DNA of 64,000 bases, taken from Hawksworthiomyces lignivorus (Eukaryota; Ascomycota; Sordariomycetes; Ophiostomatales; Ophiostomataceae). The notes beneath the pieces are model-generated. The model was given only the letters and a program-made list of their open reading frames with translations. It was not told where the DNA came from and did no database searches. The DNA is taken from the NCBI GenBank assembly GCA_002917075.1, contig NTMA01000032.1:186001-250000 (forward strand), given 5' to 3'. Position numbers and translations under genes: made by a program. Shown in pieces: positions 1 through 64,000 of this stretch (the first letter of the stretch is position 1; each line of letters starts with the position of its first letter).

Positions 1-270
1 TTCTTCAAGCTCGTCCGCATCTACCAGCCGGGCTACAAGCAGAACTACACCGCCGTGCAGAAGTCGCTGACCGCCTTCGCCGTCCTGACCATCCTGCTCA
101 TCATCCTGACCATCACCAACGCCTTTGTCTGCATGAACAACTTTGGCAGCGGCCTCAAGGCCCACATCCTGAAGCGCGACGGCCCTGAGGAGAAGAGCCA
201 GTACGACGAGCACTCGATCGGCCTGAGCGACATCAAGCAACCCCTGCCCAGCAGAATGACCATTGACTAA
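1..270 (+). CDS. UPF0658-like Golgi membrane protein, C-terminal part
   Basis: The reading frame is open from the first base and ends at TAA 268-270, so only the last 89 residues are inside the window. A hydrophobic helix lies at visible residues 22-46 (start SLTAFAVLTILLIIL). A short polar tail follows and ends in PSRMTID. The tail, with a last membrane span followed by a charged C-terminus, resembles the fungal UPF0658 multi-span Golgi membrane proteins of unknown function, as I remember them. The start and upstream exons lie outside the window. Another small multi-span membrane protein cannot be excluded. Confidence 0.6.
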   Translation, partial: FFKLVRIYQPGYKQNYTAVQKSLTAFAVLTILLIILTITNAFVCMNNFGSGLKAHILKRDGPEEKSQYDEHSIGLSDIKQPLPSRMTID

Positions 271-1964
271 AGAAGGCAGCAACTCCTTTTCACAGTCCCC
301 CCACCCTTGTGTTTGAAGGGTACCATTCCGCTTGCGGCCCCATTGGAAGCGATTCCACGAGGCCTGGTTCTTCCGAGCAGCAATCTCTAGACATGGACAA
401 TCTCGCCAGGATACTGCCAGCCACCTATCTGGCCAATTTTGGACTATGTCTTTTGGTCGCTCCTCATCATAGACTGTACAACCTCCCTTTACTTATCTCC
501 TAGCTCGATTTTTGCTTTTTTTCTGCCTTGCTTTGTTCTTCTCATGAACTTATGATCGTCTTTGTCTACACCGAGTTTTATTTTTTAAGCTCGAATTTTA
601 TCTCGTCCCTTCGGACCATTTCCCATTTTATATATGTACCGGGCGTTTTATGGACATTGGGCAAGCGCGAGGTACACCTCACCTCGAGTGAATTTTATAT
701 TTTTTGGAGGACCTCTCCATGTTGACCAGGGAGCGGTCATCCAGTTCGATAACGACATTGAACCGTCGAAAGAGTATCAACAACAAAAGAGCACGCGGTG
801 TGTTTGGAAGGTGTCATCTTTTTTTTATTGTCCAACTATACTTATTTCTCTGCTGTTGGCATTTCCTTACTGTCACAATATACCAGATGGGCTTCAGAGC
901 GAGTAGCCATAGGTGGGAGGGTGGATATAGCTCAGGCGCATATATAAAACTACGTGTGGAATATACTCCCATATAAAACCATGCTAGCGAGTTAGCAAGC
1001 GAATGTCACTGAAATGAGCGTGAACAATGAAAACAATGAAAGAATGCCATCGTCAAATAGTAGAGATTAGAGGACGCCGCTACTGAAACTAGGTATAAGT
1101 ATGTACATGAGAATGTATCCTGGCATTGGCCATCTCTCGAGTCTTGCTGCAACACTGCGCTACCCATATGGAGAACAAGTGAGTCCTGTCCCCGAAGGCT
1201 TACACTGGCAATTCCAGCCCTTTGGCATCCAAACATATGATTACAGAAGATAGCCTATATGCTCTCTCAAATGGGGCTTTCCCTCCCTTTGCATTGCCCT
1301 CATTTGTCCCCCTCTAAGACGCCAAGAAAGGGAGAGGTATTGAGCATCTCACCGCCAAGAATCTCCCTTTCTCCTGTGTTCTGTTGAAAGTGGCTTCGTG
1401 AGGGGAAATAAAGTACAGCGAATTTGGCGCTCTTTTTGTCTCTGCTAGGTCGTAGACAGTATCTACAGAGACCCTTGTCTCACTCGTTTGTGAAGCAACC
1501 TATATATAGGTCATTTGCGGAGCATATAACGGCTTCAAGAGGCAGCTAAGCTTTAGCTGCAACCTAGCCTGCAGACCGTATCATCACACGTCGTAGCGTG
1601 GGTCACAGTTGGTGTCAGTAAAGTGCCAGAGCAGTCTCTTCTGATAATGAGCGTCGCGGAACCCATAGCCCAGAGCCCCAAGCTAAATGGCCTGCGTCGG
1701 GCGGCAAGGCTTTTGCCGTGCTAGTCACCGACATGACCGAGGACGGCGCTTCTTGCATTCGTATAAACACCAGACGGCGTCGAAAAGTCTTGTGCGAATT
1801 GGCCATTTTTGTAACCTGCTCCTTTCCTCTGCCGGCGATGGCAACGGACACCACAGTTCATGTCGTAAAAGCGACAAGAGACGTGTGTGCCCGGTGTGCA
1901 TTACAAGTAGTTACGACGTGGGACGCAGTCGCTTTATCTTCCATCTAACCCCACCGGGTTTTGC
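271..1964. other. Intergenic stretch between two convergent genes
   Basis: About 1.7 kb separates the membrane-protein stop from the Rmd5 stop. It holds only short low-quality open frames on both strands and T-rich runs that fit 3' UTRs. I see no conserved protein, tRNA or repeat. Confidence 0.5.
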
Positions 1965-3476
1965 CTACAAGATGATCTGCGTGGCGTCCTTGACCTGGCC
2001 CTCGAGCGGGCAGTAGGGGCACTTGAACTTGGTGCCCTTGGCCAGGTTCTGTAGCGACTCCTTGGCCAGCACGTGGCCGCAGGGCAGGCGCATCGGCGGG
2101 TTACTCTCGGTGGTCTGCTCTTTGGAGACGGGGCACACAAAGATGGAGTGGTAGATCATGGAGGCGGGCAGCGGCGTCTCGAACGCCAGCTCGTTGGCCG
2201 TCGTCCACTCGGTGCGGCGGCTGCGCGTGGCACCGATGAACTTGATGAGCCGCGGCAGCGCCACGATGCCGGCCGTCGCCGCCACGTACAGCGGCGACTC
2301 GGCCGAGAGCCCCAGCAGCGAGCAGAACTCGCGCGTGAAGGCGGCGGCCACGTCCTCAAACGCCGTCGTCGTCTCGAAGACGCGCGCGTAGGGCGATTCG
2401 CGGATGTTGGACGCGAACACGAGCGCCGCCGCCAGCCGCTGAATCTCGTTCAGGTGCCGGTCGCAGAAGCGGTCAAAGTGCTCCCGTGCGTACTGGAATG
2501 CCGCTCCGAGGTCGCCCACGGCGTCGCCAGCTGCGTCGGATCCGTCTGCTGCGTCGGGGCCTCCCCGACGCGTCTTCGCTAACCATATGAACTGCAGCTT
2601 GCACAGCTCGAATTCGAGGTTTGAGCCGCGCGCTTCCAGAGCCGCCGAGTTGGCTCGCGCCCACTCGATGGCTGGCCCCAATTCGTGCGCCTTGATGTGC
2701 TGCAAGATTGAGTACATGCTCTGGAATTTCCCCTGCAGATAGACCGACTCAATCTGCGTAAAGTTGGACAGGTTCGCTTCGCCAGCGTCCTGCTGGCTGT
2801 TCCACATAGCCGTATCGTCGTCGTCATCGTCTTCGCCACCGTAACCTCTTTCTAGGGACGAACGGCCATTTTGCCTCGGTCCGCTCGTGCTGCTCGCGCT
2901 CGCCATGTCGCGGGCCTCGTCCATGAAGACCCGAGCTACGCCAAAATGGCCCTCACGGAGGAGGTGCATGGCAATCGCCCGGTTGATCAAAGCTGGGTAT
3001 CCCTCCATGGCATCGTGATCGGTTGGTAAGGCGGTGACGGGAAAAGACTGGTAGAACAACATGGTCAGCATCTTCTGAGGCGGCTCCTCTGAGAACCAAC
3101 AGCTCGGTATTAAGGAACAGGAGCTGGAGCAAAACATACTCGGTCCAGGGCCTTGCCAAACTCTCTCTGTGTTTTTGACACGGCCTTGAGGTCATCGTTA
3201 ATCGTCTCGAAGCCTTCCTTGATGGGATTCTGTAACCTTGTCAAGATAAGGCTTGCAGAATGGGGATCTTGTTCTGCAAGATGAAATTAGAGTTATGTCC
3301 ATCATGTAAGAGAACGAAACGATATAGAAGAGCTAGATCGTACCGGCAGCAATCTTCTCGCGAGCCTCCAGGAGGCGAGCAATGATTTTGTCCACATCGT
3401 CCACGGCAGACGTCAGGCGAGCTTTCCGAGCAACTTGTGACAGGTCATTCCGTAAAATGGGCATATTGTCCGCCAT
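1965..3476 (-). CDS. rmd5: Rmd5/Gid2, RING subunit of the GID/CTLH ubiquitin ligase
   Basis: Catalytic subunit of the GID/CTLH E3 ligase, which in yeast marks gluconeogenic enzymes for degradation. Three exons fit in phase: 3476-3344 (starts MADNMPILRNDL), 3273-3140 and 3047-1965, giving 449 residues. The middle exon reads INDDLKAVSKTQREFGKALD and joins directly to SFPVTALPTDHDA. A LisH motif lies near residues 107-133 (ALINRAIAMHLLREGHFGVA), a CTLH region near 180-245, and a degenerate C-terminal RING carries CPVSKEQ, PCGH and FKCPYC. The CPVS at the first ligand pair is typical of Rmd5 rather than a classical RING. It diverges from the STB6-like gene across about 1.3 kb. Confidence 0.9.
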
Positions 3477-4678
3477 TTTGACGCCTGTAGAAGCCCTATT
3501 AAGGGTATGGAGTTAAGGAGAGATTGAAAGAAAAAAATAAGCCCCCCCCAAAGGGCAAGCTGCCGCTGCTTGTCGGTGCACGATGTTGTCGTCGTGGGAC
3601 GGATTCAAAGGCGGTGACGAAGCAGCTATCGTGCTCCGGTTGGAAAAGTAGTTGGTTCTCTAGCCTGAATCTGGCCCGGTCATGGAGCTTTTCGTCTGAG
3701 ATACAGGAAATGGAAGAGGACGAGGACCTGCCCGTGCAGCGGTTCGTAGTTGGTGGAATAAAACAAAGAAGAAGCTAAAAGAGTACGGAGTGAGGTAGAA
3801 TCCACACAAAGAGCAATTAATAGGAGGAAGCAGTGGTCTCACGGGTTGTTGGGATGAGACCTTAGGCATGATCTAACGGGGGGCCACAGTGGGCGGTGTA
3901 GCGCACTGTATCAGTAATGCACCGCTGATAAACCTCCGTACTCGATACAGTACATATCTTACATACTTTTCTACAAAGAGGGCGGGGTTGGTCAGGGAAG
4001 TCCCTCAGCTGGCCAATCAGAGACAACAGGCCCGTCCAGGCAAGCGAAGGCTAGGTAAGGTAGGAGTGACCGGGGGGAGGCGATTTATTCCGATGGGGCC
4101 TTGCCGCAGTTGGCGTTTTGGGGGACAAGTACTCGTACTGCAAGTTACAGGCTGTTCAGTACTTTCTGGCCGGAAATAGCACTGGCTGCAATGACGCAGT
4201 CCACTCTTTCCCTTCCCTCCCCGCCCAAAACTGCCTAGTCACATGCTGGCAAAATAGTAACTATCTCCGCCTACGACATTAGCGGTTTAGCAGCTGAAAG
4301 CGAGCTAATATCGTGCCTGGGTTCCTAGGAGCCTTTTTATCCAACTTCTCTAAAGAGGATCCCCGTACTATGAAAGGGTTTCGGTGTTCAGCGAACATCA
4401 CCACACCTCTGCAACAGAGCATTTGTGCATAACAATAATGCAGACACGTTTGTCGACTGCCTCCTGATTGCGATTTCAATTCTACACTTACGTTCATGCA
4501 GCTTCGTCGACCATGATCTCGTTCTGCTCGTCTCGACAGCCGCCACTGCCACTTCCCAGAGGAGCTGTCGATTTTGCCTTCGCTTCTGCTGAAGCTGTCA
4601 CCGACTGTCTTGTCTCTTCTTTCTCTTCTTCGTGTCTTTCTCACCCTTGACCGCCAAAGTCGGTAAACCGCTTCACTG

Positions 4679-4713
<35 letters not shown>

Positions 4714-4754
4714 CTTTTTTTTTTTTTTTGATACCCTCCCACAGAGCGGCAAAC
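3477..4754. promoter_or_regulatory. Divergent promoter region between rmd5 and the STB6-like gene
   Basis: About 1.28 kb lie between the two start codons. A CCAAT-type element (GGCCAATCAGAG) is visible at about 4011-4022. A pyrimidine-rich tract runs over the last 200 bases before 4755, which is common upstream of fungal transcription starts. The open frames here are low-complexity shadows. Confidence 0.5.
4680..4729 (+). repeat. Long poly-T tract in the leader of the STB6-like gene
   Basis: There are 34 consecutive T, one C at 4714, then 15 more T. The tract ends 25 bases before the start codon at 4755. It extends an already CT-rich leader. Exact length is error-prone in sequencing. Confidence 0.9.
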
Positions 4755-7700
4755 ATGTCGTTCCGTTTTGGCCTTCCCGTTGTCCAGCCGGACTCTCGAA
4801 CTTACCGAGAGGAGGAGGCCACCATGTCCCGGTTGGCTGCCTCCCAGTCCCGGGGCAAGCAATCCCGATCTGGCGTCCTAGACAGCGACAACCAAACTGC
4901 CCTCCGACCCATTCTGCCGAAACCTCCAACCTCAGCTGCAGCAGCTCCTCCCGTCATGGCACCGGCCCCCAAGCACCGGCACATCGTCACTCCTGACCCC
5001 GTCGCCTTCAGGTAAGGATTTTTGGCTGCGATCTTTTCCGATGCAGAGGTGCTTTACGACATGCCTTTTCCGTTGCTGACCGCAATAGATACCTCGAAGA
5101 AGATGTGTCTGTTGCTGTAGTCGAGCGCCGAGCTAGCCTGCAGGGCTACGAGCTGTACCTCGTCGAGCAGTGGGCGTGCTCGCGGCAGTCTCCCACTCTT
5201 GTCATCACGACCTATACCGGCGATCCGCACCACTCGGTCATCGTGGGCGTGCTCGCCATCCCAGAGGACGAGAAGGATTGGTCGCCACGGCTCAAGTCAT
5301 ATTTCAAGACGATGCAACTGTACCACGCGCGTCCCAAAGAGAGCCAGTTCGGCGAGATCATGGCGACCAACCTGAGCAGCTTTCCGTCGGCACTGACAGT
5401 GATTGCCGTTCCCGACGGAGACGTGCGGCGCCACCGGCAGGAGTTTATCATCAACGAGGACCTGAAGCGGCTGGGCTGCTCGGGCCGCTCGGGCCTGACA
5501 CTATCGAGTCCGTCGCGGGCGACGCAGGAAAAGTTTCTGTCGCTGTACAAGACGAGCGAGAAGATCCCGTTTACCGAGTCGGTGCTGGAGCTGATCAAGC
5601 AGTGCCAGACGGCGCTCTTCATCTTCGGCGTGCTGGAAGCCCAGTACATCGACGGGCTGCTCTGTGATATGACCGAAAAAGCCGTCAACGATTGGTGGGC
5701 CGAGGTGGGCGCCGAGTACTACAATGTCGAGCCGACAGACGGCATCCTAGGCCCCACCACCGTGGCGGCGCTGCTGGGCATGCTGATGGGCGCGCGCAAC
5801 CGGCTGGCGTGGCATGGCGCGCCTGTGACCAAGGACGTCTTCGATGTTGACAACATGAAGAAGGGTATCGGCACCTTCCAGAAGACAAACAAGCTCGAGC
5901 GTACGCGGCGACTGGACCACCAGACGCTGCGGCGGCTGCATAGCGTGACTACTAAGGCGGCTGCTGGCGAGGTCGGCTGGGGCGTGCAGAAGGCCATCAA
6001 GTCGACTGTCGAGGGCTTCGGCGGCAAGCGCGGCGAGATCGTCATCGGCATGGTCGGCGGCAAGGATAAAGGCAACATCGGTGACATCGAGACCCTCGAC
6101 ATGGACAAATTTATTAGCCACGTCTACGGCGAGCGGCCCAAGTGGCTGTGGTTTGGCAAGACCCGCCGATCTATCGCCACTGCGCCGTCGGGGCCAGATC
6201 ATTTCCACGACCGGCTCCCGCTGCCCGAGTTCAGCGCTGCCTTATTTGGCCGTGATGACGCCATGTCTCAGCCAAGTCGGCGGACGCCCTCCGCGCCGGT
6301 CGAAAGCGGCGATGATGCCGCTGCCACCGCTACCTCTGCCACCACTGCCTCTGCCACAGCACCGGCAGCAGATACCGACGGCGCCCAGCAGAAGCGAGAA
6401 GATCGGCCCAGCGTCTACTCGACCCCGCCACCCGGATCTGCCCTTAGTATGAGCGACAGCCCGAATGATCGGGACCGGGACCTGCGGCGGAGAACCATGT
6501 TCAAGAGCGTAGCGGGCAAGGTCAGCGACGCTCGCTCTGGGCTGGGGCGAATTCGGGATGCTGTGGGTGGCGGCCTGCGCGGCCACGCGAGCCGCCCATC
6601 GCGAGACGACGCGGCTTCGGGCGCAGTTTATGGAGCTGGCCACGCACCGATGACGGCTTCGACACTCTCCGGCATCGCGACTCCCGGAATCGCCAGCTTG
6701 GCAGAAGCATCGCTGAACAGCCCCGTCATGGTCGGGCGTGCGTTTACGTGGAAAGAGAAGCCGCAGGAGTATCTGCGCAGTTTTCAGCAGGAGGGAGAAT
6801 CGGCAGATAGTGCTGTGCAAGAGCCCGGCAAAGACGATGCGAGTCGGAAGGGCAAGGACGCCGGGAAACAAAAAACCTATCCTGGCAACGTAGTGGCCAC
6901 AGATGCCGAAGCTGTCGCCGCCGCGGCGCTGCTAGAGGCGGGCCTGATCCCGGCATTTTCATCGCAAAGCAATGGGAAAGCAAGCCATATGCGGAGAGAT
7001 ATCGTGTCTACGACGGAAACTTCAGTCGCAGGAAGTGTTGCAGACGAAGCCGATCTAGAAGGCCCGCTCTTGGGCGCAGAGCGCAGTATCGGTCCCAAAG
7101 TTCTTGGGCTCCTTCGGCGCCACAGCATCAGCGGCGAGCGCCCGCCTCCGCCGCCTCAGCCGCCATTTGCGATTCTATGGCAGCGCAGGATGTCCTTTAG
7201 CGATGCGGAGGAGGCCGTACTCGGGTGGGAGGACATTGTGGAGGTGGCCGACGCGGACGAAGAGGCAGCCGCGCAGGACGACGAACAAGGAGGCGGCAGA
7301 GATGGTCAGGCTTTTGACAGAACCCTGCTGGCAGCTTCCTCGCCGGCAGCGCTGACCAGGTACAGGACCGCCTTGACGGCGGAGCGCTGCCTGTACGACA
7401 GTCTGCTGTCCCTCAAGGACGTCGTCGGCCCTGTCGTGCTGGACCGCGTACTGGCGCTGGAGACGCTGGACACGGTCTACACGCAGCAGCTGGACGAGGC
7501 CCAGCGCATCTTCTTCCAGCTGTCGGACGCGTACGAGCGCGTGCAAGAGAGCAGCCAAGATTTGCTGGGCATGGAGCGGTCGCAAGTCGCCGAGGCCATC
7601 CGCGAGATCGAGGTGCTCATGGCTCGCGTGGAGTACGAAATCAGCTCCTTGGCGTCCAAAGTGCAGGACGTCGAGGAGGGGGTGCGGCAGTTTACGCAGC

Positions 7701-7843
7701 AGGTCGAGTACGTCGAGAAGCGGGCAGACGAGCTGCAGAAGCAGCTCGAGACCGAGAGCTGGCTGCACTGGTTCGTGCGAACCCTCACCGGCATCGGCAC
7801 AGGGCCCAACATCATCCAGGCCCAGCCGCCGCGCCGACCGTAA
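4755..7843 (+). CDS. STB6/STB2-like (Sin3-binding type) protein
   Basis: Two exons, 4755-5011 and 5089-7843, join in phase (AG|A gives R before YLEEDVSVAVVERR) and encode 1003 residues starting MSFRFGLPVV. The N-terminal block through about residue 480 is highly structured (GYELYLVEQWACSR, KWLWFGKTRR) and matches what I recall of the fungal STB6-like N-terminal family. Yeast Stb2 and Stb6 bind the Sin3 histone-deacetylase scaffold. The middle (about 500-760) is low-complexity Ala/Ser/Thr/Pro. Residues about 880-980 form a coiled coil, followed by WLHWFVRTLTGIG. Nuclear function is inferred from the family name only. The ATG at 4755 is chosen because it opens the conserved block. Confidence 0.72.
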
Positions 7844-8237
7844 AATATACAGGAGAGGAAGAGAACTTTCGTAGATACAGTCAGGACACCTGCCCCTGAG
7901 AGAAAAAAACAGCAGCAGCAGCATATTCACTTAGCGATGGAGTTATAGTTTAGCGGATAATTTTCTTCATTTTTTTTTTCTTTGTCATGTACCCATGCCT
8001 ATTTTCTATTTTTGTGAATCCCCGTCCTTCCCAGGTTTTCAATCCCAAATGCAAAAACCTTTTATATACAACCCCTGCTCATAATCCAAAACACGTAGAG
8101 AAGAGACATATCGCAGTAGTGTACAGTGGCCCCATTGGGTTTTCATTTTTTCTTGAATCGTCGTCGTCGACGGCACGGCCCCTCCCCAGGGGTTTGTCGT
8201 TTTCATCACCCGGCATCCCCCGCGGCTCCGACCCCGC
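7844..8237. other. Convergent 3' ends of the STB6-like gene and tim10
   Basis: About 390 bases between two stop codons on opposite strands. They are AT-rich with a T-run near 7971-7980. They presumably hold both 3' UTRs. I see nothing else. Confidence 0.5.
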
Positions 8238-8658
8238 CTACGCTCCAAATCCGAATCCGCCGCCACCGCCGCCGCCGCCGGACCGCTGCTGCGCTTCTTT
8301 CTGCATCTGCTCGGAGACGCTCATATGGACGGAGAAGAACTTGGCGGCGCAGCGGTCGAGGCAGACGCTCTCGCCCTTGTTGAGCTCGCCCTCGCGGTAG
8401 TCCGTGGGCACGCACTTGGCGGTGCAGTTCTTGATCAGTCTGCGGTTGCCGGAGAAGAAAAAATTTTTTGCAGTCAGCAAAAAGGACACTCAAAAAAAAA
8501 AGGAGAAATGCCAAGAGAGCCGTTCTCTTCTTGGCTCGCTGGGGAGAGGCCGGACGCTACCTGTTGTGCATATCGGCCATCATCTTCATCTCGGCCTCCA
8601 CGGCGGCGATCTTCTCAGCCGACGTAGGCTGGGGCCGGCCGATACCAAAGAACGACAT
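8238..8658 (-). CDS. tim10: Tim10, small TIM chaperone of the mitochondrial intermembrane space
   Basis: Two exons, 8658-8561 and 8439-8238, join in phase and give 99 residues beginning [20 protein letters not shown]. The product escorts hydrophobic precursors through the intermembrane space as a hexamer with Tim9. The twin CX3C signature is intact (CTAKC and CLDRC, 16 residues apart), with the family stretch [20 protein letters not shown] between and after it. The C-terminus is a glycine run encoded by a GCC/CCG microsatellite at about 8250-8280. Tim10 is preferred over Tim8/9/13 because of the spacing and the SEQMQKEAQ tail. Confidence 0.9.
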
Positions 8659-9584
8659 TTTTTTGTTTTTTGTTTTCTCAAAAAGCAAAAAGAGAGCGCA
8701 GGGAACAGAAGAAAGTCAGCGTCTAATTTGGACAGGCGGTCACATATAAGGCTGAGTTATCAAGGGTTTGTAGGAGCTGGCTGGTACAGGTCTCGAGACG
8801 ACAAGAAAAATTATACTGCAGCTTGTAGTAGCTCTTGTTGGGAAGTGCTTTGTCATCACACAGTGCCCAACTCAACAATTACCAAAAAAAATCACATGAC
8901 ACAGTATATATATTCATACTGTGTGTATATAACTAGAATACCGTAGACTGCATATACATAGTACTATTAGAGGTTCTGAGAATCTGTGTTGATAGACTGC
9001 CAAAGATGTGCTTCAGCGTCTAATTCATGGATACACTTTTCCTAGTACTTGGGTCCATTTACATAGAATATATTTTGTTGATTCGAGGTTGACAGCTTTC
9101 AAGATTTGGTAGCTGGGTAGGTAGCCCCTCAGGCACCGAATTTGAGCTGTGTACGGCCAGAGTTGGTCAGTAAGTTCGTAATAGTGGTCTGGCAGGCCCA
9201 GTTGAACTGTGAGAAGATTGAGACCTTGCAATTACTGCTTTTTGTCTTTGCCAGAGCCTCGGAAGTTATACTGGGCTCATAACTGTCAGCGCAGTTGTAG
9301 AGAATGCATTTGCCTTGTTGAATTTAGCTGTAATGTGAGGGCTTGTGACTAGGCCCGGCCACTCCCGGGCCCATGGGCCGTGGCAGAAATGCTTTTTCTA
9401 CACTATAACATCTGAACCTCAAGACACTGATCTAGTCTTCTAAGACGCTTTACCGCTATGTTAATATATATATATTTAACAGCGAGGTAAACAGAAGTAT
9501 TTGCGGTGACAATTTAGTCAAGTACCTTGTTGGGGATTCGCTATTTGGTCAATCTGCCTTGTCTCAGCTTTAGTTACATGCTAT
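8659..9584. other. AT-rich gap upstream of tim10
   Basis: Roughly 0.9 kb with tim10 promoter sequence at its left edge, then AT-rich DNA with TA runs (for example 9463-9478). I see no gene or clear repeat. Confidence 0.4.
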
Positions 9585-10151
9585 TCAAATAACGCTTCGC
9601 CCCCACACTTCTGCTTCATACAAAACGGCTTGCTTAGTTTGTCTGGGGACAATGTACGAAGTACTCCGTACACACTGCCTCGACTGTGTAAGTGTAAGGG
9701 CAGCCCACATCAACGAAGTTCGACCATTATTATCCTTTGTATCCACATCAGCTTTGCTCGTATTGAGAAGCAGTTTAATAACGGTCCCATGCCTATTCAT
9801 GGCTGCACATATCAATGAAGTCCAGCCATTATTATCTTTCGCGTCGACATCAACTTTGCCCGTATTGAGAAGCAGCTTGACAACAGCCACGTGTCTGCTC
9901 ATGACAGCACATATCAACGGCGACCGACCCTTATTATCCCTCGCATTGACATCGACTTTGCCCGTGTCGAGAAACATTTTGATAACAGCCTCGTCGTCCT
10001 TATTTGCGGCGGAAAACAATAGCTCCTTGATTATATCATCCTCTGAGTTAACCTGATTCCTTTTCTTGAGAAATAGATTTATCGCCACTTTCTTTACACT
10101 ACGAACGGCATAAGAATTATGTCTTAAAGATATTTGGGTTATAATATGCAT
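9585..10151 (-). pseudogene. Ankyrin-repeat protein fragment
   Basis: A 188-codon open frame (ATG at 10151) contains a stretch of ankyrin repeats with a 34-residue period. Recurring units are KDNKGRSPLICAV, KDNNGWTSLICAA and KDNNGRTSLMWAA, each followed by AVVKLLLNTGKVDVD or a variant. After MWAA the repeat pattern stops abruptly and the remaining 37 residues look unrelated, so the array appears truncated. Repeats of this kind, with near-identical KDN-G-T/S-L cores, are typical of the C-terminal arrays of fungal NLR-type proteins, but no NACHT or effector domain is present here. It could be a small expressed protein. A relic is more likely. Confidence 0.55.
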
Positions 10152-10377
10152 AGCCTTCTTTTCTGCAGAAAACGGTGGTCTATATAAAGTACACAGATAC
10201 CTGTTGGGTAAACAACTAGAACATACTCACTCACTAGACGAGCTGACTGATGGTGTATTTAGAGTTACTTTCTCACTCAACACGCTATGGAACTAAGAGT
10301 ACGCGAGTCCTACTCGGTTTTTAGGCTAACATTGTAAGTCTCGTAAGTCTTGCATAAATAGACCCTTATAATAAGCT

Positions 10378-11411
10378 TCAACTCGACAGAGAAAAGTCTA
10401 TATCTGCGAGCCTCTTAGCAGCATCATATAGCATCTGCGGCGTACCCCCTGCCGATTGACGACCAGTCCGAACGAAAAAGAACGAGCCCGTCACAATTCT
10501 GCCAGCTGTAGTGAGTAACGCCTGAGTGTTGTCTACCCCTTCTGTCTCGGGAATGGTAACCCGCTCATGTAGGTCGAATCCAAGCCTGTGTTCCCAGAGC
10601 ATGAATTTAGCAAAGCTAGATGGCAGGACACTGGTCTCAGAAAAGTCGATGGTGACGAGGCCACCGTCGGAGTTGATCATGAAATTGTCAGGATGCCAGT
10701 CTGATTGTAGAAAAACCATCGGCTCTGGCGCTAAGTCCTTGACACGAATAGTCTTCTTCGTCTTCTCTAAGAATTGATAAAAGCTTGTTGTTAGCCTGTG
10801 TATTATACGGTGCGCAAAAATAAACACCAAAAGAAAATTACACACAGTATTTATATGCATCTCAAGCTGGTCAACATTCTCGTAATTCCTCGGTGCCTCT
10901 TGGTCGTCGAAAATGACACTACGGATTTTGTCCCCACTGATCGCAGCTGGCCGCGATCCAGCAAACGGGGATGCGCAAGAGTTCGTTAAGGCAGCACGTA
11001 ATCATGTTTCTAAATTTCTGTCTCCCCTTCATCGCTCTCAAAGTCTTTCAACAACTTTCTGGCTGACTTTCCTCGAATGTATTCCATAACGACAATAACT
11101 CTTCTCTGGTTCCGGCAGGCGTAGAAGAGGCCAGGGACACGCACGGGCGACCCAAGCTTTCGAAGCTCGCAGTATGCCTTAGCCTGTGCGGCCACCTCAG
11201 TCCAGTAGACCGACCGCCCGAATTTGATGAAGAACACGGGCGATTCTGTCGGGTATTCGATATAGCCCCTAGGTGGCTCTCTGGAGCAGAGGACGAGGAG
11301 CTCGTCGCCAGCGGGAAGATGCACGTCTGGGGGGCTTGCAATACCGAAAAACTCCTCGCAAATAGGAGACTCTGGGTGGTCTAACCATAACATTATGGCT
11401 ATTCCCCTCAT
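10378..11411 (-). pseudogene. Aminoglycoside-phosphotransferase (APH) family gene with frameshifts
   Basis: Fungal APH/choline-kinase-like proteins are kinase-fold enzymes of mostly unknown substrate. The N-terminal frame starts at 11411 (MRGIAIMLWLDHPESP) and runs through VVMEYIRGKSARKLL to a TAG at 11010-11012. Homologous-looking sequence continues at once in the +1 frame (NMITCCLNELLRIP), then shifts again near 10961-10972 into a frame reading GDKIRSVIFDDQEAPRNYEN. A likely 48-base intron (10796-10843) leads to the last part with the catalytic loop SDWHPDNFMI and the metal-binding DFSE. The two shifts are too close to neighbouring coding sequence to be introns. All motifs survive, so decay looks recent or reflects sequencing error. 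Confidence 0.65.
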
Positions 11412-12258
11412 CAGCTTTCAATAAAAAAAAGAATCTGAGAGACCGGGATGTTGTGTATTACGACGCAGCTTGAAGGACTATAGAAAGAGGCCGCTCACTA
11501 CCGATAATGCAAGTCACATATATGGGTGTAATGGCCTACTAGCTCGCATCGTCGGTCACGGATATATGCTTTCTCATACAGAGCCACGTATTTCTGTAGA
11601 GCTCAGCTCTGTTGATCATTTCTCATAAGTGCAGGTCGGCATTGATGAGGCTGCACTACAAAGCACTGTCAGGTTCCGTGTGCTGGCTATGCCAGATACT
11701 CTTTACCTGGGGCGCTGAGAGCATTGTCAATGAGCTCGAACGGCAAATCAGATAAATGGCCTCTGACAGCGACAGACAAATTCGAGAAGCCAGCTTCTTG
11801 ATTTAGTTATGCTTATGTCATTATCATGTGCGCTAATCCGCATTTTTTGTGTGCGCTATCCATTACCCGCTATAATTTCGCTGTCTGCAGCAGCCACCGC
11901 TAAAATAGCAGTTGACAAGGCAGCATTCCTAGGTTCTCCAGACGCCATGTAATGAAAGAAAACCAGTCAAAAAGTCATCCCCTCCCGGTAAACTATCCTT
12001 CGGCCATACAGTAGCACTGCTTGTGTTTAAAATGCATCTTTTTCTTTGCGCCTTTCTCTTTGTCCCCTAATACCCCCTCCCCCATTATTGTAACCGGCCT
12101 CGTGCTTGTATTCTGCTTATGATGTCGTCGAAAGGGCATCCCGTCGCCAGCATCAGCAGCTCTACCCCGGCGGTTTGTATGGCTCGTGAACTGGGCGCAG
12201 CCAGAGCCGAGTGCTTTGTGTGAAGGCCCACGAAGAGCTTGGCCCTTTCGTCCGCAGC
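11412..12258. other. AT-rich gap
   Basis: About 850 bases between the APH pseudogene and the end of the coiled-coil gene. I see no supported gene. The right end is probably the 3' UTR of the coiled-coil gene. Confidence 0.4.
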
Positions 12259-14010
12259 TTATGTCGCCAACTCTACCGCTTCCGGCTCTGGTGAGGGCGG
12301 AGCGGGCGAGGCAGGCGGGGCTGGTGAGGCGGGCGGGACGAGAGGCACAGGCGGAGCAGGCGAGGTCGGCGGAGCGGGCGAGGCCGGCGGGGTGTTGGCC
12401 GCCTTCATGGCCCTGAGCTCGTTCGCCTGCTCCACGACTTTCTTCTTCAGGAGGTCCGTCTCGACTTCGTACCCTTCGATGACTTCTTCTATGACGCGCT
12501 TCAGCTTCTCCGTCTCGGCCTTGTGCTGGCGCTCGGCCGCCAGGATCTTGTTGTCGTATTGCAAGATCGCGTCGTTCTGCTTGGCCGAGAGATCAACTAT
12601 GAGGTTGTGCATCTCCTCCTCGTGCTGCTGCTTGAGCTTGTCGATGACGCCATACAATTCCTCTTCCGCCGTCTCCTTCGTCGCTGCCAGGGCGGCGCTG
12701 TGAGCTTGCTGCATTTGTTTGATCTGGTTCGCCAGTCTGGCCGCCTCGTTATCCAGTAGCGCTCTCGTCTGTGCCACCTTCTCTTCTGCCGCCTGCCCCA
12801 CGTGCGCCAGCTCGCGCATGTGATCATGCTGAATATCCTCGATATGCTTCATTAGTTCGACTATCCGTTTTTTGAGTTCGTCTTGTGCCGCGTCCGTATC
12901 ATTCAGGAGGGTACTGTATTTTTGTTGTATTTGACGGAGATGGCCCTCTACCACCTCTCTTTCGTGGTTCACTCTCGCCTCTGCCCCCCGCTTTACTTCT
13001 ACTAGTTCCTGCATGTGCGTCTCATCCGTCTGCTTGAGGTGCTTTTTGAGGTCCTCGACCATCGCTTGCAGCTTCCGCCTCTTGGTGTGCTCCTTTTCCA
13101 GGGCGGCCTCGTGACTCTTCTGGACGGCGGCGACCTTCGCGTCGGTGTCGTTTGCCTGCGCTCGGCTCCACTCGTCGACCTCCTGTGCCATCCGAGCTTT
13201 GTATTCAGTGAATTCCTTGGCTGTCACCTGCAGCTGCGCCTGCAGCTTTGCCTCGGTCTTTGCCCTGTCCTCCTGCTCCTTCTTCAGGGCGGTGTAGAAC
13301 TCGTCCGTCTTGGACGCGGACGCCCGTATCCGTCGGAGGCTGTCCTTCAGCTCCGTCCGCAGCTCCGCCGCCTCTTTCTTGGACTCGGCCAGCTCCTTCC
13401 CGACGTCAACTAGCTCTTTTTTCTTAGACTGGGCGTCGACGGACGTTTCGTCGAGTTTCTGGAGCGCTATATGCCTCTCTATATCGACGTGCTGCAGTGT
13501 CTGTATCGTCATCTCCACACGCTCTTTGAGCGTCTTGACCTCTTGCTGCGCCGCGGCCAGCTGCTGGTCTTTCTGGCGGGTGTGGTCCATGGCTTCGAGG
13601 AGGTCCCGCTGCATCCTCTCCAGCTCGGACTGCGCCCTAGACGTGTCCTGCAGGTTCATCTGCCGCATCGACCTGAGCTCTTCGAGCTCCGCCCGGGCAT
13701 CCGTCAGCGCCCTGTCTCGGCGGCTGGCCTCCTCGTCTGCGGCGCCGTGCGTCATGTTGAACGCCTCGCAGATGTGAAGCAGCTGCGCGACGGGGCTGGT
13801 GTTGCTCTCCAGGGGAATGCCCAGGTCGCGGAAGTACAGCTCGATGGCCTGGACGTCGCGCGTGTGCTCGTCCTCGATCTCCTGGGTGGCGGCAAGAGCA
13901 TGCCCTGCGGCAGAGTGGAAGGGGAGCCGTCCCACACTTTCGTTCTCCTTCTTTCCGCCATGCAGGCTATCCCTCGCTCCATCTCTCGTGGATCTGAATC
14001 TTTTAAACAT
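12259..14010 (-). CDS. Long coiled-coil protein with Pro-rich tail, function unknown
   Basis: Single exon, 583 residues, starting MFKRFRSTRDGARD. The first 110 residues are globular and include YFRDLGIPLESN and AFNMTHGAADEE. Residues about 115-530 are an almost unbroken heptad-rich coiled coil full of Glu, Lys, Gln and Ala. The last 45 residues are a Pro/Ala/Ser tail built on PASPAPP-like units. I recognise no specific family. Myosin-tail or golgin-like similarity would be expected from composition alone and should not be used to assign function. It shares a 976-base divergent promoter with the mitochondrial lysyl-tRNA synthetase. Confidence 0.75.
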   Translation of the reverse strand: MFKRFRSTRDGARDSLHGGKKENESVGRLPFHSAAGHALAATQEIEDEHTRDVQAIELYFRDLGIPLESNTSPVAQLLHICEAFNMTHGAADEEASRRDRALTDARAELEELRSMRQMNLQDTSRAQSELERMQRDLLEAMDHTRQKDQQLAAAQQEVKTLKERVEMTIQTLQHVDIERHIALQKLDETSVDAQSKKKELVDVGKELAESKKEAAELRTELKDSLRRIRASASKTDEFYTALKKEQEDRAKTEAKLQAQLQVTAKEFTEYKARMAQEVDEWSRAQANDTDAKVAAVQKSHEAALEKEHTKRRKLQAMVEDLKKHLKQTDETHMQELVEVKRGAEARVNHEREVVEGHLRQIQQKYSTLLNDTDAAQDELKKRIVELMKHIEDIQHDHMRELAHVGQAAEEKVAQTRALLDNEAARLANQIKQMQQAHSAALAATKETAEEELYGVIDKLKQQHEEEMHNLIVDLSAKQNDAILQYDNKILAAERQHKAETEKLKRVIEEVIEGYEVETDLLKKKVVEQANELRAMKAANTPPASPAPPTSPAPPVPLVPPASPAPPASPAPPSPEPEAVELAT

Positions 14011-14986
14011 TTCTCACATGAAATTCAGGTCTAAAACGAGAGTATGTAAACTGCTAGCAGGCGATTAAAGACATAATAAAGAATTAAAAAAAAAAAAAAA
14101 AAAAAAAGAGAGTATTTGAATCAGTTTATGACGATAATGCAAGAAACCCGAGGTTCCGCTTGCCAGAAGGCTGTACAGTGCAGCTCAGTCCGCCCATTAT
14201 GCATGCAGCAGCAGCAGCATGGGAGAAAATGCCTTGCTCCCCTCCTCGCACATGCAACGAGTGCTTGGGGGACGGTTTCTACATTTCTGCAGCTCCTAAT
14301 ACGGGTACTTCTGTTTTGTGCTAGAGGGGATCGGGGGGGGGGGAGGCTTTGCAGAACGAGCAAACATCGCCAATAGCATCGCAGCTTTTTGGCTGGGCAA
14401 GGCATAAGCCTCATATCAAAATGAAGGCTGATTTCCCTTTTCGGGGCAATAAATCGCCAAAGAGGCGCTCATTAGCGGCTACAGTGATTGACTTATTGGG
14501 TCGTGGCAAGGCGAAACAGCTGTGAGAGCCAGTGCGATCTGGTTGGCTACAGGGATTGACATGTGGGCCTGGCCTTCAAGGTAGCTAGCGACTGCTTAAA
14601 TAAGCCTGACCACAACTTTTTGCCGTTGAATTTTTCAATTGAAAAAAAAAAGCTTCACACATCAAAGCTCTCGAAGCTTAGCTTGTCACCTATGATATCT
14701 ATCACGACGACTGGACGCATTCATCTCGGTAAGTACTGCTCAGGAAGATGAATTATGTATTATGATCCTTTTCTCAATTCCCACCATCTTCTATGATGAA
14801 TTATGTGTAAACTTTAGAACCGTTGCGACTGACCGCGGCTTCATGCCGTGGCATGATCACAAATGCCAATTTTCTGATACTCTTCCTCATCTGCTCTTCT
14901 CTTTTTCTGGACAAATGTTTTGGGCTTCTGGCTAACACAAAGTGTTTCCCCTTGGATGAAGATATGCGACGCCAGCTGCTACAACC
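14011..14986. promoter_or_regulatory. Divergent promoter region: coiled-coil gene / mitochondrial LysRS
   Basis: 976 bases between two start codons. It contains a run of 22 A at 14086-14107, 11 G at 14333-14343, and ATTGG (reverse CCAAT) near 14495. No open frame is convincing. Confidence 0.45.
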
Positions 14987-17002
14987 ATGAGCACCACCCC
15001 TGCCACGCCGGGCCTCTTTTTCCTGCGGCCGTATTTGGCTCAGCCGCTGCGGTCCGCATGTCGAGGCCCCCAGAGCCGGCTGGCCTATTTGAGGTTTTAC
15101 CAGAGTGCCTGCAGCCCACAGAGTAGACCTCGCTGCCAATGCACTCTGACAGTTGTCCCCGCGCGTCAACTAAAGCGAAAAGAAAGATCTTATGGGACGA
15201 CCCCGGCACGCCCCAGGAGCAAAGTCACTGCCGATGAGACCGCTGCTGACTCTGCTTCGCTGCCGTCTGAGGACCGCTCGGCCGTAGCCCTCCGCATCAA
15301 GGAGCTGGCTGGCGCTGATGAACTGCACTATCCACGCTACCAGTCTCGCGGTGAGCGGCTGTCGGTGCCGCAGTTTCGAACCGAGTTCGCCTCGGTGGCG
15401 GTGGGCGACGAGGTGCCGCAGCGCCGGGTCGAGCTGTCAGGCCGTGTGCTGTCGGTGCAACGGCTGGGCGCCAAGTTGGTCTTTTTGAAGCTGCTGGACG
15501 AGGGTGAGCAGGTGCAGGTGATGTGCAACCTGCGGCAGCTCCAGCGCGAGGCGGCGGCAGGCGAGGACGCTGAACCGCAGCCAGTTGCGCCAGCAGCCTT
15601 CAAAGAAGCAGCGCGGCTGCTGAACCGCGGCGACCACGTCGCCGTGACAGGTCGCGCGATGCGCACGGGCGCCGCCGGCGAGCTGACGCTGGCGGCAGAT
15701 GCGCTGCCGCGCGTGCTGGCGCCCGCCCTCGCGCCTCTGCCGGCGCGCCTGCGCGACGCCGATACGCGGGCGCTGCGGCGCCACGCAGACCTGCTGGTCA
15801 ACCCGCCGGCGGCCGCCGCGCTGCGCCTGCGCGCACGCCTGCTGCACGAGCTGCGCGCTTTCTTCGAGGCGCGACGCTTCGTCGAGGTGCAGACGCCCAT
15901 CCTGGCGGCGGCGGCGGGCGGCGCCGTGGCGCGGCCCTTTGTGACGGCGCACGATGCTAGCGGTGGTGGTAGTACTGCTGACACCCCGGCCACCGCAGCA
16001 GCAGGCACGTCGACGGGCGCGCGCGCGCTCAGCCTGCGCATCGCGCCCGAGCTGTGGCTCAAGCGCCTCGTGGTCGGCGGCCTCGACCGCGTCTACGAGA
16101 TCGGGCCCGCCTTCCGCAACGAGGGCATCGACGCCACCCACAACCCCGAGTTCACCATGTGCGAGTTCTACGCCGCCTACTGGCCGCTGCAGCGCCTCAT
16201 CGCCGAGACCGAGTGCTTGCTGGCCCAGCTGGCCCGCGCCGCCGTCGCCTTCCGCGCCACGCCCGCCGGCGCTGGCCTGCTTCTTCTGCAGGAGGCGGCC
16301 GCGGAAGACAAAGACGGCGACGGCGGCAGCAGCAGCAGCGACGACAGTGGCAATGACACCATCCGCCGGTGCGCGGCAGGCGGGCCCTTTCCGCAGCTCG
16401 AGTTCGTCCCCGAGCTCGAGGCCGCCCTCGGCTTTGCCTTGCCCGACCTGGAGGCGCCCGACGCCCACGACCGCCTGCGCACCCTGCTGGCGGCGCACGG
16501 CCATCCCGCCGCCCCCTCTAGTGACGCCGACGCCGTCGCCGACGCCGACGGCGGCCGCCTCGCCAAGCTGCTCGACCGCCTCGCCGGCATCCACCTGGAG
16601 CCGCGCTCCGCCGCCGCCGCCGACGGGCCTCTCTTTATCACCCACCACCCGGCCTGCATGTCCCCCCTGGCAAAGAGCTTCCGCTGTCCCCGCACCGGCC
16701 AGCGCGTCGCCGCCCGCGCTGAGCTCTTCGCCGACGGCCGCGAGCTCGCTAACATGTACGAAGAGGAGAACGACCCGGCCGAGCAGCGCCGCAAAATGGA
16801 GGCCCAGCTGCGCGAGACCGCCGCCGCCGGAGGAGCCGTCGACGAGAACTATCTGGCCGCTCTGGAGGCCGGCCTGCCGCCCACCGGCGGCTGGGGCTGC
16901 GGCGTCGATCGCCTCGTCATGCTGTTCTCGGGCGCGCGCCGCATCGCTGACTGCCTCAGCTTCGGGACGCTCCGGCACGTCGTGGCCATGGCGAAGAAGT
17001 AG
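14987..17002 (+). CDS. msk1: Mitochondrial lysyl-tRNA synthetase
   Basis: Charges mitochondrial tRNA-Lys. Intronless, 671 residues. The N-terminus is rich in Arg and Leu with few acidic residues (LFFLRPYLAQPLRSACRG), as expected of a mitochondrial presequence. An OB-fold anticodon-binding domain follows (VELSGRVLSVQRLGAKLVFL). The class II core has motif 1 around RFVEVQTPIL, motif 2 with FRNEGIDATHNPEFTMCEFY and motif 3 with GWGCGVDRLVMLFSGARR. ARAELFADGRELANMYEEEN is typical of LysRS rather than AspRS or AsnRS. The core carries low-complexity inserts, one rich in Gly/Asp/Ser near residues 440-460. Length exceeds the usual 550-600 because of these inserts. The ATG at 14987 is the first that opens the presequence. 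Confidence 0.93.
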   Translation: MSTTPATPGLFFLRPYLAQPLRSACRGPQSRLAYLRFYQSACSPQSRPRCQCTLTVVPARQLKRKERSYGTTPARPRSKVTADETAADSASLPSEDRSAVALRIKELAGADELHYPRYQSRGERLSVPQFRTEFASVAVGDEVPQRRVELSGRVLSVQRLGAKLVFLKLLDEGEQVQVMCNLRQLQREAAAGEDAEPQPVAPAAFKEAARLLNRGDHVAVTGRAMRTGAAGELTLAADALPRVLAPALAPLPARLRDADTRALRRHADLLVNPPAAAALRLRARLLHELRAFFEARRFVEVQTPILAAAAGGAVARPFVTAHDASGGGSTADTPATAAAGTSTGARALSLRIAPELWLKRLVVGGLDRVYEIGPAFRNEGIDATHNPEFTMCEFYAAYWPLQRLIAETECLLAQLARAAVAFRATPAGAGLLLLQEAAAEDKDGDGGSSSSDDSGNDTIRRCAAGGPFPQLEFVPELEAALGFALPDLEAPDAHDRLRTLLAAHGHPAAPSSDADAVADADGGRLAKLLDRLAGIHLEPRSAAAADGPLFITHHPACMSPLAKSFRCPRTGQRVAARAELFADGRELANMYEEENDPAEQRRKMEAQLRETAAAGGAVDENYLAALEAGLPPTGGWGCGVDRLVMLFSGARRIADCLSFGTLRHVVAMAKK

Positions 17003-17207
17003 GAAAGTCTCGGCGAGAAATAAGACATATGCTGTTCACGCATAAATTAGGAGCATCTGTATATATAAGAGCATTGTGGTATCATTTGTATATTAGGACA
17101 GTTTTACATAGACCAAGTCGCCCTTCATGAAATCATGACAATAAGTACGCCATCCAACGTCTCTGCGCCGGTTCCCTTCCTTTTCTGAGTCCCTGCTAGT
17201 ATTCCCT

Positions 17208-20200
17208 TCACCCATCGATGAGACGCGTGATGCTCTCCCGCTTGATGACGCTATTCTGCTTGTCGTCCCGTGACACCCGGTAAAAGGTGTCGCAGAAGTC
17301 GGAGCACTGCATGTGCCGCAAAAACTCCTCGTCGTGCGTGATGACGATCAGCTGGAAGTTGGCCTGCGCCTGCCGCGCCTTGATGATGGCGTGCAGCGCC
17401 ACCGCCAGCGACCGGATGTTGTCGCTGTCCAGGTTGGTCGTCGGCTCGTCGAGCGCGATCAGGCCGCAGCTGACGCCAAACGACTCGGCCAGCGCCAGCC
17501 GGATGATGATGCTGGCCAGCACCTTCTGGCCCGCCGAGCAGCGGCCGCGCATGTCCATCTCTGTATCCTGCTTGATCATACACACGCGGTAGTTGTAGTT
17601 GCGCTTCCCCGTCGCCGTCTCGTTGTCCGACCGGATCAGGATCGTGTCGATATCTGTGCCCTGGTACGTTGCCCGCCACAGCTCGCCCGCGATGCGGTTG
17701 ATCTCCTCCATCTTGAGCGCATGATACTCCATGATGGCCTTGTCCAGCGCCGCCGAGTAGCGGCCCAGGTCGTCGATGGCGGCCTTGGTCGTCTCCACTC
17801 GGATGTGCGACTCGCGGTACCGGAACTCGGCGTCCTTGTACTCTTGCTCGTACTCCTCGAGCAGCCGAAGCAGCTCCTCGTCTTTCGTCTTCATGCTGCC
17901 CCAGATGGCGCTCCTCTCCGCCAGCAGCTTGCTGTACTGCACCTCGAACCGCTTGGCCTCGCCCACCAGCCGGTCGTAGTCGTCTTCGGCGTTGCGCGAT
18001 TCCAGCTCAAGGATGTCTCGCCGCAGGTCGTCGAGCAGCCGCGAGTTCCGCCGGTAGCTCAGGTTGTCGGCAATGTTCTTCTTCTCCCGGTCGCTGTTGT
18101 CGATCTCCGCCTTCATCTTGTTCACCTGGGCAGCCAGCTCGTCGGCCTCGCGCTCTGTTCCTGCGATGCTCTGCTCGAGGCTCTCAATGGCACGCGCATT
18201 AGCGGCAAGCTGGGCCGGGCCTCCGCGCTCAATGTAGTCATCAATATCCATCTCAATCATGCGCAGCTCGCTGACCGTGTGAGCGACTGCATCGCGCTCT
18301 TCAGCGGCCTGCCGCTCCTTGTCTTGCCCTCGCTGTAGAGTGTCTTGGCGGATCGTGCGAGCCTTGGCTATCTCGGGCTCTAGAGCCTCGAGATCGCGGT
18401 CTGTCTGTTGTATCAGCTCGCGCTGCTGGGCCGTCTCGTCTCGGAGCGACTGGATCTGGCTGACGAGATCGGCTTTGCGCTCCACTTGGCGAGCTGCGTG
18501 GGCGATTTTGTTCTTCAGCTCGCTCTTCTCTAGCTCAAGAGCATTCGCAGCATCGCGCATGCGCTGTCTGTCATCCGTCAGCTTGGTAAGTCGAGACTTG
18601 GCGGCACGCAGCTGCTCGGCACAGGAGGTCTGCAGCTCCTGAATCTCCTCGGCGCTACGAGAGGGAGCCAGTGACTGCTGCTGCTGGGACGCCAGCTTGT
18701 CGATCTGCTTTTCCGAGTCGGTCACGTCTTTCACGGCCTGGGAGATACTGGAAACAGTCTTGCCCATGGATTCGACATCCAAGCGCTTCTCGTCGGCCTC
18801 TTTGAATACGGCATCCTGGTCCTCTAGACGGCGCACAAGAGCATCTCGCTGCGCCTCGGCAGCCTTCAGTTCCTCTCGTAAACCAGGCTGCTCAGACTCT
18901 AGACGCCGGTATGTATCATACTGCGGACGAACAGCGCGCAGCTGTCCAAAGTTCTGCTCCAGCAATTCTTTTTCTTGTTCCAGCTCCAACTTTTGCTTGT
19001 CGTCCAGATTTTTCGCAATCTTCTCCATTAGCTTAGAACGCTCGCGCGGCTGGTCCGCAAACGAGCGATCGCACAGAGAGCACTTATTAAAGCGAATCAG
19101 GACTTTGTTTGACTTGGAGTAGTAATCTTTCAAGTGATCAAACAAGCTGATGTCCTTCTCGGCAGTGAGGATCTCTGACTCGAGGTTGTCGAGCTCTTCC
19201 TGGTAATCATCAATGGAGACGGACTCTGATGGTGCGGCGCCTTCCTCCCCTTCCGCCTTGACAGTCTTCAGGACATCAAGCACGGCGGCCTGGCAGCGGT
19301 TTGACTCGGCTGTCATTTTCTTTTGCCGGTCTCGGATCGTAGTCAGCTTATACTCGATCTGCTTCAGCTCTTGTTGGCTGGTCTCGACATTCTTGCGGGC
19401 GCTGGTAGCCGTAGATATATGCTCCTTCAGCACATTTTGGAAGGCGGTTTCGACAGAGTCGGCCTCCCAGCTCTGCCCCACGATGGCAGCCAGCTTCTCG
19501 TTCCACGTAGTCGTCAGAGTGTCGAGGCGGCGCTTCCGCTCCAGCAGCTCCTTTTTGCGCAGGTCCAGCTGGGCCCGGTCGGAGGCGCGGCGCATGCATT
19601 CGACCATGTCGCGGCTCAGCTTCTCGTTCTCGCTCTCGAGCTGCCAGATCTTGTTGTTCTCCTGCTCGATCTGGCCGTCGATGGCTGCGGCTTGGATCTC
19701 GTCCGCAATCTTCTGCAGGCGCAGCTCCAAATCGGCGTAGGTCGACTCGAGGATGGCCTGCGCGCCTTCGTCCACGTCCAGCTTCTGGATGTCTCTCTGC
19801 AGGACGCCCATGCGCTTGTCGATGGCGGCAATCCGCTGCTTCGCAGAGACGCGGTCCTGGGTGCGCGCCGCCTTTTTCGTCTCCAGGTCGGTGATGACGG
19901 CGGTCTCTCTCTCGAGGTCCTTGGCGTTGTCCCGCTGCAGGCGCTCGAGGTCGCGCCGCCGGTCCTGTAGGAGCTTCTGGATGCGGTCCCGAAACGCGCG
20001 GATGTGGCTGTCCTGCAGGTCCTCGCTCTCGTAGCCGCGGATGTCGTGCCGCGCGGCGGCCGCGCGGATCATCTGCATGCGCGTCTGCAGCTGGCGCTCG
20101 TACTTGTCCTTGTCGGACTGGTGCCTGCCCTGCTCGGCCTGCTTGGCGCCGAGGGCGCTGCGCCCGGCACTGAGGTCTGCCTGCAGGGCGCGGAACTGGG

Positions 20201-21538
20201 CCGTCTTGGCCTCCTTCTCCTGCTCCAGCCGCGCGAGCGTCTCTTCGTACTGGCGCAGGTGGTCGTCCAGCCACTCGTCCGACTCGGTGCGCATCTTGAC
20301 GATGCTGTCCTTGAGCTCAGCGATAGTCTCGCTGCGCACGCTGAACTGGTCCTGCTTGCTCTTCATCTCCTGGACAATGCCGAAGAAGGACGCGGCCTGC
20401 TCGCGGCGCTCCTTGGCCGAGCCCTGCACCTCGTCCATCTGGCGGGTCAGGTCCTCGCCCTGCTCGCGCAGGTCCTCGATTTGCGTCTGCAGGGACGCCA
20501 GGTGCTTCTCGGCCCGCTGCCCCTTCTCCTTGGCGTCCTTGTTCGTCGCCTCCATGATCTTGAGCTTCTGTAGCTCCTCGCCCTGCTTCTTGCGCACGAC
20601 CTTGAGGTTGTCGATGGCCTTGGTGTACTTCATGGCCTCGAAGATCTCGTCGAAGCGCTTCTTCAGCGCGGACGGCTCGCTCATGGGCCACAGCGACTCG
20701 TCCTGGTGGCAGAAGATGACGGCGTCGAGGATGGCAGGCGACACGCCGAGGTAGTTGGGGACGAGGTCGTCGAGCTCGCCGACTTTGGTGGACAGGCCTG
20801 TGCGCTCGCCGTTGCTGTAGATGACGAGCGAGCCGTCCAGCGTCTTCATCGACCGCTGCGTCTTCTTCATAGTGAGCTGCAGGCTCCGGGTGACCACTAG
20901 CTTCTGACCGATGGTCGACCGGAAGGAGAGCTTGACTTGAGCGAGGACCTCTTTTTCGCCGCATAGCTAGTTTACAGATGAGTGTGAGAATCTTTTGTAG
21001 AGAAGCATCTTCGTCGAAAGTGGAGGAGGTCGTACCTTGGGGTCGTGTATGAAGGCACCGCCCTTGCTGTTCGGAGGCTGCTCGCCGGTGGTGGCATATT
21101 TGAGGGTTTCGATAATCGTCTGTGTTGTCAGCCAGATGCGACCGATCGTTATTAAGGATCAGGGGAGCAACATACAGTCTTTCCAGAGCCGTTGTATCCG
21201 ACAATCAGAGTCAGCGGCGTATTAAATTGCATAGACTCCTGGACGGCCGGGCTAAAGGAGCGGATGCTGGAATCTGTCAGCCGAGATATTTCGAGAAGGA
21301 AAGAAATATGGAAGGCTGTAGGAGCTGCTCACCCCCGGATGCCGAGCTTGTCGATCTTCGCTGTTCATGTTGGAAATATCGATGTTAGTCAGGACAGATA
21401 GGAGTTCGATTCGGCGTCTATACACTATAGAAATGGAATGCACATACACCTAGCATTATAACGTTAGCAAATAATGTCTAAAGAAGTGTGGCCATCACGG
21501 GAAGAAGAGGACGACGAGAGACGGAAGTTGGCTTACAT
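17208..21538 (-). CDS. rad50: Rad50, ATPase of the MRN/MRX DNA-repair complex
   Basis: SMC-like ATPase that tethers and processes DNA double-strand breaks with Mre11 and Nbs1/Xrs2. Main exons: 21334-21361, 21176-21266, 21036-21119 and 20966-17208. Walker A is GYNGSGKT at about residues 34-41, split from [13 protein letters not shown] by an intron. The long coiled coil carries the zinc hook CSLC near residue 697. The C-terminal head has the signature [20 protein letters not shown] and Walker [13 protein letters not shown]. About 1321 residues, normal for the family. The extreme N-terminus is uncertain. The favoured reading uses AT at 21537-21538, a 2-base microexon at 21448-21449 and then CG, giving [11 protein letters not shown]. 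The alternative is a 7-base exon at 21450-21456 giving [12 protein letters not shown]. Confidence 0.93.
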
Positions 21539-22491
21539 CTTGCTTCTTCCACTTTCCCTCACAGAGATGAGTGGTTTACCTCCATCCAAAACATCAAACA
21601 AAAGCAATGCGCGTATCTAAATTGAGAACGAAGGGACAGATCGATCGCCAAACCGTCTTGTGCAAAGAAAGTATCTCGAAGAGTGTGGAGCAAATGGATG
21701 AAGTCGAAAATGCTGCAGCGGCAAGGCGCGTGACTGCGCAATTGATGGTCACTGTATGGCGCGTCTGCCTAAGCTGGGAAAGCGCGGACTCACGGGAACA
21801 GAGCAGGCCAAAAAGAGGGGCAGCTTAAATGGGCTCTAATCCGTGCAAACACAGCATGCGCACCCAGTTTAGATTGCCCTTCAGTGTACTCTGTAATTTC
21901 TCCAGCATGTATTACACTGAGAACGCGCCATGATACGTGATTTTATGGCGTGATTTTCAGTGGGAGCTGTTCTGGGCAATATGGCTAGGCCCCCGAGGCC
22001 CCCTAAGCCAAAATAAACTTGGAGCCGTATTAGATGAGGATTGTTCTGAAGCTTGATTTACTTTTCACCAAGAACGCACATTCGTTTTTGTTTTTCTTTT
22101 ATTTCTGTTATCTTCTGCATAGTGATTCTCGGTTATTATCATATATCGCGAATTAACTACAACTGTGAAATTACAGCCTCTCTGCAGTACACACAACACG
22201 ACGGCCCCGGCTGTGTAAATATCATTAGCAATGCTCCACGCAGAAACTCCAGTAGCAGGGCCAAATTCAGAAAGAAAGCATTTACTGCTTCTCAGTCTCA
22301 TCATCATCAAGAGTTAGAGTCTGCTAGAGGTGACAGGAAGTTTCTATACCCCTAAATCTTCCTAAAGCGCTGGGAACAGTTCAATGCCAGCGCAAATTCC
22401 TCTTTGGACAGCAACACGAAGGATTGCATGGCCTTTCAGCGAGCCTTCTTCTTTACCAACCCAGCCGAAGCAGGCTGCGTACGTCTATATC
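21539..22491. other. Gap between rad50 start and aldehyde dehydrogenase stop
   Basis: About 950 bases. The left part should hold the rad50 promoter. The right part is AT-rich. The open frames are short and unconvincing. I see no repeat or RNA gene. Confidence 0.4.
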
Positions 22492-24142
22492 TTATAGCCT
22501 GCTGCCCATGTTTACGTGCACAGCCTTGATCTGCGAGTATGCTTCGAGGCCGGCCTCGCCCAGCTCTCTGCCGATGCCACTCTGCTTGACGCCGCCAAAG
22601 GGAACCCTGGGATCGCAATCCTGGCTGCTGTTCACCCACACCATGCCAGATTCAATCTTTGCGGCAACGCGGTGGGCTCTCTCCAGATTCGTGGTGAAGA
22701 CGGCGGCGCCGAGTCCGTAGCAGCTGTCATTTGCAAGCGCCAGCGCCTCTTCTTCGGAGCTGAACTTGCAGATGGCTACCACGGGGCCGAAAATTTCCTC
22801 GCGGAAGATCCGCATGGAAGCCGATACGTCGGTGAAAACAGTCGGCTCGACGAAGAACCCCTTGGAGTCGTCGTTGACCTTGACCGGCTGGCCGCCGGCG
22901 GCGAGAACGGCCCCCTCCTTCTTGCCGATGTCGATGTAGCCGAGCACCCGCTCGTACTGGCCTCGCGAGACCTGGGGCCCTTGGTAGGTGTCCTTGTCCC
23001 ACTGCCTACCGACCTTGCTGGTCGTCTTCAGGACGTCGAGGAACTGGCGGACAAACGCGTCGTAGATGCTGTCCTGGACGAGGATCCGCGACGTGGCCGT
23101 GCAGATCTGACCCTGGTTGGACATGATGCCCAGGTGCGACCACTTGGCGGCCTGGTCCAGGTCGCAGTCGTCAAAGACGAGCAGGGGTGACTTGCCGCCT
23201 GTCTCGAGGGTGATGTTCTTGAGCGTCTTGGCGGCCAACGTCATGATGCTGGTGGCGGTTGCGGTCGAGCCCGTGAAGGCCACCTTGTCCACCAGCGGGT
23301 GCTGGACCAGAGCAGTGCCCGCATCCTTGCCGAATCCGTTGATGATGTTGACCACTCCGGGAGGGAAGCCGGCCTGTTTGATGGCTTTGCCAAGGACCAA
23401 GATGCTCAGCGGGGTCAGCTCCGAGGCCTTGATGACGACCGTGTTGCCGCAGGCCAGCGCCGGTCCCAGCTTCCACGTGGCCATGGATAGAGGGTAGTTC
23501 CAGGGGATGATCTGGCCGACGACGCCAATGGGCTGGCGGATGGTGTACGCAAACTTCTTCTGCGTGGTGCTGATCGTCTGGCCGAAAATCTTGTCCGCCC
23601 ACCCCGCATAATAACGGATCACACCAACAGCTTCGACCAGATCGTTCTCCAGCGCCTCAAGATACGGCTTGCCTTGCGCGAGCATGAGAAAAAATTGGAC
23701 ATGGTAGACCAGAGAGAGATTCAAGAAGAGGACCTACCATTGTCCCATGCGTCAATCGTGGCAAAGAGCTCCCGCTGCTCCTCGATGACGTCTGCTAGAC
23801 GAGCCAGGAGGCGACCACGATCGGAAACTGAGAGTTCCGTCCATGCTGGGCTGCGGAAGGCAGCATATGCAGCTTTGACAGCCTTGCTAACATCTTCGTC
23901 TCCTGCAGCGTGCACTGTGGTGATGACTTTCTCGGTCCTGTGAATATATTATGAGTCATTGGATGCCACCCGCAGAGTAGTCGGAATTTTTTGGGTGACT
24001 CGTGCAAGACTTACGCTGGATCAATGGTGGTTATCGTCTGGCCAGTTGACGATGGAACAAACTCATTGTTGATGAATAAGCCCGTAGGCTGCGAGTACTT
24101 GACACCATTGGGAGCCTCGAGATCGACTGAGAGATTGGCCAT
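22492..24142 (-). CDS. NAD(P)+-dependent aldehyde dehydrogenase
   Basis: Oxidises an aldehyde to the carboxylate. Three exons, 24142-24015, 23937-23738 and 23672-22492, join in phase to 502 residues, the normal ALDH length. It starts MANLSVDLEAPNGVKY. An upstream in-frame ATG at 24214 would add 24 residues but lacks the family pattern. Visible motifs are IIPWNYPLSMATWKLGPALA, the cofactor loop FTGSTATATSI, the general base in LETGGKSP and the nucleophile in GQICTATSR near residue 300. The C-terminal VPFGGVKQSGIGRELGE is also present. There is no targeting signal, so it is probably cytosolic. It resembles fungal ALDH/AldA-type enzymes. The substrate is not visible. Confidence 0.93.
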
Positions 24143-25729
24143 GATGTCTATGTCTGGCTCCTCGGGGCGGTAAGATTCAATAGCAATCAGTTCGCTCGCT
24201 ATGATTGTGGACAACTCTGGTACAGATGTTCATGTTGCTCTCGTGGGTCTCGGTGGTTTATGAAGCTGCTTCCCGCCTGGAATGCTCATAAGTCCGCGAG
24301 CGATAGCCGCACTTCGTCTTAGTTGGTCTCCACATCCCACTACACACCACAGCGCGAAAACCTTCCAGAAAAAGAATTTTGTTAAAGGCGTGGGGTACGT
24401 TACGGGACATATTACCTCGATTTGGATTAGGAAAAGGCTTACTACGCCGCCTAGCTGGGGAATGCTACGTTGGCTATCAGTGAGGTTTTTTGTTTTTTTC
24501 TGCGGAACATTTTCATTATGGACGAGGCTGCTTCCGTAACTGAGAGGATCATATTAAGGTTTCGATTCGCATCCATTTTTGGTGTTTTCTCTGCCTTACC
24601 CGGGGGTTTTATGGGAGAGTATTAGACAATGACTTTGAAGTATGAAAATAGTCTTCATATTTGGTTAATTCAATATGTTGACGTATGGAAGACTGCTAGC
24701 CCAATAAATTTGATTCGGGTAGCTACGGGGAGAACCTGCGGATGATTTACACAATTACTTACGAATTATGCGACTTACTACCTAAATGAGAGAGCCTCTG
24801 TGATATCCTCCGCTGAGCACGAAAATATTTCTGGGAGCTGTTGCGATCGCTACGGTAATGGCCATCGTGTTAGACTCGGATCCTGAATTGGTAAACCGAA
24901 ATACTCCAAGCTGTTCGCCTGGAATTGCTCCTCATTTATGATTTTACTAACCACTCTCTGGTATGTGCATTGCCCACCAAAGCTCCATCCCATACTAAGG
25001 TCATCGATACGTCCTTTTGAATCTAGTTATTTGAGCAACCACATAGTCTAGCACTGTATTCTTCGAGGAAATCCAAATACTTGCTGCCATGCACCGAAGT
25101 TAAGCAGGCACTATTACCACAGACAAAGGCCAAAGCGCACAGGGGAGCATGTAAGATGGCACATATACTACCGCCGAATAGGTAATTCCTTCCTCCGAGT
25201 CGTAACCTTCTAGGCTCGGAGCTGAGTTTTATATATTGAGACCGTGCTTCGGCAAGGGCAGAAGCAACGAAATGCACAGTCAAATCCAGGACCATAGTGA
25301 TACGACTAAGTGATATACTGAAGTGTAATTCTGCGTGAACACATCGAATCCACCCTCGCCGACTTGCGTGATGTCGCTTTAGATTTCTCGATAAATTCTC
25401 TGAGCTCAAGCAGCTGAAATGATGTTTAGAGGTACGAGATCTAGATCAGAAACTATCTCAAAATAGAAAAAAAGCATGCCATATTTTTATATTATTAGAC
25501 TCGATATTGCATATGGTCCCCTGTGTGCTAAGAATTTATTTGGCGGGTCACGCATTTATATGAGCGGAATTGAACATTTAGCGTTTGCAGATGTGTGCTT
25601 TGGTCCCTAGTAGTGGTAAGCCCACACCGCCAAATTACATATCCAGGCGGAGATTTTATAAATTCGCACCTTTCTTTGTTCACCCTACACGTATATCGTA
25701 TCGGTCCCTGTTCACCATCTATAGTAAAC
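24143..25729. other. AT-rich gap between ALDH and the acetyltransferase
   Basis: About 1.6 kb. The left end holds the ALDH promoter. A 128-codon minus-strand frame at 25023-25409 has protein-like composition near its end (LDFLEEYSARLCGCSNN), but I recognise no family and do not call it a gene. TATA-like ATTTTATAAATT lies at about 25650, upstream of the acetyltransferase start. Confidence 0.4.
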
Positions 25730-26512
25730 ATGGCGGCTACTAGCAAAGATCCCCAGATCATCGAATCTGCCAGAAGTCATGCCAACATACCATGGTGTGA
25801 CGATTTTGAGAAAATGATCTCTGGAGTCTTGTTAGTTTTTCGCCCCCGACGTTCTTCCTCCACTTGTTGGTTTATGAGACTGAGTTAGTCCCGCCAGGTA
25901 TAACTGCAATGCTCCCGAGTTGGAAAGCGGCCGATTTAAGGCGCGGAGGTTCATGAATAAATACAACAATTACTTTCCGGACGATGCAACGCCCGCAAGT
26001 TTGACTGCAGACAGAGAAGCAATGCTGAAGCAGATTATGGGTCGCGTCGGCGAAGATGTGTTTATTGAGCCTCCCTTTAGCATTGACTACGGCTGCAATA
26101 TCTCCCTCGGTGACAACTTTTACTCCAATTTCAAGTAAGACGATCTATGCATGCAACACACCTTTCTAGACTATTCTCACAATTTTATACATACAGCCTG
26201 GTCATATTAGACTGCAGCGTTGTAAAAATTGGTCATCGTGTTTTGTTTGGTCCTTCCGTATCCATCTATGCCGCAACGCACGAGACGGATGTGCGGTCTC
26301 GCCGTGAGGGCGTCGAGTACGCCAAACCGGTCACGATCGGCGATGACTGCTGGATCGGCGGAAACGTCACAATCATGCCCGGTGTGACAATAGGTAAAGG
26401 CTGCACAATCGGGGCTGGTAGCGTGGTCACGAGGAACATTCCTGATTTTTCGGTCGCAGTCGGGTCGCCGGCCAAGGTAGTGAAGAAGGTTGATCCTGTA
26501 CCAGACATTTAA
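25730..26512 (+). CDS. Hexapeptide-repeat acetyltransferase, maltose/galactoside (NodL/Maa) type
   Basis: Acetyl-CoA-dependent O-acetyltransferase of sugars or related hydroxyl compounds. Three exons, 25730-25830, 25898-26134 and 26197-26512, join in phase to 217 residues. The N-terminal Mac domain is visible as MISGVLYNCNAPELESGRF. The left-handed beta-helix follows with GCNISLGDNFYSNF, VTIGDDCWIGGNVTIMPGVT and IGKGCTIGAGSVVT. The catalytic histidine is in YAATHETD. The C-terminus VAVGSPAKVVKKVDP is the family ending. Length is close to the bacterial enzymes (about 185-200). The acceptor is unknown. Confidence 0.92.
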
Positions 26513-27249
26513 GTTCAGGGTTCCCACCGACGATAGTCGACTTAGCGTTGCTCTCAGGAAATTAGATCTGCTCGTCTCAAATAATTTTCCGTAAGAAACA
26601 TGGCTTTGCAGGAATGCCATAATAGGAACCTGGAGATATGTCTATCTTGCTAGCGCTTTGTCCATGAGTCGAGACCCCAATATCTCTCTACATGTTACTC
26701 CGTAGTTGTACACGCAGAGAACGGCCAGCTTACCTCTGTTGGATGCCGGCTGAGATGAAAATAATCTTGGTATGCGAGAGAGTATAATGTAGGAGCTGAT
26801 ATCAATTTGGCCTCGGTGAGTGTCTTGTGGTATCAAGAGCCTCCAGAGATGCGAAGATTTATAGTTAGCTTCAAAATTACTTCCCCTAGCTTTACAAGGG
26901 TTGTTTTCAACGCATTGGGCTTTTACAGCAAATCCAGTAGATAGTAGGGTATCCATATAGCTAATTTGGCACCTGTCACCTGTAATGTGGTTCTTACAGT
27001 GTGCCACTGCGTGCAGTAGGGGCGCGCTTTGGCGCCGCAATTGGCCGCTGTAGCGATCTACCAACTAGGAAAGGCGGCGGTCCACTTGAACCATTGAGGC
27101 CAAGCCCGCATATCGGCGGCGGGCAGCGTCCCCCGTGGAAGTCTAAAGGCAAAGCGGGATATTATGCCACACGCTTGGTGTGCTAACGTTGGCATTAGCA
27201 GCCGAGCATTTTGCACCGACACCAATACAAGGCACGGTCAACAACAAAG
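26513..27249. other. Gap upstream of the aldo-keto reductase pseudogene
   Basis: About 740 bases. Mostly AT-rich, with a GC-rich patch at about 27001-27140 containing several CGG triplets, which may be the reductase promoter. No gene seen. Confidence 0.4.
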
Positions 27250-28376
27250 ATGACAACCACGCATTTTACTCTCAATACGGGCGCCAAAATTCCGGCCGTA
27301 GGGCTTGGAACATGGCAAGGCAAACCGGGAGAGACGCAAGCGGCCGTGGCGCACGCCCTTGTCATCGGCTACACACATATCGATTGCGGTCGGTATCTCC
27401 ACATGCCCCCCACGATCTATATCAAAACTAACATATTTTCAGCCTTCGCGTACGGGAATGAGGATGAAGTTGGCGAAGGTCTCGCAGATGCGTTTTCCAA
27501 GGGAATCAAACGGGAAGATATCTTTGTCACTACAAAACTTTGGAGCACTTATCACTCCCGCGTGGAAGAAAATCTGGACAAAAGTCTCAAGAGCCTTGGC
27601 CTCGACTATGTTGACCTGTACTTTGCATTGGCCAGTCGCAATGAATCCCAACGGTAGGCATAAGATTGTCTTTTCCCGACAGCTTCTTTTTGTCGCTGCC
27701 CCTTGATTCATCAGAAAATATGTCGACTAAGAGAGCAGGAAACCACCCCCTTTTTCCCAGGCTCGAGGATGGCTCCATTGACATAGTGAAAGACTGGTCC
27801 TATATCCAGACATGGAAAATAATGGAGAAGCTTCTTGATACGGGCAAAGTGAAGGCGATTGGCGTTGCCAATCACAGTGCAAAGTTCTTAAAAGATCTGC
27901 TTGTCGAAGCCAAAGTCACGCCTGCTGTTAATCAGATTGAGAACCACCCCGCGCTGCCGCAGCAAGAGATTGTTGACTTCTGTAAAGAAAAGGGAATCCA
28001 TGTCACAGCATACAGCCCACTTGGTAGTACTGGGAGTCCTCTGGCTAAGGCAGAGCCAGTATTGACGCTATCCGAGAAGCATGGCGTGCCACCTGCGGCC
28101 ATACTACTAAGCTATCACCGTGAGTAAAGACTTTAACAGTCGTCACAATCACATCACTAACATACAATAGTTGCTCGTGGAAGTTCTGTCCTGGCCAAAT
28201 CGATCAACCCAGACAGAATAGCTGGAAACAAGCAACTCATCGATCTGGATATATTTGACATGAAGGCCTTGAATGATTATTCTGACGAACTTACTAGAAC
28301 TGGGAAGTTGATGCGCTACGTTGATCGGGATTATGGAATTGACCTTGGATTTCCGAAGATTGCATCAAGAAAATGA
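27250..28376 (+). pseudogene. Aldo-keto reductase (AKR), disrupted by a frameshift
   Basis: NADPH-dependent carbonyl reductase family. The parts are exon 1 27250-27388 (MTTTHFTLNTGAKIPAVGLG), exon 2 27443-27653, exon 3 27739-28119 and exon 4 28171-28376, ending KIASRK. The active-site Asp (HIDC), Tyr (FAYGNED) and Lys (VTTKLWS) are present. In exon 2 the frame breaks at about 27620-27626: LDYVDLY continues into a dead end, while HWPVAMNPNG lies one frame away. Exon lengths balance only if two bases are missing here, exactly before the catalytic His. All four splice junctions otherwise fit. Either a true recent pseudogene or a local sequencing error. Confidence 0.75.
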
Positions 28377-30359
28377 CTAGAGCATATACTGAACGGTTAA
28401 GGAAAAGAAAGAGGCAACGAAAGCAAATTGCTTTTTATTTATGTTTATTTATATTTTCATTTTTACTTTTGGCTTCAGCCTATCATAGAAAGAAAGCATA
28501 TGTTGAAACACCTGCTGATGATATCGTTTGGCACATTAATATTTTAAAAGTGAGTCCACTTCTGTACAGACAGCAGCGCCAGTAGGTGACGTCTCATCTT
28601 GGCTGGACTGATACTGTTGTGTGCGTAGTAATAATCATACTTCTTTTCTCTGCTACCTTATATGCTGTATAAAAATTATAGCAAATAAAGAATTAACATG
28701 ATTCAGGAGTATTATTTCATGCTATCTCCAACATACAATCGTCATTGAAGGCTAGCAGACAGTGCTCGCCATGAAACAATACGACATGAAGAATATCATG
28801 AACATTGATTACGTGATTATTATATATTATATAATTCAGTGCTTTTTATTCTTATTTGCGCCTCTCTTGCACCTCTCTTCATATTTTCTTGCATCTGAAT
28901 AATGTCGATACCTTTAAAGACCCCTCGATTGACGACCTGCTGCGTGTCTCAATCTGCTGTCGAGAGGATGATTCACCGACTAATTGTGCCTACTTGGAAA
29001 AAGATCGACTAGCCAGCTCACTGTACAAGGCGATTTTGTTCGGGCTGCTAAAGACTAGCGTGCTGGTCTCTGGGATTTGGGGTGCCATGGCTTTCCGGAA
29101 ACGCGGTCAATGACACAATGCAGCCCCCGATGTTACCTAAAGACATGACGCAAATCATATGAGATGTTTCTTCTGAGGTATTCAGGGTCTACCTCTCAAC
29201 GTAAATGATCTACGGGCTGATCCTTTCTTTTACAAGCTACGTAATTACATGTCTATTTTGAGAAGCCTACGCAGCCTTTTCTCTGGCCCCTGGTAATCAC
29301 TTATAGGAGCAATTTAGCAGCTTAATTTGTTCTCTCTTGCTCTTGATCTCGTTCCGTGGCAAGGCCCAGCAAGATAAGAAAGAGCTGCTGCTGGCCCTGC
29401 ATCGTGAGAAACGGTTCCTTTTGGCTCTTTTATGATATATTACCTGCCTTCCAAGTCTGCAGATACCCCGCAAGTCGACGATCTCAGCCGCTTTCTATCG
29501 AATGCTCTTTGCTAGTGTAACAATAGTAGGGGAGAAGTAGTTGTTACAGTATTGTTGCCTATTGATGTCTGTCCTTTTGTGCATGTTTACGAAAAGCGTA
29601 GCTTAGAGCATGCAATTTCGCATGGGAAATGAACAAAGAGAACAGGAAAAGGACATCGAAAACCAAGAAATGCGATCTTTCGTCCAAGTAATTCCCGGCC
29701 TTTTTCCTCCGGACAGAGACTAGCGCAAAGGGAAGGGATAGCCGTCATCGTTCGATTTTAGCCAATTGCGCCCATTAAAGAGCACGAAACATCATAAGTT
29801 GCACCAGAAAAAAGGCAACTGCTACCCCACCATTACAACTACCAACATCGCAGCTTCTTGAAGCTGGGGGGGGGGGAGGAGGGGGAAGCGAGGGAAAGGT
29901 ATTGGAATTAGGAAGGGGGGCAGGGGAATACCACATGTGAGCCGTTTGGTACGACCAGTTGAGGGGAAGGAGCCACTTCCGCCGCCAGAGTGGTCCCTGC
30001 CAGGGTTCTCTTTTTTTGCCTCGCTATTTTTTTTCTCTTTGAACATCATACGGTCTCTGGCTGAAAACAAAAAAAAATTATTTCTGGCTTCCTCAATTTC
30101 TCGCCTGCACACGAGGAAAATCCAAATTTCAAATACACAAAAGGGATCGAAAAGAAGAGCGCAAAGAGAGCTGCCGAACAAGTCCACGGTCTCGGAAATC
30201 CAGCCCCCGCGGCAGGTGGAATTTCCCAGCATTTCATGTCCGAACTGGACTTTCGCCGCTGTTCCCCTCTCCTTCGCCGGCGCTGAAAAGCATGTGCCGA
30301 TCCGGCGCCGTGCGGATTTCAGATCGTTTCCGGCCGTGCTGTTGTAGGGAAGATTTGCA

Positions 30360-30521
30360 ATGCTTCGATTGTCGGCCTTTTTGATGTTGCACTCCCTCTC
30401 TCTCACTCTATCTTTATTTCTGTCGTTTAGCTTGCGGAGAACGGCGACGTCATTGTGGCGATCGTGCCGGTTTCATTTGTCCGGTTTCATTTGTCTTCGC
30501 GCCCCTTGCTCTCTGCGTTGA
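30360..30521 (+). CDS. Possible uORF in the wc-2 leader
   Basis: ATG at 30360 opens 53 codons (starts MLRLSAFLMLHSL, hydrophobic) and stops at TGA 30519-30521, 24 bases before the wc-2 ATG. It is in the same frame as wc-2 but closed by the stop. It matters only if transcription starts upstream of 30360, which the sequence cannot show. Confidence 0.3.
   Translation: MLRLSAFLMLHSLSLTLSLFLSFSLRRTATSLWRSCRFHLSGFICLRAPCSLR
30467..30494 (+). repeat. 14-base perfect tandem repeat in the wc-2 leader
   Basis: CCGGTTTCATTTGT occurs twice in direct succession, 52 bases before the wc-2 start codon. It lies inside the possible uORF. Confidence 0.9.
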
Positions 30522-30545
30522 TCTCGACCTCTTCCGTACCAGACC

Positions 30546-32437
30546 ATGTCGCACGAACCACCGCTTGCCAGCAACTTCTTTGGCTACGGAGCTGCTGACG
30601 AGGACGGCCAACTTACGGCACAAGGCGATGCGCTGACGGACATGGAAGTAGTGGCAGCCCTGACTGCTGGCGTCCCCGCGCCCTCCCAGGACGACGTCGC
30701 CATGATGCGCCTTTTTCAAGATTCAGCGACCCTGTTCACTGGCTTTGACAGCTTCCCGGACATCTTGAGCGCCGGCGCAGCGGTTCCTTTCGGCGCAGTG
30801 CCGGCGAACTCCGTCTTCTCATCTTTTCCTCCCAATTTCGCTCCCAATGGCCCCACCATTGGTATAGCTAGCAAGAATCTCGGGACGGGCGCAGATGCCG
30901 ATGCTATGGTCGTTACCACCGCTTCCGACAGTGAGTTTGGAGCCGGGCCACAACCCATCGCCGATCTCAATCAGTCGAACAGCACGCTGGGCGCCACTGG
31001 CGGCGGTGGCTCGGCTGGCACGCTGACCGAGTTCACGCGCCGCAAGAACTGGCCTGCCAAGATCGTAGAGGAGCTGCAAGACTTGCTGTTGATCATTGAG
31101 CCTAACTGCCGCATTCGTTTCTCTTCACCTATCATCACCGAGGTCCTCGGCTATGCGTCCGAAGAAGCCGCAGGCCAGTTGCTCTCTGATTTGGTGCACG
31201 CCGACGACCGATCCGTGTTTCTCGCCGAGCTCAACGCCTGCATCGCCAATGCAACCCCACTGCGGATGTACGTGCGGCTGCGCAAGAAGGACGGCACCTA
31301 CGCCGTTCTAGAGCTCGTGGGCCACGCACACATCGCCGCCTCACAATTCGCACCCAACCCAGCCAATCAGTCACCCTTCTGCCAAGCCGTGTTTCTGATG
31401 GCGCGGCCGTATCCGACCAAGAACGCCAGCCTGTTGGACTCCTTCCTAGAGCAAAAGATGGAGAACGAGCGGCTCCGGCGCCGCGTCGAAGACCTGCGGC
31501 GCGAAGAGGAGTCTGAGAGTCGCGACGACGAGTCGCGTGCTCAGAGTCTCAGCCAGAGCCAGAGCCAGTTCTGGCGCCAAAGCATCGACGCACGGTCCGA
31601 GATCACGCCCTCCGAAGCGCTCAGCTCCCCCGCGGCTGGCCCTAGTACTGCCACCGCAGCCTTTCTGCGCAACGGCGGCATGTTTGCGCCAGACAGCAGC
31701 TTGGCGTCGTCCATGGGGCCTTTGAACGTCACGGGCATGAGCGCTCTCGAGGCCAGCGGTGCTCTGAACAACGCGGCTCTCACCCGGGAGAACCTTGAGG
31801 GCATCGCGGCGCGCCGTCCTGACTCCCTACGCGACAAGATGGCGCGGTACGAGGGGATGGCGGGTGCGGCGGCTCCAAGCTCGGCGGCTGGCGCAAGCAA
31901 TTCCACAGCAGCCGGCGGCGCTTCCACCAACCTGAAACGGCCCAACGGCAGTAGCGGCATCGGCAATAGCCCCGCCACGCGCGCCGATGCCATTGAGATG
32001 TTCACAGGCTTGCGGTACCAGGAGGGCGAGCGCAGCAAGGGCCTGTCGACGGGCAACCGCAGTCCGCGGTTGGTTCGAGGAGACGCTGGCATCGCCTTTT
32101 CCCTCAACCGCGAGCAGCGCTCCGGCGAGAAGAAGAAGAAGATCCGGCTGGCGGAGGAGTATGTCTGCACAGACTGTGGTATGTCTTCTTTTGTTTTGCT
32201 TTTTGTGTAGTGTTTTATTTCTCATGCGCGCGCACGCTGGCAACACCACAAAGGCTAACGATCTGTCACAAAGGCACTCTGGAATCGCCTGAGTGGCGCA
32301 AGGGACCCAGCGGGCCCAAGACGCTCTGCAATGCCTGCGGCCTGCGGTGGGCCAAGAAGGAGAAGAAGGAGAAGAAGCGCAGCGCCGCGGCCATGGTCGC
32401 GGCAGGCGCCTCGTCGCCGACGCAGAACTGGAGCTGA
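30546..32437 (+). CDS. wc-2: White collar 2, GATA/PAS blue-light and clock transcription factor
   Basis: Partner of the photoreceptor WC-1 in the white-collar complex, which activates light-induced genes and, in Neurospora, the clock gene frq. Two exons, 30546-32178 and 32274-32437, join in phase to 598 residues. A PAS domain spans about residues 172-280 ([31 protein letters not shown]). A basic stretch [13 protein letters not shown] precedes a single zinc finger CTDC-X18-CNAC beginning near residue 541. The 18-residue loop is the white-collar form rather than the 17-residue loop of nitrogen GATA factors. The intron splits the finger just after CTDCG. No LOV flavin motif is present, as expected for WC-2. 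Somewhat longer than Neurospora WC-2 because of Ala/Ser-rich linkers. Confidence 0.93.
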
Positions 32438-33850
32438 TAAAAACTGCCATCACCCTTCTCATGAATACGCCAATCAATACCCCTCTCCATCCTCTTATCT
32501 TGTTGAATTTTAGTAATCTTCTTTTACGAGCAACGATTTTCCTACGATCTGATCTGTCTCCGGCGGTCTCCTATGTTACAAAAAAGACGTATACCACACG
32601 GCGCACAGTGGGAGAGGAAAGCAACAAAGACAGGGCCGGCGAGAGGTGTCTTTTAATTCTGTTTCCTTGTCTTTTCCCGGAATGGGTGTTCTTTTGCCTC
32701 ATCGGCTATCACGTTTAATACACGATCTGCTGTTTGTTTGTTTCTTGAGTTTGCTTCTGTTGCGGTTCTGTATGGATATCCTTGCGTACACGGAAAAGGA
32801 TACGGTCGGGACCAGCTTTCATTTATCTCAGTCATATACACGGAAGGTACTGGACGTGTTTTCTACAGTCTGTTTTCTCACGGCGTGGGTTGCATGGAAC
32901 GGTTGGAACAGGGTAAACGAGTTTGTTCTGGCATAGAGGGAGATATCCCATTTTCTTTTCTTATTTTTGTACTATATACACGATAACCACTTGCTTTTAG
33001 TTATCTTCTCGCATACGATAATTTGCTCTCTTTCCAAACCAATCCTTTTTCTTCTCTTCGCCCCAGTCTTGAGATTATTCGCGGTTCGTGAAGGTCAAAA
33101 AACTAAGCATAAGCAGTGCATACGCGTCCGTTCCACGATTTGATCTCTCCAGAGCTCCACTCAGCCCGCCTTAGCTCTCGCCCCAAAGAGACTTCAGCTC
33201 GCCAGGGTGGCATCCTTCTTTGCTCTTCCGCACTGTTGTCTGCCCTCCCCTCACTGTCCCTCCTTTTTGCCAAGACCTGCGCCAGCTAACGAGTCGACGA
33301 GCTGGCCCGCACGCGCGCCAGCCATTGGTGGTTTGCGCGATCAGCTCTGTCTTGGGTCGCTGGACGGGTACCTTCTAACAGGGCCAGCAGGTCTTGGCGC
33401 TAGAAACCGCGCAAATTAGAGCATGGGAGGGCAAAGCTGGAGGGTGGAAATACACAGCCCAGATGTCTCCCACACGCCCTGTTGGATGCTGCAAATTGAG
33501 CTGCCGAAATGAGTTGGCTAGCGACGAAGAACCTAAAAAACTCCAAATGAAACAGCCCCGCAGACGTCATTACCCCCCCCCCCCCCCAAGCCAAGCAAAG
33601 CGCTATTTGCATTACAAAGTACACTTCGTAGTACTACTCCTTACATACGAGTACCTAAGACAAAAACCGTATGATGAACGGATCAGGATTATAACTAAGG
33701 GTCTAGCTTAACTCTTTCGCAAACTCAAATACACCTTGGACCCCTCTTCAACCATTTTCTCTAGGTAGCTCTGTAGTTTTTTCACCATACAATTCGATTT
33801 CGCACGATACCATCTCCCTCTTTTTCTTCTTACCAGAAACGACTTTCAAA
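32438..33850. other. Gap between wc-2 and the Gly/Gln/Tyr-rich gene
   Basis: About 1.4 kb: wc-2 3' UTR, then upstream sequence of the next gene including a run of 15 C at 33573-33587 and pyrimidine-rich sequence before 33851. No gene seen. Confidence 0.45.
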
Positions 33851-34959
33851 ATGTGGGGCGGCGACGACGATAACAACAACAGACAGGACCGTGAGTCTCT
33901 CCCTCTGCATGCTATCTCTGACGGGCCCACAGCTTACAGGTCACTCACCAAATTCTAGGGTATGGCGGCGGCCAGCAGCAGTACGGCGGCGGCAACGAGG
34001 GCTACGGTGGTCAGCAGCAATATGGCGGCGGCCAGCAGTATGGTGGCAACCAGCAATACGGCGGCGGCCAGCAGTACGGTGGTCAGCAGCAGCAGCAGTA
34101 TGGCGGCGGGGGCTACGACCGCCCCACTGGCGGAAATGGTGCGTGAAATGAATAAGGAAAAGGAGAGAAAGAGGGCGAGAAGGAAGGAATGGACCACTAG
34201 AAGACCACGACAAAGTCAAAGGGAACCACGAAGAAAACTAATACTCGCTCTTCTCTCGTCCGCTAATAGTGACCCACGGCGGCAGCTACCCCGCCGGCGG
34301 CGGCTACAGCCACCACGACGACAATGACCTGGGCGGCGCCGCCCAGGCTGCTGCGCACCATTCTGGCGGCAGCGAGGACCAGGGCTTCTTCGGCCAGATC
34401 TTGGACCAGATCGGCAACCGGAAGAGCCACCTGGCCAACCAGGATATTGACGAAGGAGGTATGTCTTATTCCTATAAGGCGAGACAAGACACGCTCCGAC
34501 CTGCTAGTCGTGTCCTCGGCAGAACAACTCTCCGTGAACCTCAGAGACAAGCTAGGTTCTTAGGTCTATGACGGTCTGCTAACGGGAATATTTTCAGCTG
34601 CTGTCCAGCACCACCAGCAGTTCTTCGGCGGCGGTGGCGGCGGCGGCGGCGCAGCCACGGCGAACGGCATGGGCAGCGCGGCGGCCATGCAGGCACTCAA
34701 GATGTTCACGTCTGGCGGCGGCGGCGGCAGCGGCGGTCAGAGCCAGAGCCAGTTCATCGGCATGGCCATGAGCGAGGCCAGCAAGCTCTTCGACAGCCAG
34801 AGCGCCCAGGGCAACGTGGCGTCCGGCTCCAGCAAGGAGTCCGCCGTGCAGAAGGCCGGCGAGATGGCCCTGCAGATGTTCCTCAAGAGCCAGGGTGGCG
34901 GATCGGGCGGCAGCGGCGGCGTCGGCAACCTGCTGAGCCTGGCGAGCAAGTTTATGTAA
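33851..34959 (+). CDS. Gly/Gln/Tyr-rich protein with DUF7721-like C-terminal domain
   Basis: Four exons, 33851-33890, 33959-34138, 34270-34458 and 34598-34959, all joined in the same phase, give 256 residues starting MWGGDDDNNNRQDR. Exon 2 encodes an almost pure YGGGQQQYGG-type low-complexity segment of about 60 residues. The C-terminal half has HHQQFFGGGGG, then SAAAMQALKMFTSGG, a helix-rich FIGMAMSEASKLFDSQ, and a second copy-like block EMALQMFLKSQGG ending LLSLASKFM. This matches fungal proteins annotated as DUF7721 or beta-flanking protein, whose function is unknown. The N-terminal composition resembles prion-like, phase-separating segments. That is a composition statement only. Confidence 0.8.
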
Positions 34960-35428
34960 GGAGAACCAAAAAAAAGTAAGCAGAGAAAAGAACATGGGAG
35001 AGCCTGAAGGCTTCGCCAATTGAGATATCACATGGAAATCAGAGGACAGAATCAAATTGTCTTTTTGCTATTGCGAGAACTTTCGGCATCCAGATCACAA
35101 ACCAGAGGACAAAGTGACAGAAGGGCTTCTGATTTACAATCTGCAGTCAAGTAGCTGTATGTATGAAAGTGCTGTCAAATGACATTCGTTTAGCGACCCT
35201 AGTACGCCCTGTGGAGGGAGGCTAGGCCTAGCTAAATGGACCTCGGCAGTAGCTGCTTAGCGCCTCGCGGGGAAGCTCAAACTTGCCGATCCGGGGCACA
35301 TCGTCGACTTATAAGCAGTGGAGGGCGGAGGGAGAAGCCAAAAAGCTGTGCTCTGTAATATTGGAGACGATCAATCGTAGTTGTCTTCATTTGGATCTCT
35401 CAGCACAAATCCCACATTTGGTTCTACC
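34960..35428. other. Gap upstream of the crotonase
   Basis: About 470 bases: 3' UTR of the previous gene and promoter of the next. No gene or repeat seen. Confidence 0.4.
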
Positions 35429-36388
35429 ATGAGTTACGAACGAAAAGCCGCGGCGGACCTCGCCAGCCTGCGCCTGCCCGAGTCGTACGCCACCTACCAC
35501 CTCCCTGACATCCGCTTCGCCCACCACCCGGCCACGTCCCAGGCTGTCACCCCCGTCGTGCTCGTGATCCTCGACCGGCCCAAGGCGAAGAATGCCTTCA
35601 CTCCGGACATGTGCCAGTCGCTGATCACGGCGTTCCACCTGCTGTCGCGCGACCCCCGCGTGCGCTGCGTATTGCTGACCGGCGGCGACCCGCAGAACCG
35701 CACCTTCTGCGCCGGCGCCGATCTCGACATTGGCTTCCCGACGGGCCGCGACACGCGCACGAACCACCGCGACGGCGGCGGCTCCGTGTCGCTGGCCATC
35801 TTCCGCTGCCACAAGCCCGTCATTGCCGCTCTCAACGGCAGCGGCGTCGGCGTCGGCATCACCATGACGCTGCCGGCCGACATCCGCGTCGCCAGCAGCC
35901 AGGGCAAGTACGGCTTCGTGTTTGCGCGCCGCGGCCTCGTCATGGAGGCCTGCTCGTCCTACTTTCTGCCGCGCCTCGCCGGCCGCGCCGCCGCCCTGTA
36001 CCTGACCACCACGGGCGCCGCCCTGCCCGCCGCCCACAAGATGCTGTCGCCGCTGTTCGCCGAGATCGTCGCGCCCGACCAGGTGCTGCCCACGGCCCTC
36101 GGCCTGGCCGCCGACATCGCCGCCAACACGAGCCCCGTCAGTACCCGCGTCATGAAGGACATGCTGTTCAGCGGGCCCGACACACCCGAGGCCGCGCACC
36201 TGCTCGAGAGCAGCCTGCTCTTCCAGCGCTTCCAGAACCGCGACCTCGCCGAGGGAATCGCCAGCTTCAAGGAGCGGCGGCCCCCACAGTTCAAGGGTAC
36301 GATGGAGCAAGACGGGCCCGTCGAGTGGCCGTGGTGGGACACCAAGATTGTAGAGCGGGCCGACGAGGCGGAGAAGGCCAAGCTGTAA
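35429..36388 (+). CDS. Enoyl-CoA hydratase/isomerase (crotonase) family, probably peroxisomal
   Basis: Acts on acyl-CoA thioesters, most likely in fatty-acid beta-oxidation. Intronless, 319 residues from ATG 35429 (MSYERKAAADLASLRLPESY). Sequence upstream of this is open but has no ATG. Crotonase motifs are visible: VILDRPKAKNAFTPDM, the oxyanion-hole segment TFCAGADLDIGFP, and CHKPVIAALNGSGVGVGITM. Next come LPADIRVASSQGKYGFVFAR and the C-terminal LASFKERRPP-like block (here IASFKERRPPQFKG). The last three residues are AKL, a peroxisomal targeting signal type 1. Whether it is a hydratase or an isomerase cannot be told. Confidence 0.9.
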   Translation: MSYERKAAADLASLRLPESYATYHLPDIRFAHHPATSQAVTPVVLVILDRPKAKNAFTPDMCQSLITAFHLLSRDPRVRCVLLTGGDPQNRTFCAGADLDIGFPTGRDTRTNHRDGGGSVSLAIFRCHKPVIAALNGSGVGVGITMTLPADIRVASSQGKYGFVFARRGLVMEACSSYFLPRLAGRAAALYLTTTGAALPAAHKMLSPLFAEIVAPDQVLPTALGLAADIAANTSPVSTRVMKDMLFSGPDTPEAAHLLESSLLFQRFQNRDLAEGIASFKERRPPQFKGTMEQDGPVEWPWWDTKIVERADEAEKAKL

Positions 36389-36540
36389 GAGTATTTGTGC
36401 TCTGTTTTTCCTTTCCCTTCACTCTCCATGCACTGTAAATAGCGTTCAGAATTCAGAGAGACAGTCTTTAAAAGTCTTGGTTTTCGTGTCCTTTTCTTTC
36501 GTAATATGTACAATTCGTCACGTTTTGAACGCGGCTCATT

Positions 36541-38776
36541 TCATATGATGACAAGTGTTTCTTCCGCTGCACCGTTGATCCAATCCAGTCGCTCATCTTC
36601 CAAAATGAACGTCCCAAGTCGTACAAATGTGCCGCCGTCTTCTGTTTTGGTTAACATCAAACCTTCCAGGTGAGTGATCCGCAAACACCACACGGAGAAT
36701 GGCTGAAGCGGCTTTTGGCGAGGATGCGGAAGGTCCACCTGGCAGAGACCCACCATCAGCTTGCTCATGTGGCCTTCAGTGGAAGTCGTAGGGTACGGAA
36801 ATGTGTCCGCAGGTTGTTCTTCTTCCACTGTCTCGTAGAGATACTGCACCGGATCCTAGTCGGCGTCGTCCGTATTGGTCTTATCTTCGCCGAGAATCAG
36901 ACATGCCTCGCGGACCTCGCCGCACACTTTCAAGTAGCCGCCACGGACGGGCCGGACCTCACCGACCCCGGTGCTAACATTGTTCCCTCGTGCCCCACCG
37001 TCTTCAACGTCGTCTCCTTCGAATTCGATGCGCGCATCCACCACCCGGCAGTGCTGCTTCTCCCCCTGGCCGGCGTCTCCGTGCATCTGGAGAAACTCCT
37101 CGGGAAATACGACATCACCGTCAACTGCCGCCCATGACCAGGATGGGGCTCGGTATGCAGGTGTGCGATAGAGGCGAGTGGGCGTGCCCCAGAGTAGCGC
37201 GCCGGGCAGGTCATTACGCCAGAGGCCTGCGAGGTAGTGATCATCTGCGTGACGGGAGCGCGCGGCGTACCGGGCGAGGCCCGCGAGCGCCGGTAGCTTG
37301 TCCCGGCCAAAGGTGAGCCGGCGGCGGGTGAAGTCTTCGACGACGAGCGCCCACGTCACCGCCTGTTGCAGGACGCTGCCTGATTTAGCTGCTGCTGATG
37401 TTCCCGCCTCCAGTTGCGCCTTTTTGGCCAGGTCGCCCGGCAGCCGATCCACCGGCCGGGACCCGACGAGCCACATGGGTTTCGGCAGGCCCCAGAACGA
37501 CTGCTCCGGCGTGGTGCGCTGCGCGCTCTCACTGAGGCAGGCCGTCTTGCACTGCCAGCTCAGCTGCCGGGAGCCGTACGTGAGCACGCGCGGCGCCAGC
37601 AGCCCCTCCTGCAGCGTCCAGCCGCGCGTCTGCAGCGGCTCCCCGGAGTGCAGGCCGGGCGCGTCCACGTAGCGGGCGCGGACGAACACCGTTCCTTCGA
37701 TGAGCGCGGGCGCAGCGTCTGCCGCACCGCCTTTGTCAGCGGCGGCAGCTGCGGTAGCTTTGCTGACGGCGCGCAGAGGCACGCCGGCGAGGACGGGATC
37801 GTCGGCGGCGAGGCGCACAAAGCAGCCCTGGGAGCTGTCGCTCGCCGCCGCCGCCTGCAGGGTCACGACGGCGTTGCTGTAGACGTCGCACATGGTGGCC
37901 GACTCGGCTAGCCAGTCCGGCAGCGAGTCCTGCAGGATGCACTGCGCATCGACCCAGAGGCAGCGCAGGCCGAGGCGCCGCGTGATGGCCAGCGCATCGC
38001 GGATGGTGCGGCTGAGCCGAGGCTCGTCCAAGCTCACCTGGTTGCGCGCGAGACTGGCCGTCGTCAAGACGCTGTTCTGCGACGTTCCCCAGCAGTAACT
38101 CAGGGCCGCATACTGGCCCCGAAGGTCGCGCGGCGGCACGAAAACCCTCGGTCGGACTGAATCTCCGTCCCCTACGTCAATCAGACGCGTTGGCAGCGGC
38201 GTTTCGACGATCTTTGGGCAGGCGTCGTGACCATGCACGCAGTCGTGCAGCCATTGCTTGGCCAAAGCAAAGCAGGCGTCAGATGCAGTGTCACCGACGA
38301 CAGGTCGGCCATGCCAGAATGACGCTGCTGGGTTTTCTTTCAAATAAAAATAATTAGGTCACCAGACGGCAGCTCGAGTCTTATACGCTTGCAACAGGAC
38401 CTCTCTTACCGGGATGCGTGTAAAACCCTCCCAAGTTCTGGTCTCTCGAGATTGACCCCGTTCCATTGCCATCTACTGACTGACATTTCCAGTGGATGTT
38501 ATCCTCTAGCCTTGTTCGTAGCTTGCTGTGAAATATGGAGATGGCAGAATGTCCTGGGGCATCTTTGCTTGCCCATGCCCGCTTTCCTTTGCTGTCGTCC
38601 CTGTGGTGTTGAGCGTGGCTTGACGCGACCAGCTTGCAGAACCTACAACCACTCGCAGCCGAGAGCTCCAAGACTTCTGTATTTCCGTATGTCCGCAATA
38701 AGCGCTCTTCAGTCCATGGAAATTCTAAGGTAATGCCAGAACATCCTTTACAGAGAGAGGATATGGTCTCTGGCAT
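36541..38776 (-). pseudogene. HET-domain (heterokaryon incompatibility) protein with a premature stop
   Basis: HET proteins mediate cell death after fusion of incompatible strains. Exon 1 is 38776-38410 (MPETISSLCKGCSGITLEF) and exon 2 begins at 38336. The HET domain is clear: YAALSYCWGTSQNSVLTT, LGLRCLWVDAQCILQDS, DVYSNAVVTLQAA and RGWTLQEGLLAPRVLTYGSR. The frame meets TAG at 36856-36858. In exactly the same frame it continues for another 104 codons with normal HET C-terminal sequence (FSVWCLRITHLEGLMLTK, TFVRLGTFILEDERLDW) to TGA at 36541. Removing one codon change would restore about 720 residues. As it stands the product is 615 residues with the whole HET domain intact, so it might still function. 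Confidence 0.85.
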
Positions 38777-39204
38777 GTTTCAAATGCAGCGTTAACAGCG
38801 ACGCAATCCGTGAGTTACTGGTGCTGAGTTTCAACGTTTAGGCTGAGATTAGCCGTAGGTACAGATAACTTGCCAATAAATACTCAGTCAACTAAATTGA
38901 TGCAAGCTGAATCACGTGTGCAAATTTGCATGCTGGGTACCAGAAGATTGAGGGAATCTCACAATCTACATCATAGAGACTCTTCGTGTGTGTTGTCCTT
39001 CTTTCGAGACAGAATGGTAAGTCTTCTACACCCTGACAGCCTGAGGACATTATCACAGAAAACAGATGATTGGTAACATTACAAAATCTATATCCATCCT
39101 TGTAGATTACCAGTAAACATACACATCAGATGTAAACAACGTGGTGTCCCAAGACGAGACAATAGACGCAGTTCAGTGATCAACTTCTCACGAGAGTCTT
39201 CTAG
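38777..39204. other. Gap between the HET gene and a 2OG oxygenase
   Basis: About 430 AT-rich bases holding the HET promoter and the oxygenase 3' UTR. Nothing else seen. Confidence 0.4.
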
Positions 39205-40541
39205 TTATGCTGGCAACCCTTGCTTTACAAATTTTTCGTATAGCTGGGGATACCACCGTTGGCCAACATCTGGGTGGCTGATAACCCGGTTTCGTAGCTG
39301 TGCTTCACCAAACTGCGCGCATGCACTGTTAGCAGGGCAAAATGGAGGATAGCACTAGACAGTTGTCTGCGATAAAGATTGAGTCTCTAACGTACGCATG
39401 AAAACAGCGGCGACAAGAATTCGCTCGGCACGTCGACAGCCCGCTTTTTCTTGTCGTCCGTCACGGGGATGCGGGCCACGATGTGTGCTGCCGACTCGCG
39501 GAGCTGCGGGTTGGTCAGGTCCAGCCGAACAGCCTGAAAGAAGGGGATGCTGTAGCGGACAGTCGATGTCGGCGAGATGACGCGGTGCGTCGTCGCGGGG
39601 CAGACGCCGCCCGTGATAGCCTCGAACCCCTGCTGGACGTTGACCACGAGGCTGCCCTCGATGGGCGGTGCCGCGATCCACTCGCCGCCCTTGCTGAGCA
39701 CCTGCAGGCCGCCGACGCTGTCCTGCGACAGGAAGGTGAACAGACCCGTGGAGTCTTTGTGCGGCCCGACGCCCTGGGAGCCCGGTGCGCTGGGCGGGTA
39801 TTTGACGACCTTGAGACGGTGCATGCTGCCCAGGAACTCGTCGAACGTGTCTGTAGGCAGTGACAGCGACTCGGCCACGAAGCCTAGGAACTGCTTGGAG
39901 ACCTTGTCTAACGCGGAGATGTAGGTCTCAGCAGCTTTCTGGAAACCTTCTAATTCGGGATACTTTTGAATTTGTCAGCTTTCGGTCACCTCAGCTTCGA
40001 GCACACAAAGAATATGTCTGTCTACCGTACCTGGCTTTGGCCCTCGAGTCTGCGCCAGACGGGATCCCCTTCCTTCCACTGCGAATCAACGGCAGAGCCG
40101 AAGTCGTATTGCTAACAATCGCTTGTCAGCTCGAATAAAATATATTTCTCGGGTGGTGCTATCGAGAAGATAGTCTTTACCTCTCGCAAATCTGTTCTTG
40201 CTGCTGTCGTCTCTGCGCCAAGTGCCGTGTAGCCCAAAAACGAAGGTGAGTTGCGCATGTTTACGCGCTCACGCTCTTCTGTTGGTATAGCAAACACTTG
40301 CGGGAGAAAGCCGTGTAAGTCTCGAATCAGTGGCTGGGATCACGTTAGTACGCGTATCCGGTAGTATGTCTACCTGGATGTTTGGTATCAGCCACGCACA
40401 CACCTCTACGCCCGTGTTGATGAGATACAGGAAGCCAACCCGGAAGAGAGCATCACGGAGGTTTCCCAGTTCTTCCGGCCGAGTTATCTGGTTCTCAAGG
40501 CGCCCGAAGTCCACCGTCGGGACAGACGTGAAATCCTCCAT
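39205..40541 (-). CDS. 2-oxoglutarate/Fe(II) oxygenase, isopenicillin-N-synthase-like
   Basis: Non-haem iron oxygenase of the plant/fungal GA-oxidase and flavonol-synthase type. The substrate is unknown. Five exons, all phase 0: 40541-40404, 40333-40181, 40111-40031, 39962-39396 and 39312-39205, giving 348 residues. The N-terminal DIOX_N part reads VPTVDFGRLENQ and ALFRVGFLYLINTGVE. The iron ligands are His and Asp in GVGPHKDSTGLFTFLSQD and the distal His in PATTHRVISP. The 2-oxoglutarate-binding Arg lies in TVRYSIPFF. The protein ends in WYPQLYEKFVKQGLPA. Introns have clear CTAAC branch sites. All key residues are present. Confidence 0.9.
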
Positions 40542-41955
40542 ACTGAATTCAGTATTTTTCAGTACTGCTCTGCGTAGATGATTCTACGAAACAGAAACAC
40601 AGCAGATGCCCACAGAGAGACGGTTGTTGTTGCACATGAACCTTGGTGATGAATTCTCACTACCGGCAATGATTGGCTTGGACCATTCAGATCGGAATTA
40701 TAAATTTCTCCAATCATCTGACTTGTCGACTCATTTCTTTGTCGTTTGCCTCGAATGGATGCAAGATCAGCCACATGGGCAGTGAATTTGGTGGAGAGCA
40801 CTGGATTCTCCAACCTCATACACCGCTATCGGCAAAATAATGCGCTCTAGCACATCCCGCCATTATTGCTATAAAGGGAAATGATTCTGTCGGACTTGAG
40901 AGTGCGAAATTTATGAGAGATTTCTTTATTTGGCAATTCTGGCGGCGCAACTTCCGGCCTTTACCGTCGGTGAGTCCAAACTCCTGGTCAAGGCATACTT
41001 TCAATTCTTCCGTTTTATTGGATTCCATCGGGGCGGGTATGCCAAGTCTTTATTTTATTTTATTTTTTATTTGAGTTTGCTCATTGTTTCGTTCGAGGAG
41101 TGCTAGCTCAAAGAACTACTCGTATTTGCTGTCCTATTTCGTTTCCATTGGAGCCTCCTTGGCGGCTAGCCTCCTAGCCTATTTTTACTCGAAACTACAC
41201 CCGATTATCTCGCGGGCCGCCAGTCAAACGCTTATGCATATTCAGTCTAAGATCTTCCTTGATCTCCTTTTTCTCCATGCCACAGTGGAGAATGTCGTCA
41301 GCGCAGGGTTCGATCACGCAAACAAGCGTAAGGCCACGGGAGTGTCAAAGAATTTGAGAGTCTATGGAAATACGAAATCTTTATGTCTTTCGGAACCTTA
41401 CCCGCCCAGCATGCTCGTTCGGGGCCCTGCTCCGAATTAGAAGTAGCCATTTCAGGTATATATTTTCCGAGAAAATCCGCCCGTACTCTTCATTTCTCCA
41501 TCAAGAAGTCTATCCTTGCCCAAAATCAGGGTTCATGTCGGCGGACATGGCAGTCCGACAAGCCATTAGAGAGAAAACAGAAAACTTCACGGATAAGCAA
41601 AGCCGGATTCAGTCAATTTTCCCCCTACTAGCAAGACTGAAGACTAAAAAAGAGGCGTAGTATGGTGGAATGTTCATTGTACTTTTGGGAATCTAAGTGA
41701 TGCAGAGGCCTTACATCTGGCGTGACTTAAGAGACTTCGAAAAAGAATTTACACCTCTGAATGTTGCCATACTGCCCTTCTCTTAGGAAACCTAGAGACT
41801 TGGCGAGGAAGACAAACACAGATGCTCACGACATTCAATTCATGATTTTAGACTTTTCTTCTCTTTGTAGCCTTCAGTAACAAATTTGTCTTATTTACTA
41901 CATTCAAAAACTGGACCTTATTTTAGAGCCATCAGACGTGGCTTCCTACTAGCTT
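40542..41955. other. Gap between two oxygenase genes
   Basis: About 1.4 kb of AT-rich sequence: promoter of the first oxygenase on the left and 3' end of the second on the right. Short plus-strand frames at 41084-41660 have no recognisable content. Confidence 0.4.
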
Positions 41956-43384
41956 CTAATATGCAACGAACTTCTCCCGTCCGTCCCACAGACTTACCAG
42001 CAAGGAACGCTCTCCAACCCATGGGGACCGGGCGTGCTAAGTCAAAGCGTCAGTTCGGATTCATGTAGGAAATATGCACTTCTTTGCAGTCTAGTGCCAT
42101 GTGGGCCAATTCCTTACCTGTACCGTATAGTTGTCAATATACGCCACATCACCAGCCTGCCACGGCACGAGGAAGCCGATGCTGTCTGCAATTTCCAACA
42201 CGCGGTCAAGGACCTCGTACGGGATTGGCGTCCCATCGCCGTAAGTAGTGGGTAAATGGTACTTGCCATCAAGACCCTTGTAAGGAGACTCAAGGGCCTG
42301 GTTGTCTCTGGCACGACCATAGACGCCCATGAGACCGTTGAAAAAGGACGGCTTTCCTGTAGAAGCCACGCGGCGCAAAGCGGGGAGCTTTTGTAGGACA
42401 TAGAGCCCGCCATTTGGTTGCCACTCGCCTTGGGCGTTCAGCTGCCCCTTCAAGACGGCTTCCACCTTTGCGTGGTGAACATCCAGGGAGTCACTGGGCT
42501 CAATGTCAAAGCCATATGAGTCCTTTTGTTATTTCGTACCCCGTTAGCGCTGTCTCTTTTTCATGAAGAAAAAAAAAGCAAAACCTACCTGCCAGTTCCA
42601 TCCAATATGTGCTGCTTCTGGATCCTCTTTTGATGGGAAATATTGCCGCCCAATAACACCTAAATTATTGCGATCAAATATTAGCAGCAGTTGTTGTTGA
42701 ACATGAATACTCAACTGCTTGAAGTTGTCACATGTGCTTCTATCAAATACGCCCTACCTTTGTCTGCCAACTCCTTTACAAATCCTGGAAGCTGCTTTTG
42801 TAATTCATCGTAGAGCTCGAGAGCCGACAGCAGAGGTGTCTGGCCGCCAGACTCTGGTACGATCTCTGAAAAAAAGAAGAGCACGCCAGGAAAGTACGCA
42901 GACCGACCATACTCAGAGTGATAGTAAAATTTGACATCCGAGGGCTCTTCATTTGCGGTCTTGACAAAGCTGTTCACGGTAGTGCGGATTCCCGATAAGC
43001 CAACCTCACGGTGCTGCTGTGGCAGCTTGAAAGCCTGTACGAACTTAGAAAAGTCGGCAGCATTCTTGACAGGGAAGCCGCGGAACAAAATGGTCCCATC
43101 TGTGGGCGTCAGCGAGGGAGAAGACATAGGTATGAAAGTAAATATTCTAAAGACTCACGGTCTCTGAGTAACAGGTCGAGTGTACCCTTGTCTGCGAGGG
43201 ACTCTATGTGGTGCACTGCGGCATCTATGTCCGCAAAGGAAACGCCCTCCTTAACTCGGACGCCTAGTGGGAAGACTTTACCATGAACAACACGGGCTTT
43301 GGGGACTGTGAACGTCTCAATCAGCGTATCCTGAAAAGCATCGTTGATTGTGGCGGTCTTCGATATGATGGTTGTCGTCGACAT
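41956..43384 (-). CDS. TauD/TfdA-family (clavaminate-synthase-like) dioxygenase
   Basis: Fe(II)/2-oxoglutarate dioxygenase of the taurine dioxygenase superfamily. Five exons, 43384-43159, 43099-42758, 42659-42589, 42522-42118 and 42036-41956, join in phase to 374 residues. The N-terminus is MSTTTIISKTATINDAF. HGTILFRGFPVKN opens the fold. The HxE iron pair is in FYYHSEYGRSAYFPGVLFFF, and the distal His in VAYIDNYTVQHARSPWVG, which is split by the last intron. The 2OG-binding Arg is in GERSLLVSLWDGREKF. Fungal members often act on aromatic, sulfonate or secondary-metabolite substrates; which one applies is not visible. It is divergently paired with the transporter at 43977. Confidence 0.9.
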
Positions 43385-43976
43385 TGTGACAGTAAAATCT
43401 TATCTAGGTGGTTGGTTTTGTGCTTGTTATAAGCTCTTCGACAATATAATCCAAGAGTGAAACAAGAATCAAAAACAAAATTTCAAGATATATAGGTAAC
43501 TAAATACAACCTGATTGTAGCGAAGTCGGGAAAGAAGAAAAAGGGTTCTTAGTAAAATTTACAAGTCTCTCGAGCTCAAGTCTTAGACAACGGTCCAAGC
43601 TGTCGTCTGCAGGGATACTGAATATGTAGTTGGAGTGGGACACGGAACTTAGTTCGGCAATAAATACCATGATCCATGGTCAAAGTACCTTAGAGCACGG
43701 AACAGTTTCCACTAAGAAGCATCTGGGCAAGACGTCATCTTAGCACGAATTACGAGTCGCATCAAAGTTGACCAGTCCCAAAGCTGTGGATTTTAATAAA
43801 CGAGCATCTTGGAGACGACGTGTGTGTAAGTCAATACCACATTAAGCGGATATAAATTATTGGTGTTTTCTTTCTATTTTCTCTTGTCGCTAAAATGTTC
43901 CTTTCTTTTCCTATCTGGATGTTTGAGATAAATATAAACTCTACATAAACAGAATTACGCTTTTAAGTCCATAGTA
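43385..43976. promoter_or_regulatory. Divergent promoter: TauD-like dioxygenase / MFS transporter
   Basis: 592 bases between two start codons, suggesting co-regulation of enzyme and transporter. I see no CGG-N5-CCG site of the kind found at 53-60 kb. Confidence 0.5.
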
Positions 43977-46413
43977 ATGGCTTATACCATCGAAGAAAAT
44001 GTGCCACGCAAACACATTGATCACCCGACGCCAGGTGATCTCGAAGGCGCCGGCTATGGAACGAAACGCAAGAGCTGGAAATACTATCTCTGGGACTCTT
44101 TCGACAAATCCGCAGAGGAACAACGGCTGATCCTGAAGCTTGACTTGACATTGATGACTTTCGGCTGCCTGGGGACGTTTATCAAGTACATCGACAGGTG
44201 TGTCTTGGCACTATTCTTTTTAACACATTTGGCTCCAAGTAGCTCTATTTTTCTGCTAATACGCGTGTTGCAGATCCAACCTCCAATCAGCTTTTGTGTC
44301 TGGAATGGAGGAAGACTTATCTCTTTACGGCAATGTATGCGTCGTCCTTCTTGCAAAGCTGTATTTAGTTCTTGCGTGCTCAATTCTGACCATCATCAGC
44401 AACTCAACTATGCCAACACCTGTTACAGCGTCGCAAATGTAAGTTCTTGGCTTTTTTTGCCTCGTGCCTACCACTCACATATAACTTGTTACTGACTTTT
44501 ATGACGCCTAGATTCTTGCTCTGTGGCCTTCGAACTTGTGGCTTTCTCGATCCAATCCGAGATGGTTTATTCCGTACGTCGTTGATCGTTTTGGTCCAGA
44601 GCGGTATTGTGTAGAAATAACTAACAATCGACTCTTTAGCATGATAGAACTCGGCTGGACCATCAGCACGTTCGGACAAGCCGCAATGAAAAACTCGACG
44701 CAGATGTATGTTCTGCGAACGCTTGTTGGTATTTTTGAGGCGTAAGTTGCGACCACTTGAAATTATTGGTATTATTCGAGGCAACTTCGGAGCTAACGAA
44801 CCTCCAGTGGCCACTTCTCTGCTTGTAAGGACTATCTATATATATCACACCACGACATCGTTGCTGTGAGATTTCTGACTTCTTTTGCAGTGGTTTATCT
44901 CTGTGGTGCATGGTATCAGAAAGCCGAGTTGTCCAAGGTAAGGAACTACAAACTTTCAATTCCTGAGAAATTATTCGAAGCTGATGCGGTTCACAGAGAA
45001 TTGCCATCATCGACTGTGCTACGGCTATCGGACCAATGTTCAGCTCATACCTTCAAGCTGCCGCCTATACTGGATTAAATGGCGTTCACGGTCTCGCTGG
45101 ATGGCGCTGGGTAAGCTCTTTACAAACGAGGAAAGAGGAGGAGAATTACTATTGGGAACGAAAAGTCTCGCAATTGCTGACACACTATCAGCTGTTTATC
45201 ATTGATGGAGTTATCTCAGTTGGAATTATCATTCCTCAAGCCATCTTTTATCCCGACGTGCCTGCTCGTCAGACACCTGGTTACTTGTTCAGCGAGTCGG
45301 TATGCGTTACACCAATCCTAGAAGCTTCACGCAGATGGTAGCAACACAATTAGTCTAACAGCCGCAGGAACTTGAATTAGCCAGGGACAGAAATCCGAAA
45401 GAGGGTCGCGTCCGACAGGGTCGCTTTACTTGGGCCCAGATCAAGCGATGGGCGGTCAGTATCGACATTTGGCTCCTATGGGTTATTTCCTTGTAAGTTA
45501 GACTCCAACATCTGAGCCGTATTGTTTCCATGCCATGTGAATTGCTAAGATTCTCCATAGCGCAAACTCTATCGGAAACCAGCCCGCCAGCTCCATGGCT
45601 TTCTGGTTCAAGGCTTGGAATAAAATCAAGCCGGGCTCATACACAGTGGCTCAGATTAGTATGTTACATAACTCTACTCGTACAAGTACGATATTTCGAA
45701 GTGCTAACAAATATAGACAATTATCCAACTCCGATTCAGGCTATCACTGTTGTGATCACACTGGCCATGGCCTGGATTAGTGACTATTGGCTGCATGGCA
45801 GTCGCTGGCAGATGCTTGTTCTCGGCGGTCTCGTCAATGGCGTGGTATGCGTCCTGCTCGCCGCCACCCCCGTCTTCCCGGAACACAAGGCATTCCGGTG
45901 GTTCCTGTACTATCAAACGGGCTGGGCGCAGTCCAGCTGCGTCATGTTCTGGGCTTGGACGCAAGAGACGCTTGCCGGCGACCCGGGCTCGCGTGCGTTT
46001 GCATCAGCAGGCCTGAACGTCTGGGCATGGGTTGGTATCGCTACGATGTAAGCCAACTAAACTCGCTTTTTGTGTCGGTTATGTGATACACTTTATTTTT
46101 GCAAGGCTAACCAATATATAGTCCTCTTGCTGCGTTCCAAACTGTAGACCAACCTGCTGTCGTAGGTGGTAACTGGACCGCAGCCGGCTGCTGTTTCCTC
46201 CTTGCCTTCTGCGCCGCCCTTCTTGGCTATCTGCAACATCGCCGTAATACGCTTCGTGGGGGGGAGCAAGGTCTCGTGCAAGTCACAGAAGCGAAACAGG
46301 ATGAACTTAGTGGTGGTCCATCATCTAACGGTTCTATCTCAGACAACAAGGATAAGCTAGAAGGTACTTCTGTAGCCCAAGAAGTTACCGAAGTTCGTGA
46401 ACTGCGTATATGA
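43977..46413 (+). CDS. MFS transporter, pantothenate/allantoate (Dal5/Liz1/Fen2) family
   Basis: Plasma-membrane uptake of a small organic anion. Thirteen exons, all in phase: 43977-44197, 44274-44334, 44400-44438, 44512-44573, 44640-44741, 44808-44824, 44891-44937, 44997-45110, 45192-45299, 45368-45492, 45561-45658, 45717-46047 and 46122-46413. The product is 538 residues. The family core is visible as FIKYIDR joined to [20 protein letters not shown] and [47 protein letters not shown] and [20 protein letters not shown] follow, with the last helix [17 protein letters not shown]. Twelve spans are expected. Substrate is open; the family carries pantothenate, biotin, allantoate and other acids. 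Confidence 0.9.
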
Positions 46414-47655
46414 AAAGAAGATAGATGTCGATCTGGAACTTCTGATCATATCCTAAGGTGCAGAAATTCAGAGTAGCTTGTCAAGAAATTAGAAATAGAG
46501 GCTCGACGACATTATGCAATTCAAAGTCTTTCCATCTGGCCATCCCTCAATGAAATCTGCAAAAGCTGATGGACCTGATGGCTACCATAGTTAGAGGCTC
46601 TAAACAAGTAACATCAACCCCGCTGTTAAGCTGTATGAAAAGCTATGGAGAGCAATGGCCACCTTCACGATATAGATATGACATAAAAACAGCTAATACA
46701 GGCCTATGGATATGTTATAATTAATCATGCATGAAAGCGTTACTTCTTTCATGGTGATTTTCGTTTATGAGGCATGTTTTACTTGCTAAGATGAGCTAGG
46801 GATCCAAGTCCTTTCGAATTGAAGGCTAATGACCCGGTCAGCTTAGCTCGTGCTCTGCAGAAGAGTGAAAGTATTATCAGAAATACCAGCAATGGTGTTG
46901 TCCGAGTTTCGTCTGCTTTGCACCATATACTAGACCCCTCCTCTGATGTACGGAGAAGCGGAGCCCGCTTGTATACTGCCATGGTGGAGAAGTTGCTAGC
47001 GCGGGGGTTTGGCGTTCCCCTGCCAGAGATGTGCAAACCTACAGTAGTGCTAAAGCACTGTGGCAACTAAAGTTAGTGACCTCTTGGGAGTACTCAAAGT
47101 AGTTGGCTAGGCCTCGCCACTGCATAGCTATGGTCTAATAGCGGCGACCATCACGCAATTTGGCAACCCTGTATCAATCTCAGTATTAAGGTGTCTAGTT
47201 AGTGAAATGTAGCTGCTTACATGAAGAATTTAAGGGAAGAAAATCGGAGAGTCACTAGCGACTTTGTATGTGAACGAATGGCGTTTTTCCAGATTGGGTA
47301 TCTTGCGGGCACCGTCTGGAAACGTGCGCCTGTATTTTATCGGGCCCGTTAGCCGGGAACAAGCATGTATTGGCTTTTTGTTCTCTTCCTCGGGCTCTTC
47401 TCCGCTACCCACAAGAAGCCAAGGCAATGATGCCATTGGGGTACTGAGGAGAAGAAGGAAATAAATTGGAGACTATCTGGAGTAGACCTTAGTCGGATCT
47501 TAATATTTTGTATTTAAAGACTGGCTTGCTGACATGCCCACGAACTTGACTTTTTCTTCCCCAGCTGTACATTCCAGAAATTAAAGCTCGAAAGAAAAAG
47601 AAAGCAAAAGAAGAAAGAGGAAACCAAACAAATAGAAAAAACGAAATTGCAGATA
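46414..47655. other. Gap between transporter and Kv-beta-like reductase
   Basis: About 1.2 kb. A plus-strand 83-codon frame at 46819-47070 (contains SSALHHILDPSSDVRRSG) is mildly protein-like, but I recognise no family. The rest is AT-rich. Confidence 0.4.
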
Positions 47656-48749
47656 ATGATGGAATACAGATTTCTTGGACGGACCGGCCTTCAGGTCTCT
47701 GCAATCAGCCTTGGCAGCTGGATCACCTACGGCGGCCATGTCGCAGAAGGTGGGAAGACGTTTATCATCTCTGTCTCAGCTTGTGGTCTCTATTTCTGAC
47801 AGTTGGACTAGACAAGGCCTACTCGTGTCTGAAGGCGGCATATGATGCAGGCATCAACTTCTTCGACACGGCCGAGAACTACTCTCTGAGCCAGGCCGAG
47901 GTCGTGCTGGGCAAGGCCATCAAGCACTTTGGCTGGAAGCGCAACGACCTCGTCATCTCCACCAAGGTCTACATGGGCCAGAACAACTCCGCGCACCCCG
48001 CACGGCCCATCAACAACGTCGGCCTCTCGCGCAAGCACATCCTCGAGGGCGTCGGCCTGTCCCTGCAGCGCCTGGACCTGCCGTACGTGGACATTGTCTA
48101 CGCCCACCGGCCGGACCGCAACACGCCCATGGAGGAGGTCGTGCGCGCCTTCAACTACCTGATCAACAACGGCAAGGCCTTCTACTGGGGCACGTCCGAG
48201 TGGTCGGCCACGGAGATCGCAGAAGCGTGGGGCGTGGCCGGCCGCCTGGGCCTTATCGGCCCCGCCGCCGAGCAGCCGCAGTACAACATGCTGGTGCGCG
48301 GCAAGGTCGAGGACGAGTTCCGCTGGCTGTACGAGAAGTACGGCCTGGGCCTGACCATCTTCTCGCCGCTCAAGCAGGGCATCCTCAGCGGCAAGTACAA
48401 CGGCCACGCGACGCCGCCGGCCGGCAGCCGCCTGGCCGAGGCCACAGACAAGTTCACCCTCAACTACAAGAAGTCCTACGGCAACGACACGTGGCAGCGC
48501 GAGCTGAGCCAGGTCGAGAGCCTGAAGCCGATCGCCGAAAAGCTGGGCGTGACCCTGCCCCAGCTGGCGCTGGCCTGGGTGCTCAAGAACCCGAACGTGT
48601 CCTCGGCCATTATCGGCGCGTCCCGGCCAGAGCAGGTCGAGGAGAACATCAAGGCGCTGGAGATCAGCAAGACGCTGACCAAGGAGACGCTCGACGAGAT
48701 CGATGCCGCTCTCGGAAATGCAATCCCCGCGCCTCCCCGCCGGTTCTGA
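47656..48749 (+). CDS. Aldo-keto reductase, Kv-beta (potassium channel beta-subunit) type
   Basis: NADP(H)-dependent AKR of the AKR6/Kv-beta branch. Two exons, 47656-47749 and 47803-48749, join in phase (G|TT, giving AEGVGLDKAYS) to 346 residues. It starts MMEYRFLGRTGLQVSAISLG. Active-site residues are intact: Asp and Tyr in NFFDTAENYS, Lys in VISTKVY and His in VYAHRPDRNTP. Cofactor-binding segments are GTSEWSATEIAEAW, TIFSPLKQGILSGKYNG and SSAIIGASRPEQVEENI. In fungi such proteins are usually soluble reductases without a channel partner. High GC and strong codon bias suggest a well-expressed native gene. Confidence 0.92.
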
Positions 48750-49684
48750 GGAGGGGAGCCCAGTTCCATAATTAGTTAAAAAACATAATGTACGGGAACT
48801 AAGTTCCGAATAAAAAAAATGCTAATAACCTTTGCACTTTTTTTTTTAACCTTATTCCCTTGCACCAAATATTACTGGTCCGCCCCCATATCGATTTGTG
48901 TGGGGATTTTTATTACCCTCGCACAAACGATAACAGTAGAATGGGGTAAAACATCAGAATTGGCTAACTCTATTGCTAGCACTTTGAAGCAGACCATAAC
49001 CAGCCGGTTTCTGCTGTCTTTCGCCGCGGCAGCCGTGATTTAGCAAGTGTCCGACGTATCAATGTTAGCTAGTAAAAAATATGCCTTCTTATAATGCTAA
49101 TAGAGGGCCATCCGGGATGTTGAAGCCTCAATGGCCTCAAATCCAAACAATGACGTCAGCACAAAGTTACACGACGAAGCTGCACACGGCATCTTCAAAA
49201 TATTTCACCGACTTGGCATCCCTTGGCTACAACCAACTCACGTCAGCTGAGCGACAATGCAGTGTTTACCAATACATATAAATACGCTTAGGTCGGACGC
49301 ATAAGAATACTCCTTTTCCAAAGTTACGTCGGCAGCAGCCAGTCAGCCTTTGCCAAGACCTGGTCTAGGAACCCAATAGGTGAATTTCATGTTATACTTG
49401 CTGACAGTGTCAGTAATTTTGCTTACATTTATAGCAAAGGTAACAATAGCATGCATCTTATGTCGTAGTTATGGATCAGCGTGTCTTACCTGCTTGACTG
49501 CCAATTGAAGTTACGAGCAAGCACGGCTGCGGCGTAGAATTTCAGTACGGAGTTTTTTTTCATATAGAATCATTTTTATAAATCATCGCGTCCTAGAATA
49601 TATCGGTGCAAGATGTCTAGAAATCATCTCCAAGTACATTTTATTGGAATACTCTAAGATTGTGTCTTGTACATAACCAACGAC
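48750..49684. other. Gap upstream of an alpha/beta hydrolase
   Basis: About 930 AT-rich bases. Right end is the hydrolase promoter. No gene or CGG-N5-CCG site seen. Confidence 0.4.
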
Positions 49685-50557
49685 ATGGCGCTGAACGAGA
49701 AACGCTCTGGGTTTGTCACGACCCTAGACGGCGTTCGTCTTCATTATACTCAATCAGGACCCTCCTCTGGAAAAGAATTGCTTTTCATTCCTGGTTGGAG
49801 CCAAACGGCTGCACAATTCCAGAAGCAGGTAGCACACTTTGAGTCCGAATATCATGTCACGACGTACGATCACCGAGGACATGGAGAATCCGACAAGCCT
49901 ACGTTCGGGTACCGAGTGACCCGATTGGCAGCCGATCTAGACTCGCTCGTAACGCAGTTAGATTTACAAAACCTTACGGTCCTCGGCCATTCAATGGGAA
50001 CAAGTACCATCCTGGCGTATTGGGACTTGTTTGCCGACTCTCGGAACCGACTCCAGCGTCTCGTTCTAGTAGACCAGGCGCCGGCCATGACAATGAATCC
50101 AGCATGGACTAAAGAGTACGCCACCAGTGTCTCAGCCATCTTCGAACCTACTACCTCATACGATCTTGCAAATGCGATGCAGAGCAACAGCAAAGAGGGA
50201 CTGGAGGCAGGGCTGAATCTTGTGAGGGGCATGTTCACACCTGCCTTGGCGGTAGAAGACTTTGAATGGACGGTGAATCAAAATCTGAAGATGAGCCGAC
50301 AAAGCGCTGCAGAGCTGCTTATTCACCATGCCTCAGATGACTGGACCGATGTCCTGCCACGCATTAGTGTTCCAACTCTGGTCATTGCAGGCGAAGCCAG
50401 TCTTTTTCCGGCCAAGGGCGTCGAACGTATTGCAAGTCTAATTCCAGGGGCCAAGCTAAGAACATTTTCGAAAGAAGAACAAGGCAGTCATTTTATGTTC
50501 TGGCAGAATCCAGAAGTCTTTAACAAGACGGTTTCCGAGTTTCTTCAAGAGTCATAG
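49685..50557 (+). CDS. Alpha/beta hydrolase (haloperoxidase/esterase-like)
   Basis: Intronless, 290 residues from ATG 49685 (MALNEKRSGFVTTLDGVRLH). The open frame extends a few codons upstream without an ATG. The fold is clear: LLFIPGWSQTAAQF, YDHRGHGESDKP and the nucleophile Ser103 in VLGHSMGTS. The acid is probably within DDWTDVLPRISVPTLVIAGE or just after it. The His is in QGSHFMFWQNPEVFN. Small enzymes of this type hydrolyse esters, lactones or amides. The substrate is not visible. Confidence 0.88.
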   Translation: MALNEKRSGFVTTLDGVRLHYTQSGPSSGKELLFIPGWSQTAAQFQKQVAHFESEYHVTTYDHRGHGESDKPTFGYRVTRLAADLDSLVTQLDLQNLTVLGHSMGTSTILAYWDLFADSRNRLQRLVLVDQAPAMTMNPAWTKEYATSVSAIFEPTTSYDLANAMQSNSKEGLEAGLNLVRGMFTPALAVEDFEWTVNQNLKMSRQSAAELLIHHASDDWTDVLPRISVPTLVIAGEASLFPAKGVERIASLIPGAKLRTFSKEEQGSHFMFWQNPEVFNKTVSEFLQES

Positions 50558-51698
50558 GATACGGCAACGGGCGTCCGCTATTCTAACCGAAACGCAACAA
50601 TATAAGTTACGTTAGTGTCTGTTTGAATGCGCGTTGATGCATTGTCTTGTTGGATCAGTTGTTCGACGAAAGAGAACCTATAAGGCGTCGAAGAAGAGCA
50701 AAATTACTGTGTCGAAGACGAGCCTCCAGCGTCAGATAGTCCAGTAGAGCGAAAGCCTGTCCTTGTTGATAGTTTGACAATTACATCTGGATTTTTAATA
50801 TATTATTAGTTGATTCATCAGATGGCTGAATGCGAAACACAGAATCGATTACCTTTCAAACTGAGTGAGATTGACAAACGGTCTTTACAGGTTTAAGGCC
50901 GGAGGCGCTGTTCTGCTCATCATTTTCGGTAAGCATACGCCACCTTTTTAACGTCCTCTGCAGTGAGTGGTTTGTCTCTCAGAAGAGCGAGGCAATGCAG
51001 GTTTACTTGATACATTTTCGCTATCGTCGTCACCGCTGTTCTGCTTCCCCTGCTCCTGTTGTTCAATCTGTCTACCAAACTCGTCTTCAGCTCCTTCTGT
51101 ATCCGTCAAATAATCCTTCTCTCCTCTTCATCTTCCTCTTCTTCCAAAGAAGCTTCATCTAGGGTTCCCTAGTGCCCATCGAGGTGAACTTGGAAGACGA
51201 AATTGTATCTCCGGTCTTGGAGGGACAGATGAAGAGAATGAACATCTGCTCGCTGATGCCTCTTAAGCCCCTATTGACAAAATAGCGCTGACAGGGTGCC
51301 GTGTAACATAGTGCATCTAGCCAGAAGGAATTTACTGTTCATGGACGTTGACTATTACCAAACCAATAAGCTGACCGCCGTGCCTTTTGAAACGGACTTG
51401 GTAGTTTGTGATTTTCAGGCGTACAGCCGTTGTTAGCTTTTTTCCTAGAAGGGTTTTACTAGGTGAGTAGACTTTAAATGCTAGCCATATCGCAATGTAG
51501 TAGTAGATTATTAGGCCAATCCTATGTAGAACGGAAAAGCCAGCAATACCGCACAGTACAAGAAACAATGATATACCGTTTTTTGCTGAATATAGATACC
51601 TGGCACCTTCATACCACAAATTTAAGTTATACAAAGGGACGCATAGTGTTCAGCATAGGTCGCTCTTATTTATTAAGATAACCGCTCGCCTTTTCTGT
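50558..51698. other. Gap between two convergent genes
   Basis: About 1.1 kb of AT-rich DNA with CT-rich patches at about 51050-51160. Open frames are short. No gene supported. Confidence 0.4.
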
Positions 51699-53237
51699 CT
51701 ATGCGGCTAGCCCGTCCACTTCTTTGGTTGCAATAACCGCTTCCATCTTCTCCGCCATGTTCTTAGGGATAATCACCGCGCCTTCGAGCCCGTAGTTTGT
51801 CTCGGTCACATATCTGAACGCCACCCAGGCCTGCGGCGCAATCGCGACAAACTGACACGTTATCTGGAAGATGAACTGCTTCCGGACGGACACGCCGGCG
51901 GCGGCAACGCCGAAGCCGATAGCGATACCGGCGGCCATGACGGCGCGCAGGAGTCCGGCGTAAGCGCCGAGCTTCTTGGGGTCGTTTGTCAGCGACGAGA
52001 GCAGCCACGAGAGGTAGACCGGGGCGACGGCGCCCAGCAGGTTGAAGATGACAAAGATGACAAAGAAGCCCGGAAACTGGGGACTGGTCCAGTCGTGCGC
52101 CGGATTGTTCTGCGGCTCGCCCGCGGGAATCACCGCGAACAGCCAGCCGGCCTCGCCGCCGTAGATGCCGAGGATCAAGAGGACCATGACCGCGAGGCCG
52201 GCTCGGGCGCGCTTGGGGCGGGACCAGGCGTGGTTGTCGAGGAGCACGCCGAACGAAAATGTACCCACGACCTCGATGATCGCGGCAACAAAGGTGCTGA
52301 GGCTGCGCGTGCGCGTGTTGAAGTATTTGGCTAGGAGAGAAGCGCGGCGTTAGGAAGCTGCAAGCAGATTGTATCACGGAGTCTGGGAGGTTTGAAGATT
52401 CACATACCGCTAATGCCAGGCTGCAGGATAAGCTGGAAGTCGGCCACGATCAGACAGGGCACGAGCAGCATCGCCTTGAGATCAAAGAGGCACCGCGCCA
52501 CGGCCCTGAACTCTTCCTGGAACCCCCAGTGCTTGAACTCGGCCAGGGCGGTGCCGTCCGCGCGACGCACCTGCTCGGGGCGGACGAGAAGGAGCGACGC
52601 GACCATGGCCGCCAGCATGAGGCAGACGAACGTGGCGTAGACGGCTGTCGGCACGCCAAAGGTCGACGTGGCGTGAACGTCGAGGCCCAGCACCAGGGCA
52701 CTGGCGATCACGTTGCCCAGCGCCTTCATGGCCGCCTGCGCGGCGTAAAACTTGCCCTTACTGTTCTCGTCCGAGTAGCCGAGGGCGATGTAGTTGACGC
52801 CTGCCCACAGCTGGCTGGCGCCCAGGCCCAGGACGGCGCCGGCCACGACGGGGAATGCCAGCTTGCCGGTGTGGTCAAAGTACCAGAGCCCAGCAACATA
52901 AAACGGATACGAAAATGCCCCATACTAGATCGGAGCAGATATCAGCCAACGAAGACTGAAAAAAAGTTTGTGGAATATATTCTGTACGTACAAAGATTGA
53001 CCACTTTGGCCCAAACTTGTTGATGACTGTGCCGCTAAAGAAGCCGGCAACCGCGAATACGCCATAGTTGACCGAGGAGACGATATAGCTCATCTCCACC
53101 GAGTCAGCCTTGCCACCACCGGCACCGAGGGCCGAAATGGCCACGTAGATGCCCACAGTGCCCATAACCACAAGGCCGGCGATGAAGTTCTGCACCTGCG
53201 GCAGCGTGCGCCGAAATTTGCCCTGAGAGAGGAACAT
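51699..53237 (-). CDS. UNC93-like MFS transporter
   Basis: Three exons, 53237-52992, 52924-52408 and 52330-51699, join in phase to 464 residues starting MFLSQGKFRRTLPQVQ. The family pattern is an early helix with IAGLVVMGTVGIYVAISALG, then VSSVNYGVFAVAGFFSGTVI and NKFGPKW. LWAGVNYIALGYSDENSKGK follows, then a second half with GTFSFGVLLDNHAWSRPKRA and the C-terminal KNMAEKMEAV tail. Fungal UNC93-like carriers are ion or small-molecule transporters of largely unknown cargo. It forms a divergent pair with the esterase at 53596, with a CGG-N5-CCG site between them, so a shared control is likely. Confidence 0.87.
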
Positions 53238-53595
53238 TTTGGTGGCCGATGAGAGCGCTGTGGAAGATGTGGGAGAAAACAGGCATTGAATGTGGTTCGA
53301 CCGAGGAGAAACTTGTGAAAGACATGGGCTTATAGATGTACACAATCCGCCGGAACCGTGCCGGCCCAAGCCCGGCAGCCTTATCTTGATGGGGAATAAT
53401 ATCATGGGGAATCAAACTAGATAAGGCGGGACGAGTTGGAGATATTTTAGGGCGGCGACGGAATTTCCGAAATTTGTCCTGATAACGATTAGCACGCCGA
53501 GCATTTAACTACGACCAAACACAACCGTATAAACCGAAGAAGATTAGCTATAGCAGCACACCAGACTACGTATCGCTTCTGTCATCACACTCAAA
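53238..53595. promoter_or_regulatory. Divergent promoter: UNC93-like transporter / HSL-type esterase
   Basis: 358 bases between start codons, with one CGG-N5-CCG inverted repeat at 53459-53469 (222 bases from the transporter ATG and 127 from the esterase ATG). Confidence 0.6.
53459..53469. promoter_or_regulatory. Putative Zn2Cys6 site, CGG-N5-CCG
   Basis: CGGAATTTCCG, an inverted repeat of CGG triplets with a 5-base A/T spacer. Same architecture as sites at 57300, 57399 and 60021. Binding is inferred. Confidence 0.5.
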
Positions 53596-54820
53596 ATGGT
53601 TAAGACACACTTAGGCCCTGTCATCGAGCAGCCGCTTTTGAACAGCATCCCGGCCAGCCTGCTTGCTCGTTTTGATCCCGTTTATGTCGAGTACTACAAC
53701 AAGTATAATGCTGGCCGTTTGGCCACCCACCAAGTTCCCATCGAGGCCTACCGCAAAGACCCTCTGAGGTTTACTGTTAGCTACGGGCGAGAATGTGTCG
53801 ATGCTGGCGACATCATCATCACCGAGCAGAAATGCCCCGTGGACGGCGCCGAAATCGCCATCCGAATCTTCCAGCCCAGCGCTGCAGCTGCTGGGCAGAA
53901 GCCGCGGCCTGCCTATGTCAATTTCCACGGAGGCGGCTGGGTATTCGGAGGCCTTGCTACGGACAATGACTTCTGCAAGCGGCTCGTTCATAGTCTTGGA
54001 TGTGTGGCTTTTGACATCGACTACCGTCTGTCGCCCGAGAACAAATTCCCCATCCCCGTTGAAGACTCATGGACCGCATTCAACTGGGTGAGGAGGATAC
54101 TTGTGCAAAAGCTCGGCAAAAAAAAAAAAGATATATAAAAGCTAATAGCTAATTCTTGGCAGATTCGCGATCACAAAGCAGCCGAATTCAACCTGGACCT
54201 GAACAGGGTCGCAATCGGCGGATGCTCGGCAGGAGGACACCTGAGCGCGGTGATTGCGCACATGTGTCGCGACGCAGAGATTCCCCTGGCCCTCCAGCTT
54301 CTTGGAGTGCCCGTCTGCGACATGCACATCTTTAGTCCCACAGGCCAGCTGCTGCCTGACTGCCCGTACGAATCGTACCGCGAAATGTACCACACGCAGC
54401 CGCTGCCGACAGAGCGGATGGAATATTTCCACAACAAGTTTCTTGGCTGCCCCCGGCCAGAAGAGCTGGACAATGTGAGCGAGCCGTCCCCATCAAGCCT
54501 CGTGCCAGCGCTCTGCATTTGCTAATTTCCTTTTTTCTCTGCAGAACTGGAAGGTGTCGCCGATCAAGGCCCCCAACTTTTCAGGCCTGGCGCCAGCGCT
54601 GGTCGTCACCGCAGAGATGGATGTGCTGCGCGACGAGGGCGAAGCCTATGCGCAGAAGATGAACGAGGGCGGGTCAAATGCAAGGGTGATCCGAGTCAAG
54701 GGAGCGCCTCATACTTTTATGCAGCTCGATGGCATTCTCGAGGGTGGCCGACTCTACAACCGGGAAACTATAAGTGCTCTAGCCGAGGCGTTCAGCGTTG
54801 CACCCCGAACTCTAGTATAA
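53596..54820 (+). CDS. Alpha/beta hydrolase, hormone-sensitive-lipase (GDXG) type esterase
   Basis: Three exons, all phase 0: 53596-54087, 54163-54474 and 54545-54820, giving 359 residues starting MVKTHLGPVIEQPLLN. The oxyanion hole is YVNFHGGGWVFGGLA, followed by DIDYRLSPENKFPIPVED. The nucleophile Ser186 is in IGGCSAGGHLSA, the acid Asp294 in TAEMDVLRDEGEAY and the His in KGAPHTFMQLDG near residue 324. The triad is complete. There is no signal peptide, so it is probably intracellular. It shares a promoter with the UNC93-like transporter and ends 81 bases from the convergent Zn2Cys6 gene. Confidence 0.92.
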
Positions 54821-54901
54821 TAGGCATTGTTGCTGTTATATTTGTATGTATTGTGTTTCTTGTACTTTAGCAAAAAGGCGATAGATTAAACAGTTAAGTG
54901 G

Positions 54902-57160
54902 TCAAGACCACGGCCCAGCAATGCTGCCATTCATGAACCCGGTTTCCCCGTTTGTGATCCAGTAAGATTGCGACGGCGTTGCGGCCAGGCCGTCCATGCC
55001 GCTGAACCAGGGAAACGACATCTCGTACTCGGCAGCCGGAGGCTGGTCGTCAGCAGCCACGTAGCCAGACCCTGAGCCCTGATTTTCCACTGCAGCAAGC
55101 GGAGCGCTGAGACTAGGGTCCGACGACGGGCCCTCCCCGACCGACTGCTCTAGCGCCGCAAGCCAGCTGTCGAAGTTGAACGTCTCCCGGAGATGCGCAT
55201 CCCGCGTCTCGCGGTCCTGCTGGCTGATCTGCCGCACATAGTTCATGATACCATCCTTAATCTCGTGGAGGTTCATAGACGACGGGTTGCAGTTTGGGTC
55301 AGACCACGACTTCTTCGTGAGCGTGTTGAGTTTGTAGTAGAGGGACACCTGCCGAATCTAGCCACGTTGGACTGCGTTAGCAGGTGAAGCCGCTCGATTC
55401 CGTCCGGAAGGGGGGGGGGGGGCTGCTACTCACCCAGTGAATGGATAAGCTCCAGCGCTGGCCAATGTCGTTGAAGCCCTCCATATCTTGGCGCAGATAC
55501 TGCCTGCTGGACGCCTGAGTCACAACATCGCGCATGCTCTCCCAGCTGAACACCGCATACGCCACATGGATGCTGGCAGCGGTGAGCAGCCCGAGGCCGG
55601 GAATGGGGTATGCCGAGGCAGACAGGCCCCGGCTCTTCATGATGCGGTAGAGGTCGGAGATAGCATTGGCGCTCTCGATCATGTCGACGGCGGACCGGTA
55701 CCAAAACTCAGGCGGCGGCGGCACGTCTGTGCGCGTCAGGACCGGCCCATCGCAGGGGCCGTTCCGCGGGTCGTAGTCTCGCTTCGGGGTAAACGGCAGA
55801 TATTCCCGGTGCAGATACGCGCACGCCTGAAAATACACCATGAACATCAGCGCCCACAGCCTGCCCTGGCCAGCGGCGATGACCGAAGAGATGTTCTGCG
55901 GCACGTAGTCGTAGTATACCGGAACAGAGCTCCGCCACCGCTCCAGCGACGCATTCAGAATGCTAAAGGGCATCTCCGGCAGCCACGGCACGCGTGGGTC
56001 CAGATGTCTTCCGCCGCGCCCGTGCCAGGTCATGACGTCGGCCAGTATGTCGATGATGCGGATGGTGTGGGCGAAGACGCTCTCGTCGTTGTGGCCGTGG
56101 CCCGCGTCCGAATTTGTGCAGGCCAGCGTGCACATCGGCTTGTGGCGGGCGTAGATAAAGTCTTCGTCGGACTGCGGGAGCTGCGTCGAGATGTCGGCGG
56201 CCAGGAGGATGGCGATCCGGTCGCGGCCGTTGGCCAGGAGCCTCTCCATGCAGAAGCAGCACCAGAACGTCCGCCTCCTGATCTCGGCAAGCGTCTGCGA
56301 GTTCAGGGGCGGCGAGTTGCCCCAGTCGAGCTGGTTCGGGTTCGAGTCCTGCCGGTGGAGCTGCAGCAGCTGCGCCAGCCGCACGGCCCGCCCCAGTCGC
56401 AGCCAGCCCCGGTGCTCGGAGCCCTCGCCGATCTCGTATATGCACAGAATCAGGCAGCACTGCACATTGACGACAGAGAGCTCCTCACCAAGCTGGTCTA
56501 GCTCGCGCCGGGCTAGCTTTGCATAGCGATCGCTGATCTCCCTCGGCGATCGCGAACCGTCGGCGAACTCGGGTATGAATCTAGAGGTGGCGGATCAGTA
56601 TGTTGGAGCTGCACGCCTGCGCGCGCAAAACGTACCTTGATACGAGCGTGAGTATGCAGATCAGAAGAGGAGTGGCAAGCTGCTCTCCCACGTCATCCTC
56701 GACGAGCTGTTGTGGGGGGAGGAAGCACAGCAGAGTAGACGCATAGTTTTCGCGAAAGTAGAGGATCGCTTTCCTGCGGAGATCCTCGGATGGCAAGCCA
56801 AGCCCGTCGTCGTTGTCCAGCACGTCTTCACCGCATACGCTGATCAGCACAACTCTAACCCATGTTGTTGTGTTCAGGGGGGAGCAAGGGACCCAAACCT
56901 TGGGAAGACGGGGGAGCATCCTGGCTCGCGTCCTTGGCGCCCTGCGCGACGGGATCTGGCGGCGGATGACCCGGATATACACAGGTTCTGTTTCGGCTGG
57001 TGCAGGCTGTGCAAGACGGCCAGTTTCCGGAACACTTTGCCTTCCGCTGCCTTTCCGAATTAGACGGCACGGACTACCCGGGACGGCGGCACTGCACTCA
57101 CCTGCAAAACGTGCACGCGAGAGCAGCTCTCGGTGCCCTCCGTCGCTTTCCGTTAGCCAT
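54902..57160 (-). CDS. Zn2Cys6 transcription factor with fungal-specific TF domain
   Basis: Probable local regulator. Exons: 57160-57102 (MANGKRRRAPRAALACTFC), 57050 to about 56910, about 56854-56636, 56580-55434 and 55357-54902, about 673 residues. The first two exons rebuild the binuclear cluster, CTFC then RQRKAKCSGNWPSCTAC and SRNRTCVYP, with all six Cys. The exon 2/3 junction is uncertain: a 55-base intron with a GTCTTC donor fits the phase, but the donor is weak. The fungal TF domain is clear from ARRELDQLGEELSVVN, LILCIYEIGEGSEHRGWLRL, RRRTFWCCFCMERLLANGRD and later helices. The C-terminal 150 residues are acidic and Ser/Gly-rich, possibly activating. Intron 4 contains 13 G in a row (55410-55422). 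Confidence 0.88.
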
Positions 57161-57299
57161 AGTCCCCTGGGACGGAGATGAGGTATTTGTGCCGTGAGCA
57201 GCATCAGCCATTCTACTGTGTTCTGTGTTGGTAGGAAGTCAGGAATGGCTCCGCTCTTAGGGTCAGGCGGGAATTAACGGAAAGTTTAATAGGCGCTTT

Positions 57300-57310
57300 C
57301 GGAAATGCCG
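57300..57310. promoter_or_regulatory. Putative Zn2Cys6 site, CGG-N5-CCG
   Basis: CGGAAATGCCG, 140 bases upstream of the regulator ATG. Binding is inferred from the inverted CGG format. Confidence 0.5.
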
Positions 57311-57398
57311 TAGATATCGGCACCCGCTAAAAGTCCAACCTAAGCCAGGTACGGTACTTTGCAGGACGGCGTGGCGAACTGTTCCGACAGCATCTCGA

Positions 57399-57409
57399 CG
57401 GATTTGCCG
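57399..57409. promoter_or_regulatory. Putative Zn2Cys6 site, CGG-N5-CCG
   Basis: CGGATTTGCCG, 145 bases upstream of the aminotransferase ATG. Identical over all 11 bases to the site at 60021. Confidence 0.55.
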
Positions 57410-57553
57410 GAGCTCGTCTCTGCGCTTGTCCCCATGATAATTAAGACGGATTGACAACATTCGCGGATTTCGATTATGCATTCTATTTACCGATTCTCAG
57501 CTTTTCGTACTGTCTATCTTGCACGACTGACAAACCTCCCATAACCGATTCCG

Positions 57554-59054
57554 ATGGAAACCACATTAGTCTCACCGACCTGCAATTCTCACGCCGAGGC
57601 AGAGGTTCGCATACCACTTTCCAGCCCGCCACCATCCCTAGAAGCTGCTCTCTTGGACGCCAGAGCTGCCTACGTCGCCCGCTTGCCGAATTCCCACGCA
57701 CACTATGAAAATGCCGTCAAGTGCATGCCCGGGGGGAACACACGATCAGTCCTGTTCAACGAGCCTTTTCCCATATTTATGAAGAAGGGTCTGGGAAACC
57801 GGCTATGGGATTACGATGGAAATGAGTAGGCGTATTCGTATCACGCGTTTGGAATGGGCAAGCGACGGACACTGATGTGCGGTACAGATACATCGACTTC
57901 GTGGGAGAGCTCTCAGCGGGCCTCTACGGCCACTCGCACCCTCTCCTCAAGCAGACGCTGCTATCTACCTATGACACGGTCGGTGTGAACCTAGGGGCGA
58001 CTACCGCGGAGGAAGTGCGGTTTGCCGATCTCCTATGCAAGCGGTTTCCCAGCGTAGAACAAGTCCGGTTCTGCAATTCCGGGACGGAGGCGAACATCTA
58101 CGCCCTGAGCATTGCTAAATACGTCACCGGCAAGAGAAAGGTGATCTGCTTCGAAGGCGGATACCACGGCGGTGTTCTCGGCTTTGGCCACGGCATTGCT
58201 CCCAACGTGGTCGACCGGGACGACTGGGTCCTGGGTACATACAACGACGTGGCAGGGGCCAAGCATCTGATAGAAGACACCTTGGATGTAGCCGCGGTCA
58301 TCGTCGAGGGCGTGCAGGGCGCGGGCGGCTGCATTCCCGCGACGGTAGAATTTCTACAAGCTATTCAGGACTCGGCAGCAAAGGTTTCTTGAGACTCCCC
58401 GCCTCCATTTGCTCGCGCCGGAACTTGTCTAACTGGTCTCAGAGCGGTATCATTTTTATACTTGACGAAGTCATGACATCCCGCCTCCATGCCGGCGGCC
58501 TGCAGAGCAAGTACTCGCTCAGCCCCGACCTGACGGCTCTTGGCAAGTATCTCGGCGGCGGCATGGCCTTTGGTGCCTTTGGCGGCCGGAGAGATCTCCT
58601 GGCCGCATACGACCCGAGAGCCGCAGGCAGTCTTCCTCATTCTGGAACATTCAACAACAACACGCTGGCAATGACCTGCGGCTTCGTCGGCATCTCCGAG
58701 ATCTATACGCCTGATGTCGCATCCAAGCACAACGCCCTCGGCGACTATTTCCGCGAGCGGCTGCAGGGGATCGCCAAGGGGACCAAGCTGGTGGTCACAG
58801 GCGTCGGCGCCGTGCTGACAATCCACTTCCTCTCGAACGGCAAGGCGCACTCGAATGCACACGACCTCAGATGCTACGACATGCCAGATCTGAAAAAGCT
58901 CTTCTGGTATTGGTGTCTGAGCAACGGCTTCTGGGTGACAGAGCGCGGCATGCTCAGCGTCATCCTGGGCACGACTCAGCAGGAATTGGACCGCTTTGTT
59001 GACATAGTGGCTCAGTTTATTTTAAAGTTCTCGACGCTGCTGATTGTGGAGTAG
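57554..59054 (+). CDS. Class III aminotransferase, glutamate-1-semialdehyde aminomutase-like
   Basis: PLP-dependent enzyme moving an amino group within or between small molecules. Three exons, 57554-57825, 57888-58383 and 58443-59054, join in phase to 459 residues starting METTLVSPTCNSHAEA. The donor after DSAAK is a weak GTTTCT. Family motifs are VKCMPGGNTRSVLF, LWDYDGNEYIDFVGELSAGL and VRFCNSGTEANIYALSIAK (cofactor phosphate). ICFEGGYHGGVLGF, FILDEVMTSRL and LTALGKYLGGGMAFGAFGG follow; the last holds the Schiff-base Lys291. Fungi make haem precursors by ALA synthase and do not need GSA aminomutase, so this must use another substrate. Bacterial beta-amino-acid aminotransferases are the closest alternative reading. 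Confidence 0.9.
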
Positions 59055-59278
59055 TTTGAACTGCTCCCAGCTAAATATGGGCGATAAAATCAGGACTGTG
59101 ACTAGATTTACATAGCTACATAGCGAATATCAGAGTGTTTGTGCCAATATTTACACAGAGGCTATGTATCTGCAACGAGAAGTCTATTGTACGCAGAAGT
59201 ATGTGCAGAAGTGTATATTCTAGTTCCTACAGTCTTGAGCCAATAGCTAAAAAGACGACCGTCTTTGCTGCTCTGAGC

Positions 59279-59820
59279 CTATGCCTCTTCGCCGAGCTTC
59301 TCCCATGTTAGGACTGCCGTTGCCTTGTCGCCACTCTGTAGAATATGGTCAGCTTGTCTGGCTTAGCACCGCCACGAATAATTCAACTTACCGGTAACAC
59401 AAAATGCTGCACTGGGCGCAGTGTCAACAACGGCTGGCCCTCCTCATGTCCCATCTCAACTCGTCTGACCTGCTCCCCTCCGACCCAATTTGGATCCAGG
59501 GCAATAACAACTCGAGTGCTGAGCAGATCATGCTCGCCGTCTTTCAGGAGCTGAAATCGGCCACTGTACGTCGTCATGGGCCGTGCGACGCGGAGGACCT
59601 CCTCGTCGGTAGCTCGATGCCAGGCAGATTCTTTTGTTGGCGAAATGACGGTGGGATGAGTAACTAGAATAGACATATATCTGTCTGCTGTGAAGACTAT
59701 ACGTCCAAGAGGGGAGGCGCCGGCCAGCTGAACCACAGATGTTTCGGATCCCGTTACAACGGTCATATCATAACTTCGCAGCTTCCGGGTGCCAACTAGG
59801 TCGCCTAGAGTAACATTCAT
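59279..59820 (-). CDS. Lipocalin-like domain protein
   Basis: Two phase-0 exons, 59820-59392 and 59335-59279, give 161 residues starting MNVTLGDLVGTRKLRSYD. The pattern of a short N-terminal helix with LVGTRKL, then GRIVFTADRYMSILV, TTYSGRFQLL and RVVIALDPNWVGGEQVRRVE, fits the lipocalin-like (PF13924-type) family. The C-terminal strand LTWEKLGEE lies in exon 2 and completes the small barrel. Members are small cytosolic proteins often found next to oxidoreductases and synthases in microbial metabolic clusters; a few bind or cyclise intermediates. It shares its promoter, with a CGG-N5-CCG site, with the carboxylesterase. Confidence 0.78.
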
Positions 59821-60150
59821 TTTGACTAGCTTGAGCTATGAGCCGCAGAATTCATAGTTGAGTCAGAGAATCATAGATAAAGGGCAATCAATTTTGTCCT
59901 TTTTTAACTGCGTTATAGTAGATGCGTAAGTTCAGTGTGGCATCGGCTTTTTTTGGGGGGGTTGGGTTTGGTTGACGGCCATATTATTTTAAACTTGCCG
60001 TTAGATACCGGTTCTCTGCACGGATTTGCCGACGTGAGCAACACGACGGCTAGCGCAGCATCTGACATTTATTTGTTTATGATATCTCCTGCAAGTTGGC
60101 TTGGCCCAATCAATTCTTTTGCGTCAACTTTGCTTCATCTACAGGGCAAA
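59821..60150. promoter_or_regulatory. Divergent promoter: lipocalin-like / carboxylesterase
   Basis: 330 bases between start codons with one CGG-N5-CCG site at 60021-60031 (201 bases from the lipocalin ATG, 120 from the esterase ATG). An open frame from 59935 runs into the esterase but starts with GTG, so it is not used as coding. Confidence 0.6.
60021..60031. promoter_or_regulatory. Putative Zn2Cys6 site, CGG-N5-CCG
   Basis: CGGATTTGCCG, the same 11 bases as the site at 57399. Confidence 0.55.
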
Positions 60151-61853
60151 ATGAATACCACCGGAGAGTCCGAGCCGCGCCCGGTCGTCTCGCTGCCGCA
60201 GGGGACTGTCATCGGCGTTCGAGAGCGTGGCTCCTATCCTGGATATATTGAGTCTTTCAAGGGGATTCCTTATGCCCTTCCTCCCACTGGCGATCGCCGT
60301 TTTCGGCCACCTGCAAAGCTGAGCCGGTCGTCTGGCGTCCTCGACGCTTCTCGATTTGGCCCCCGCGCCCCGGCGGCGGTTGTTATCGCGGGGCCTGACC
60401 TGGAGCAGTCTGAAGACTGCCTCACAGCCAACATTTTCCGGTCGCCTCGGGACGGCGACGAATCGCCGCTCTGGCCCGTGGCGCTCTACATCCACGGCGG
60501 CGCGTTCAACCGCGGACACGCTGCGATGCACGACACCGGGGCCATGGTCGGCTGGTCGGAGGAGCCGTTCATCGCCGTGTCCTTCGGGTACCGCATCGGC
60601 GCGCTCGGCTTTCTTCCGTCCAGGCTGAGCGCGCAGGAAGGCATCCTCAATCTGGGCCTGAAAGACCAGATCTGCATGATGGAGTGGGTGCAGGAGAACA
60701 TCCACCTCTTCGGCGGCGACAAGAACGCCGTGACGCTCATCGGTCTCTCGGCAGGGGCTCATTCGGTACGCAATGCAACAGTCGCCCCGTGTTTTGACTA
60801 ACGAGGAGAGCCTTCTGACAGATAGCACAGATAGGATACCACCTCCTGAACTACAAGGAGGGGGTGGCGCCGCTCTTCCACCGCGTCGTCATGGAGTCTG
60901 GAGCGCCCACCTCGCGCGCTGTGCGCTACCCGGACTCCCCCATTCACGAACAGCAGTTTGCAGACTTTCTGGCCGAAGTGGCCTGCCCTCGGGGGATATC
61001 TGGCGCGGAGACGCTCCAGTTTCTGCGCGCGCTCCCGGTCTCCGCCATCGCAGAGGCCCAGGCGGCCGTGTTCGGCAAGTACAGCGCCAGCCTGCGCTGG
61101 GCGTTCCAGCCTGTCATCGACGGCGAGATCATCCGGCGCCGCCCCATCGACTCGTGGCGCGAGGGCCTGTGGCACAGGGTGCCCGTCATGACCGGCTTCA
61201 CGACCAACGAGGGCTCCATGTACGTCGACAAGAACATGGCCACGGCGGCCGAGTTCCGCGGCTTCTGGAAGACGCTGCTCCCGCAGCTGAGCGACGAGGA
61301 CCTCGGCACCATCGACGGCCTCTACCCAGACCCAGCAAAGTTCAGAGACTCGAAATACCGCGAGAGCCGCCCGGGCGTCGGCCCGTCGTACAAGCGAATC
61401 GAGGCCGCGTATTCCCACTACGCCTACATCTGCCCCGTGCGGCAGACTGTCGACTTTGCCAGCAAGCACGTGCCCGTGTACCTCTACCACTGGGCTCTGG
61501 TAGGCGACACTGTGCGCGGCGCCCAGCACGGCGACAACATGTTCTACGAGACGAGACGCCCCGCGACGTGTGGCATATCACCCTCTCAGGACGAGCTATC
61601 GGCTGTTCTGCACGCATATATCGTGAGCTTCATTTGCACAGGCAGCCCGGATAGCAGCCGCTGGGGGAAGGCCGTGAGACGGCCGGCATGGCAAAAATAT
61701 ACGCCGGGCTCAGGACAGCTGATGGTGTTTGGCAAGAACAATATGGAGCTGGTAGGCGGTACGGCGGGCCCTGCTGCCGAGGTAGCTGATGATTCATGGC
61801 CGTTACGGGAGTCTGAGTTCTGGTGGAGCAAAGTAGAGATATCTCAACTATAG
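60151..61853 (+). CDS. Type B carboxylesterase
   Basis: Hydrolyses carboxylic esters; other fold members act on carbamates and lactones. Two phase-0 exons, 60151-60765 and 60831-61853, give 545 residues starting MNTTGESEPRPVVSLPQGTV. Upstream open sequence lacks this pattern. Visible motifs are SFKGIPYALPPTGDRRFRPP, SEDCLTANIF, the oxyanion region ALYIHGGAFNRG and the nucleophile Ser200 in IGLSAGAHS. The usual GESAG has Leu in place of Glu. The acid Glu is in FTTNEGSMYV near 331 and the His in GAQHGDNMFYE near 439. The acceptor CACAG|ATA gives GAHSIGYHLLNY; one nine bases earlier is also in phase. No signal peptide, so the enzyme is probably intracellular. Confidence 0.92.
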
Positions 61854-61980
61854 TAGCCCACATTATCCTATTGGCCCAGACTGCTTACAGGCTCTTCTCT
61901 TCTAGAGCTTTGTAAAGATGGTGTGGTAGAGGTCATATAAACTACCTGAGCTATATATGTGAAAACATCGCCCTGTGTCT

Positions 61981-62931
61981 CTAAGCTTCGAATTCATGCT
62001 TGTATTCCTTGACCCACTCCTCAATATTCGTTGGCGGCCTGCCTCCATACTTCTGAATATTAGCAGCGGTGTCTTTGTACACATGTCCAGTGTAGGTTGT
62101 CTCATCTTTCGGTGTTGCTGCTCGAGCCTTGAACATCTCCACGAGATCCTTCGCTATAGGTTCAGGGATGCCGGCTACTTTCACGAGAATTTCAAGACCC
62201 TCCTCGTCACCGACCGGAGTTACTTTAATATCTTTGCCGATGGCTTTGCCAATATACCCCACGACGTCCTGGAGAGGTACGAGCTTCGGCCCAACCAGGT
62301 TCACAACAGTCTCTGACCCGGCCGCCTGCGGTCCGGCGACGAGGAGCGAGCCGCACACTCTTCCAATGTCGCCCGGCGTAATCCAATCTACCGTTGCCTC
62401 TGGGTAGGCTATCTTAACATCACCCTGGCGCACCATATCTTTCCACCAGAATGAGTTGGTCGCAAAGAAGGCCGGCCGCACCGCCATGTAGCCGCCGGAC
62501 CCGAACACGTCGTCCAAGCTGACCTCGACCTGCGCGTGCGCGTACGGCACGAACTTGTCGGGCGGCATAGCACGAATGTCGCCATGGACGCTGATGCTGC
62601 TCAGAAGGACGGCATACTCGATGCCGGCGCTCCGCATGGCCTCGATGCTGGCCCGGAGGTGGTCCGGGCTGCCGCCTAGGATGACGTAAAAGAAGGCGCG
62701 CTTGGCACCCGTCTGCCGCACTGCCGCCGCCACGCTGTCGGGCTGCGTCAGGTCTGCCTGCACGCGCTCGTATCCCCCCGCGCGCTCTTCCTCGGCCGTC
62801 AGGCCAGGGATGGGCTTCTGCGGGTCGCGGAGGGCGAGGACGACCTTGGCGCCGCGCTCGGCGGCAGTGCGGGCAACGGCAGAACCGACTCCGCCCGTCG
62901 CGCCAAAGACGATGGTGGTAACGTTGGTCAT
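61981..62931 (-). CDS. NmrA-like NAD(P)-binding reductase (atypical SDR)
   Basis: Intronless, 316 residues starting MTNVTTIVFGATGGVGSAVA, a clear Rossmann GxxGxxG. VVLALRDPQKP follows, then RVQADLTQPDSVAAAV and AFFYVILGGSPDHLRASIEA, and YAVLLSSISVHGD and YMAVRPAFFATNSFWW. DWITPGDIGRVCGSLLVAG is the NmrA/HSCARG pattern of a NAD(P)-binding protein or isoflavone-reductase relative. No classical YxxxK catalytic pair is obvious. It may be an enzyme or a redox-sensing protein. It is convergent with the carboxylesterase (127 bases between stops). Its own upstream region shows no CGG-N5-CCG, so membership of the regulon is uncertain. Confidence 0.87.
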   Translation of the reverse strand: MTNVTTIVFGATGGVGSAVARTAAERGAKVVLALRDPQKPIPGLTAEEERAGGYERVQADLTQPDSVAAAVRQTGAKRAFFYVILGGSPDHLRASIEAMRSAGIEYAVLLSSISVHGDIRAMPPDKFVPYAHAQVEVSLDDVFGSGGYMAVRPAFFATNSFWWKDMVRQGDVKIAYPEATVDWITPGDIGRVCGSLLVAGPQAAGSETVVNLVGPKLVPLQDVVGYIGKAIGKDIKVTPVGDEEGLEILVKVAGIPEPIAKDLVEMFKARAATPKDETTYTGHVYKDTAANIQKYGGRPPTNIEEWVKEYKHEFEA

Positions 62932-64000
62932 TTTGAGCTTCTTGTTTAGTTTTGTGCTGTGCTCCTCGGTTGTCGATAACGCAAACGGACAAGTAAAATC
63001 AACTTTATATGCTCAATTGCAAGAGCTATGTTTGATTTTTATAATATCACGGAAAACTCTACACAGCCTGAACACGTTCAAGATATATACTCGCCAACAA
63101 GTATCCTGACACGGCGGTGCTTACTTGTTCGTACACTGCCATATTCATGGCTAAAATTCCGGCCCAATACAATCCTGCCTCGCCAAGCAAAAAAGCCCGC
63201 AAACGGAACAAAAACCAACCGATTTTGCGAGGTCCGATCTATCAGCTGATTCGAGCTTGAAGTGAAAAAGAGGACAGAAGTTGGTATAAATCCCTACAAA
63301 AAATGCCCGATTCGGTGGAACATCCTCAAGAAGCAACATCTAGAGCTGTGTGACATTCCGTCCTCCGCCGGCGGCGGCGGAAGAAGAGTGCGTCTGTCTA
63401 TTTAGATAATTGAATCAACACGTGAATGTCGGAATCCGGACCTCATGTGTTCCGTGTCGTTTGAGCAGATAAGTCAGTTCCAGATAAATTGAAATAGAGA
63501 ACATCAGCAGGTCACGCACCGTACTGCATATACGATAAATACGCTTATAAAGCGGTACCATGTCTTAAATCATGTTATCTGATCGATTTTTACCAGGGGT
63601 AATCTAAAATTTGTCGCTTGATGTGGGACTCGCGTGAAGTGGAGACTGAGTTGAGCCGCGAAAGTCGGTTGACGATGTGCTCTTTTCTAGCGATTCAGAG
63701 TACAGATAGAAGAAAATTTTCATAATTTTCGACAGATGCCAAAGCTCTGGAAACACGGTAAATATTGTAACCAAGAAGTACTACAGCGAAGGGAATATCG
63801 AGCCGGTGTTAACTGCTGCGTAAATCCCTCTAAAGTCCACATGCAAACACTCCTTTAGAGCGCTGTTGTTGTCGACAAGGGTTGAGCCTAGTTTCATTTT
63901 GCACAGGGTCAAAAAAAAGCTTTATTAAGCTACATGCTAGCAATTTTCCGTAGCACCGTAGCGTACATTCAATAACACCGTGTTTGGTCAAGGTTCGCTT
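62932..64000. other. Terminal gap, upstream of the NmrA-like gene
   Basis: About 1.1 kb, mostly AT-rich. A GC-rich patch at 63361-63380 and CGGAATCCG (N3, not N5) at 63430-63438 are present. No gene is supported before the window ends. Confidence 0.4.

Follow-up and report, generated by a model that had tools for sequence, protein, structure and literature searches.

Six neighbouring genes of Hawksworthiomyces lignivorus were found to form three head-to-head pairs, placed tail-to-tail with respect to each other, and every one of the three divergent promoters carries one or two CGG-N5-CCG inverted repeats, the middle gap holding two of the four. The sites, the arrangement of the genes and the domains of their products are present in the DNA itself, and the four sites are, with high probability, real regulatory elements. 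As the best reading of the whole locus, we propose a six-gene, probably catabolic cluster whose own Zn2Cys6 regulator binds the sites, an interpretation that we consider reasonably probable. Its core, namely the action of the regulator on its own cluster, is likely, and the extent of the regulon is unproven.

Gene arrangement of the locus

The locus lies within a window of 64,000 nucleotides, by which we mean the whole stretch of DNA that was analysed. The models of all six genes were spliced by hand, without transcripts, and returned the following features.

51699..53237, minus strand: UNC-93-like MFS transporter gene, 464 aa, two introns (52925-52991 and 52331-52407), Pfam UNC-93 at 6.6e-10 and MFS_1 at 2.9e-8
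53596..54820, plus strand: HSL-type alpha/beta hydrolase gene, 359 aa, two introns, Abhydrolase_3 at 1.9e-56, HGGGW and GCSAG motifs recognised by eye
54902..57160, minus strand: Zn2Cys6 transcription factor gene, 676 aa, four introns, Zn cluster at residues 15-47, Fungal_trans at residues 133-289
57554..59054, plus strand: class-III aminotransferase gene, 459 aa, two introns, Aminotran_3, nearest solved structures beta-transaminases
59279..59820, minus strand: Lipocalin_5 gene, 161 aa, one intron (59336-59391)
60151..61853, plus strand: type-B carboxylesterase gene, 545 aa, one intron (60766-60830), COesterase at 2.7e-89

The three divergent gaps span positions 53238-53595 (358 bp), 57161-57553 (393 bp) and 59821-60150 (330 bp). 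A previous sequence-only reading of the window had described three short divergent promoters of 358, 393 and 330 bases, and the same gaps were obtained here from the hand-spliced models. As for the lipocalin-like protein, a second copy was not found in the genome at E 0.001, nor a solved relative at E 0.1. On the right side, the cluster is followed by an NmrA-like ORF (61981-63012); since neither this ORF nor the next 20 kb contain a single copy of the 12-base site described below, the sites delimit the six genes on this contig. Elsewhere in the window, a HET-domain ORF (36856-38358) and a PAS-domain ORF (30522-32210) were observed.

The shared site and its chance expectation

The four inverted repeats, each extended to 12 bases, were located as follows.

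53458..53469, plus strand: site 1, ACGGAATTTCCG, 127 bp upstream of the hydrolase start and 222 bp upstream of the transporter start
57300..57311, minus strand: site 2, ACGGCATTTCCG (read on the minus strand), 140 bp upstream of the regulator start and 244 bp upstream of the transaminase start
57398..57409, plus strand: site 3, ACGGATTTGCCG, 239 bp upstream of the regulator start and 145 bp upstream of the transaminase start
60020..60031, plus strand: site 4, ACGGATTTGCCG, 120 bp upstream of the carboxylesterase start and 201 bp upstream of the lipocalin start

The four 11-mers initially reported at 53459, 57300, 57399 and 60021 were all found at these positions. Their description as having A as the first and T as the fourth spacer base is correct on the plus strand, but it does not correspond to the best alignment, as the site at 57300 aligns better with the others when reversed. 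With site 2 in this orientation the consensus becomes ACGG-MWTTK-CCG, with nine fixed bases, one of which lies outside the dyad. The reported absence of such a site from the other gaps was verified for the interval 51001-63990, which contains no further 12-mer within one mismatch of the consensus.

The bare CGG-N5-CCG dyad occurs 36 times in the window, compared with 19.9 occurrences expected from shuffles, and 32 of the 36 fall outside the three promoters. As the bare dyad is so frequent, it is the refined site in these gaps, and not the dyad as such, that is special. Two other origins of the shared signal were considered and rejected. Descent of the sites from a single duplicated segment is at odds with their flanking sequences, which differ among the four. 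GATA or CreA-like motifs were likewise discarded as the common signal; the three gaps contain 3, 2 and 1 GATA-like and 0, 2 and 0 CreA-like sites, respectively. With six sites in all, the GATA-like motif is above the average of the window (2.09 per kb, or about 2.3 expected), but does not stand out clearly against shuffled gaps, which contain 3.3 on average and reach six in 223 of 2000 cases, so that an input from nitrogen control is no more than conceivable.

An accidental sharing of a regulator-like dyad by the three promoters was evaluated by randomisation. Dinucleotide shuffling (20000 shuffles) returned 0.24 N5 inverted repeats expected in the three gaps, in agreement with the earlier estimate of about 0.25. 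Four or more sites in total were reached in 2 of the 20000 shuffles and at least one site in every gap in 8. When the count was opened to all 39 CGG dyad classes considered (inverted, everted and direct, with spacers of 0-12), some class reached at least four sites spanning all three gaps in 36 of 5000 shuffles. The agreement among the four spacers has a probability of about 7e-4 to 9e-4 in simulations with independent bases, decreasing to 3e-5 to 6e-5 (3 to 6 hits per 100000 draws) when one flanking base on each side is included.

A search blind to CGG was also carried out for the best ungapped 12-mer common to the three gaps, and it returned this very site, with 10 of 12 columns identical. 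This was the sole combination at 10 columns, the four runners-up at 9 columns being shifts or copies of the same sites. A score of at least 10 of 12 was obtained in 7 of 1000 shuffles. An equal three-way match is commoner in real non-coding DNA than in shuffled sequence: 81 of 3000 triplets (2.7%), or 42 of 3000 with low complexity excluded, reached the same score in a sample of 485 blocks, mostly taken from loci chosen for holding an 11-mer, from which the 21 blocks containing an 11-mer had been left out.

These 81 triplets speak for coincidence, as do the frequency of the bare dyad in the window and the fact that the pattern was picked after reading the window for many pattern kinds. Nevertheless, the top motif of the blind search is a CGG dyad and stands next to a zinc-cluster gene, this type of site occurs a fourth time, and the agreement of spacers and flanks comes on top of the three-way match, so that we regard chance as quite improbable. 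Calculations that start from the 12-mer gave 0.010 copies expected in a 6.6-kb stretch and four so close together in 0 of 20000 random placements; these figures, like the clustering itself, are circular because the consensus was built from these four sites.

The Zn2Cys6 regulator and the genomic copies of the site

The regulator encoded at the centre of the cluster possesses an intact six-cysteine binuclear zinc cluster (C-x2-C-x6-C-x6-C-x2-C-x6-C; Zn_clus at 4.7e-8, 33.4 bits against a cut-off of 21), similar to those of LAC9, GAL4 and HAP1, and a middle domain assigned to Fungal_trans (1.8e-18), which is common, but not universal, in Zn2Cys6 factors. For the second intron of the gene, three acceptors were tried and the in-frame one was kept. 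By eye, no coiled coil was seen after the zinc cluster, where the linker is proline-rich and devoid of heptads, the second intron/exon boundary being uncertain in this region. The fourth intron (55358-55433) contains a run of 13 G on the plus strand, that is C on the coding strand.

The CGG inverted repeats of GAL4, PPR1 and PUT3 have spacings of N11, N6 and N10, respectively. The system described here resembles them in having a similar zinc cluster, a CGG inverted repeat and a regulator located beside its likely targets, and a CGG inverted repeat of fixed spacing was found in the putative target promoters, as presence of sites. It differs in the five-base spacer, in an extra conserved A outside one half-site and in the TT inside. 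GAL4-type dimers also use a coiled coil, an element not seen by eye after the zinc cluster here, and this speaks against the proposed reading. The AflR site, TCG-N5-CGA, provides a second comparison, since in both cases the regulator resides in the cluster and a site with a five-base spacer is repeated through the cluster promoters. However, the half-site here is CGG and not TCG, and no polyketide or peptide synthase occurs among the ORFs scanned. The arrangement is a good example of a well-known kind, and not a new one.

According to the proposed mechanism, the regulator would bind as a dimer to the slightly asymmetric inverted repeat of the consensus, the predicted binding motif of its DNA-binding domain being ACGGMWTTKCCG. 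One dimer site would be located in the transporter/hydrolase promoter, one in the lipocalin/carboxylesterase promoter and two in the regulator/transaminase promoter. The distance of every site to either of the two start codons beside it is 120-244 bp, so that a single bound dimer could act on both genes of a pair. The presence of two sites in the middle gap suggests autoregulation. Binding, co-regulation, autoregulation and the substrate are what we infer for the locus. For the majority of fungal Zn2Cys6 regulators a binding site is not known; this locus combines a regulator with a precisely defined candidate site of 12 bases, three testable promoters and a short substrate list. If the proposal is true, the locus would also provide an example of compact bidirectional promoters that work with one or two sites apiece, and would suggest that fungi possess a route for derivatives of beta-amino acids.

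The genome contains 68 copies of the 12-mer, four of them within 6.6 kb at the cluster and 64 elsewhere, a count that is circular in that the consensus derives from the cluster sites; the reversed-string control returned 40 copies. On the 407-kb contig of the cluster (C118), the only exact copies are the cluster's four. The idea of a putative self-contained Zn2Cys6 regulon, put forward by the sequence-only reading, holds as to the sites in all three promoters and the genuine Zn2Cys6 gene in a central position, but the self-containment, given the 64 copies elsewhere, is conjectural. The surroundings of 8 of the 64 outside copies were scored by a rough hexamer measure (coding threshold 0.35), and 4 resulted to be coding and 4 non-coding.

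The outside copies also bear on the possibility that the sites are functional but bound by another Zn2Cys6 regulator, either a paralogue or a global factor, the cluster regulator acting through other sites or being itself under the control of that factor. The 64 of 68 copies lying outside the cluster and the excess of 68 over 40 for the control are in favour of it, as is a regulator on contig C135 whose zinc-cluster region is 52% identical (query residues 2-54) and which has another copy of the site at a distance of 8.9 kb. On the other hand, four of the 68 copies flank the cluster of the regulator gene itself, and chance alone would place a regulator or other homologue within 10 kb of a few of the copies: 7 of the 64 outside copies lie within this distance of one of 135 listed homologue loci, against about 4 expected. 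Relatives of the cluster genes are therefore near other copies weakly, if at all. The best other match to the regulator in the genome reaches 31% over 233 residues among the 66 of 145 candidates scored, the counts of homologues being lower bounds for this reason. Overall, we consider binding by another regulator unlikely and retain the cluster's own factor as the preferred candidate.

The looser 11-mer CGGAWWTKCCG has 147 distinct sites in the genome; of the 143 outside the cluster, the analysis covered the surroundings of 33, and of one more through locus L043. The other pairs of 11-mers (on contigs C46, C117, C116, C122 and C101) were examined as further members of the regulon and rejected after listing the surrounding ORFs; for the pairs on C46, C117, C116 and C101, no common theme was recognised by eye among the ORFs listed. 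The C122 pair belongs to a proline-metabolism gene group (C122:282900-292899) with members of the proline dehydrogenase, pyrroline-5-carboxylate (P5C) reductase, aldehyde dehydrogenase, amino-acid permease and DHDPS families. The first of its 11-mers falls in what appears to be a gap, and the other, an exact 12-mer, in a strongly coding stretch (hexamer score 0.81).

The transaminase, its paralogues and the putative pathway

The aminotransferase was compared with solved structures, and the best matches were 2yku and 6iz9 (2e-116) and the beta-phenylalanine aminotransferase 4ao9 (2e-110), all of them beta-transaminases and of bacterial origin. The match is nearly full-length, and the next class-III enzyme follows far behind at 6e-59. 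The stretches GGNTR, LGKY-GGG and RGM are common to the aminotransferase and to 2yku and 6iz9 in the alignments, and the arginines of GGNTR and RGM have a substrate role in beta-transaminases. Judged by its sequence, the enzyme is closest to beta-transaminases. It differs from the solved enzymes in being fungal and in belonging to a gene cluster with esterases, and its activity on beta-amino acids is putative. Among the NCBIfam bacterial equivalogs, the best 25 of 69 families all scored below their cut-offs.

We propose that the probable function of the six genes is the uptake and degradation of a small nitrogen compound. The cluster would import the compound, the two hydrolases would split ester or amide bonds and an amino group, perhaps that of a beta-amino acid, would be removed; the substrate of the pathway is a guess. 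A more specific version, in which a regulator of uncatalogued specificity (asymmetric site, N5 spacer, perhaps no usual coiled coil) drives the breakdown of a beta-amino acid ester or amide via three bidirectional promoters, is speculative and, taken as a whole, rather doubtful.

The six genes might instead constitute a biosynthetic cluster for the tailoring of a secondary metabolite, and this would be compatible with any reading of the sites. Biosynthetic clusters too contain a pathway regulator, a transporter, hydrolases and a lipocalin-like protein, all of which are found here, and Aldo/keto reductase, Abhydrolase_1 and NmrA-like ORFs occur nearby. However, no synthase-type core enzyme was detected among the six genes and the ten neighbouring or large ORFs scanned, and a permease or an amidase-like ORF lies beside two of the four transaminase paralogue loci. 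As judged from these companions, the uptake and breakdown of amino compounds fit better than synthesis; the biosynthetic alternative is possible, though clearly the less probable of the two.

Relatives of the transaminase were found on contigs C160, C118, C153, C57 and C19, with 39-54% identity per piece. The one on C118 belongs to a region (C118:17392-24099, of which locus L040 is a part) that contains an UNC-93-like gene related to the transporter, a weakly amidase-like ORF and the 43% identical transaminase at C118:23026. The latter is preceded by the amidase-like ORF (8e-4, below the Pfam cut-off), and the UNC-93-like relative lies 5.6 kb away. Between the amidase-like ORF and this transaminase we observed CGGTAAATCCG (L040:842), an N5 dyad one base off the 11-mer and lacking the flanking A. 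Of the other paralogue loci, L041 adjoins an amino-acid permease and L042 a haloacid-dehalogenase-like ORF, and no neighbour was identified at L039.

That the site might be promoter baggage inherited with the transaminase family was considered and rejected, the 12-mer being present in 0 of the 4 paralogue loci (L039-L042). Contigs C160, C19 and C57 have no listed copy, and on C153 the one copy is separated by 50 kb from the closer paralogue, with a distant paralogue 7.6 kb away. At L042 (C57:170345-171728), one matched piece crosses four in-frame stop codons, corresponding either to introns or to a decayed copy.

Finally, a stretch of about 4.7 kb on another contig (C151:111747-116470), with no listed copy of the 12-mer, holds a regulator relative (29%) accompanied by a carboxylesterase (34%) and by a weakly matching, distant class-III aminotransferase (27%, E 7e-4), and this trio is perhaps a recurring regulator-aminotransferase-esterase grouping.
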